A stretch of DNA of 43,032 nucleotides from Candidatus Latescibacterota bacterium (GTDB taxonomy: Bacteria > Latescibacterota > UBA2968 > UBA8231). Below the pieces are notes generated by a model. The model made no database searches. It was not told the DNA's origin and saw only the letters and a program-made list of their open reading frames with translations. Positions 1-43,032 of the stretch are shown here, piece after piece (positions within the stretch are counted from its first letter, which is position 1; each line of letters begins with the position of its first letter). The stretch covers positions 1-43,032 of the forward strand of contig RKRN01000271.1 in assembly GCA_007571365.1 (NCBI GenBank), read 5' to 3'. The translations under genes and the position numbers were made by a program.

Positions 1-357
1 GCCTTTAATCCCGAGTTCTTCAACGCCATCTACACCGATCTCATCGCCGCCCCTAAAAACGCCCGTACCCTCAAGGCCGCCCTCCAGCGCGTAGATGCCT
101 ATCTCGACGACCACCTTTGGGACTTGTTTCGCCCCCTACTCAACTATTTAGAGGAGGCTGAAGCCATGCGCACCGCGTCGGAAATAGAGGAGCACTTCAA
201 GATGGAGGGCGCAGACTTCGCCTGCGAGTGGCTGGTCGAAAAGGGCTGGTTGCAAAAGATGTCGGCCCCGTTGCGCCTCACAGAAAAGAGCCGCGTAGAA
301 TTACAGGAAGCGGCCTATTACTACGATGGCGACGGGTCCGATTGGGGCCTGCACTAG
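1..357 (+). CDS. 3' end of an unrecognised protein (partial)
   Basis: The reading frame is open from the first base of the window and stops with TAG at 355-357, leaving 118 C-terminal residues of a gene that begins outside. The segment is rich in charged and aromatic residues. Its end (an acidic helix, then [15 protein letters not shown] and an acidic tail) looks like a small winged-helix or helical bundle, but I do not recognise a family. An internal TTG at 124 could in principle start a 77-residue protein, but the frame continues upstream with normal codon use, so the longer partial reading is preferred. It lies 16 bases before uvrA on the same strand and could be co-transcribed with it. 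Confidence 0.6.
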
Positions 358-373
358 TGAAGTAGGATACATT

Positions 374-3247
374 ATGGCCATACGAAACGCGATCGCCATC
401 AAGGGCGCACGCGAGAACAACCTGCAAAATATCGACGTCAGCATTCCACGCGATAAACTGGTGGTCATCACCGGCATCAGTGGCTCGGGCAAATCCTCAC
501 TGGCCTTCGACACCGTGTACGCCGAGGGCCAGCGGCGCTTCATGGAGTCCATGTCCACCTATGCCAAGCGCTTCGTCGAGCAGATGAAGAAGCCGGATGT
601 CGATTTTGTCACCGGGCTTTCGCCGGTCATCTCGATTGAGCAGAAGACCATCTTCAACAATCCGCGCTCGACCGTCGGCACCATGACCGATTTGTACGAA
701 TACCTGCGGATGCTCTACGCCACCGTAGGGCAAGCCCACTGCCCCTATTGCCGCCGACCCATCGCCTACCGCACCCCCTACCAGATGGCCGAGCACTTGC
801 TGTCCCTGCCAGATGGAGCCGAAGTAGAAATCCGCGCTCCGGTTTTTAAGATTTACGGCGAGGACTATGCTTTTCTCTTTGACGACATTCGCACCAAGGG
901 CTACCGGCGAGTGCGCATCGACGGCGAGCTATGCGACTTGAGCGAGGATTTCGAGCTCGACGAGAATGAGGATTTCCATATTGAGGCCGTCATTGACCGC
1001 TTCGTCATCGGCGGCGACCTACAAAAGCAGCTCCTCGCCTCCATTGAGCACGGCCTAGTGGTGGGCGAGAACTTTCTCAGCTTCCACCTGCTAAACCCTG
1101 AAATCGCTGCCGACCAAGAGGTCGCGTCCTTCTATCAAGGCTTCGGCTGCTCCGAGCACCGCCTCAGCATGGCCGAGCTGACCCAGGGCTACTTCACCTT
1201 CAACGAGCCGCTCTCCGCCTGCGTCACCTGTTCGGGCTTGGGCACCTATCTGCAAGTCCATCCCGATCTGCTGGTGCCCGACAAGAGCCGAAGCATTAGC
1301 GACGGTGCCTTTGTGCGCGAGGCCATCAACTGCGACCGCAATGGATGGGGCGGCCGCATCTTCTACAGTTTGGCTCAGCACTACGGCTTCGACTTGGACG
1401 CGCCCTTTGTCGAGCTGTCCGACCGCATCGTAGAAATGCTGTTTTACGGCACCAAGGGCGAGCGCTTCACCATTGTCCTGCCGCCGGGTGCGACCGAGGG
1501 CCAGCGCTACAAAGGGCGCAAGGTTGCTTTCGATGGGGTCATCAACCAAATAGAGCGCCGCTACCGCCGCTACCGCCGCCAAGGGGTGGCTCATTCGGGC
1601 ATGGAAGACTATTTGCGCAAGGTCATGGTCGAGTACGATTGCCCGGACTGCGGCGGCACGCGGCTCAAAGCTACGCGCATGCTCGTCACCGTAGCCGGCC
1701 GCACCATCCACGAACTATGCGAGATGCACCTGCAAGAGCTGCGCGACTTTCTCGGCGACGTTCCCATGCCCGTGCAAAGGAAGCAGGCCGGCCAGCAGAT
1801 CGTGCGCGAGCTAGTGCTGCGGCTCGACCTCATCATGGGCATTGGCTTGGATTACCTCAGCCTCACGCGGAGAGCGGGGACCCTCTCCGGCGGCGAGGCC
1901 CAGCGCATTCGCCTATCTACGCAGATCGGCTCCGGCCTGATGGGCATGCTCTACGTGCTCGACGAGCCTTCCATTGGCCTCCATCCCAAAGACAATGTCA
2001 AGATGATCGAGACGCTGCGCCGCTTGCGCGATGTCGGCAACACGGTCATTGTGGTAGAGCACGATGAAGAGACCATTCGGGCCGCCGATCACATCATCGA
2101 GCTCGGCCCCGGCCCGGGTGTGCATGGTGGCCGCATCGCCGCCGCGGGCACCATTCGCCAGATCTTAAAAAACCCCGACTCCTTGACCGGCCAATTTCTC
2201 ACGGCCCGTCGGCGCATTGACGTGCCGCTTGAGCGCCGTCCCCTCAACGGCTGCAATCTGCATGTCCGCGGGGCGCGCGCCAACAACCTCGACGACCTCG
2301 ACGTCAAAATTCCCTTGGGCGTCTTCGTCTGCGTTAGTGGGGCCTCTGGCTCGGGCAAGAGCACCCTCGTCCACGATATTCTCTACAAGAAGCTCTACTC
2401 GATCTTCCACGACAGCCGCGTGCTGTCGGGTGCCCACGACCGCCTCGACGGGATTGAGCACATAAGCGATGTGATCAACATCGACCAATCCCCCATCGGC
2501 CGCTCGCCTCGCTCCAACCCAGCCACGTACATTGGCTTCTACGACAACATCCGCCGCCTCTTTGCCGCGACGCCCGAGGCCAAAAAGCGCCGCTATACGG
2601 CCTCGCGCTTTAGCTTCAACGTCAAGGGTGGCCGCTGCGAGGAGTGCGGCGGCGAGGGCACCGTAACCACCAAGCTGCACCTGATGGCCGACGTGGAGGT
2701 GCCTTGTCCCACCTGCAAGGGGGCGCGCTACAATCAGGACACGCTCGATATTACCTATCGGGACAAGAGCATCGCCGAAGTCTTGGCGATGACCATAGAG
2801 GACGGGGTGGACTTCTTCGCCGACCAGAGGCTCATCGCCCACAAACTGGGCGTACTCGACGATTTGGGGCTGGGCTATTTGCAAATTGGCCACCCGGCCC
2901 CTCTGCTGTCGGGTGGCGAGGCCCAGCGCGTCAAGCTGGCCGACGAGCTGGGCAAACTCAAGCGCGGCAAGAGCAACCTCTACTTGCTCGACGAGCCTAC
3001 CACCGGGCTGCACCTAGCCGATATTCAGCGCCTGCTCGACAGCCTCAACCGCTTGGTTGAGGCCGGCCATACGGTCTTGGTCATAGAGCACCATCTCGAT
3101 GTCATCAAGACCGCGGACTACATCATCGACTTAGGTCCCGAAGGCGGCCACAACGGCGGCCAGATCGTCGGGCAAGGGACGCCGGAGGAACTCGCCGAAG
3201 TGAGCGAGTCGTACACCGGGCAGTTTCTGCGGAAGTATTTGGGCTGA
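374..3247 (+). CDS. uvrA: Excinuclease ABC subunit A
   Basis: UvrA is the damage-sensing ATPase of nucleotide excision repair; as a dimer it loads UvrB on distorted DNA. The 957-residue product has two ABC modules. The first Walker A is GISGSGKSS at residues 34-42. The second module has GASGSGKST and both signature motifs read LSGGEAQR, followed by LDEPS and LDEPTTGLH. Zinc-binding Cys pairs are visible (CPYC, CVTC, CPDC, CEEC and CPTC). The acidic stretch between the first zinc module and the signature matches the UvrB-binding region, so this is not the shortened class lacking it. ATG at 374 is chosen because it gives the canonical start [19 protein letters not shown]; the in-frame ATG at 326 would overlap the upstream gene. 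Length is normal for the family (E. coli 940). Confidence 0.96.
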
Positions 3248-3340
3248 GCCTAGCTTATTTGGCGAAGACGCCTATGGGGGCTGGAGAAAACGCATACGCA
3301 GAGTAGGTGTCGCGTACTGAGGCATTCGCATAAAGACAAC

Positions 3341-3856
3341 TCACTTCTCCAACAGCCTCGGCATCAGATCGACGAGGTTGCAGGGCTGGTTGGTGGAATC
3401 GAGTTGCGGCCCGATGAGCTTGTCCCAGCCGGTGGCGCAAGCCCCCGAAGAGCCGGGCAGGCAGAAGATATAGGTGCTGTTGGCGACGCCGGCCACGCAG
3501 CGCGACTGCAAGGTCGCGGTGCCGATCTCCTCATAGGAGAGCATGCGAAAGACCTCGCCAAAGCCCTCAATTTCCTTGTCAAAGAGTACGCTGACAGCTT
3601 CGGGTGTGCCGTCGCGGCCGGTGAGCCCGGTGCCACCAGTGGTGACGATGGCTTGGACGCGAGGCTCGGCGATCCACTGCGAGACTTGAGCTCGGAGCTG
3701 ATAGATGTCGTCGGGCAGGATTTGCTTTTCGTGCAGGATATGGCCCGCCGCTTCGAGCCGCTCGACCAGCAGCTTGCCGGACTTGTCGGTTGCTTCGTCG
3801 CGGGTGTCGGAGACCGTGAGCACGGCGATGCACACGGGGACGCGGTCTTGGGTCAT
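3341..3856 (-). CDS. moaB: MoaB/MogA-family molybdopterin-binding protein
   Basis: This is a 171-residue protein of the MoCF_biosynth fold that adenylylates molybdopterin or binds it during molybdenum cofactor synthesis. Visible motifs are VLTVSDTRDEATDKSG near the N-terminus, the TTGGTGLTGRDGTPEA phosphate-binding loop and the CLPGSSGACATGWDKLI segment, in the family order. The ATG at 3856 is preferred over an upstream in-frame start at 3913 because it follows a GAAAGG Shine-Dalgarno-like sequence and avoids overlap with the cyclotransferase gene. It lies 14 bases downstream of that gene on the minus strand, so the two are probably co-transcribed. No other molybdenum-cofactor gene is in the window. 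MoaB and MogA cannot be separated with certainty here. Confidence 0.88.
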   Translation of the reverse strand: MTQDRVPVCIAVLTVSDTRDEATDKSGKLLVERLEAAGHILHEKQILPDDIYQLRAQVSQWIAEPRVQAIVTTGGTGLTGRDGTPEAVSVLFDKEIEGFGEVFRMLSYEEIGTATLQSRCVAGVANSTYIFCLPGSSGACATGWDKLIGPQLDSTNQPCNLVDLMPRLLEK

Positions 3857-3870
3857 GGTGTACCTTTCGG

Positions 3871-4677
3871 TCAAGGGGATACGAGTTCGATTTGGTAGAG
3901 CTTGGGCCACCACTTGCCGGTGACGAAGAGCCGCTCGCCGGCAGGGTCGTAGGCAATGCCATTGAGCACCTCGGCGTTAGAGCCACGGCGGTTTGCGTCG
4001 CTCAACAGCCCGGTCAGGTCGATCCACCCCACAACTTGGCCGCTCGTCGGGTCAATGCGGGCGATGGTGTCGGTCTGCCAGATATTGGCAAAAACCTCGC
4101 CGGCGACCCATTCGAGTTCGTTGAGCTGAGACACGGGGCTGCCATAGGCCACCACGGCGACCCGGCCGACCTCGGCAAAGGTAAACGGATCGCGGAAGTA
4201 CAGCGTCGAACTGCCGTCGCTCATAATGAGTAATTCGCCGTCGGACGTCAGCCCCCAGCCCTCGGTGGGATAGGCGAATTCTGCTAGCGGCTCAAACGAA
4301 TTGAGGCGATAGACAAAGCCCTTGTTGGCCCGCCAAGTTAGCTGGAGCAGGCGATTGCCGAAGAGGGCGAGTCCCTCGCCGAAGAAGCGGTCGTCTAGCG
4401 GCCGGAGCTGCACGACAGCTCCTGTTTTGAGCGCGACCTTGCGCAGGGACGACTGGCCGTACTGGCCGGTGCTTTCGTAGAGGAAGCCGTCGTCGTAGAG
4501 CAGCCCTTGGGTGAAGGCCGTGGGGTCGTGTGGGAAGGTACAGACGACCCGATAGGAATACGTGGGGATTTCAACGGACTTTTGCGGCCGGAGGACAGCG
4601 GATTCAGCCACGTCGTCAGACGGGGCTAGGCAACTGGCATTGGTCGCCAAGAGCAGGGCGATGGCCGTGGACTTCAT
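3871..4677 (-). CDS. Glutaminyl-peptide cyclotransferase (plant/bacterial beta-propeller type)
   Basis: The 268-residue product matches the glutamine cyclotransferase family (a five-bladed beta-propeller that converts N-terminal Gln to pyroglutamate). Characteristic strings are FTQGLLYDDGFLYESTGQYG, the LTW segment, EGWGLTSDGELLIMSDG, QLNELEWVAGEVFANIWQTD and LNGIAYDPAGERLFVTGK, all in the expected order. The first residues, MKSTAIALLLATNASC, form a signal peptide that ends in Cys16. The lipobox is imperfect because Asn occupies the -3 position, so lipidation is possible but unproven. I chose the ATG at 4677; the frame is open to 4737, but the 20 extra residues would bury the signal peptide. 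The gene heads a probable two-gene unit with the MoaB-like gene. Confidence 0.87.
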   Translation of the reverse strand: MKSTAIALLLATNASCLAPSDDVAESAVLRPQKSVEIPTYSYRVVCTFPHDPTAFTQGLLYDDGFLYESTGQYGQSSLRKVALKTGAVVQLRPLDDRFFGEGLALFGNRLLQLTWRANKGFVYRLNSFEPLAEFAYPTEGWGLTSDGELLIMSDGSSTLYFRDPFTFAEVGRVAVVAYGSPVSQLNELEWVAGEVFANIWQTDTIARIDPTSGQVVGWIDLTGLLSDANRRGSNAEVLNGIAYDPAGERLFVTGKWWPKLYQIELVSP

Positions 4678-4806
4678 GTAGGGTAAAATACGGGGCGCGG
4701 TAGGGAGAGCAAGGTGGGGGTGGTGTGCTGCTGACAAAAGCCATCAGCCATACTCGCCGCCGCAGATGCCCTGACTAGCACTACTTAGCCTATTTCGCGT
4801 TCGCCG

Positions 4807-4840
4807 ACAATTTTACATATTGTGGAGCACAGAAACTGTG
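4807..4840 (+). promoter_or_regulatory. Two inverted repeats upstream of the toxin-antitoxin genes (putative operator)
   Basis: Two short inverted repeats lie in the 50 bases before the antitoxin start: ACAAT at 4807-4811 with ATTGT at 4819-4823, and CACAG-AAA-CTGTG at 4828-4840. Ribbon-helix-helix antitoxins normally bind such palindromes over their own promoter. The sites are seen directly; their use as an operator is inferred. Confidence 0.5.
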
Positions 4841-4850
4841 AGGCTGTGTT

Positions 4851-5129
4851 ATGAAAAACATTACCGTATCGGTGGACGAAGAGACCTATCGACTCTCCCG
4901 CATCAAGGCGGCGGAACGGGGCACTTCGGTTTCGGCACTGGTGCGTAGCTACCTGACGTCCTTGGTTCAGGGGAATGCCGACGAGTCTCAAAAGGTCGAG
5001 ACGGAATCCCAGCGCCGGCGCCGGCTGTTGAACGAGGTGTTTGAGGACATCTGTGCCACACGTAGCGGATTCAAGGCGTCCGACAATCTCCCTCGTGAAG
5101 CCCTGTACGACCGCGATGCGCTTCGTTGA
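4851..5129 (+). CDS. Ribbon-helix-helix antitoxin (VapB-like)
   Basis: The 92-residue protein begins MKNITVSVDEETYRLSRIKAAERGTSVSALVRSYL, which is the beta-strand, helix, turn, helix pattern of the ribbon-helix-helix DNA-binding fold. The C-terminal half is highly charged (QRRRRLLNEVFEDI) and would be the toxin-neutralising segment. The stop overlaps the toxin start by 14 bases, the usual arrangement for translationally coupled toxin-antitoxin pairs. Its role would be to bind and inhibit the PIN RNase and, with it, repress the operon through the palindromes just upstream. Subfamily names (VapB, CopG, Arc) cannot be assigned firmly from sequence alone. Confidence 0.85.
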   Translation: MKNITVSVDEETYRLSRIKAAERGTSVSALVRSYLTSLVQGNADESQKVETESQRRRRLLNEVFEDICATRSGFKASDNLPREALYDRDALR

Positions 5130-5535
5130 TACCAACGTGCTGATATACGCGGTCAGCCCGTCTCCCGAAGAGGCGGAAAAACGGCGCAAGGCCCAAAGTC
5201 TGCTGAACGAAGGGGCCCTTGCCTTATCGGTACAGGTCCTACAGGAATTCTACTATCAAGTAACGCGGCCCAGTCGGCCGTCAGCACTAACGCACGCACA
5301 GGCACTGGGATTTATCAAGGCCATTGACAAATTTCCGGTACAGGCCGTCACACTTGAGCTGTTTCACGCCGCGCTTTCAATCCGTCAGCGTTTTCAGTTG
5401 TCCTATTGGGACAGCGCGATTCTAGCTGCAGCGCACATTGTTGGCTGCGATGTCGTGTACTCCGAAGACCTGAGTACCGATCAGGATTACGATGGCTTGC
5501 GGGTGATAAATCCCTTCGCCGCTTCACCGAGATAG
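5116..5535 (+). CDS. PIN-domain ribonuclease toxin (VapC-like)
   Basis: This 139-residue protein shows the PIN-domain acidic catalytic set: Asp5 in MRFVDTNVLIYA, Glu44 in VLQEFYYQVT, Asp99 in LSYWDSAILAAA and Asp118 in VVYSEDL. PIN toxins are Mg-dependent RNases that cut tRNA or rRNA when released from antitoxin. The ATG at 5116 is chosen because it gives the canonical FVDTN start and overlaps the antitoxin end by 14 bases; the longer frame from TTG at 5041 would read deep into the antitoxin gene. All four acidic residues are intact, so the toxin is probably active. Confidence 0.9.
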   Translation: MRFVDTNVLIYAVSPSPEEAEKRRKAQSLLNEGALALSVQVLQEFYYQVTRPSRPSALTHAQALGFIKAIDKFPVQAVTLELFHAALSIRQRFQLSYWDSAILAAAHIVGCDVVYSEDLSTDQDYDGLRVINPFAASPR

Positions 5536-5645
5536 CTCCGGGAGCATCGACACTAGCGAAAAGGGCTTCTGTGCGGTGCTGATCCCCACAGGGTCATTGG
5601 CGTTTTTGTTGGGTCTTGTAGATTGTATAGGTAGAGGACAAAAGG

Positions 5646-6263
5646 GTGATACAGCGCACATACATACACCTCATCTGGATCGGCTTGCTGTTGGCGAGTG
5701 GAGCCGCGGCGGTGCGCATCCAAGACGCCGAGCCTGAAGAAATGCCCAAGCGGCAGCGCGATGGCTACTATGCTGCGGTAGGCTTGGGTTTCATCAACTT
5801 GGACCACCGCGGCGCGGGCGTGCGCGTTCCCTTGGGGTTTAGGGCGGTCTTCAACCGCTTGCGCCTCATCGGCTCGGCCAATGTGCTCGATGTGAGCTTT
5901 CACGAAGGCGATGATTACGACCCGCGCTACTTCCGGCCCTATCCCACCCGTAGCTACTGCTTTGATACGCGGACGGGATACCGCGTGGCGGACTATCGCT
6001 GTACGGGTGGCACGGATTGGCTGCGCTCGCTCAGTGCGGATCTGGCCTATATTGTCCTCGACGAGGTGTGGATCACCGGCCGACCGGGCAAGCTGTTTGC
6101 CGGGTTGGGCTATCGCCACCTAGACCCAGTGACGGCGTATGGCACTTTGGGGATGTTTTTCGACGCGCCAGGTCGCACCGTCGGCAGCTTCAAGATTCTA
6201 GTCGGCCAAGGCTACGTCACCTTGGGTCTGCTGTGGGGCCTTGATTTGCGCCGCGTCTTTTAG
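5646..6263 (+). CDS. Secreted or outer-membrane protein of unknown function
   Basis: This is a 205-residue protein from a GTG start with AGAGGACAAAAGG just upstream. Residues 1-22 form a signal peptide. The rest alternates hydrophobic and polar residues with many aromatics and ends in Phe (LLWGLDLRRVF), which resembles a small outer-membrane beta-barrel. Two Cys residues in a central segment (SYCFDTRTGY and DYRCTGG) could form a disulphide. I do not recognise a family. It is separated from the heparinase-like gene by only 8 bases, so the pair is almost certainly one transcript, and a role beside that lyase is a reasonable inference. Confidence 0.65.
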   Translation: MIQRTYIHLIWIGLLLASGAAAVRIQDAEPEEMPKRQRDGYYAAVGLGFINLDHRGAGVRVPLGFRAVFNRLRLIGSANVLDVSFHEGDDYDPRYFRPYPTRSYCFDTRTGYRVADYRCTGGTDWLRSLSADLAYIVLDEVWITGRPGKLFAGLGYRHLDPVTAYGTLGMFFDAPGRTVGSFKILVGQGYVTLGLLWGLDLRRVF

Positions 6264-6271
6264 CAGGGCGT

Positions 6272-8815
6272 ATGCTCGCCTTGGTCCTTTGCGCCGCCTT
6301 GGCCCTCGCGCCTGTGGGTGCGACCGCCCAGACGCTGTCCGCTGAAGTGCATCCAGGCCTGCTTTTTTCGGCCGCAGATATTCCCCTACTCAAAGCTCGC
6401 ATCCAGCGCGAACCCTATGCCACGTGGTGGCAGATTGTGTTGCAGCGGGCGCGGAACACCCCGGCGACCTTTGCTGACGAACGCGCCGAGGTCCGCTACG
6501 CCAAATCACTCGCCTTCGCTTGGCTGATGACGGATAATGCCGCGTTTGCCGAGCGTGCGTTGGAGGTGATGCAGGGGGTGGCATTCCCGCCGCGAGGAGG
6601 CGATTTGGGCGAGCCGCACAACGAAGGCGAGGTCGTGGCCCAGTACGCCGTGGCCTACGACATCCTGCACCCCTATGCTGCGGCCAATGACCCCGAGGCC
6701 CTACAGGAGATGCGGTCGATCCTCGGCGAGGAAGCCGACCGCCTGTGGAAGGGCATCGTGATTGGCGAGGTGGGGTTTGGGCTGTTCCCGGTCGAGATTC
6801 GCTTGCACGAGACGCCGCATCTCGACAACTGGCACATCCGTGCGTACGGCGGTCTGGGGTTGGCGGCCATGGCTTTGAGCGAGTACGACAGCGGCGAAGG
6901 CACTCCGCAGGAATGGGCTGATCGCGCTTTGGAACTGGTCACCGGCAGTCTCGACTTCCAGATTGAAGAAAGGGACGGCGGGTACGCGGAGGGGCCGTTT
7001 TACAGCCGCTACGCCGCGGATGTCTATCTGCCCTATTTGTTCGCGCTCAAAAACCGCACCGGCTTGGACCTGTTTGCCAACCCCAAGATCGCCAAGATGC
7101 ACGAGTGGTCCCTGAACTTGCGGCTGCCCAATGGCCGGCGGCCCAACATCGACGACGGCCACCTAGACGATTTCTACGGGCACTACCTAGCAGCCGTGCA
7201 AGCCAACGGGGGGGTCTATCGCTGGGATTGGGAGAACAACGAGCGCGGCCTATATGTGCGCCAGTTTTCCGAGTTGGATGCCATCGCCCTGTACGACGAC
7301 AGCGTACCCGCGCAAGTGCCGACGCACGGCCCGTCGGTTTTTATGCCGGGGGCCGGAGACGCCGTCTTCCGCAGCGACTGGTCGGCCGCGGCTACGTACA
7401 TGCTCTTGCGCGGCGAAAACGGCATCGCCCGCGAGCACGGGCTCGCGCACGAGCATCCCGATGGGACCAGCTTTGTGCTCTACGCGGGCGGCGAAATGCT
7501 GGCTTTGGATGCGGGTTACATCAATTTTGCCAACCGCGACAAGGTCAACAAAGGCCGCGATCACAATGTGGTGCTGGTTGATGGCCATGGGCCACCGCGC
7601 CGGATTTTGCCCGTACTAGGGACCAGCGGCGACCGCAATGATGCTTTTATCGAGGCGTTCTTCACGAGTGCCGTTGGCGACTACGCGGAAGTCCGCACGG
7701 CCTATCGGGGCGTCGCCCTGAGGCGGCGGGTCTTTTTTGCCGACCACAGCTACTTCCTCGTGGCCGATGAAATCGACGACCCGGGCCGTCGCCATGCCTA
7801 CGAGTGGCGGCTGCACGGCAACGGCGGTGGCACCAGCGGGGGGGCCTATGCCCGCGTGGGCAACTTGGCGCGTTGGACGCGGGACCAGGCCGAGTTGCTG
7901 GCGTTTTTGCCCGACCAACCCGGGCGAGTCGCGCTGGAGAGCGAGGCGCTCCACTCCTTTGACTATCGCCAAGAGCAGACCCACGCGGTGTTGCGCGTGC
8001 AGCAAGAGGGCGTCAATGGAAGGTACTTAGCGGTGCTGTATCCGCGGGTGTTTGGCAAGGCCGAGCCGGCGTTGGCGACGGTCCCCGCCCGCGGAGCCGA
8101 GGCGGCGTTGGTGGCGTTGGCCGGGGTGCGAGACTTGGCTTGGCTGCACAACGGCCATGCGTCCGCGGCCGCTGTATCCGCACCGGGGGCGCACTTGGTC
8201 AGCGACGCCCGCTTTGGCTATGTCCGCTATGTCGACGGGCAGCTTACCCGCTTTGTAGTGCAAGACGCGACGTATCTTTTGGCCGACGGAGAGACGGTGT
8301 TCCGCGCCAGCGAAACGATAGACGTGAGCCTTGAGCGCGGCGACTATGCGGGTTTTGTGCGCGGCCCCAACGTGGGCTATCAGTTGCGGATGCCCCATTG
8401 GGGAAACGAATGGACCGCGGCGCGCTTGGGCGGCGGCGCATGGCTGGGTACAGCTATTGAAGGCGAGATGATCGTGCTGGAGCTAGCGGGCGAGGGGACG
8501 CTGGAGCTGGGATCGGACCAACACGTCGAAGCAGGAGCGCAGCCGCGTCCCGACCGCTACGCCTTGCACCCCAACGCGCCCAACCCGTTCAACCCGACGA
8601 CCCGAATCCGCTTCGATTTGCCCACTTCTAGCTTGGTGCAACTAACGGTGTATAATGTCTTGGGGCAGGAGGTTGAGCGGCTGGTGGAGAGGCGGATGCG
8701 GCCGGGGCGGCACGAGGTGCAATGGGACGCGACCGGCTACCGCAGCGGCCTCTATTTCTACGCGCTCAAAGCCGATTCCTACCGCGCACAGCGCAAGATG
8801 ATTCTGCTGCGCTAA
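6272..8815 (+). CDS. Heparinase II/III-family polysaccharide lyase with C-terminal sorting domain
   Basis: The 847-residue product starts with a signal peptide (residues 1-20, ending GATAQ). Residues ~25-330 fit the helical toroid of heparinase/alginate lyases, including the FSAADIPLLKARI opening common to this group. Residues ~360-560 carry the Hep_II/III beta-sandwich hallmark with LAHEHPDGTSFVLYAGG and then ALDAGYI and HNVVLVDG. Such lyases cleave uronic-acid polysaccharides by beta-elimination. Residues ~763-847 are a separate module (PNAPNPFNPTTRIRFDLP, then VYNVLGQEVERL, GLYFYALK and a basic KMILLR end) of the type A sorting / FlgD-like kind that marks exported proteins in FCB bacteria. 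The substrate is not predictable from sequence. It follows the small secreted gene by 8 bases. Confidence 0.88.
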   Translation: MLALVLCAALALAPVGATAQTLSAEVHPGLLFSAADIPLLKARIQREPYATWWQIVLQRARNTPATFADERAEVRYAKSLAFAWLMTDNAAFAERALEVMQGVAFPPRGGDLGEPHNEGEVVAQYAVAYDILHPYAAANDPEALQEMRSILGEEADRLWKGIVIGEVGFGLFPVEIRLHETPHLDNWHIRAYGGLGLAAMALSEYDSGEGTPQEWADRALELVTGSLDFQIEERDGGYAEGPFYSRYAADVYLPYLFALKNRTGLDLFANPKIAKMHEWSLNLRLPNGRRPNIDDGHLDDFYGHYLAAVQANGGVYRWDWENNERGLYVRQFSELDAIALYDDSVPAQVPTHGPSVFMPGAGDAVFRSDWSAAATYMLLRGENGIAREHGLAHEHPDGTSFVLYAGGEMLALDAGYINFANRDKVNKGRDHNVVLVDGHGPPRRILPVLGTSGDRNDAFIEAFFTSAVGDYAEVRTAYRGVALRRRVFFADHSYFLVADEIDDPGRRHAYEWRLHGNGGGTSGGAYARVGNLARWTRDQAELLAFLPDQPGRVALESEALHSFDYRQEQTHAVLRVQQEGVNGRYLAVLYPRVFGKAEPALATVPARGAEAALVALAGVRDLAWLHNGHASAAAVSAPGAHLVSDARFGYVRYVDGQLTRFVVQDATYLLADGETVFRASETIDVSLERGDYAGFVRGPNVGYQLRMPHWGNEWTAARLGGGAWLGTAIEGEMIVLELAGEGTLELGSDQHVEAGAQPRPDRYALHPNAPNPFNPTTRIRFDLPTSSLVQLTVYNVLGQEVERLVERRMRPGRHEVQWDATGYRSGLYFYALKADSYRAQRKMILLR

Positions 8816-9259
8816 CTACTTTTCGATGACATAGCGCAGGATAGCTGCGACTTGCTCGGGCTGACTGGCCACGGCGAGCGCGGCCGCATCCACCTCCTTG
8901 AGCGCGTGTTGCAACTCGGGCGGGTGGAGGACGATTAGCGGCTTGTTGCAAGAGGCGGCAAACCCGGCGTCAAAAGCCGCGTTCCACTGGCGGTACTGGT
9001 CGCCGAAGCGCACCACCACCACGTCGGCGTCGCGGATTAGGGTGCGAGTGCGGATGGCGTTGAGCTGCGCGCCTTTGCGATCGTGCCAAAAGCTGCTTTC
9101 CTCCGGCCCGAGTATGTCGACGCCGCAGTTGTCGCTGGCCGCGTGATCGGCGACCGGCGCGGTGAACTCGACCGGCAAGCCGCTGGCCGCTTGGACGATG
9201 CGCTCGCGCCAAGTGCTGTGAATCTCGCCGGCTAGATAGACCTTCCACTGTTTGGACAT
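8816..9259 (-). CDS. ytoQ: YtoQ-family protein
   Basis: The 147-residue protein matches the YtoQ family: WKVYLAGEIHSTWRERI at the start, then DILGPEESSFWHD, LNAIRTRTLIRDADVVVVRFG and QWNAAFDAGFAASCNKPLIVLHPP. The layout resembles the nucleoside 2-deoxyribosyltransferase fold (a Rossmann-like LAG motif and a D-A-D-V-V-V strand), but the biochemical role of YtoQ proteins is not established. I chose ATG at 9259; the frame is open to 9310, but the extra 17 residues look untranslated and the family starts near this Met. Its stop codon directly abuts the end of the convergent lyase gene, leaving no room for an intergenic terminator. Confidence 0.8.
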   Translation of the reverse strand: MSKQWKVYLAGEIHSTWRERIVQAASGLPVEFTAPVADHAASDNCGVDILGPEESSFWHDRKGAQLNAIRTRTLIRDADVVVVRFGDQYRQWNAAFDAGFAASCNKPLIVLHPPELQHALKEVDAAALAVASQPEQVAAILRYVIEK

Positions 9260-9390
9260 GGGGTTCCTTTTGGCGTGGGAAGTGGGATAGTAGAGGGCTG
9301 CCGCGGCCATTTGTCGCGGTTGCGGCCAGCCGCTATCTTTTTGCGATGTTAAGGCCGTTGTTAGTCGATGTCAACACAGGAGAGTTTGCC

Positions 9391-9684
9391 ATGAAATCGG
9401 CCCTTGAACTGGCCATGGAAAAGGCCGACGCCGCTGTCGGGGGCGCGGCGGGGATCAAGCTGACGGACGAGCAGAAAGAGGCCATCGACGAGGTGCGCAA
9501 GCTGTATGAGGCCAAGTGGGCCGAACAAGAGATCGCGCTCAAGGGGCAGCTAGAGCAAGCCACGGGTGCGGACCCGCAGGCCCTCGCTGAAGCGCGACGC
9601 CAAGTGCAGGAGCAAATGAGCAAAGTCCGCAACGAGCTTTTTGCCGAGCGCGACGCCAAAATCGAAGCGATTCGCAATCCGTAG
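9391..9684 (+). CDS. Small charged protein of unknown function
   Basis: A 97-residue protein from ATG 9391, preceded by CAGGAGAG. It is almost entirely helical and charged. MKSALELAMEKADAAVG is followed by alternating Lys/Glu-rich stretches (LTDEQKEAIDEVRKLYEAKWAEQEI and the RRQVQEQMSKV segment) that would form coiled coils. No signal peptide, membrane segment or catalytic motif is visible and I do not recognise a family. It sits 16 bases upstream of the S15-type hydrolase, so the two are probably co-transcribed. Confidence 0.7.
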   Translation: MKSALELAMEKADAAVGGAAGIKLTDEQKEAIDEVRKLYEAKWAEQEIALKGQLEQATGADPQALAEARRQVQEQMSKVRNELFAERDAKIEAIRNP

Positions 9685-9700
9685 GGCGAGGCTACCAACC

Positions 9701-11380
9701 ATGCAGCCAAATTACGCAGTCGATATGAGATTGAACGTCAAAACGCCTATGCGGGACGGCGTCGATCTTTCTTCCGACCTCTATCTGCCGCAGGCAGCGG
9801 GTAGGTTTCCGACCGTGTTGATGCGCACTCCGTACGACAACAACGCGCCGCCGATGATCGAAAAGGCCAGGCGGCTGGCCAACAACGGCTATGCCTGCGT
9901 CATCCAAGACGTGCGGGGGCGCTGGGACTCCGACGGCGTACACTACGCGCTGTTCGGCCACGGGCCAGACGGTTTTGATACGCAGGAATGGATTGGCCAG
10001 CAGGCGTGGAGCGACGGCAAGATCGGCATGGCTGGCGGCTCCTACCTCGGCTGGGTGCAGTGGCAGAGTGCGCCGCACCGCAGCCCGTACCTGACGTGCA
10101 TGGCACCAAGGGTCATGTGCGGCGATCTGTACTCGGGCCTCATCCACCCCGGCGGGGCGTTCCAACTCAATGTCGCCCTCACGTGGGGGATGCGGACCAA
10201 TGGCCGCACCGCCCAGAGCATCGAGTACCACAACTGGACGGAGGCCTTCCGCTCGATACCCCTTATCGACATGGATCAACAGGCGGGCCGCACCCTCCAG
10301 TTTTGGCGGGATTGGGTGACGCACGCGGAATACGATTCCTACTGGGACTCGGTCAACGTCGAAAACAAATGGGGCGAAATAGCGGCCCCGGCGCTGATAA
10401 TGGGAGGCTGGTACGACCTCTACTCCCACAACACCTTTGTCAATTTCAACGGTCTAAGGCTGCATGGGCGGACGCCCGCAGCGCGGCAAAGCCAGCTCAT
10501 CGTCGGTCCTTGGCCGCACGCGCTCAGCGTTTCTACCAAGACCGGCGACATCGACTTCGGCGCGAACTCGCTGTACGACTTGGAGGCGTTGGAGTTGCGT
10601 TGGTTTGATTACTGGCTGAAGGGCCTCGACAACGGCATCGTCGGCGAGGCTCCGCTGCGGCTCTTCATCATGGGCGTCAACGAATGGAGAGACGAGCGCG
10701 AATGGCCGCTGGCCAGGACCGACTGGCAAAAGTGGTATCTGCACTCCTGTGGCAACGCCAACACGCTATTGGGCGATGGTCGTCTAGCGCCGGAGAAGCC
10801 AGGCGATGAGCCGGCCGATCTCTTTGTGTACGATCCCGATTTTCCCGTGCAGACCGCCGGCGGCAACAACTGTTGCTCGCCCCACATTGTGCCTTGGGGC
10901 CCCTATGACCAGCGCGATGTGGAGATGAGGTCCGATGTGCTTTGTTACACCAGCGAGCCTTTGGCAGCCGATATTGAGGTGACCGGGCCGATCAAGGTCG
11001 TTCTATACGCGGCTACCGACGGGCTAGATACCGACTGGACCGCCAAGCTGGTGGACGTGTCAACTAGCGGATACGCCAAGAATTTGTGCGATGGCATCGT
11101 CCGGGCGCGCTACCGCGCCGGATTTACCGCCCCCGAGTTACTCCAGCCCAATCAAACGTACCAATACGAGATCGATCTCGCCGTTACCGGCAATGTTTTC
11201 AAGAAGGGACATAGAATCAGGATCGAAGTGTCCTCGTCCAATTTCCCGCGCTTCGACAGAAACCACAACACCGGCAACGACCTCGGCACGGACACACAGA
11301 TGCGCCGCGCACAACAGACGGTGCAACACTCTAGGACGTATCCGTCTCATGTGCTTTTGCCGGTAATTCCGCGCCAGTAG
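9701..11380 (+). CDS. CocE/NonD-family alpha/beta hydrolase (peptidase S15-like)
   Basis: The 559-residue product belongs to the X-Pro dipeptidyl-peptidase / cocaine esterase-like group, which hydrolyses acyl or peptide bonds. The catalytic Ser is Ser114 in GGSYLGW, and Asp239 in GGWYDLYSHN and His273 in VGPWPHALS complete the triad. The N-terminal strand signature MRDGVDLSSDLYLP and the VIQDVRGRWDSDG segment are typical. The C-terminal part (residues ~400-550), with YTSEPLAADIEVTGPIKVVLY and KKGHRIRIEVSSSNFPRFDRN, is the jelly-roll domain of the family. No signal peptide is seen, so it is probably cytoplasmic. ATG 9701 gives the usual start; an upstream in-frame start at 9641 would overlap the preceding gene. 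Confidence 0.9.
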   Translation: MQPNYAVDMRLNVKTPMRDGVDLSSDLYLPQAAGRFPTVLMRTPYDNNAPPMIEKARRLANNGYACVIQDVRGRWDSDGVHYALFGHGPDGFDTQEWIGQQAWSDGKIGMAGGSYLGWVQWQSAPHRSPYLTCMAPRVMCGDLYSGLIHPGGAFQLNVALTWGMRTNGRTAQSIEYHNWTEAFRSIPLIDMDQQAGRTLQFWRDWVTHAEYDSYWDSVNVENKWGEIAAPALIMGGWYDLYSHNTFVNFNGLRLHGRTPAARQSQLIVGPWPHALSVSTKTGDIDFGANSLYDLEALELRWFDYWLKGLDNGIVGEAPLRLFIMGVNEWRDEREWPLARTDWQKWYLHSCGNANTLLGDGRLAPEKPGDEPADLFVYDPDFPVQTAGGNNCCSPHIVPWGPYDQRDVEMRSDVLCYTSEPLAADIEVTGPIKVVLYAATDGLDTDWTAKLVDVSTSGYAKNLCDGIVRARYRAGFTAPELLQPNQTYQYEIDLAVTGNVFKKGHRIRIEVSSSNFPRFDRNHNTGNDLGTDTQMRRAQQTVQHSRTYPSHVLLPVIPRQ

Positions 11381-11421
11381 CTAGGCGATTCTCGAGCCCC
11401 GGCGGCAAACATCGGGGGCAA

Positions 11422-11450
11422 TTGACAGTGCAAATTTTTGGGTCTACTAT
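11422..11450 (+). promoter_or_regulatory. Sigma70-type promoter for the citrate synthase operon
   Basis: TTGACA at 11422-11427 and TACTAT at 11445-11450 are separated by 17 bases, a near-consensus housekeeping promoter. Transcription would begin near 11457, giving a leader of about 78 bases before the citrate synthase ATG. Confidence 0.65.
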
Positions 11451-11483
11451 CTGATAAAAACAGCAAAACAGCACACCTATCGC

Positions 11484-11510
11484 GCTTGGGGCATGCTCAG
11501 TGCCCCTAGC
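11484..11510 (+). promoter_or_regulatory. Hairpin in the citrate synthase leader
   Basis: GCTTGGGGCA at 11484-11493 can pair with TGCCCCTAGC at 11501-11510 (one mismatch) around a 7-base loop. It is not followed by a T-run, so it is not a classical terminator. It ends about 10 bases before the ribosome-binding site ACAGGAGA and could affect mRNA stability or translation. No known riboswitch class is recognised. Confidence 0.4.
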
Positions 11511-11534
11511 GACCAAGTTACAGGAGAACGAAAC

Positions 11535-12818
11535 ATGGCGGAAACGGCCCGTTTGCAGGCTGGCGACCAGATCGTCGAACTGCCCATCGTCGTCGGCAGC
11601 GAGGGCGAAAAGGCGGTCGATATTGCCAAGTTGCGCGCCGAGGCTGGGTATATCGCCCTAGATCCGGGCTACGGCAATACGGGCTCTTGCCAGAGCGATA
11701 TCACCTTTATCGATGGCGATGCGGGCATTTTGCGCTACCGGGGCTACGCAATTGAGGACTTGGCTGAGTACAGCCGCTTCATTGAGGTCGCCTATTTGCT
11801 GATCTGGGGCGAGTTGCCCAATGCTACGCAACTGGCCGAGTTCAGCGCGCTGCTGACCAAGCACCAGATGCTGCGCGAAGGGCTAAAGCAACACTTCAGC
11901 CTCTTCCCGCCCGACTCGCCGCCGATGGCCGTCTTGTCCTCAGTGCTCAACGCCTTGAGTTGCTACCATCCCGAGCTGTTGGAGATTCAGGACGAGGAGA
12001 CCTTCATCGAGGCGGCTGCACGCATCATGTCCAAGGTCCGCACCATTGCCGCCTATTCTTACCGCCAGCAGCAGAGCTTCTACATTGAGTATCCGCATCC
12101 GCACAAAAGGTACGCCGAGAATTTCCTGCACATGATGTTCAGCCAGCCATACGACGAATTTGAGGCGGATCCGGTGCTGGTCGATGCGCTGGATTTGATC
12201 TTCCTCCTCCACGCCGACCACGAGCAGAATTGCAGCACCTCTACGGTGCGGATGGTCGGCAGCAGCGAGGCCAATCTCTTCACTTCGGTGGCCGCCGGCG
12301 TCTCCGCTTTGTGGGGGCCGCTGCACGGCGGAGCCAATGTGGCAGTGGTCAATATGTTGGATAAAATTCGCGCCGAAAACATCTCGGTCGGCGACTACGT
12401 GGCGCAGGTCAAGGACAAGAAGGCTGGAATTCGCTTGATGGGGTTTGGGCATCGGGTGTACAAAAACTTTGACCCGCGCGCCAAGATCATCAAAAAGAGC
12501 TGCGAGAAAGTGTTGGCCAAGCTCCACATCAATGACCCGCTGTTGGACTTGGCTAAAGAGCTGGAAGCCGTAGCACTGAGAGACGAGTACTTCATCCAGC
12601 GCAAGCTCTATCCCAACGTGGATTTCTACAGCGGCGTCATTTTGCGCGCCCTCGGCATTCCCAAGGAGATGTTCACCGTGATCTTCGCCATTGGCCGTAT
12701 GCCGGGCTGGATCGCGCATTGGTACGAGGAGAGCAAGGCCACCAAAATCAGCCGTCCACGCCAGATTTACACCGGCTCAGTGCATCGGACCTATCAGCCA
12801 CTTGCCGAGCGGCCCTAA
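11535..12818 (+). CDS. gltA: Citrate synthase
   Basis: Citrate synthase condenses oxaloacetate and acetyl-CoA as the first step of the TCA cycle. The 427-residue protein has the same length as the E. coli hexameric enzyme. The key residues are His226 and His229 in LLHADHEQNCSTSTVR, His264 in GPLHGGANVAVV, His306 in MGFGHRVYKNFDPRA and Asp363 in NVDFYSGVILRALGIP. The N-terminal beta-rich segment (GYGNTGSCQSDITFIDGDAG) is also typical of the type II enzyme, which is often inhibited by NADH. ATG 11535 follows ACAGGAGAACG. A near-consensus promoter and a leader hairpin lie upstream, and the hibernation factor gene follows 44 bases downstream. Confidence 0.96.
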   Translation: MAETARLQAGDQIVELPIVVGSEGEKAVDIAKLRAEAGYIALDPGYGNTGSCQSDITFIDGDAGILRYRGYAIEDLAEYSRFIEVAYLLIWGELPNATQLAEFSALLTKHQMLREGLKQHFSLFPPDSPPMAVLSSVLNALSCYHPELLEIQDEETFIEAAARIMSKVRTIAAYSYRQQQSFYIEYPHPHKRYAENFLHMMFSQPYDEFEADPVLVDALDLIFLLHADHEQNCSTSTVRMVGSSEANLFTSVAAGVSALWGPLHGGANVAVVNMLDKIRAENISVGDYVAQVKDKKAGIRLMGFGHRVYKNFDPRAKIIKKSCEKVLAKLHINDPLLDLAKELEAVALRDEYFIQRKLYPNVDFYSGVILRALGIPKEMFTVIFAIGRMPGWIAHWYEESKATKISRPRQIYTGSVHRTYQPLAERP

Positions 12819-12862
12819 GTGCGGGCCAGCCCTTAAATTTTGTCAACAGAAAGGATTAGGAG

Positions 12863-13153
12863 ATGCGGCCTAGAATCAGTATGCGCCACGGCAAAATTTC
12901 AGAAGCAACCAAAGCACACATTGCCCATTCTTGTACTAAGCTCGAAAACTACTTCGACCGCATCGTGGATTGCGAAGTAGTTCTCGACAAGGAAAAGCAC
13001 GACGACAAAGTGGAAATTATCGTCAAAGTCCCGCAGCGCACGTTTGCAGCCACCGGAGCAGCGGACAATCTCTACAAGGCCCTCGCCGAAGCCGAGTCCA
13101 AGATCGAGAGCCAGCTCAAAAAGCACCACGACAAGATGGTGTCCCACCATTGA
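12863..13153 (+). CDS. hpf: Ribosome hibernation-promoting factor (short HPF/RaiA type)
   Basis: The 96-residue protein has the beta-alpha-beta-beta-beta-alpha pattern of ribosomal subunit interface proteins: ISMRHGKISEATKAHI, a LENYFDRIVDCEVVLD strand pair, KVEIIVKVPQRTFAATG and a final helix, ALAEAESKIESQLKKHHDK. It has no C-terminal extension, so it is the short form that, with or without RMF, places ribosomes into hibernating dimers. ATG 12863 follows GGATTAGGAG. Its stop codon overlaps the next start codon in a TGATG arrangement, which links its translation to the transhydrogenase genes. Confidence 0.85.
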   Translation: MRPRISMRHGKISEATKAHIAHSCTKLENYFDRIVDCEVVLDKEKHDDKVEIIVKVPQRTFAATGAADNLYKALAEAESKIESQLKKHHDKMVSHH

Positions 13154-14313
13154 TGATCGTTGGCATCGCACGAGAGACCTTCGCCGGTGAGCAGCGGGTC
13201 GCCTTGGTCCCGGAGGCCGTGGCCGGGTTGGCGGCCGGCAACGCGGACATCCTAGTTGAGTCGGGCGCGGGTGCCGCCGCTGGATATGCCGACGCGGCCT
13301 ATGCCGAGCGCGGTGCAGAAATCGCTGCCGACCGCGACGAGGTGTTTGGTCGGGCCGAGGTGGTGCTTCAGGTGCGTACGCTCGGCGCGAACCCGGAGGC
13401 CGGCCGCGCCGACTTAGCCCGAACCCGCGCCGGTCAAGTCCTCATCGGGGCCTCAGACCCATTGACCGCTGGCGCGGAATTGTCGGCGCTGGCCGATGTC
13501 GGCGCGACTTTATTCGCCATGGAATTGATGCCGCGCATTACCCGCGCCCAGAGCATGGATGTGCTCTCGTCTATGGCCACGATCGCCGGCTACAAAGCGG
13601 TGCTCTTGGCTGCTGCGGCCCTGCCGCGCATGTTCCCGCTCTTGATGACAGCTGCTGGCACGTTGACCCCGTCGCGAGTGCTGGTCATTGGTGCCGGGGT
13701 CGCCGGTCTCCAAGCTATTGCCACGGCCCGCCGCCTAGGAGCGGTTATCCGGGCGTACGATGTGCGGCCAGCGGTCAAAGAACAGGTCGAGAGCCTTGGG
13801 GCTGAGTTCGTGGAATTGGACATCGACGCGGGCGACTCCGAGGACGCTGGCGGATATGCGCGGGCGCAGGACGAAGTGTTCTACCGCCGCCAGCGCGAAG
13901 AGCTGGCCAAGGTCGCCGGCCAGAGCGACGTAATTATCGCCACGGCCGCCATACCGGGGCAGCCCGCCCCTTTGTTGATTACGACCGAGGCCGTGCAGAG
14001 CATGGGGGCCGGGTCGGTTATTGTCGATTTGGCCGCTGAGCGCGGGGGCAACTGCGAGCTGACGCGCCCTGGAGAGACGGTCGTCGAGGACGGAGTGCAG
14101 ATCATGGGGCCGCTCAACCTACCGGCGACCGTGCCGCACCACGCCAGCCAAATGTACTCGCACAATATCGCGACCTTTCTCCGCCACTTGGCGGGCGAGG
14201 GGGCGTTGCAATTCGACATGGAAGACGAAATCACGCGCGAGACTCTGGTGTTGCGCGACGGCGAGATCGTCCATCCGCGCATTCGCAAAGGAATTTCACA
14301 GTGGACGTCCTAG
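13153..14313 (+). CDS. pntAA: NAD(P) transhydrogenase alpha subunit, part 1 (NAD(H)-binding domain I)
   Basis: This 386-residue protein is the soluble NAD(H)-binding domain of proton-translocating transhydrogenase, which uses the proton gradient to make NADPH from NADH. It resembles the alanine dehydrogenase/PNT fold: GIARETFAGEQRVALVPEAV at the start, PRITRAQSMDVLSSMATIAGY, the dinucleotide-binding VLVIGAGVAGLQAIATARRLG and the MGPLNLPATVPHHASQMYS loop. ATG 13153 overlaps the preceding stop codon by one base (TGATG). The upstream open frame from 12970 lies inside the hibernation factor gene and is rejected as the start. Domain II of the alpha subunit is a separate gene here, as in Rhodospirillum rubrum. 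Confidence 0.93.
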   Translation: MIVGIARETFAGEQRVALVPEAVAGLAAGNADILVESGAGAAAGYADAAYAERGAEIAADRDEVFGRAEVVLQVRTLGANPEAGRADLARTRAGQVLIGASDPLTAGAELSALADVGATLFAMELMPRITRAQSMDVLSSMATIAGYKAVLLAAAALPRMFPLLMTAAGTLTPSRVLVIGAGVAGLQAIATARRLGAVIRAYDVRPAVKEQVESLGAEFVELDIDAGDSEDAGGYARAQDEVFYRRQREELAKVAGQSDVIIATAAIPGQPAPLLITTEAVQSMGAGSVIVDLAAERGGNCELTRPGETVVEDGVQIMGPLNLPATVPHHASQMYSHNIATFLRHLAGEGALQFDMEDEITRETLVLRDGEIVHPRIRKGISQWTS

Positions 14314-14582
14314 TAGCTGCACTGACGGTATTTGCCCTAGCTGTCTTCGTCGGTTTTGAAATCATCACCAAGATCCCGCCGACCCTGCACACGCCGCTGA
14401 TGTCCGGGTCCAATGCCATCTCCGGCATTACCCTGATCGGCGCCCTGCTCTCGGCCGGCTCCGAGCACTCAGCTTTGGCGACTTATTTGGGGCTGGCGGC
14501 CGTCGTTTTCGCCACCATCAACGTGGTGGGGGGATTCATGGTGACGCACCGCATGTTGGGGATGTTCAGGAGGCGGGACTAG
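14301..14582 (+). CDS. pntAB: NAD(P) transhydrogenase alpha subunit, part 2 (membrane domain)
   Basis: The 93-residue protein has three to four hydrophobic membrane helices and contains the family segment VGFEIITKIPPTLHTPLMSGSNAISGI. This piece forms the membrane domain together with the PntB helices and carries the proton path. It starts with GTG at 14301, overlapping the end of pntAA by 13 bases, and it ends just before pntB (3-base gap). No other protein-coding explanation fits this frame. Confidence 0.92.
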   Translation: MDVLVAALTVFALAVFVGFEIITKIPPTLHTPLMSGSNAISGITLIGALLSAGSEHSALATYLGLAAVVFATINVVGGFMVTHRMLGMFRRRD

Positions 14583-14585
14583 CGC

Positions 14586-15956
14586 ATGAGCGCGACTCTG
14601 ATCAATTTCGCCTACCTAGTCGCCTCGGTCCTTTTCATCTTCGGCCTCAAGGGCCTGACGCATCCGCGCACGGCCGTGCGCGGCAACTTGCTGGGGGCCT
14701 TGGGAATGCTGCTGGCCGTCGTCGCCACCCTGCTGGATCAGCGGATTCTCTCCGGCGAATACATTTTGCTCGGCGTCGTAGTAGGTGCGCTGATTGGCAT
14801 GGTCCTCGCGGTAAAAACGCCCATAACCTCCATGCCCGAATTGGTGGCGGTTTTTAACGGCTTAGGCGGCGGTGCCTCCGCGTTGGTAGCTGGCGCGGCA
14901 CTGCTTGAGGTGCAGGCTCCTTCCCACCAATTCACCGCCGCCACGGCCGCCTCTGGGATCATCGGCGCGGTGACCTTCTGGGGTAGTATCGTGGCCTTCC
15001 TCAAGCTGATGGAGGTGCTCAAGGGGTTGGTGCGGTTTCCCGGCCAGCAGTTTTGCAACGGCGTGTTGGCCCTCGGTAGCGCGGGCTTGGCTGCTTGGCT
15101 GGTGCAGGGCGAGCCGGACGCTTTCTGGGCCATGGTCGGCGTGGCCTCGCTGTTGGGCTTGTTGCTCGTATTGCCGATAGGCGGAGCAGATATGCCGGTA
15201 GTAATTGCCCTACTCAATTCGTGCTCGGGTCTGGCGGCAGCGGCTACCGGCTTTGTGCTCGACAACAATGTGCTGATTATCGCCGGGTCGCTAGTGGGGG
15301 CCTCGGGGCTGATCTTGACGCAGATCATGTGCCGGGCCATGAACCGCTCGCTGGGCAACGTATTCTTCGGCGGCGTCGGTGCCGAGGTCGCAAGCGGAAC
15401 CAGCGACGACGAGGTCTATGCTGGCAAGATCAAGTCGACTTCAGCCGAGGAAGTCGCGCTGCTGTTTGATACGGCCCGGCGCGTGGTGGTAGTCCCCGGC
15501 TACGGCATGGCCGTGGCCCAAGCGCAACACGCCGTGCGGGATTTGGCCAATTTGCTTGAAGAACGCGGCGTCGAAGTCGAATACGCCATCCATCCGGTGG
15601 CCGGCCGGATGCCGGGCCACATGAACGTGCTGTTGGCCGAGGCCGAAGTGCCCTACGACAAGCTAGTGGAGATGGATCGGGTCAACCCGACCTTCCAGCA
15701 GACCGATGTGGCGCTGATTATCGGAGCCAACGACGTGGTCAACCCCCTCGCCCGCGACGCGGATTCCGGGCCGATTGCCGGAATGCCCATCCTCGACGTG
15801 GATCATGCGCGCACCGTGGTCGTGATTAAGCGGAGCCTGAGCCCGGGGTTTGCCGGGTTGCCCAATCCGCTTTTTGCCGCGGAAAATGCACTGATGTTTT
15901 TCGGCAGTGCCAAGGAAGCGGTGTTGGATTTAGTGGCGGCAGTAAAGGGCAACTGA
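14586..15956 (+). CDS. pntB: NAD(P) transhydrogenase beta subunit
   Basis: The 456-residue protein has about eight to nine N-terminal transmembrane helices and a C-terminal NADP(H)-binding domain III. Visible domain III motifs are VVVVPGYGMAVAQAQHA, HPVAGRMPGHMNVLLAEA, the VALIIGANDVVNPLARD segment and the conserved KRSLSPGFAGLPNPLF. The start ATG 14586 follows pntAB by 3 bases. Together with pntAA and pntAB the enzyme is complete. In context it would supply NADPH for glutamate synthase, which lies a few genes away. Confidence 0.95.
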   Translation: MSATLINFAYLVASVLFIFGLKGLTHPRTAVRGNLLGALGMLLAVVATLLDQRILSGEYILLGVVVGALIGMVLAVKTPITSMPELVAVFNGLGGGASALVAGAALLEVQAPSHQFTAATAASGIIGAVTFWGSIVAFLKLMEVLKGLVRFPGQQFCNGVLALGSAGLAAWLVQGEPDAFWAMVGVASLLGLLLVLPIGGADMPVVIALLNSCSGLAAAATGFVLDNNVLIIAGSLVGASGLILTQIMCRAMNRSLGNVFFGGVGAEVASGTSDDEVYAGKIKSTSAEEVALLFDTARRVVVVPGYGMAVAQAQHAVRDLANLLEERGVEVEYAIHPVAGRMPGHMNVLLAEAEVPYDKLVEMDRVNPTFQQTDVALIIGANDVVNPLARDADSGPIAGMPILDVDHARTVVVIKRSLSPGFAGLPNPLFAAENALMFFGSAKEAVLDLVAAVKGN

Positions 15957-15995
15957 CGAGACAGCCCTAGTGCTCAAGCCCACGAGGAACCCATC

Positions 15996-17330
15996 GTGCT
16001 TGACCTCCAGTGCGCCCACACTACGCCAATCCACGAGTTGCGCGCCGGCCTGACGACTTTTGCGACCATGGCCTATATTGTGGCGGTCAACCCGCTGATT
16101 CTCGGCGATGCGGGCATGCCGCGCGAAGCCGTGGCTGCAGCGACCTGCTTGGCGGCAGGTTTGGGCTCCATCCTAATGGGGCTACTGACCAATTATCCGC
16201 TTGCCGTGGCGCCAGGGATGGGCCTCAACGCCTTTTTCGCCTATTCTGTGGTGGGGGGGATGGGGCTTTCTTGGGAGGGCGCGTTGGCGGTGGTCTTCGT
16301 TTCCGGGCTCGTCTTTTTGGTTTTGACCCTTACAGATTTGCGCGAGGCCCTCATCAATGCCATTCCCACCAGTCTCAAGTGCGCCATCAGCGTCGGCGTC
16401 GGGTTTTTTATCGCCCTCGTTGGCTTCAAAAACGCCGGCATCGTGGTCCACAATCCAAGTACCAAGACGCTGGGGTTGGTCAACTTGGGCTATTTCGCCG
16501 ACCCGCAACTAACCCAGCTTTTGCCCTTTGGCGCGTCGCCTACAAGCCTTGGTCTGGCCCTGTTTGGCTTGGTGCTCACAGGCGTCTTAGTGGTGCGCCA
16601 AGTGCCGGGAGCGTTGCTGTTGGGGATTGCAGTCAGTGCGCTGCTGGCCGTGCCGCTGGGCTTAATGCCGCTAGGGGATCGCCCCCTCGTTGGCCTGCCT
16701 ACGGGGCTGGGGCAGACCGCGCTGGCCTTAGATTTTTCCGCCGTCTTTTCCTTTGGCTTAATCTCGGTGATTATCGCCTTTACCTTCGTCGATCTCTTCG
16801 ATACTGCCGGCACCTTGATCGGCGTGTCGAGCAAAGCGGGCCTGCTCGACACCAAGGGGCGGTTGCCCCGCGCTCGACGAGCGTTATTGGCCGACTCGCT
16901 GGCTACCATTTTCGGAGCCTCGGTTGGCACCAGCACGACCACGACCTATGTCGAGAGCGCGGCCGGGGTAGCCGCAGGTGGCCGCAGTGGGCTGACAGCC
17001 CTAGTAGTGGGGATATGCTTCCTATTGGCGTTGTTTCTGGCGCCGCTTTTGAGCTTGATACCGGCCGTAGCGACCGCTCCAGCCCTCGTAATAGTAGGCG
17101 TCTTTATGATGGAGCCGGTCCGGCGCATCGACTTTGGCAACTACTTGGAAGCCATTCCCGCATTTCTCGCCGTGGCGATTATGCCGTGGGCTTTCAGCAT
17201 CGCCGAAGGCATTGCCGCGGGGGTCTTGGCCTATGTCGGGCTGCATCTATTAGGCGGGCGGGGGCGCGAAGTATCGCCCGTGCTCTGGGTACTCGCCGCT
17301 TTGCTTTTGCTGCGCTACTTCTTGGCGTGA
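15996..17330 (+). CDS. NCS2-family purine permease (AzgA type)
   Basis: The 444-residue product is an AzgA-type transporter of adenine, guanine or hypoxanthine in the inner membrane, driven by proton symport. Typical segments are ELRAGLTTFATMAYIVAVNP at the start, APGMGLNAFFAYSV, VDLFDTAGTLIGVS and the FGASVGTSTTTTYVESAAG region near the middle, plus about 12 to 14 hydrophobic helices. It starts with GTG at 15996 after a CACGAGGA ribosome-binding site, 39 bases downstream of pntB, so it may be read through from the transhydrogenase transcript. An overlapping open frame of similar length in another frame is a shadow. Confidence 0.9.
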   Translation: MLDLQCAHTTPIHELRAGLTTFATMAYIVAVNPLILGDAGMPREAVAAATCLAAGLGSILMGLLTNYPLAVAPGMGLNAFFAYSVVGGMGLSWEGALAVVFVSGLVFLVLTLTDLREALINAIPTSLKCAISVGVGFFIALVGFKNAGIVVHNPSTKTLGLVNLGYFADPQLTQLLPFGASPTSLGLALFGLVLTGVLVVRQVPGALLLGIAVSALLAVPLGLMPLGDRPLVGLPTGLGQTALALDFSAVFSFGLISVIIAFTFVDLFDTAGTLIGVSSKAGLLDTKGRLPRARRALLADSLATIFGASVGTSTTTTYVESAAGVAAGGRSGLTALVVGICFLLALFLAPLLSLIPAVATAPALVIVGVFMMEPVRRIDFGNYLEAIPAFLAVAIMPWAFSIAEGIAAGVLAYVGLHLLGGRGREVSPVLWVLAALLLLRYFLA

Positions 17331-17349
17331 TAGCCTGCTAACTGGGTTC

Positions 17350-17372
17350 GCGGGAAGATAGCCGCAATTTTT
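17350..17372 (+). terminator. Weak terminator-like hairpin after the purine permease
   Basis: GCGG and CCGC arms with an 8-base spacer are followed by AATTTTT. The stem is short, so this is a tentative site between the convergent purine permease and regulator genes. Confidence 0.25.
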
Positions 17373-17432
17373 CCCCGGCGCTAGGCATACCCACCCTTGT
17401 TGCGCGTCCAGACCAAGCGGGTCGGCGGGGGC

Positions 17433-18008
17433 CTACTCGACGAAAATAGCGTCGTCGGGCCAAGATTCCACGATGAAACCCGCCTTCGTATTTATCATGG
17501 GCAAATAGTTGTGCAGCCGCCTGATGGGGGCCAACAGGCGAATGGTTTGCAGCTCTTGGATCGAGTCTGCGCCGTGGTTTTTTTGCAGCGAGGGAATGAT
17601 CTTGCCTTGGACGCTTTCGGCCACATCGCTGTCGGACTCGCCTTCGACGACCATCACCAACGCGATGTGCCCATCTACTTCGGCGATATAGCTGTCGCGG
17701 ATTAGCTCGCTGAAGACGTTGGCGACATTGGGTTCGGAGCGAATTTCCTGCACGATCTGGCTGCGGGTGATGCCCAATTGGAACTTGATGGTGAGCATGT
17801 GCTGCGTTGAGAAGCGGCCCGTGCCCTCGGCCTGCATATCGACCGCTGCGTAGTAGAAGAGGATGCTCTCCTGTTCGAGGCGAGTGCGCTTGCGGCTGAC
17901 GGTGCGTACCGGAACGCCAGTCAAAGCGCTGATGCGATTGTCCGAGCAGCGGGGGTTGCGGATGAGGGTGCGGACGATCTGCCGCTCTTGTTCGTCAAAA
18001 TATCTCAT
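17433..18008 (-). CDS. Lrp/AsnC-like transcriptional regulator
   Basis: This 191-residue protein has an N-terminal helix-turn-helix of the AsnC type: DEQERQIVRTLIRNPRCSDN, ISALTGVPVRTVSRKRTRLEQE. The rest, about 140 residues, is longer and more divergent than the usual RAM effector domain. It is divergently transcribed from gltBD across a 179-base AT-rich gap that contains a palindrome overlapping its own putative -10. Lrp-family proteins often control glutamate synthase and sense amino acids, so control of gltBD and autoregulation are reasonable inferences. The ligand is unknown. Confidence 0.75.
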   Translation of the reverse strand: MRYFDEQERQIVRTLIRNPRCSDNRISALTGVPVRTVSRKRTRLEQESILFYYAAVDMQAEGTGRFSTQHMLTIKFQLGITRSQIVQEIRSEPNVANVFSELIRDSYIAEVDGHIALVMVVEGESDSDVAESVQGKIIPSLQKNHGADSIQELQTIRLLAPIRRLHNYLPMINTKAGFIVESWPDDAIFVE

Positions 18009-18053
18009 GGCCTAAATTATCCATTTAAGGGTGAAATTGGCCTAATTTAGGCC
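18009..18053 (+). promoter_or_regulatory. Pair of palindromic sites between the Lrp-like gene and gltB (putative operator)
   Basis: GGCCTAA-T-TTAGGCC at 18039-18053 is an inverted repeat with perfect 7-base arms. A second, degenerate site CCTAAAT-TATCC-ATTTAAGG occupies 18011-18030, with its GGCC starting right at the regulator's start codon. The two centres are about 25 bases apart. Lrp-like proteins bind spaced imperfect palindromes of about this size, so this is the best candidate operator in the window. Confidence 0.55.
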
Positions 18054-18073
18054 ATATACGACCGTGCTGTCAA
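18044..18073 (-). promoter_or_regulatory. Promoter of the Lrp-like gene
   Basis: Read on the minus strand, TTGACA (18073-18068) and TAAATT (18049-18044) are 18 bases apart. The -10 falls inside the perfect palindrome, which would allow the regulator to repress itself. Confidence 0.45.
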
Positions 18074-18114
18074 GGGATATTTCAAGAAAATTGTGTAAAC
18101 TGGCGTAAGGGTGT

Positions 18115-18142
18115 TTGACAACATAGCCGTAGTTCATATATT
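18115..18142 (+). promoter_or_regulatory. Sigma70-type promoter of gltBD
   Basis: TTGACA at 18115-18120 and TATATT at 18137-18142 are separated by 16 bases, 46 bases before the gltB ATG. The palindromic sites lie about 60 to 105 bases further upstream of the -35, a position compatible with activation rather than direct occlusion of this promoter. Confidence 0.6.
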
Positions 18143-18187
18143 AATCCTTCTTTTTTATTTTTAGAAGATTGAGCAAGGGAAATTAAG

Positions 18188-21100
18188 ATGACCCGGATAT
18201 CTGGATACCCGCAAAAACAGGGTCTTTACGATCCAAGCCGCGAAAGCGACGCCTGCGGGATCGGTTTTGTCGTCAACATCAAGGGCCACAAGTCGCACAA
18301 ATTGGTGCGCCAATCCATAGAGGTCTTGGAGCATCTCAAGCACCGCGGTGCCTGCGGTTGCGAAGCCAACACAGGCGACGGCGCCGGCCTATTGGTGCAG
18401 TTGCCCCACAAGTTTTTTAGGGCCGTCTGCGATTTTGCGTTGCCCGCATCTGGCGACTACGGAGTGGGCATGTTGTTTTTGCCGCCCGATCCAGCCCAGC
18501 GCCAAGTTTGCGAAGAGCGCTTCGCCCGCATCGTCGCGGAAGAGGGCCAGTGCCTGCTCGGCTGGCGGGACGTGCCCACCCACAACGCGGCCTTGGGCCA
18601 CACTGCCAAGCTGCGCGAGCCGTTTCAGCGCCAAGTCTTTATCGGTCGCGGCGCGGTACATGGCGACGATGCGCTGGCCTTTGAGCGCAAGCTCTACGTC
18701 ATCCGCAAGCGCGCCGAAAACGCGATTCGCTATAGCGGCCAAGTCGCCGGCGGCGACTTCTTTTATCCGGCCAGCCTCTCTTGCCGCACCATCGTCTACA
18801 AGGGCATGCTGATCTCCGACCAAGTCGCGGGCTACTTTCCCGACTTGAGCGACGAGCGCTTTGAGGCGGCCATTGCGTTGGTACATTCGCGCTTTAGCAC
18901 CAACACCTTTCCGAGTTGGGAGCGGGCGCATCCCTACCGCTACATCATCCACAACGGCGAAATAAACACCGTGCGCGGCAACGGCAACTGGATGCGGGCG
19001 CGCGAGGGGATGCTGGCGTCCGAGTACTTCGGCGCTGACATCGACAAGCTCTTTCCCATCATCCACGAAGATGGCTCTGATTCGGCCAAGTTCGACAACG
19101 CGCTCGAGCTGCTGACTTTGGGGGGGCGCTCGTTGGCGCACGCGGTGATGATGATGATTCCCGAGCCGTGGGAAAACCACGAGACCATGAGTGCGGAAAA
19201 GCGGGCCTTTTACGAGTACCATAGCTGTCTGATGGAGCCGTGGGACGGGCCGGCCTCGGTGGCCTTTACCGACGGCACGGTCGTCGGCGGTATGCTCGAC
19301 CGCAACGGCTTTCGGCCCTCGCGCTACTACATCGCCAAAGACGATACGCTGGTGCTCTCTTCGGAAACGGGCGTGCTGAGCATTCCGCCGGAGGACGTGG
19401 TCTGCAAAGGCCGCCTGCAACCGGGGCGGATGCTCTTGATCGATACGGCCGAGGGCCGGATCATCAGCGACGAGGAGATCAAGCACCAGATCGCCACCGA
19501 GCATCCCTATCAGGCGTGGCTCGACGCCAACTTAGTCGCGCTCGAAGACCTACCCGAGGTTGAAGGCGCACCCTTGTTGGACAGCCACGAGGAAGTGCTC
19601 CACTGGCAGCAGGCCTTTGGCTATACGTTTGAGGACTTGCGCGTCTTTCTCAAGCCGATGGTCCAGGTACTCAAGGACCCAGTCGGTTCTATGGGCAACG
19701 ACGCGGCGCTAGCGGCGCTGTCGGAGCGACCGCAGCTCCTCTACAACTACTTCAAGCAGCACTTCGCCCAAGTTACCAACCCCCCCCTAGACCCGCTGCG
19801 CGAGGAATTGATTACCTCGGCCGAGACCAAAATAGGCCCCGAGCGCAATTTGCTGGGCCCCGAGCCAGCGAGCTGCCGCCAGATCACCTTGCAGCGGCCG
19901 ATTCTCAAAAACGACGAGTTGGAAAAGCTCCGGCAAATCAATTGCTTTGGCCACAAGGCGAAGACGATTCCGATCCTGTTCGAGCGCGAGGATGGCGAGG
20001 CCGGCCTCGCCAAGGCCATGGACGCGCTGTGCGCCAAAGTCGATGCGGCCATCGCCGCGGGGGGCAACCTGATTATCCTCTCAGACCGAGGGATAGATGC
20101 CGATAACGCGCCGATCCCGGCGCTGTTGGCCGTATCTGGGGTGCATCACCACTTGGTGCGGCTGGAGACGCGCACGCGCATCGGCTTGGTGCTTGAGTCG
20201 GGCGAGCCGCGCGAGGTGCATCACTTCTGCCTGCTTTTGGGGTATGGTGCGCAGGCGATCAATCCCTACATGGCCTTTGAGAGCCTCAACGACATGACCC
20301 GCGAAAACATGCTCGAAGGCTATACATACCCAGAGGCCGAGGAGCGCTACATCTACGCGGCGATTAAGGGGACGGTCAAGGTGATGGCCAAGATGGGCAT
20401 TTCGACGATTAAGTCGTATCGGGGAGCGCAGATTTTCGAGACCGTGGGGATCAATCGAGAAGTGGTCGATCAGTACTTCACTTGGACTACGACCCAAGTT
20501 GAGGGCATGGGCATTGAGGACATTGCCCGCGAGGCACTCGTGCGCCACGAAGCGGCCTTTCCCCCGATCCCGACCAACGGCCGCACCCTCGACGTGGGCG
20601 GGCACTACCAATGGCGCAAGGGCGGCGAGCATCACCTTTTCAACCCCAAGACGATTCACCTGCTGCAGCAGGCGTCTCGCACCAACGACTACGCGGTGTA
20701 CAAGCAGTACGCCGAGCTAATCAACGACCAGTCCGAGCGCTTGGCGACCTTGCGCAGCCTGTTGGAGTTCAAGGGCGGGGCCGAGCCGGTGCCCATTGCG
20801 GAGGTTGAGCCGGTTGAGGCGATCACCCGGCGTTTTAAGAGCGGGGCGATGTCCTACGGCTCGATTAGCAAGGAGGCGCACGAAGGCTTGGCCATCGCCA
20901 TGAACCGCCTCGGCGGCAAGAGCAATACTGGCGAGGGCGGCGAAGACCCGGCCCGCTATGTGATTGAGCCTAACGGCGACTCCAAAAACAGTGCCATTAA
21001 ACAGGTGGCCTCCGGGCGCTTTGGCGTGACGAGCCACTATCTGACCCAAGCCAAAGAATTGCAAATAAAGATGGCGCAGGGTGCTAAGCCGGGCGAGGGC

Positions 21101-22765
21101 GGCGAGTTGCCCGGCCCGAAGGTCTATCCTTGGATCGCCAAGGTGCGCCACTCGACCCCGGGCGTCGAGCTAATCTCGCCGCCGCCGCACCACGACATTT
21201 ACTCAATTGAGGACTTGGCGCAGCTAATCCACGATCTCAAAAACTCAAACGTCGATGCGCGGATCAACGTCAAGCTGGTCTCCGAGTTCGGGGTCGGCAC
21301 TGTCGCCGCGGGGGTGGCCAAGGGCCACGCAGATGTGGTGCTGATTTCGGGCCACGACGGCGGCACTGGTGCCTCGCCGCAGACCTCAATTAAGCACGCC
21401 GGTCTCCCTTGGGAGTTGGGGCTGGCCGAGACCCATCAGACGCTGGTGCTCAACGACCTGCGCAGTCGCATCGTCGTCGAGACCGACGGCCAGCTCAAGA
21501 CCGGGCGCGACGTAGTCATGGCCGCATTGCTGGGCGCGGAGGAATTCGGTTTTGCCACCACGGTGCTGGTTGCGATGGGCTGCATTATGATGCGGGTCTG
21601 TCATCTCGACACCTGTCCGGTGGGCGTGGCGACCCAAAACCCGGACCTGCGTGCCAAATTTACCGGCACTCCCGATCACGTGGTCAACTTCCTGCGCTTT
21701 GTCGCCGAAGACATGCGCGAGATCATGGCCGCGCTCGGCTTCCGCACGGTCAATGAGATGATCGGTCGCACCGACCGGCTCGAGCCCAACAAGGCCATTG
21801 CACTGTGGAAGGCGGCCGGCATCGACTTGACGCCGATTTTGCATCAGCCCGAGGTCGGGCCCCATGTCGGGCGCTACTGCCAGATCCCGCAAGATCACGG
21901 GCTGGCCGAGGCGCTCGACAACACCACCTTGCTGGGGCTGTGCCAACCGGCCCTTGAAAACGGCGAGCCGGTCGCGGCGGAATTGCCGATCGAAAATACC
22001 AACCGAGTCGCCGGTACGATCCTCGGCAGCGCGGTGACGCGGCGCTACGGCCCCGAGGGCCTGCCCGAGGACACCATTCACCTCAAGTTCAAGGGGGCCG
22101 CTGGCCAGAGCTTTGCCGCCTTTACGCCCAAGGGCCTGACCATGGAAGTCGAAGGCGACGCCAACGACTACTTTGGCAAAGGGCTTTCGGGCGCCAAGCT
22201 GGTGCTCTATCCACCCAAAGGCTCCACCTTCGTGCCGTGGGAGAACATCATTTGCGGCAACGTCGCCTTCTATGGTGCCACTGCCGGCGCGGCCTACATC
22301 CACGGTATTGCTGGCGAACGCTTCTGCGTGCGCAACAGCGGCGTCCACGCCGTAGTAGAAGGCGTCGGCGATCATGGCTGCGAGTACATGACCGGCGGGC
22401 GGGTCGTGGTGCTGGGCCGCACCGGGCGCAATTTTGGTGCTGGAATGTCGGGCGGCATTGCCTATGTGCTCGACGAAGAGGGCGACTTTGCGATTTGTTT
22501 TAACGACGAACTGGCCGATATGGAGCCGGTAGAACAAGACGCCGACATCGCCGAGTTGCGGTCTATGATCGAGCGCCACGTGCAGCACACCCACAGTGCG
22601 CTCGGTCAGCGGGTCTTGGACCAATGGGACTCGGTGCTGCCCCGGTTCGTCAAGGTCATGCCGCGCGATTACCGCAAGATGCTCAACGCCTTCAAGCGCG
22701 TTGAGGAACGCGGGCTGACCGGCGACGAGGCCGCGCTAGTCGCCTTCCGCGAGGCCATGGCCTAA
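18188..22765 (+). CDS. gltB: Glutamate synthase (NADPH) large subunit
   Basis: The 1525-residue subunit transfers the glutamine amide to 2-oxoglutarate to make glutamate. Residues 1-22 are a propeptide and Cys23 in DACGIGFV is the glutaminase nucleophile exposed by processing. The amidotransferase domain has [19 protein letters not shown] and [11 protein letters not shown]. The FMN-binding synthase domain contains [19 protein letters not shown] and the 3Fe-4S cysteines in the stretch [19 protein letters not shown]. The C-terminal domain is the GXGXG beta-helix. Length is close to the typical 1500 residues. It is followed after 24 bases by gltD and is probably driven by the TTGACA/TATATT promoter upstream. 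Confidence 0.97.
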
Positions 22766-22789
22766 GCATCCTAATTAGGAAGTAAATCA

Positions 22790-24283
22790 ATGGGTAAACC
22801 CACCGGATTCATCGAATTTGTACGCGAGTTACCACGAGACCGCGACCCGTTAGAGCGCGTCGCGGACTGGGACGAGTTCCACGAGCACTTTTCCGACGAG
22901 CGCCTGCGCGATCAGGGCGCGCGCTGTATGGATTGCGGCATTCCCTTTTGCCACTTAGGCGACATCGTCAGTCAGGGCGACAAAGGCTCTGGTTGCCCGA
23001 TCAATAACCTAATCCCCGAGTGGAACGACTTGGTCTATCGCGGGTTGTGGCGCGAGGCGCTAGAGCGGCTGCACAAGACCAACAACTTCCCAGAGTTCAC
23101 CGGCCGCGTCTGTCCGGCCCCTTGCGAGGGGGCCTGCGTGGTGGGGATCAACGCGCCGCCGGTGACGATCAAGAACGTCGAGTGCGCCATTGTCGATAAG
23201 GGCTTTGCGATGGGCTGGGTCGTGCCGGAGCCGCCCGACAAGCGCACCGGCAAGAAGGTCGCCGTCGTCGGCTCCGGCCCCGCGGGCTTGGCCTGTGCCG
23301 CCCAACTCAATCGCGCCGGCCACTGGGCGACCGTGTACGAGCGCGCCGATCGCATCGGCGGCTTGCTGGTGTACGGGATCCCCAACATGAAGCTCGATAA
23401 GAAAAAGGTGGTGCAGCGGCGAATCGACCTGATGGAGGCCGAGGGCGTCAAGTTCGTCACTCGCACGGAGATCGGCGTGGATCTACCGGCGACCCAGCTC
23501 GTGGCAGAAAACGACGCGGTCGTGCTCTGCGGCGGGGCCACCAAGCCCAACGACTTGCCGATTGAGGGGCGGAGTTTGCCGGGCATCTACTTTGCGATGG
23601 ACTTTTTGCGCGCCAACACCAAGAGCCTGCTCGACTCCAATCACGCAGATGGCCACTACATCTCGGCCAAGGACAAGCGCGTTATTGTCATCGGCGGCGG
23701 CGACACCGGCACCGATTGCGTCGGCACGTCGATGCGCCACGGCTGCAAGACGCTCGCGCAATTCGAGATCATGCCGCGCCCGCCGGACGAGCGCGCTCCC
23801 AACAACCCTTGGCCGCAGTGGCCCAACGTCTATAAGCTCGACTACGGTCAGAAGGAGGCCAAGGCTCGCTTCGGCGACGATCCGCGCACGTATCTGATTA
23901 TGACCCAGCGGTTCGTCGGCGACGCCGAGGGGCGCGTCAAGGAGCTACACACGGTCGATATCGAGTGGGATCGGGACGCGACCGGCCGCTTCACGCCCGT
24001 GCCGATTGAGGGCACCGAGCGGGTCTGGCCGGCCGACTTGGTGCTGTTGGCGATGGGGTTTCGCGGGCCAGAGGACGCAATGCTCGAACAGCTGGGCGTC
24101 GAGCGCGATGAGCGATCTAACGCCCGCGCTGAGTACGAGCAATACGCCACTAGCGTCGAGGGTGTTTTTGCCGCTGGCGACATGCGGCGCGGCCAGAGCT
24201 TGGTCGTGTGGGCGATCAACGAGGGGCGGGGTGCGGCGCGCGAAGTGGACCGCTATTTGATGGGCAGCACGCAGCTACCCTGA
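22790..24283 (+). CDS. gltD: Glutamate synthase (NADPH) small subunit
   Basis: The 497-residue protein supplies electrons from NADPH to GltB. The N-terminal domain has the Fe-S cysteines in [15 protein letters not shown] and [15 protein letters not shown] binds at [22 protein letters not shown] and NADPH at [22 protein letters not shown]. The C-terminal segment [20 protein letters not shown] is the conserved second FAD contact. The start ATG 22790 follows an AGGAAG site. The gene forms an operon with gltB. Confidence 0.96.
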
Positions 24284-24324
24284 GCGGCGCAAACCCGCAC
24301 TTGAAACGAGAGAAGCCGTCAGCG

Positions 24325-24342
24325 CGGCGGCGGCCGCCGCCG
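24325..24342. terminator. GC-rich palindrome between convergent gltD and NicO gene
   Basis: An 18-base perfect palindrome of CGG/CCG units (24325-24342) lies between two converging genes and is followed only by TTTG. It could act as a bidirectional stop signal, but the T-run is weak, so this is tentative. Confidence 0.3.
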
Positions 24343-24346
24343 TTTG

Positions 24347-25216
24347 CTAACCAACCACGCCCAGCGACTTGAGCGCAATCCCCAAGCCGACGGCGATGAT
24401 GACCACTGCACTCGCAATGGGCAACCGCTGAATCCAGCGGCCGTCGCCCGAGAAATGCTCCACGAGCGGTCGCGCTTTGACGATGAGCACGCCGATGGCG
24501 ATGAGAATGGCGGCCAGCCCGACGCTGAAAGCCACCAAAAGCAGCAAGCCAAAGGCAATGCGATGCAAGGCCACGGCCAGCAATAAGATCACCAAAGCCC
24601 CCGGACAAGGCACGATCCCGCCGGAAATCCCCAACGTAAGCAAACCTTTGCTAGATACCCCATGGGCATGGCCGTGGCCGTGGTGATGTTCCCCATGAGG
24701 ATGATCGTGGTGGTGCTCTTCTGCATGGCTGTGATAGTGCGCTCCGTGAGCATGGCTGTGACCAAAAGTCCGTCCCCTAAGATGATTGACCAAAAGCCAA
24801 GTGCCCAAGCCTATGATTAGGAGACCGGACGCCGTGCCGAGATAGGGGAAAATTTGTTCGGGAAGGACGTATTGAGAGGCAAACAACGCCACCAAGCCCA
24901 ACAGAATGACGCTGAGGGTGTGGGTGAGGGAGACGACCCCGCCGAGGAAAAAGGCATTGCCTATCGTGCCGCGCGAACCGACGAGATAGGCGGCGACGAT
25001 GGTCTTGCCGTGCCCCGGCTCTAGGCCATGGGCCGCACCGAGAAAAAGAGCCAGTGCCACCGCCGCCGCGATCAGACCTAGGCTCAGCTCTTCAGAGCGC
25101 AGCATATCGCTGAGAGCGTCGGTTTCTCCAGCGTCAGCGACGCCCCAAGCCGGGGCTGCAATCGCCATTGCTACTAGCGCGAGTAGTATGGGCTGTATTG
25201 CTCGTTGCTGGGACAT
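24347..25216 (-). CDS. NicO-family nickel/cobalt transporter (RcnA-like)
   Basis: The 289-residue inner-membrane protein has six to eight hydrophobic helices. It contains the family hallmark HGLEPGHGKTIVAAYLVGS, a His-rich loop (HSHAHGAHYHSHAEEHHH and more) between helices, and the GISGGIVPCPGALVILL segment. A signal-like leader precedes the first helix. Members of this group export Ni2+ or Co2+ or, in other clades, import cobalt for cobamide synthesis; the His-rich loop favours metal sensing or efflux. It is transcribed convergently to gltD and has no other metal gene beside it in the window. Confidence 0.85.
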   Translation of the reverse strand: MSQQRAIQPILLALVAMAIAAPAWGVADAGETDALSDMLRSEELSLGLIAAAVALALFLGAAHGLEPGHGKTIVAAYLVGSRGTIGNAFFLGGVVSLTHTLSVILLGLVALFASQYVLPEQIFPYLGTASGLLIIGLGTWLLVNHLRGRTFGHSHAHGAHYHSHAEEHHHDHPHGEHHHGHGHAHGVSSKGLLTLGISGGIVPCPGALVILLLAVALHRIAFGLLLLVAFSVGLAAILIAIGVLIVKARPLVEHFSGDGRWIQRLPIASAVVIIAVGLGIALKSLGVVG

Positions 25217-25426
25217 AGTTCTTCTCCACGGTAGCAGGCCGGCTGTGGACTCACTCTTTTTGGCATGGACGAGTGCCTAGGGGCAATAAACGGCGTTGCT
25301 GATAATGGGTCAAGCTGTTGGCTGAGGGCCTTGGCTATGGGGCGATGGTTGACTCTCTAAGAGATATATCCTTCCTTGTCGTCAATTGGACCTACGAATG
25401 TACACGCAATCTCACATGCCCAGTCC

Positions 25427-26575
25427 ATGATTATTGATTCCCACGCTTACTGCTTCCCCCCCGCCGACTCGCCGGCCGGGCATCCCACCGCCGCCGATCA
25501 CTTGCGCTGGGTCCAAGGGGGGCAGGCGTCTCACCACCAGCCCGCTTGGCGCGTCCGCGACCGCGCCCCGGCCTCTTCCACTGTGCTGGCCGCTCCCGGC
25601 GGGGCCATGGACTTCGACAACCTGCCCGACGTCAACTTTCGCGTGGACCACGACAAGGGCCGAGTGGTGTGGACGATTGACGGCGAGGACTTCACCAAGC
25701 AGTTCTATCCGCCCCACTTGCCCCACTTGGCGTACTCGCCCCACAATCTGCTCGCCGAGATGGACTACGCCGGCGTCGATAAGGTCCTGTTGCACGTCGA
25801 TGCCATGTTGGGCCGCGACCCCGCATTTCAAGCGGAGTCGGTCGCCGTTGATCCAGAGCGCATCTATTCGATGGCCCCGGTGGATGAGTGGCGCTTGATC
25901 GGCGAACTCGATGCCGTCATTGCCGAGACTGTCGCTGCCGTTGAACAGCACGGCCTGCACGCGATCAAGTTCAATCCGCCCCACGCTTACTACTACCGCT
26001 CCGACCCGTGGGACAGCGAGCACCTGCGTCCGTTTTGGGAGGCGGTGGCCGCGCTTGGCGTGCCCGTGTTCTTCACGCTCGGCACCGGGCCAAGCGAAGC
26101 GTCGGTGTTGCAGTCTGCGGAGAGCCAGCGTCGCGGCTACTTGGCCGAGCTCGACATCTTGGTGCGTTGGATGGAGCGCTACCCGGACGTGCTGTGCAGC
26201 CTCACGCACGGCTTCCCGTGGCGTCTCTTCCTCGACGCCGATCCCGCCGACTCCCCGAGTCGCATCGAGTTGCCCGACGAGATATGGGAGCCTTTTGCCA
26301 ATCCGAACTTGAGCATAGAGGTCTGCTTTCCAGTGCGTCTCGGCGACTTGTTCGACTACCCGTACCGCGAGTTGTGGCCGACGCTGGAGCAGATGGTCGA
26401 GCGCATTGGCTCTGAGCGGCTGCTGTGGGGCACTGACATGCCCTTCCAGAACCGGTTTTGTACCTATCGCCAGTCGCGCCGCTGGATTGAGGACTATTGT
26501 AAATTCCTCTCGGCCAAGGACCGGGCCGCGATCATGGGCGAGACCTGTGCGCGCCTGCTCGGCCTTGAGGGCTGA
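25427..26575 (+). CDS. Amidohydrolase family 2 protein with altered metal ligands
   Basis: A 382-residue TIM-barrel protein of the amidohydrolase-2 (ACMSD-like) group. The metal-binding strand 1 motif normally reads HxH, but here it is IIDSHAYCFPP, so the second His is Tyr. The strand 5 His is also absent (GVPVFFTLGTGP in place of a LLHTG-like motif). The later His in LTHGFPWRL and the Asp in LWGTDMPFQN are kept. Metal binding is therefore expected to differ from the standard enzyme. ATG 25427 is chosen because it puts the motif at the N-terminus; a frame from TTG 25376 adds 17 unlikely residues, and no clear ribosome-binding site is visible. The Gfo/Idh gene follows 19 bases downstream. Confidence 0.8.
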   Translation: MIIDSHAYCFPPADSPAGHPTAADHLRWVQGGQASHHQPAWRVRDRAPASSTVLAAPGGAMDFDNLPDVNFRVDHDKGRVVWTIDGEDFTKQFYPPHLPHLAYSPHNLLAEMDYAGVDKVLLHVDAMLGRDPAFQAESVAVDPERIYSMAPVDEWRLIGELDAVIAETVAAVEQHGLHAIKFNPPHAYYYRSDPWDSEHLRPFWEAVAALGVPVFFTLGTGPSEASVLQSAESQRRGYLAELDILVRWMERYPDVLCSLTHGFPWRLFLDADPADSPSRIELPDEIWEPFANPNLSIEVCFPVRLGDLFDYPYRELWPTLEQMVERIGSERLLWGTDMPFQNRFCTYRQSRRWIEDYCKFLSAKDRAAIMGETCARLLGLEG

Positions 26576-26594
26576 TGGCTTGAAGGAGCATACT

Positions 26595-27671
26595 ATGGCA
26601 GGAGAAACGAGATACCGCGCCGCGATCGTGGGATTGGGTTTTATCGGAGGGGCAGATCAGCTATCGGGCGACGCCCTCGGCCAGCGCGTCGCAGACCTCG
26701 ACGGTACGCATGTCGGGGCACTGGCTGGCTGCGATCGGGTTGATCTAGTCGCCGGTAGTAGCCGCGATGGCGGGCGGCGTGCGCGCTTCCACGCGCGCTA
26801 CGGCGTGCCCGTGTTCGCCGACTGGCGCGAGATGCTGTACGCAGCCGCGCCCCTCGACATCGTTGCGGTCGCCACGTACACCCCGGCCCACGCCGAGATC
26901 ACCCAAGCGGCCGTAGAAGCCGGTGCCCGCGCCATCTACTGCGAAAAGCCCGTTGCGGCGACGGTCGCCGAGGCCGAAGGCATGCTGTCCGCCTGCAACC
27001 AGGCCGGTGCCCTACTCGTCATCAACCACAACTTGCGCTTTCACCCCGGCTATCGGAGGCTGCGCGACCGCATTGCCGCCGGTGCCCTCGGTACGCTAAC
27101 CTCGGCTTCGCTCCAGTGGACTTCGGGACGCCTCGGCAACGTCGGTACGCACATGATTGACGCCGTGCAAATGGTCACTGGCCTGCCGGTGACCGCGGTC
27201 GCCGGCACCCTCGACTTGTCGGGGAAACCCGACTGCCGTGGCGACGCTTTCACCGATCCCGGCGGCTGGGGCCTGCTGCGCCTCGGACGCGACTTGCCCG
27301 CGCCCGATGGTGGGCCGAGGGGCGATTTGATCTGCACGATGGACGCGGCCGACTACGGCACCGCGCCACTGCGCCACCGTTTCTACGGCACGGCGGGCTA
27401 CGCCATCTGCCGCAACCGCGACATTGAGATCGTGCGCGGCGACGACCGCCAGTTCCTGCCCGATGACGCCCCCGACAGCGGCATGGACCGGGCCGTGGCC
27501 GAGATTGTCAATTGGCTCGACGGGGAAGGCCCCTTCTCCTACGACGCCAGAGAAGCCGTGCGCACTTTAGAGGCGATCGTGGCCTTTCACGCCTCTCATC
27601 GCGCCGGCGGTGCTTGGGTTGAGTTGCCGCTGCGCGGCGACCACCGCGATATAGTCCTGCACAGCGGCTGA
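26595..27671 (+). CDS. Gfo/Idh/MocA-family oxidoreductase
   Basis: The 358-residue protein begins with a Rossmann nucleotide-binding strand, RAAIVGLGFIGGADQL, and carries the family's EKPVAATVAEAE motif (Lys in the EKP signature) and a VGTHMIDAVQMVTGL segment in the C-terminal dimerisation domain. Such enzymes are NAD(P)-dependent sugar or inositol dehydrogenases. No substrate can be named. Its ATG follows GAAGGAG with good spacing. It lies right behind the amidohydrolase gene, so the two may act in one catabolic route. Confidence 0.87.
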   Translation: MAGETRYRAAIVGLGFIGGADQLSGDALGQRVADLDGTHVGALAGCDRVDLVAGSSRDGGRRARFHARYGVPVFADWREMLYAAAPLDIVAVATYTPAHAEITQAAVEAGARAIYCEKPVAATVAEAEGMLSACNQAGALLVINHNLRFHPGYRRLRDRIAAGALGTLTSASLQWTSGRLGNVGTHMIDAVQMVTGLPVTAVAGTLDLSGKPDCRGDAFTDPGGWGLLRLGRDLPAPDGGPRGDLICTMDAADYGTAPLRHRFYGTAGYAICRNRDIEIVRGDDRQFLPDDAPDSGMDRAVAEIVNWLDGEGPFSYDAREAVRTLEAIVAFHASHRAGGAWVELPLRGDHRDIVLHSG

Positions 27672-27678
27672 TGGCCCC

Positions 27679-28458
27679 TCAGCCCTTCGGCACGACGAGT
27701 GCGCGGTTGCCGTAGGGGATTGAATCCATCTCGGTGTCGTAAACCTGCTCCAGAAAGTCGCGATCCCATGGCCGCTCGGCCGCTGGTAGCCGCTCCACTG
27801 CACCATCCTTGAGAAAGACGAAGTGATCCCCATAGAGGAAGGCACTGTTGGGATCGTGCAGGACGGCGAGGACCGTGAGGTCGGCCGCGACCAACTCGCG
27901 GATTAGGCGCAGCAGATGCGCTTGGTTTAGGAAGTCGAGGTGCGAGCTGGGCTCGTCGAGGAGGATGAGACGGGGCTGTTGGGCCAGCACCCGGGCGATG
28001 CGCACGAGCTGTTGCTCCCCGCCGGACAGCTCGGTATAGGGGCGATCTTTCAGATGTATAATGCCGACCTGCTCAAGCGCGGCAAAGCCAATCTCCACGT
28101 CCTCCTGCTTGGGAATATAGGCTACGTAGCTGGCGCGGCCGGTCAGAACTACATCCTGCACGGAAAAGGGAAAAACCGGCCGGTGGTGCTGGGGCAAGTA
28201 GCCGAGGACGCGAGCCCGACGCCGGGACGAAAACGAGCGAATCTCCTCTCCCATGATGTGTACTTTGCCGCGCTCAAAGTCGAGGAGACCGCCGAGAATG
28301 CGCATGAGGGTTGACTTGCCGCTGCCGTTCTTGCCGAGCAGGACGGAGAACTGCCCGGTCGGGATCTCCAGCGAGAGCTCGTTGAGAATCGGCCTGCCTT
28401 CGTAGGCAAAGAAGAGCTTCTCGACTTGGATAGCTGGTGCTGGCGTTAGGTCTCCCAT
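27679..28458 (-). CDS. ABC transporter ATP-binding protein (iron-siderophore / cobalamin type)
   Basis: The 259-residue ATPase has Walker A in LLGKNGSGKSTLM, the signature YTELSGGEQQLVRIARVL, Walker B in PRLILLDEPSSHLDF and the switch His in VLAVLHDPNSAF. It belongs to the FepC/BtuD group that energises import through a periplasmic binding protein and a FecCD permease. It overlaps the permease gene by 13 bases, so the two are translationally coupled. It is the last gene of the uptake operon. Confidence 0.93.
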   Translation of the reverse strand: MGDLTPAPAIQVEKLFFAYEGRPILNELSLEIPTGQFSVLLGKNGSGKSTLMRILGGLLDFERGKVHIMGEEIRSFSSRRRARVLGYLPQHHRPVFPFSVQDVVLTGRASYVAYIPKQEDVEIGFAALEQVGIIHLKDRPYTELSGGEQQLVRIARVLAQQPRLILLDEPSSHLDFLNQAHLLRLIRELVAADLTVLAVLHDPNSAFLYGDHFVFLKDGAVERLPAAERPWDRDFLEQVYDTEMDSIPYGNRALVVPKG

Positions 28459-29453
28459 CCGATCCGCGCCTTTTTGAGGAGAAAGATGAAGAACGGCCCG
28501 CCGAGCAAGGTGGTGAAAACCCCGACCGGGATTTCAAAAGAGGCCAACGTGCGCGAGCAGGTATCGACCAGCAGCAGAAAGGCCCCGCCAAAGGCAAAGG
28601 AAGCCGGCAGGGTGTGGCGGTTATCTGGCCCTAGTATCATGCGCATCATGTGCGGCACAGCGAGGCCAATCATGCCAATAACGCCGGCCACGGCGATTGC
28701 GGCCGAAGCGGCCAAGGTCGCCGGAATGAGGATCAGCACCCGCTCCCGCTCCGGGTTCAAGCCAACGGCGCGGGCTTCTTCGTCGCCCTGAGCTAGCACG
28801 TTCATGCGCCAGCGAAAGAGGAAGAGCCAGACCACGCCGATGCCCACTCCCGGTGCTGCCGAGCGCAGCTTGGCCCAGCTCGAATTGTGCAAGTTGCCCA
28901 TAGTCCAATGGACGATGGTTTGCAGCTTGTAGGGGTCGGTGAGGAACTGGACGATGGTCAGCAAAGCGGTGAAAATCCCGGTGACGATCACGCCAGAGAG
29001 GATGAGGGAGACTACCGACACGGTCTTGCGAGTGCGGGCCAAAAAGTACGCTAAGCCCACGGCGAGCAGGCTGAAGCCGAAGGCGGTTGGCTGGACTGGC
29101 AGGAACGGCAGGACTAGGGCGATAGCGGCGCCAAAAGCGGCGCCAGAGGAAAGCCCGAGGATGTAGGGCGCCACGAGGGGGTTGCGAAACAGGGCCTGCA
29201 AGGCATTGCCGGCCGCGGCCAAGGCCCCGCCCACCAGAAAGGTGAGGAGAATGCGCGGCAGTCGCACCTCCCACACGATGGTACCCACCAGCGACTCTTG
29301 GCTCCCGGTCGCTGTCTCGCGCAAGAGCAAGCCGTAGAGCCAAGCGAGAATCTGCCCGGCCTCGGCACTGGCCGAAGGGCCGAGCAGCAGAGAGCCGAAC
29401 AGTACCGGCAGCGGCAGGGCGTAAATGAGGCGGCGGCGGAACGCGCTATTCAC
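28446..29453 (-). CDS. FecCD-family ABC transporter permease
   Basis: A 335-residue polytopic inner-membrane protein of the FecCD/BtuC family, with about nine to ten helices. Typical segments are WEVRLPRILLTFLVGGALAAAGNALQALFRNPLVAPYILG, SGVIVTGIFTALL and VPHMMRMILGPDNRHTLPASFAFGGAFLLLVDT. I chose GTG at 29453, which lies within the last codons of the binding-protein gene (8-base overlap). An alternative ATG at 29507 would overlap it by 62 bases and add 18 atypical residues. Confidence 0.9.
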   Translation of the reverse strand: MNSAFRRRLIYALPLPVLFGSLLLGPSASAEAGQILAWLYGLLLRETATGSQESLVGTIVWEVRLPRILLTFLVGGALAAAGNALQALFRNPLVAPYILGLSSGAAFGAAIALVLPFLPVQPTAFGFSLLAVGLAYFLARTRKTVSVVSLILSGVIVTGIFTALLTIVQFLTDPYKLQTIVHWTMGNLHNSSWAKLRSAAPGVGIGVVWLFLFRWRMNVLAQGDEEARAVGLNPERERVLILIPATLAASAAIAVAGVIGMIGLAVPHMMRMILGPDNRHTLPASFAFGGAFLLLVDTCSRTLASFEIPVGVFTTLLGGPFFIFLLKKARIGWET

Positions 29454-30477
29454 GATTGTTCTCGGCTCCGTATGAGAGAAAAGGCAGCTCTCCGAGCCGT
29501 CCCCCATACAGCTTGTTTAGCAGGTCGGCCCGCAGTGCTTCTAAGTCTTTTGCGGAGAAGCGGTCTGGATGGCACCAGCGAGCGACGAGGTCGACGGTGA
29601 AGATGTATTTAAGGGTCCAGAAGTCGCATGAAAAGGGATCGGGCAGCTCGTGTACTCGCCCATTGCGCACGGCCGAAAGCGTGCGCCAGCCGGACAATTC
29701 ACCGAGTTCCTCAGCATCGAGCCGGTCATTGCACCACATAACGATTAGCTCTGGGTTCCAGACGAGGACATTTTCGAGATTGACGACGAGGTGCTCCAGC
29801 TCGCTATCGGCCGCCGCGTTGGTCCCGCCGGCCAGCTCGATTAGCTCCTGTACCGTGCTCTGGCGGCCGGACGTTTCCAGCGGCCCTTGATCCCACATGA
29901 AATACACGCTCGGCTTGGCGGCTCCTTGGCCGAGGGCGGTCTTGCGCTGCACCACCTCCAACTGCTCTTGGGCTATGGCGAGGAGCTCGGTCGCCCGTTC
30001 TTGGGTGCTGGTTAGCTCGCCGAGGGCGGTGATCTCGCGGTGAATATCCGCAAAGCACTCAATGGAGACTCCGAAGACCGGAATCGCCTTTTCTTCGAGG
30101 GCGGCGATCGACTCCTCCTGACCCGACCAGACGATGACTAGGTCTGGCCGCAATGCCACCATGCTCTCGATGTTGACGAAGTCCCAATTCCCCGGCGTCG
30201 GCAGGGTGCGCTCGCGGATGCGCTCGTCCATCGCCGCGTAGTACGGGAAAACGCTCTCTTGGTAGATATTGGTCGAAATGCCCACGAGGCGATCCTCGGC
30301 CCCGAGCATGTAGAGGCCGCTGAGCGCACTTTCGAGCAGGCAGACGATGCGCTCGGCCGGCCTGTCTAGTTCGATGCGGTGGCCGCGGAAGTCGGTGACC
30401 GCTACGCCTTCGGCGAGGATCGGAGCAGAGGCGAGTAAAAAAGCAAGGAGAAAGGGCTTAGCTGCTATGGGCATCAT
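29446..30477 (-). CDS. Periplasmic binding protein of the siderophore/cobalamin ABC importer
   Basis: The 343-residue protein starts with a signal peptide (MMPIAAKPFLLAFLLASAPILA) and then the BtuF/FhuD-like start VTDFRGHRIELDRPAERIVCL. The two lobes are joined by a long helix, with MVALRPDLVIVWSG before it and IVMWCNDRL after it. It would capture a chelate passed from the TonB receptor and deliver it to the permease. ATG 30477 leaves an 8-base gap after the receptor stop codon. An adjacent ATG at 30474 is equally possible. The ligand (Fe-siderophore, cobamide or haem) cannot be read from the sequence. Confidence 0.88.
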   Translation of the reverse strand: MMPIAAKPFLLAFLLASAPILAEGVAVTDFRGHRIELDRPAERIVCLLESALSGLYMLGAEDRLVGISTNIYQESVFPYYAAMDERIRERTLPTPGNWDFVNIESMVALRPDLVIVWSGQEESIAALEEKAIPVFGVSIECFADIHREITALGELTSTQERATELLAIAQEQLEVVQRKTALGQGAAKPSVYFMWDQGPLETSGRQSTVQELIELAGGTNAAADSELEHLVVNLENVLVWNPELIVMWCNDRLDAEELGELSGWRTLSAVRNGRVHELPDPFSCDFWTLKYIFTVDLVARWCHPDRFSAKDLEALRADLLNKLYGGRLGELPFLSYGAENNRE

Positions 30478-30485
30478 GGTGGGCG

Positions 30486-32501
30486 TCAGAACGAGACCAT
30501 CAGACCGCCGTTGACCGAAAAGCCGGGATCCTGAAATTGCCACGGCATCTCGAAGGTTTGGTTGGTGATGTTGTACGGTTCGAGATAGAGACTCAGGTCG
30601 TATCCGTCTTGGGTGCGGATGTGCTGCTCGAGACGGGCGTTTACTAGTATGTAGCCGTCGAGGGGTTCGGCGTTTTTATTGATATCTTGGTAGATGCCGC
30701 TATAGGACTGCACAGTAACCGTGGCCCGCAAGCCCGGCGAAAAGGTGAGGTGAACCCCAGCACCAAGGGCATTTTCTGGCACGAAGTTGATCTTGGCACC
30801 GACTTGGTTTTCATCGAGGTGCTCCTTCACTTCGGCATTGGTATAGGTGTAGTTGGCAAACCACTCCACCGTCTCGGCGAGGCGATGGGCGACCTCCAAC
30901 TCGACGCCAGAGGTCGTGGTGTTGCCGGCGTTGATGTCCTGCGACTGCGCGGGATCGCCCTCTGCCACGGGCACCACCCGCTGCACGATTTGGTCGTCGA
31001 TGACGATGTTGAAGCCGCGTACGCCGACCTGCACTCCTGCCACAGGCCGAAAATTTGCCCCCAAGTCGAGGCTGGTCCCCGACTCTGGTTTGATGTCTGG
31101 ATTCGGCAGATGGCCGCCTTTGCCGTCCGGGGGAACGGTGCCGCCTACTGATTTGAGGGAGGGGGCCTTGAAGCTGGTGCCTAGGTTGGCGTACACAGAA
31201 AGATCGTCGCTGTGGTTGTAGCGCCCCCCAACGCTGTACAGAGCCTTGTTCCAAGAGTTGCTGGTCTCATTTGGAGGAGCACCCTGCAACAAGTTGATGT
31301 CGTGCGAGATGATGTTGTAGCGCGCCCCGGCCCGCAGGATGAGGGCGTTCAAGCGGAACTCCTCTTGGGCGTAGAAGCCCCAGACGGTGGCGGTGGCGTC
31401 GTTGCCGGGACTTATCTCGCCGGACTCGCGCGAGGTCTCATACGCGGCGAGCTGATAGTCGGCTCCCACAGTGAGCACATCCGCCTCGCGGGTTGTGATG
31501 GACACGGACAAATCGGCTGGTACGACCGCCTGGTCAACCCCGTCCTCTGAGCGCAGTTCGCGGCTGGGCGGATCTTCCCAGATGCCATCCTCTTCCCAGC
31601 GGCGCACGTAGTCGCGGTAGCCGATTTTGGCTTGGACGGTGGCTTTGTCGGAGATCGGATTGGTGTAGCCGGCGTTCAGGGTGGTATAAGTGTGGCCGAA
31701 GTCGCGGTTGATGCGTCCGGCGTCGCCGGTGTGCCAAGTGCGGTGGGCGTACAGGGAGGCCCGCTGGCCCCGGTCGTTGAGGAAGTAGGTTCCTCGCATG
31801 TACATCTTGGTTTTTTCGTACTCCGGGTTGTCGTCCATCTTCAGCCACGAGCCTTCGGTGCCGTAGTCGGTGTAATCCGAATCCTCGTGGTGCCCCCCAA
31901 AGAAAAGGTGCAGGTTGCCGGCGGCCCGCTGGTGGAAGAAGCGCCCGCCCAAGGTGTTGTAGGAGCCGTAGTACGCCGAGGCACTGGTGCGCGTGCTCCG
32001 GACGCGCTCCTTGAGAATGAAGTTGGCCGTCCCCGCCAGCGGCGACTGATTACCGGCAAAATCCATGGCCAGATAAGTTGGATAGAGCACTGAGGCCGAG
32101 CCGCGCTGGTCTTCGACCCGCTGGAAGGCCCACGGGTCGAGGCTTTGGAGATCGACAAAGGCGTCGATCGGCAGGCCGTTGAGCATGTACCCCTTGTAGG
32201 TGTGTGCTAGGCCACCAGAGGACCCCCAATTGGCGTCGTTGCGGGAGAGGACGTTGGCAAAGTTGCCGGGGGTATATGAGAGAATCTCCGCCAAGTTGCC
32301 GTTGCCAAGGACTAAAGATCCCATCTCAGCGGCGGTAATAATAGAGATCTTCTGGGTCACATTCCCCGGCGTCTGCGGCAGCTTGGAGCCGGTAATGATC
32401 AGTTCTCCCATTTCATAGACCTCGACATCCGCTTCGTCATCAGCCGCCACGGGTCCGCTGATGAGAGAGATGGACAACGCACTGATGAGTAGGCGCTTCA
32501 T
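30486..32501 (-). CDS. TonB-dependent outer-membrane receptor
   Basis: The 671-residue protein has a signal peptide (ending SGPVAADDEA), then a short acidic stretch and a plug domain beginning MGELIITGSKLPQTPGNVTQKI, followed by a beta-barrel of alternating aromatic strands that ends in a Phe (LMVSF). NPDIKPESGTSLDLGANF and NTTTSGVELEVAHRLAETVEW are typical TonB-receptor barrel strings. At 671 residues it is at the shorter end of the family and resembles BtuB-like or small-siderophore receptors. The ATG at 32501 has AAAGGAG upstream. It sits directly ahead of the binding protein, permease and ATPase, so the four encode a complete outer-to-inner-membrane import route. Confidence 0.92.
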   Translation of the reverse strand: MKRLLISALSISLISGPVAADDEADVEVYEMGELIITGSKLPQTPGNVTQKISIITAAEMGSLVLGNGNLAEILSYTPGNFANVLSRNDANWGSSGGLAHTYKGYMLNGLPIDAFVDLQSLDPWAFQRVEDQRGSASVLYPTYLAMDFAGNQSPLAGTANFILKERVRSTRTSASAYYGSYNTLGGRFFHQRAAGNLHLFFGGHHEDSDYTDYGTEGSWLKMDDNPEYEKTKMYMRGTYFLNDRGQRASLYAHRTWHTGDAGRINRDFGHTYTTLNAGYTNPISDKATVQAKIGYRDYVRRWEEDGIWEDPPSRELRSEDGVDQAVVPADLSVSITTREADVLTVGADYQLAAYETSRESGEISPGNDATATVWGFYAQEEFRLNALILRAGARYNIISHDINLLQGAPPNETSNSWNKALYSVGGRYNHSDDLSVYANLGTSFKAPSLKSVGGTVPPDGKGGHLPNPDIKPESGTSLDLGANFRPVAGVQVGVRGFNIVIDDQIVQRVVPVAEGDPAQSQDINAGNTTTSGVELEVAHRLAETVEWFANYTYTNAEVKEHLDENQVGAKINFVPENALGAGVHLTFSPGLRATVTVQSYSGIYQDINKNAEPLDGYILVNARLEQHIRTQDGYDLSLYLEPYNITNQTFEMPWQFQDPGFSVNGGLMVSF

Positions 32502-32571
32502 AGAGCGACTCCTTTGGAAGAGGTGGTAATTCCGCTGGGATTAAACGAGAAAACGCCATCGGGCACAAGAC

Positions 32572-33417
32572 TTAAAGCCCCAAAATGTCGAGACTATCGC
32601 GGTGGATTAGGGCGTGAATTTCGCGCTCGTCCAAGCGCGGCAGGGCCGTGCCATCGAGCATCTTATTCAATCCGTATAGCCCTTCAATGGAGGCGTCGAT
32701 CGTGGTAAAGGGATAGTCGCTGCCAAAGAGCAACTTGTGCCAGACCCCGTATTCCTGCACCAGCATCAGGCTGTGGTAGAGCTGGAAAGGTCGATAGTGG
32801 AGGGCGCTGACGTCGGCGTACACGTTGGGATGTTTGCGGATAACGGCCACGCACTCGCCTTCGTAGGGATGCGACAAGTGTGCCATAATGATTTTGGCCT
32901 GCGGGAAGCGGGTCGCCACCGGGTCGAGGTGGCGCGGCAAGGTACAGTCGAGTGGGGCTTGGGCGACGAACGTGGTGCCGGTGTGCAGTAGCACGGGCAG
33001 GTCGTGCGCGGCAGCGTAGTGCCACAGAGGGTCGAGGTTTTTGTCGTGCGGGTAGAAGCCGGCGTACATGGGGAGCAGCTTGATGCCGGTGAGGCCGAGC
33101 TCTTGGTGGCCGTAGGCCATTTCGTCTTGCCAGCCCTCTTGCGTGGGGTCCAGCGAGAGGAAGCCAATGAGTGCCCCCGGATGAGCGGCGACATAATCGG
33201 CGACATAGCGGTCGTCAACCCACAGGCCCGCCCGCCGGGCCTTGCCGCCGAAGACGATGGTTTTGTCGCAGCTTGGGGCACCCGCCCGATAGGCCGCATA
33301 GGTAACGGTTAGGTCGAGGGATTCGTTGGCTTTAGCCACTTGGGCCGCTTGTTGGCGGAATTGGTCGGTAAAATGCTCGGGGTACTGCCAAGCGTGGCTG
33401 TGGACGTCGATGATCAT
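32572..33417 (-). CDS. Amidohydrolase family 2 protein
   Basis: A 281-residue TIM-barrel hydrolase with all expected metal-site residues: His6 and His8 in IIDVHSHAWQY, a His in LPVLLHTGTTF, a His in IIMAHLSHPY and the catalytic Asp in LLFGSDYPFTT. A GIKLLPMYAG segment lies before the strand 5 His. Relatives include ACMSD-like decarboxylases and lactone hydrolases. It heads a probable operon, ending 70 bases before the TonB receptor start, with both on the minus strand. A link to the imported compound, such as processing of its organic part, is possible but unproven. Confidence 0.85.
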   Translation of the reverse strand: MIIDVHSHAWQYPEHFTDQFRQQAAQVAKANESLDLTVTYAAYRAGAPSCDKTIVFGGKARRAGLWVDDRYVADYVAAHPGALIGFLSLDPTQEGWQDEMAYGHQELGLTGIKLLPMYAGFYPHDKNLDPLWHYAAAHDLPVLLHTGTTFVAQAPLDCTLPRHLDPVATRFPQAKIIMAHLSHPYEGECVAVIRKHPNVYADVSALHYRPFQLYHSLMLVQEYGVWHKLLFGSDYPFTTIDASIEGLYGLNKMLDGTALPRLDEREIHALIHRDSLDILGL

Positions 33418-33469
33418 GTGGTCTCAGATTGCGAAAAAGTGCCTATTGTTATTATTTTTTTTAGAAACT

Positions 33470-33483
33470 TTATTATATAATAA
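33470..33483. promoter_or_regulatory. AT-rich palindrome with a -10-like TATAAT in the divergent promoter region
   Basis: TTATTATATAATAA at 33470-33483 is a perfect 14-base palindrome and includes TATAAT at 33476-33481 on the plus strand. It lies in the 163-base gap between the minus-strand uptake operon and the plus-strand secreted-protein gene. It could serve as a -10 for both directions, but no -35 with standard spacing is clear. Confidence 0.35.
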
Positions 33484-33580
33484 GAAAAGAGAGGCTCCCG
33501 GTCAGCCATCAATAGCTAGCTACTTGCTGGTGCTCTGCGGAGTGCAAGGGGCGGCTAAATCACATGACAAGGAGAACATC

Positions 33581-35485
33581 ATGAAGCGAGCGTTTTTGAC
33601 TATTGTCTTGTTAACTTTCGGCGTTCATACGGCCTGGGCCAATGAACGCGAGTCCATGGCCATCAAGACCTATGAGGCGGGCACGGCAATGGAGCCACTG
33701 GTGTTGCCGGCGGTTACGGGTGGGACGCCGCCGCTGATGTACAGCCTGTCGGGCCTGCCGGCCGGGCTGTCGTTTGACCCGGCCACGCAGACGATTTCAG
33801 GTACGCCCATTGCGGTCCGCGAACCCACTGTGGTCACGTACACGGTTACGGACGCCAATGGTGCTTCTCGTTCGCTGCCGTTTCTCGTGGCGGTCACTCC
33901 GTCTTCTTTGGCTGCTCCGGCCGCGCTAGTGGCCGAGGATTTTATGGGCACCGACGGCGTTGGCGACCAAGGCGGCTTCGTGCTGTTGACTTGGGATTTG
34001 TCGGAAGACCACGACTCGCTCGTCGGCTACCGCATCTTCCGCGAAATGCCCGGGTTGGGCGGTGAGATGATGCCTTGGGCTACAGTACATGCGGTGCCGG
34101 GCGCGAACATCGGGCGCGCTGTCGTCGCTGTGTCCGACAATGTCGCCGCCAATTGGGGCATTGCCGCCGTGCCGCGGCTGAAGAGTACCGAAGAGATGCT
34201 ACAGCTTTCAGACGTCACCGAGACGGAAGAGCCGGCGCGGGCGATCGACAACATCCCGCCGGCACCCATATCGTCTCTCCGCGTCTTGGACGCGCCCGAC
34301 GACGAGGGCGGCCGCATCTTCCTGCGCTGGAAGCACTCGCCGGCTGGCGGCACCAAAGGCTACCGCATCTATCGCCGCGCTGCGGGTGCAGACGAGTTCG
34401 TCCTGTTGGCGCAAATCGAGAGCAGCGCAATTTCGTTTGTCGATGAAACGGCACTCAACGGCGTGCGCTACACCTATCAGGTGCGGCCCTTCGACGATGA
34501 CAACGAGACCACGGCCAATATCGAGCAAACGGCCATGGCCATTCGCAATCGGGTGGTCGATAGCGAAGGGCGCGCTCTGTTCGGCCTATTTGGTGCGGAC
34601 AACAGCATCGGCTTCGACGACTTCTTCTTGTTTGCCGACCGCTTCGGTCTGACGGCAGAAGATTCTGCGTTTGATCCGGCGTTTGACCTAGCGCCGAGCG
34701 CGGCGATCGACTTCGACGATTTCTTCATATTTGCCGACAACTTCGGTCGCAGCACCGGGGCGGCGGGCAAGCGCGTGCCCCGGTTTGCCGGTCTCAACGC
34801 CGATGCGCGGCTGTATCTAGAGGCGCGGACCGCGCTGCCGAGCGTGGGGGAGGACTTCGTCCTCGATGTGCGCGTGGCCGACTTCGCCGCGGTGAAAGGC
34901 TACGGCATACAGGTGCAGTACGAGGCCGACAAGCTGGAGTTTGTCCAAGCGCGTACCGAGCAGCCGCTGGGTGAGAGCGAGTTGGCTGCGCCGCAGGTGC
35001 TGGCGGACGAAGCCGGGGTTTTGACGGTTGCTGCGCATGGGGGCGTAGTGTCCGACGGCGAGGTAGCACTGAGCTTGGTCTTCCGCGCGACGACTGAAGT
35101 CGAGAATGCGGTCATCGAGGTCGCCGACAGCCAGACCTATGACAGCGCGTTTGGCTTCAACCGTTTGGCACTGCCGGCTCCGGTGCAGGTACAGACGCGG
35201 CCGCAGGCATTTGCGCTGGCCAACAACTATCCGAATCCGTTCAACCCGGCGACGACGATCAAATATGCGTTGCCGCAGGCGGCGGACGTGGAGCTGACCG
35301 TGTATAACGTCGTCGGTCAGGCCGTGCAGACGCTAGTGGCCGAGCACCAAAGCGCGGGTCGCTACGTGGTGGAGTGGGACGCGACCGATGATAGCGGGCA
35401 TAGCTTGTCGTCGGGAATGTATTTCTACCGCTTGGAGGCGGGCGGAGCGTTCTACGAAACCAAGAAGATGCTGCTGCTCAAGTAG
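33581..35485 (+). CDS. Secreted modular protein: putative Ig, two FN3-like, dockerin-like and cohesin-like domains, sorting tag
   Basis: The 634-residue protein opens with a signal peptide (residues 1-20). Domain order is: a putative-Ig (He_PIG) domain at ~25-108; FN3-like domains at ~112-205 and ~228-320 (LLTWDLSEDHDSLVGYRIFR and FLRWKHSPAGGTKGYRIYRR); a dockerin-like pair at ~335-393 (GFDDFFLFADRFG and DFDDFFIFADNFG); a cohesin-like domain at ~398-535; and the sorting / FlgD-like domain at ~541-634 (NNYPNPFNPATTIKYALP...VYNVVGQ) with a KKMLLLK end. The Ca-binding loops of the dockerin-like part have lost several acidic ligands. ATG 33581 follows AAGGAGAAC; the open frame extends to 33326, but the leader looks like a signal peptide only from this Met. 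Probably cell-surface or secreted. Confidence 0.87.
   Translation: MKRAFLTIVLLTFGVHTAWANERESMAIKTYEAGTAMEPLVLPAVTGGTPPLMYSLSGLPAGLSFDPATQTISGTPIAVREPTVVTYTVTDANGASRSLPFLVAVTPSSLAAPAALVAEDFMGTDGVGDQGGFVLLTWDLSEDHDSLVGYRIFREMPGLGGEMMPWATVHAVPGANIGRAVVAVSDNVAANWGIAAVPRLKSTEEMLQLSDVTETEEPARAIDNIPPAPISSLRVLDAPDDEGGRIFLRWKHSPAGGTKGYRIYRRAAGADEFVLLAQIESSAISFVDETALNGVRYTYQVRPFDDDNETTANIEQTAMAIRNRVVDSEGRALFGLFGADNSIGFDDFFLFADRFGLTAEDSAFDPAFDLAPSAAIDFDDFFIFADNFGRSTGAAGKRVPRFAGLNADARLYLEARTALPSVGEDFVLDVRVADFAAVKGYGIQVQYEADKLEFVQARTEQPLGESELAAPQVLADEAGVLTVAAHGGVVSDGEVALSLVFRATTEVENAVIEVADSQTYDSAFGFNRLALPAPVQVQTRPQAFALANNYPNPFNPATTIKYALPQAADVELTVYNVVGQAVQTLVAEHQSAGRYVVEWDATDDSGHSLSSGMYFYRLEAGGAFYETKKMLLLK
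35201..35485 (+). repeat. Sorting-domain copy 1
   Basis: 285 bases encoding the C-terminal sorting domain, closely similar at DNA level to 38890-39177 and 42193-42474. The similarity continues past the stop codon into the downstream terminator. Confidence 0.85.
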
Positions 35486-35505
35486 TACGCACTGCGCGTT
35501 AGTAC

Positions 35506-35544
35506 AATGGGGTCTCAAACGTTCAACTTGAGGCCCCATTTTTT
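35506..35544 (+). terminator. Rho-independent terminator after the first tandem gene
   Basis: AATGGGGTCTCAA and TTGAGGCCCCATT pair over 13 bases (one G-U) around a 9-base loop, then a TTTT tail. It is a strong hairpin, and a degenerate homologue follows the second gene. Confidence 0.85.
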
Positions 35545-35706
35545 AGGGCTGATCGCTAACCACCGGCCACTATAGCGAGGCAAGTGGTCCGCCGTAACGT
35601 CAGTTATTGGCCCGCGCGCAAGTTGATTTACGGCTTTGATTCCAATGCCATACGGAGGAAACCTATAAACCTACGTTTGGTGAACCTCAACAGGGGAGGT
35701 TGAGTG

Positions 35707-38700
35707 ATGATGCCTGCAAAGTTGTTGCTGCGGTTGGCTTATGTGTCTTGGCTGCTGGCTGCTTATTTAATGTTGGGGTGGGCTGGGGACGCGGCGGCGC
35801 AAACAGAGCGGTTTGCCCTGTCGGTAAATCCGAGTAAGATACGCGAGGACGCCGGAGCGACCGATATTGAGGTAACAGTCGAAGTTACGGATGATATAGC
35901 GGTGGATACGGATACCTATGTGCTCTTGAGTGCCCCTCAAGCAACCCTTAATAGTCGCTTCATCGTCCTGCTGCCTTGGCTCAAAATTGCGGCTGGGGAG
36001 AAAAAGGCCACCGCAACCATCACCTTTATTCCTACCAATGATAGCACTCCCGACAGCAATCTTCTCATTGAAATCAGCGGCAATGCTGGCAGTGAGACGG
36101 TTGCTTCGACGACGATTACGCTGATCGACGACGACAGGCCTAGCACCAAGATCAGTTTGTCGGCCGATACTATCGAGCTTAACAGGTTCGACGGCGCGAC
36201 CGAGGTTGCCATAACGGCCACTTTGGACGGCAAGGTGCGACCGCAGGCGACGAGTTTCGTCTTGATCATCGCCGATCATCCCGATCTGACGGACGTGCCC
36301 AACACCGATGCCGATGACAACGGCAGGATTGACGATGCGGATGCGACCAAGGACAATCGCGAAGCACGGCGCGACGTTGACTACACGGTTATGCTGACGA
36401 CGCTTACCATTCCGATAAATTCGGTGTCGGGAACGGCGACGCTTACCATCACGCCCAAAAACCGGCTGCCAGGCACGATTCGGGTGGCGACGCCCGATAA
36501 CGATGCCGGTACGGCGGGGATCCAGACGGCGGATGGACTAGCGATCGACCCGGTCGATATAAAAATAGGCAAAGAGAGTGTTGCCATGCCCTCGGCCATT
36601 ACGCTCAGTCAAAACAGCATCCGCGAGGATGCTGGTGCGACGCCCATTGAGCTAAGGGTTTCCTTGACGAATGCCTTGGTACGAGACGAGACAGCGCGAT
36701 TCGCCATTTTGCCAGACGGTGCTGCCTTACCGTCGGGTCGTACTGTAACGGGCACCCCGATTCGCGATGTGCATTACCGGCTGTCCTTTGGTCCGCCGCT
36801 CGTCATTGCGGCCGGTGCGACCGAAGGGACGACGACGATCACCCTAACCCCCGCCAACGACACCGAGGTGGCTACGCGCGATTCGATCTATATACAAGTT
36901 TCGGTCGGCGGTGCATCGGAGATTAAAGCACTAGCCATTGTCGATGACGACGCGGTTAGCACGGCCGTCGCGCTGACGGTCGCGCTGACCTCAATAAGCG
37001 AGGGGGCGGGTAATGTAGTGGTGGGGGTAACCGGAACCCTGAATGGGAAGGTTCTCGCCACGGACGTGGTCGTGTCCTTGACCATTGATTCTAATTTCGA
37101 CGAGGCGGTGCGCGATTTGGATTACATGGCTGCCCTGCGTCCGCTTACCATTCCGGCTGGTCAAGTGTCGGGGACGACGACGATCACCATCAGTCCTACG
37201 GCCGACGATATAGCGGACGATGGCGAAAAAATCCGACTGACCGGACAAATCTCCAGCGGGCCTAGCGCGTTGAGGATCGGTGCCGTAGAAATAATGCTCA
37301 GAGACGCGGGCGTGGGTGGAGTGCCTTCCTTTGCGACGGGTGCTTCCATCCCCGAGATCACCTATTCGCTTGGGGTGCCGCTTGCTGCTTGGGTCCTGCC
37401 GGAAGCTACGGGCGGCGACGCTCCGCTGAGGTATAGTGTCTCGACTCTGCCGGCGGGCTTGACGTTTGACGAGGCCACGCGGTCGCTGGCCGGTACGCCG
37501 ACGCAAGCGACCAATGGCGCGGTCAACATCATCTATACGGTGATCGACAGCAAGGGTGCCAGCAGTGCGTTGATTTTCTCCATCGCAGTCGAAGATATCC
37601 AACTGCCGCCCCTGCTTGCCGGTGCTCAGCTAACAGCGACGCCAGCGGAGATTTTTGAGGACGCTGGGGCGACGCAAATCGCGTTGACCGTGACTTTGGC
37701 GGAGGCTAGTGCCACAGCCGAGGTGGTGACGTTCACAATTGCAGCTCCAAGCGAAGATGTGGAGGGTACGCCGGCCGTGCGCGATGTAGATTACGTGGCG
37801 TCCTTGGAGGCGTTCGTCACCATTCCGGTCGGTGCGACCGTTGGGACGGCAACCCTCATCGTCACCCCCGCGGACAACACCGCAGAGGATGGCCTGAGAG
37901 CCCTAGGGGTGCAAGCTGCTTTGACTTCTGGTGCGACGCTAAGGACGGACATCAAGATCGTCGACGACGACGCACTCGGTACGTCCATCTCCCTGACGGC
38001 GAGTCCAAACGCGATAAGCGAAGAAAGCCCTGAGACCACGATCGCGGTGACTGCTACCTTAAACGGCCGGGCGTTGGCAGAGGACATAACGGTGAGTGTG
38101 TCCATTGATGCTGCGTCCACAGCGACGCGCGATGTGGACTACGCTGCGGTGTTCCAGCCGCTGATTGTGATTCCAGCCGGCTCGGTAACAGGGTCCACGC
38201 AGATTGCGCTCCGCACAATTGCCGACGGCATAGCCGAGGGTAACGAGACCATCAAGCTGACCGGGGCGGTCGACGGGTTAGTGGGGGGCGAGGTAGAAAT
38301 CATACTGACCGAACGGAGTGCGGCCGGTTCGTCTCTTTCCTTTGTTAGCACTGAGATCGCCGACCAAGCGTACACGGTTGGGACCGCGATTACCGCTCTC
38401 GTACTGCCGGCCGCTACGGGTGGTATTGGCGGCTTGATGTACACCGTTACGGCCTTGCCGGCTTTGCCGGCGGGCTTGGCGTTTGACACGGCCACGCGGA
38501 CGATTGCCGGTACGCCGACGCAAGCGACCGATGGCGCGGTCGACATCATCTATACAGTGATCGACGAAGGCAGTAACGCCGATGTGTTGACCTTCTCCAT
38601 CACAGTCAACAAGGCTCTGACCTTCGACCTCGACCTGTTTGCCGCTGCGTTAGGCGGTGCTGGTAAGATCATTCCGACGGCTGTGCATGAATTTGTCGAG

Positions 38701-39177
38701 CTGCCGCAGGGCATAGGAGGCACGGCACCGCTGACGTATAGCCTCGCGCCGGCTTTGCCGGCGGGCTTGACGTTTGACGCGGCCACGCGGACGATTGCCG
38801 GTACGCCGCTGGCGGAGCGTGAACCCGTATATACGTACACGGTTACGGATGCCAACGGTGCGAGCGCGTCGCTGCTGTTGCAAACGCAGCCGGCCGCGTT
38901 TGCGCTGGACAACAACTATCCAAACCCGTTCAATCCGACGACGACCATCCGCTATGCGTTGCCGCAGGCAGCGGACGTAGCGTTGACCGTATATAACGTC
39001 GTCGGTCAGGCCGTGCGGACGCTGGTGGCCGAGCATCAGAGCGCGGGGCACTATGTGGTGGAATGGAACGCGACCGATGATAGCGGGCACAGCTTGTCGG
39101 CGGGGATGTACTTCTACCACTTGGAGGCTGATGGTGGAGCGTTTCGCCAAGTCAAGAAGATGCTTTTGCTCAAGTAG
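35707..39177 (+). CDS. Very large secreted Calx-beta / putative-Ig protein with sorting tag (tandem paralogue 2)
   Basis: The 1156-residue product has a signal peptide ending DAAAQ. Six Calx-beta-like repeats follow: residues ~38-143, 148-288, 298-415, 421-533, 641-755 and 761-868. Most carry a VRDVDY-like motif, and several end in an (I/V)DDD sequence. Putative-Ig domains lie at ~538-631, 877-968 and 982-1058, and the sorting domain at ~1062-1156. Repeat 2 contains DADDNGRIDDAD (residues 201-212), a 12-residue EF-hand-like Ca loop. The last Ig domain runs straight into the sorting domain. Calx-beta domains bind Ca2+ and occur in adhesins. I chose ATG 35707, 6 bases from the GGGGAGGT site; GTG 35704 and ATG 35710 are possible alternatives. 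Likely an exported adhesin or matrix protein. Confidence 0.87.
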   Translation: MMPAKLLLRLAYVSWLLAAYLMLGWAGDAAAQTERFALSVNPSKIREDAGATDIEVTVEVTDDIAVDTDTYVLLSAPQATLNSRFIVLLPWLKIAAGEKKATATITFIPTNDSTPDSNLLIEISGNAGSETVASTTITLIDDDRPSTKISLSADTIELNRFDGATEVAITATLDGKVRPQATSFVLIIADHPDLTDVPNTDADDNGRIDDADATKDNREARRDVDYTVMLTTLTIPINSVSGTATLTITPKNRLPGTIRVATPDNDAGTAGIQTADGLAIDPVDIKIGKESVAMPSAITLSQNSIREDAGATPIELRVSLTNALVRDETARFAILPDGAALPSGRTVTGTPIRDVHYRLSFGPPLVIAAGATEGTTTITLTPANDTEVATRDSIYIQVSVGGASEIKALAIVDDDAVSTAVALTVALTSISEGAGNVVVGVTGTLNGKVLATDVVVSLTIDSNFDEAVRDLDYMAALRPLTIPAGQVSGTTTITISPTADDIADDGEKIRLTGQISSGPSALRIGAVEIMLRDAGVGGVPSFATGASIPEITYSLGVPLAAWVLPEATGGDAPLRYSVSTLPAGLTFDEATRSLAGTPTQATNGAVNIIYTVIDSKGASSALIFSIAVEDIQLPPLLAGAQLTATPAEIFEDAGATQIALTVTLAEASATAEVVTFTIAAPSEDVEGTPAVRDVDYVASLEAFVTIPVGATVGTATLIVTPADNTAEDGLRALGVQAALTSGATLRTDIKIVDDDALGTSISLTASPNAISEESPETTIAVTATLNGRALAEDITVSVSIDAASTATRDVDYAAVFQPLIVIPAGSVTGSTQIALRTIADGIAEGNETIKLTGAVDGLVGGEVEIILTERSAAGSSLSFVSTEIADQAYTVGTAITALVLPAATGGIGGLMYTVTALPALPAGLAFDTATRTIAGTPTQATDGAVDIIYTVIDEGSNADVLTFSITVNKALTFDLDLFAAALGGAGKIIPTAVHEFVELPQGIGGTAPLTYSLAPALPAGLTFDAATRTIAGTPLAEREPVYTYTVTDANGASASLLLQTQPAAFALDNNYPNPFNPTTTIRYALPQAADVALTVYNVVGQAVRTLVAEHQSAGHYVVEWNATDDSGHSLSAGMYFYHLEADGGAFRQVKKMLLLK
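36307..36342 (+). other. EF-hand-like Ca-binding loop inside a Calx-beta domain (paralogue 2)
   Basis: Residues 201-212 read D-A-D-D-N-G-R-I-D-D-A-D. They have acidic or amide ligands at positions 1, 3, 5, 9 and 12, Gly at 6 and Ile at 8, matching the EF-hand/dockerin loop pattern. Confidence 0.65.
37447..37550 (+). repeat. Putative-Ig core repeat, paralogue 2 copy 1
   Basis: A segment of about 100 bases (CTGCCGGCGGGCTTGACG start) encoding LPAGLTFDEATRSLAGTPTQAT and its following strand. Similar copies lie at 38464-38570, 38755-38809, 41001-41100, 41292-41390 and 33755-33808. Confidence 0.7.
38464..38570 (+). repeat. Putative-Ig core repeat, paralogue 2 copy 2
   Basis: A near-copy of 37447-37550, including the ACGCAAGCGACC segment and the ATCATCTATAC strand. 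Confidence 0.7.
38890..39177 (+). repeat. Sorting-domain copy 2
   Basis: 288 bases, highly similar to 35201-35485 and 42193-42474; the closest match appears to be copy 1. Confidence 0.85.
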
Positions 39178-39192
39178 CACGTGCGTTAGTAA

Positions 39193-39231
39193 GATGAGGT
39201 CGCAAACCTTTGCAACTTGCGGCCCCATTTT
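39193..39231 (+). terminator. Degenerate terminator after the second tandem gene
   Basis: GATGAGGTCGCAA and TTGCGGCCCCAT form an imperfect stem (one mismatch, one G-U) around an 11-base loop, followed by TTTTC. It is clearly homologous to the terminator at 35506-35544, including the shared downstream arm GGCCCCATTTT. Confidence 0.6.
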
Positions 39232-39279
39232 CACAAGTCAACAAGTCAAATTAGGAATGCTTTCCTAGGGGAGGTAGTA

Positions 39280-42200
39280 ATGATGCAGGCAAAGTGGTTG
39301 CGGCAGCAGCTAACTCATCTGTCTTGGCTAGGGGTCGCTTGTTTGGTGCTGGGGTGGGCCGAGGGCGCGGCAGCGCAAGATTTGGCCCTATCAGTAAATC
39401 CGGCTAGCGTCCGCGAGGACGCTGCATCCACCAATCTCGAGGTAACAGTCGAAGTTACTGACGATATAGCGGTGAGCTCAGACACCTACGTGCTGTTGAG
39501 CATTGCCCAAAACCAGCAGGGGCTTAACAGTCGCTTCAACATCCAGCTAGCCGTGCTCAGGATTTTGGCTGGGACGAAAAAGGCCACCGGCACCATCACC
39601 CTCATTCCCATTAACAACAGTATCGTCGACGACGATCTGCCCATTGAGATCAGCGGCAATGCCGGGGTGATGACCGTGGCACCGACGACTATTACGCTCA
39701 TTGACGACGACAAGCCTAGCACAAAAATCAGTCTAGCGGCCGATATTACCGAGCTCAACCGATTCGACGATGCCACCGAGATCACCGTGACGGCAACCTT
39801 AGACGGCAGAGACCTAACACAGGCGTTGAGTCTTGCCTTGATTATTGGCGATCATCCCAACTTAGGGGCTACTCCCAACGCCGATACCAATGGCGACGGC
39901 ACTATCGACAATGCCGATGCGACGAAGGATAATCGCGAGGCGCAGCGCGACGTCGACTACACGGTGACGCTGGCGACGCTCACCATTCCATCCGATTCCG
40001 TGTCGGGCACGGCGACGATTACCATCACGCCCCGCAGCCAATTGCCCGGTACAATCCGAGTGGAAGGGATCGGGGGTGAGTTGCCGATCGATCCGGTGGA
40101 TATAAAAATAAAAAAGGAGGGCACGGCTAGGCCCTCGGCGATCGCGCTTAGTCAAAATAGCATCCGCGAGGACGCTGGCGAGACGGCGATTGAGCTCAGG
40201 GTCGCCTTGACAAATGCCTTGATAAGGGACGAGACGGTGCGGCTCGTCATTTTGCCGAACGGCGCGGTTTTGCCGTCGGGTCACACTGTCGCGGGTACGC
40301 CGATCCGCGATGTGCATTACCGACTGTCGTTTGGTGCGCCGCTCACCATTCCGGCTGGTGCGACCGAAGGGACGACGACATTCACGCTGACTCCCACCAA
40401 CGACACCGCCGTGGCTACGCGCGATTCGATCTACATACAGGTTACAGTCGGCAGCGTAGAGGCGGTCAAGGCTATAGCCATTGTCGACGACGACGCGAGT
40501 AGCAAGACGATCTCTCTGACGGTGAATCCGACCTCGATAAGCGAAAAGGCGGGGAGCACGGATATCGCGGTGATTGGGACGTTGGACGGAAAAGTCCTCG
40601 ACGAGGACGTGGTCGTGCTCTTAACCGTTGACCCGGTCGCCAACGAAGCGGTGCGCGATGTCGACTACACGGCCACCTTGCGTCCGCTCATCATTGCGGC
40701 CGGTGCGGTGTCGGGGACGACGACGATCACCATCCGACCTGTTGCCGACAATATAGAGGACGATGGCGAGAAGATTCGGCTGATCGTGCCATACGCCAAC
40801 AGGCAAATCATCACCGCAAGTGGTACGCTGACGGTCGGCAGTGTAGATATAACGCTCAAAGACACAGGCGTGGACAGTGTGCCTTCCTTTGCGGGCGTGT
40901 CTATCGCGGCCCAGACCTACGCAGCGGGTGCCCCGATAGCCGACTGGGTGTTGCCGACTGCTGTGGGCGGTGAAGCTCCGCTGACGTATAGCGTGTCGGC
41001 CCTGCCGGCCGGCTTGGCGTTTGACGCGGCCACGCGGACGCTGGCAGGCACACCTATGCAAGCGACCGATGGTGCGGTCGCCATCATCTACACGGCAACG
41101 GACAGCAATGGCGATGCAGCGACGCTGACCTTCTTGGTCGCGGTTGATCCGGCTGCGGAAGCGACGGAGCTGGCCTTTGCGCCGGGTGCATCCGTTGCAG
41201 CTCAGACGTACACATTGGGTGTGCCAATAGCCGATTTAGTGCTGCCGGAAGCTACCGCGCCCGACTGCCATCCGGCTTATAGCGTGTCGGTTCTGCCTGC
41301 GGGCTTGTGGTTTAACTCGGCCACGCGGACGCTAGCTGGTACGCCGACGCAAGCCACCGACGGTGTGGTCGCCGTTGAGTACACAGCGACCGACATCGAA
41401 ACGGGTGCCAGCGTATCCTTGGTGTTTGCCATTACGGTAGCCCCTGTTGGTAGCATTGTGGCTACGGGGCTGACGGCGATGCCGGCGGAAATCAGCGAAG
41501 CCGCCGAGGAGACAGCCATTGTGCTGACTGTTGCGTTGGCGGCGGCCTCAGCTACAGCCGAGAACGTGCGCTTCGCTATTGTCGAACTGTCCGATGATGC
41601 GCTAGCGGTTCCCGCGGCGATGCGCGATGTGGACTATAGGGCGGAACTACAAGCGCAGATCGCCATTCCGGCTGGTGCTACCGAGGCGACGGCGACGCTT
41701 ACTCTCACGCCGATCAACGACAACACCGAAGAGGGGAGGGAGGTGGTGGGGGTACAGGCCACCATCGCATCGACCGGCCAGACCCTCACGACCGCTATCT
41801 TGATTCAAGACGACGACGCACCGAGTACGTCCATCGCGCTGTCGGCCGCGCCGAGTACGTTGAGCGAGGATGCTTCTTTGACTTCTATTGCGGTGACCGC
41901 TACGCTAGACGGAAAGCCACTGTTGGAAGACGCAATCGTGAGCTTGGCCATTGATGATGCTTCGACGGCAACGCGCGACTTGGACTACCGGGCGCTGTTT
42001 ACCCCTAGAATTGAGATTCCCGCTGGCTCGACAACCGGAACGCGGAACATTTACGTCGATCCCCTCATCGACAATTTGGCCGAAGGCGACGAGATCATCC
42101 GGCTGATCGGTACGGTTGACGGGCTGGAGGAGGGCTCGGTAGAAATTGTGCTGAGCGATGCGGGCGCGGCCAAGGGGGTAGTTCTGGCGTGGCCGCAAGC

Positions 42201-42474
42201 GTTTGCGCTGGTCGACAACTATCCGAATCCGTTCAATCCAACGACGACTATTCAGTACGCACTGCCGCAAGCGGCAGATGTGGAGTTGGTGGTATATAAT
42301 ATGGTCGGCCAAGTGGTGAGGACGCTGGTAGCCGAGCATCAAAGCGCGGGACACTACGCCGTGGAGTGGGATGCAACCGCTGACAGCGGGCGTCGGTTGT
42401 CGTCGGGGCTGTATTTCTACCGTCTGCAGGCGGGTGCGTTCCGCGAAACCAAGAGGATGCTGTTGCTTAAGTAG
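39280..42474 (+). CDS. Very large secreted Calx-beta / putative-Ig protein with sorting tag (tandem paralogue 3)
   Basis: The 1064-residue product parallels the preceding gene: the same ribosome-binding site and Met-Met start, and a signal peptide ending AAAQ. Four Calx-beta-like repeats lie at ~35-144, 149-278, 287-405 and 411-528, then two putative-Ig domains (~533-626 and 631-721), two more Calx-beta repeats (~730-847 and 851-957) and the sorting domain (~972-1064). The module order therefore differs from paralogue 2, where a lone Ig domain follows repeat 4 and the other two follow repeat 6. Repeat 2 has DTNGDGTIDNAD (residues 202-213), a complete EF-hand-like loop. ATG 39280 follows GGGGAGGTAGTA. 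The product is probably exported and surface-attached or released. Confidence 0.87.
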   Translation: MMQAKWLRQQLTHLSWLGVACLVLGWAEGAAAQDLALSVNPASVREDAASTNLEVTVEVTDDIAVSSDTYVLLSIAQNQQGLNSRFNIQLAVLRILAGTKKATGTITLIPINNSIVDDDLPIEISGNAGVMTVAPTTITLIDDDKPSTKISLAADITELNRFDDATEITVTATLDGRDLTQALSLALIIGDHPNLGATPNADTNGDGTIDNADATKDNREAQRDVDYTVTLATLTIPSDSVSGTATITITPRSQLPGTIRVEGIGGELPIDPVDIKIKKEGTARPSAIALSQNSIREDAGETAIELRVALTNALIRDETVRLVILPNGAVLPSGHTVAGTPIRDVHYRLSFGAPLTIPAGATEGTTTFTLTPTNDTAVATRDSIYIQVTVGSVEAVKAIAIVDDDASSKTISLTVNPTSISEKAGSTDIAVIGTLDGKVLDEDVVVLLTVDPVANEAVRDVDYTATLRPLIIAAGAVSGTTTITIRPVADNIEDDGEKIRLIVPYANRQIITASGTLTVGSVDITLKDTGVDSVPSFAGVSIAAQTYAAGAPIADWVLPTAVGGEAPLTYSVSALPAGLAFDAATRTLAGTPMQATDGAVAIIYTATDSNGDAATLTFLVAVDPAAEATELAFAPGASVAAQTYTLGVPIADLVLPEATAPDCHPAYSVSVLPAGLWFNSATRTLAGTPTQATDGVVAVEYTATDIETGASVSLVFAITVAPVGSIVATGLTAMPAEISEAAEETAIVLTVALAAASATAENVRFAIVELSDDALAVPAAMRDVDYRAELQAQIAIPAGATEATATLTLTPINDNTEEGREVVGVQATIASTGQTLTTAILIQDDDAPSTSIALSAAPSTLSEDASLTSIAVTATLDGKPLLEDAIVSLAIDDASTATRDLDYRALFTPRIEIPAGSTTGTRNIYVDPLIDNLAEGDEIIRLIGTVDGLEEGSVEIVLSDAGAAKGVVLAWPQAFALVDNYPNPFNPTTTIQYALPQAADVELVVYNMVGQVVRTLVAEHQSAGHYAVEWDATADSGRRLSSGLYFYRLQAGAFRETKRMLLLK
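39883..39918 (+). other. EF-hand-like Ca-binding loop inside a Calx-beta domain (paralogue 3)
   Basis: Residues 202-213 read D-T-N-G-D-G-T-I-D-N-A-D, a full EF-hand-like loop at the same place in repeat 2 as in paralogue 2. Confidence 0.7.
42193..42474 (+). repeat. Sorting-domain copy 3
   Basis: 282 bases, similar to the copies at 35201-35485 and 38890-39177. The similarity to the 3' flank is lost after the stop codon. Confidence 0.85.
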
Positions 42475-42527
42475 TACTACTATTCAATACAGCCTCGCCG
42501 CCGCCGTGCCATTACCGGCTCGAATGA

Positions 42528-42635
42528 GACAGCCGGGACGAACTCGGCCGGCGCGTTTCTTCGGGGCTGTATTTCTATCGGCTCCAAGCTGGCGATGCGT
42601 TTGGCGCCACGCGCAAGATGCTGTTACTGAAATGA
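42528..42635 (+). pseudogene. Vestige of a fourth sorting-domain gene
   Basis: This frame reads DSRDELGRRVSSGLYFYRLQ, then AGDAFGATRKMLLLK and TGA. It is the last ~35 residues of the same sorting domain that ends at 42474, with the typical KMLLLK end. An in-frame stop lies immediately upstream (TGA 42525-42527) and no start, ribosome-binding site or upstream domain is present, so it is a degenerate 3' fragment. It sits 53 bases after the third gene. Confidence 0.75.
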
Positions 42636-42678
42636 TCCCATAAGGGCCGGGTTTCCAACCGGTCCCGGACAGGACGCG

Positions 42679-42717
42679 AAAAAGCCCAGCGGTTTGGAGA
42701 AAGCCGTTGGGCTTTTC
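42679..42717. terminator. Strong hairpin terminator, probably bidirectional
   Basis: AAAAGCCCAGCGGTTT and AAAGCCGTTGGGCTTTT pair around a short GGAG loop, with A-runs on one side and T-runs on the other. It closes the plus-strand array and could also stop the minus-strand gene at the window's end. Confidence 0.75.
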
Positions 42718-42758
42718 TTGTTTGTTTCTGTTATTGAGAAACTAATGCTACGCGGTCC

Positions 42759-42806
42759 GTGCCCTCCGACACGCTCAGGGCACCTCGTCGCCGGCTGAGC
42801 GTGTCG
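42759..42806. repeat. Nested inverted repeat (REP-like)
   Basis: CGACACGCTCAG at 42767-42778 and CTGAGCGTGTCG at 42795-42806 are perfect inverted copies. A second pair, GTGCCCT at 42759-42765 and AGGGCAC at 42777-42783, is interleaved with the first. This can form alternative hairpins and resembles REP/ERIC-type dispersed repeats. No second copy was noticed in the window. Confidence 0.6.
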
Positions 42807-42864
42807 AAGCCAGCTCCAAGAGGCCGACCGCTGCGACCGCTACGGCCTAACGTCCGTCGAGGAA

Positions 42865-43032
42865 TTACGCCCGCGCCTCGTCTAACACCTGTCTAAATTC
42901 ATCCATGCTGGCGGCGCGTATGGCCGTGCGGTTCAACTGCTTGAGGCGTTGCAAGTCGTCGATAGAGGCAAGGCGATCCGAGAGGGAACGCGCCTCACCC
43001 AGACCAAAGCGAGTCTCCAACACATCGAGGAT
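42865..43032 (-). CDS. 3' end of an unrecognised protein (partial)
   Basis: On the minus strand the frame is open from the window edge to a TAA stop at 42867-42865, giving 55 residues: ILDVLETRFGLGEARSLSD, then RLASIDDLQRLKQLN, RTAIRAASMDEFRQVLDEARA. The pattern (VLE-RFG, then I-DL--L, a basic helix, then AS-DEF) resembles the C-terminus seen in many Rpn/PD-(D/E)XK-type transposase-like or DUF4351-like proteins, but that is only a resemblance. The gene continues outside the window. Confidence 0.6.
   Translation of the reverse strand: MLDVLETRFGLGEARSLSDRLASIDDLQRLKQLNRTAIRAASMDEFRQVLDEARA

Follow-up and report, generated by a model that had tools for sequence, protein, structure and literature searches.

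Does an EF-hand-type loop lodged in a Calx-beta-like repeat provide a second calcium site in a domain that already has one, or does it serve another end? The question is raised by positions 1 to 43,032 of contig RKRN01000271.1 (assembly GCA_007571365.1) from a Candidatus Latescibacterota bacterium, a stretch of 43,032 nucleotides that we refer to as the window. An earlier note on this DNA had pointed to such a loop in the second repeat (D2) of two paralogues, P0001 and P0002, and had proposed that a second, different Ca2+ site of this kind could make a calcium switch for adhesion. Both proteins have He_PIG Ig domains in their middle, which in P0001 are preceded by Calx-beta-like repeats and followed by a C-terminal T9SS sorting domain (Table 1). 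Since type A sorting domains score above the cut-off in P0001 and P0002, both qualify as T9SS cargo, and a SprA_N match of 87.4 bits, lying in a frame of 2156 aa, represents the translocon in the same genome. In a tree of roughly the first four repeats, built with six orthologues, the two proteins are sisters with a support of 100/100, and the duplication is therefore specific to the lineage of the window. A third T9SS-type protein, P0003 (window 33326-35485), contains two Asp-rich repeats (DDFFxFADxFG) that are reminiscent of dockerin and adjoin a weak cohesin match (13.7 bits, below the cut-off of 24.1); a Pfam scan of residues 385-478, the repeat stretch, returned no match. Upstream of the three surface proteins, a minus-strand cluster (window 27679-32501) encodes a TonB-dependent receptor, a periplasmic binding protein, a FecCD permease and an ABC ATPase, which resembles a metal-chelate or cobalamin uptake set. 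At 15996-17341 of the window, an ORF of 444 codons is overlapped almost entirely by one of 443 codons that lies on the same strand in another frame.

Table 1. Coordinates in the window of the two host proteins and of their features.
Feature	Protein	Position (strand)	Remarks
Whole protein	P0001	35704..39177 (+)	1157 aa surface protein; signal peptide (by eye)
Whole protein	P0002	39217..42474 (+)	1085 aa, tandem paralogue of P0001
D2, Calx-beta-like domain with inserted loop	P0001	36136..36579 (+)	
D2, domain used for structure model	P0002	39712..40122 (+)	
EF-hand-type loop DADDNGRIDDAD	P0001	36307..36342 (+)	Residues 202-213; Asn at position 5
EF-hand-type loop DTNGDGTIDNAD	P0002	39883..39918 (+)	Residues 223-234
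Post-loop segment ATKDNREA	P0001	36343..36366 (+)	No amino-acid change, 8 copies
Post-loop segment ATKDNREA	P0002	39919..39942 (+)	Invariant in 8 copies
Arg codon at NCX1 E385 equivalent	P0001	36184..36186 (+)	
Arg codon at NCX1 E385 equivalent	P0002	39760..39762 (+)	
Asp of RDVDY, NCX1 D421 equivalent	P0001	36379..36381 (+)	
Asp of RDVDY, NCX1 D421 equivalent	P0002	39955..39957 (+)	
T9SS type A sorting domain	P0001	38917..39150 (+)	TIGR04183, 34.1 bits, cut-off 23
T9SS type A sorting domain	P0002	42220..42462 (+)	TIGR04183, 37.7 bits, cut-off 23

Translation at the two loop coordinates is exact and in frame, and the loops align column for column within repeat 2, between IIxDHPxL and DATKDNREAxRDVDYT, which bears out the earlier statement that they occupy the same place in both paralogues. 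Searches by protein (100 genomes) and by profile (the 64 genomes of the phylum) placed the domain in only seven genomes, all members of the window's genus. This genus is represented by 11 genomes; apart from the window's own, six contain the domain, each with the complete pattern, and in the remaining four it was not found. We compared eight D2 copies, two from the window and six from same-genus genomes. All of them display Asp at position 1, Asp or Asn at positions 3 and 5, Gly at position 6, Ile or Met at position 8 and Asp at positions 9 and 12, so the 12-residue Ca-loop pattern that had been claimed for two paralogues (D/[DN]/[DN]/G/D/D at 1, 3, 5, 6, 9 and 12) extends to the whole set. 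Positions 2, 4, 7 and 10 are variable and position 11 is always Ala, while the ligand positions show only changes between Asp and Asn, with no copy having Asn at both 3 and 5. When P0001 and P0002 were each shuffled 20000 times, the EF-type pattern arose in 34 and 37 cases, respectively; this frequency (<0.2%), together with conservation in 8/8 copies, rules out a chance match.

Is this conservation directed at the ligands, as the earlier note had suggested? At loop positions 1, 3, 5, 6, 9 and 12, pN/pS is 0.26, compared with 0.84 at the non-ligand positions (2, 4, 7, 10 and 11) and 0.32 for the whole D2 domain, values that come from few sites in related sequences. The ATKDNREA segment that follows the loop has a pN of 0 and a pS of 0.33 in the eight copies. 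Columns consisting purely of Asp and Asn account for all five ligand columns and for 9 of the 18 columns outside the loop in which these residues are in the majority; because of these nine, and because the whole domain is highly conserved, the conservation of the ligands is partly non-specific. The signal of selection is thus suggestive, not overwhelming, in the aligned copies. The strict Dx[DN]xDG motif is found in six of the eight, including P0002, while P0001 and the G006 copy deviate by an Asn at position 5, a residue that usually weakens binding in such loops and counts against the P0001 site.

The earlier note took D2 to be a Calx-beta domain. Genus-family repeats, reduced from 117 to 112 by containment, gave an alignment of 109 (A2) after omission of the three shortest, and from it we built a model of P0002 residues 166-302, which reveals a Calx-beta-type fold (pLDDT 89.2, pTM 0.83). 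In the model, strands C (39-46) and D (83-86) enclose a C-D insertion of ~36 residues, within which the EF-hand-type segment occupies residues 58-69. Confidence is lower in the C-D connection (block means 69-79), where residues 67-69 form a three-residue helical turn with no helix of at least four residues. The segment is therefore a loop in the structure prediction for which the earlier note had called; neither a segment folded otherwise nor homologues devoid of acidic residues at the ligand positions were encountered. A previous model, built from eight sequences (pLDDT 66.5), was poor and was excluded from fold claims; an 8-residue, low-confidence helix after the loop is seen in that model only and is absent from the better one.

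Comparison of the model with known structures gave the N-terminal domain of EndoBT-3987 as the best match (Z 10.2, rmsd 3.3, 116 aligned). Calx-beta domains follow, with Drosophila CALX CBD1 (3ead) matched by Foldseek and superposed with Z 8.3 and rmsd 3.1 over 102 aligned residues, NCX1 CBD1 (2dpk) matched at a Foldseek E of 4.2e-4 and a TM of 0.58/0.63 (Z 7.8, rmsd 3.2, 107 aligned with the structural aligner) and the integrin beta4 domain just above an E of 0.001 in Foldseek. In profile-profile comparison, the repeat family (A2) matches the Calx-beta repeats found with PF03160 (A3) with 97.4% probability and an E of 9.2e-12, while the eight D2 alone match the Calx-beta profile weakly (21%, 34 columns). 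Sequence searches of the PDB recovered NCX and integrin beta4 with A3, no Calx-beta chain with A2, and 3g7k alone (E 0.59) with alignment A1. At the Pfam level, P0002 scores 16.8 bits against PF03160, short of the cut-off of 27, P0001 has no listed match, and the genome has no PF03160 match at E<=1e-4. The Calx-beta label is consequently right for D2 as far as predicted fold and profile-profile relation go, and lies below the Pfam cut-off.

According to PMC3386913, the Ca2+ ligands of NCX1 CBD1 are E385, D421, D446, D447, I449, E451 and D498-D500, with E454 nearby. We placed these positions on the Calx-beta profile via PDB alignment and read them across the 112 genus-family repeats. In all eight D2 copies, E385 is replaced by Arg, the D446/D447 pair by Asn or Ser followed by Arg or Gln, E451 falls in a gap and E454 is replaced by Gly, the D421 equivalent alone being kept. 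By comparison, the E385 position is Glu in 86 of the 99 genus-family repeats without the full loop. Other paralogues in the genus, such as L032, L037, L031 and L025, have a repeat 2 with Lys at the E385 position and no EF-type loop, and loss of the canonical site is thus apparently older than the loop or independent of it. The loss of canonical ligands from D2 contradicts, for the window, the premise that the domain already binds Ca2+, a premise that may hold for four other repeats. Indeed, four of the five other repeats with the full loop keep the equivalents of E385, D421, E451 and E454, with a mixed D446/D447 pair (L066:1378-1773, L022:1513-1902, L021:1513-1920 and L033:1510-1917, from three same-genus genomes), and these, which lie outside the window, may be better candidates for a two-site Calx-beta domain. 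The loop pattern and its conservation, along with the possibility of a dual site elsewhere in the genus, speak for a second Ca2+ site acting as a switch beside a working Calx-beta site, but with the first site gone from D2 in 8/8 copies and no sign of regulation, we regard this as very unlikely, and the switch for adhesion is not supported. At the ~10 mM Ca2+ of sea water, a typical site would remain occupied, so, if the hosts are marine, a permanently filled structural site is more likely than a switch.

How common is the loop? The full 12-residue pattern occurs in 13 of the 112 genus-family repeats, that is the eight D2 and five others, each time shortly before DY, and its Dx[DN]x[DN]G core in 18. 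For comparison, we took further Calx-beta-type repeats from inside and outside the phylum, 406 covering 60 model positions or more, and retained the 395 that cover at least 85. None of these 395 has the full pattern and two have the core. The comparison set was gathered through PF03160 and the genus family through matches to the loop-bearing domain, so the two rates are not unbiased. At the level of genomes, the C-D pattern matched in 10 of the 64 from the phylum, seven belonging to the window's genus and the other three matches being out of frame. A looser loop pattern matched in 21 of 386 genomes and a third pattern in 33 of 193. The 45 loci scanned further comprised 15 of the 17 new ones from the looser pattern (L068-L082, which include one locus elsewhere in the window's genome; L083 and L084, loop-bearing repeats of the same genus, were omitted) and 30 kept of the 39 third-pattern matches, and no Calx-beta-type match with E<=0.01 was obtained for any of the 45. 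Because these search patterns require particular residues ahead of DY, loops of another form would escape them. Within the genomes and repeats surveyed, a loop that is a widespread feature of Calx-beta domains is ruled out.

An internal comparison is offered by repeat 4 of the eight orthologues. There, the full pattern is present in one of eight (G003, L066:1378-1773), and some of the others have a D-rich C-D loop. Across L042-L047 and the window, this loop is graded from complete through degenerate (DTDDNGNVVD, DADAAGTVVD) to short, as in both window proteins, a series that looks as if a calcium loop were being gained or were decaying. The contrast between repeat 4 and D2 is the best sign that the D2 loop is retained for a reason. 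It also bears on a simpler account, in which the segment is an acidic, flexible linker, EF-like by composition and free of metal. The Asp-rich character of the proteins, the occurrence of degenerate D-rich loops in the corresponding part of other repeats and a loop confidence below that of the core in the model would all fit such a linker. This account nevertheless strikes us as quite unlikely, given the scarcity of the pattern among shuffles, the restriction of ligand changes to Asp and Asn, and loops that are complete in every D2 copy, unlike the mostly short or degenerate ones in repeat 4 of these proteins.

Since the loop carries Gly at position 6 and ligands at positions 1, 3, 5, 9 and 12 in 8/8 D2 copies, it might be taken for a true EF-hand. 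However, the PROSITE-like EF-hand pattern has a hydrophobic residue at position 13, which is Ala in all eight copies, and no exiting helix is predicted after the loop in the better model. These two features rule out a true EF-hand; the Pfam EF-hand_5 score, 11.9 bits, is below its cut-off of 25.9. Dockerin F-hands also have a 12-residue loop with Asp at position 12, and D2 shares this with dockerin type I and EF-hand loops, from which it differs by its single loop, by Ala 13, by the lack of a predicted exiting helix and by its sub-cut-off Pfam scores. We considered whether it might be half a dockerin, docking onto a cohesin-like domain such as the weak one in neighbouring P0003. A 51-aa piece does match Dockerin_1 weakly (14.8 bits, cut-off 22.9), as P0003 does cohesin, but both matches are below cut-off and D2 offers one F-hand loop with no helix of at least four residues, which makes docking of this kind extremely unlikely.

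We think it somewhat probable, from the alignments and the model, that in D2, which has lost the canonical Ca2+ cluster, the EF-hand-type loop is a substitute structural site stiffening the joint between D2 and D3. The loop would bind one Ca2+ through positions 1, 3, 5, 7 (by its carbonyl), 9 (directly or via a water molecule) and 12, and the bound ion would order the long C-D insertion and help to stiffen the joint of repeat 2 to repeat 3. We propose stiffening of this joint because the Ca-binding end of the NCX1 Calx-beta domain faces the next domain. Comparable effects are described in the literature, Ca2+ at CBD1 rigidifying the CBD1-CBD2 pair of NCX (CBD12) (PMC3386913) and calcium stiffening the linkers between repeats of RTX adhesins (PMC7493085). 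We thus infer a site that binds Ca2+, is normally filled and structural, and replaces the lost one, neither a second site nor a switch. Tentatively, this could represent a swap of sites within one fold, a Calx-beta-like multi-ion site being lost and an EF-hand-type single-ion loop being gained at the neighbouring C-D connection. At the same position in other repeats of the genus, the motif stands alongside most canonical ligands, so that combinations with and without the canonical site both exist.

A different role for bound Ca2+ would be to shape an adhesive surface, with the loop presenting a ligand close to the protein's outer tip. The ~36-residue insertion with its invariant ATKDNREA, the location on a T9SS-type surface protein and the presence, among the closest fold matches, of N-terminal domains from glycan-active proteins of Bacteroides are consistent with this role. 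Nevertheless, a common fold says nothing on function, and the placement of D2 at the tip, far from the C-terminal anchor, is itself presumed; we find it unlikely. The D2 loop also lends itself to testing as a design feature of surface proteins in an uncultured phylum. Calcium loops of this type are thought to arise repeatedly in unrelated folds. Here, one fold within one genus displays canonical ligands only, the loop only, both, or degenerate loops, and these four states form a natural series in which the emergence of such loops, their replacement of older metal sites and their decay can be tested. An enrichment of Calx-beta domains has been noted in metagenomes of bacteria from Ircinia sponges, in a paper whose text does not mention Latescibacter (PMC9531527).

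Among the closest known systems are the Calx-beta domains of NCX1 (CBD1/CBD2), Drosophila CALX and integrin beta4, with which D2 shares the predicted fold, the profile relation and the D421 equivalent, and from which it differs by loss of the canonical ligands, by the C-D insertion and by a score below the Pfam cut-off. Its best structural match, the BT_3987-like N-terminal domain (EndoBT-3987, 3poh/6t8i), has an identity of 16%. For the loop itself, titles and abstract openings in the literature searched describe no EF-hand or Dx[DN]xDG loop in a Calx-beta or Ig-like domain, and neither "Calx" nor "Ig-like" occurs in the main text of PMC3123361. The motif class is already known, and its Calx-beta-fold context, which we did not find in print, is new within the literature searched. 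Rigden et al. (2011, PMC3123361) place Dx[DN]xDG loops of non-EF folds in 16 structural contexts and expect that more may await discovery. With an Asn at position 5, P0001 falls outside their strict motif, but D2 shares with these loops the Asp or Asn at positions 1, 3 and 5, Gly 6 and a downstream acidic residue, as well as insertion in an unrelated fold and, as in several of the examples given there, a lineage-restricted spread.
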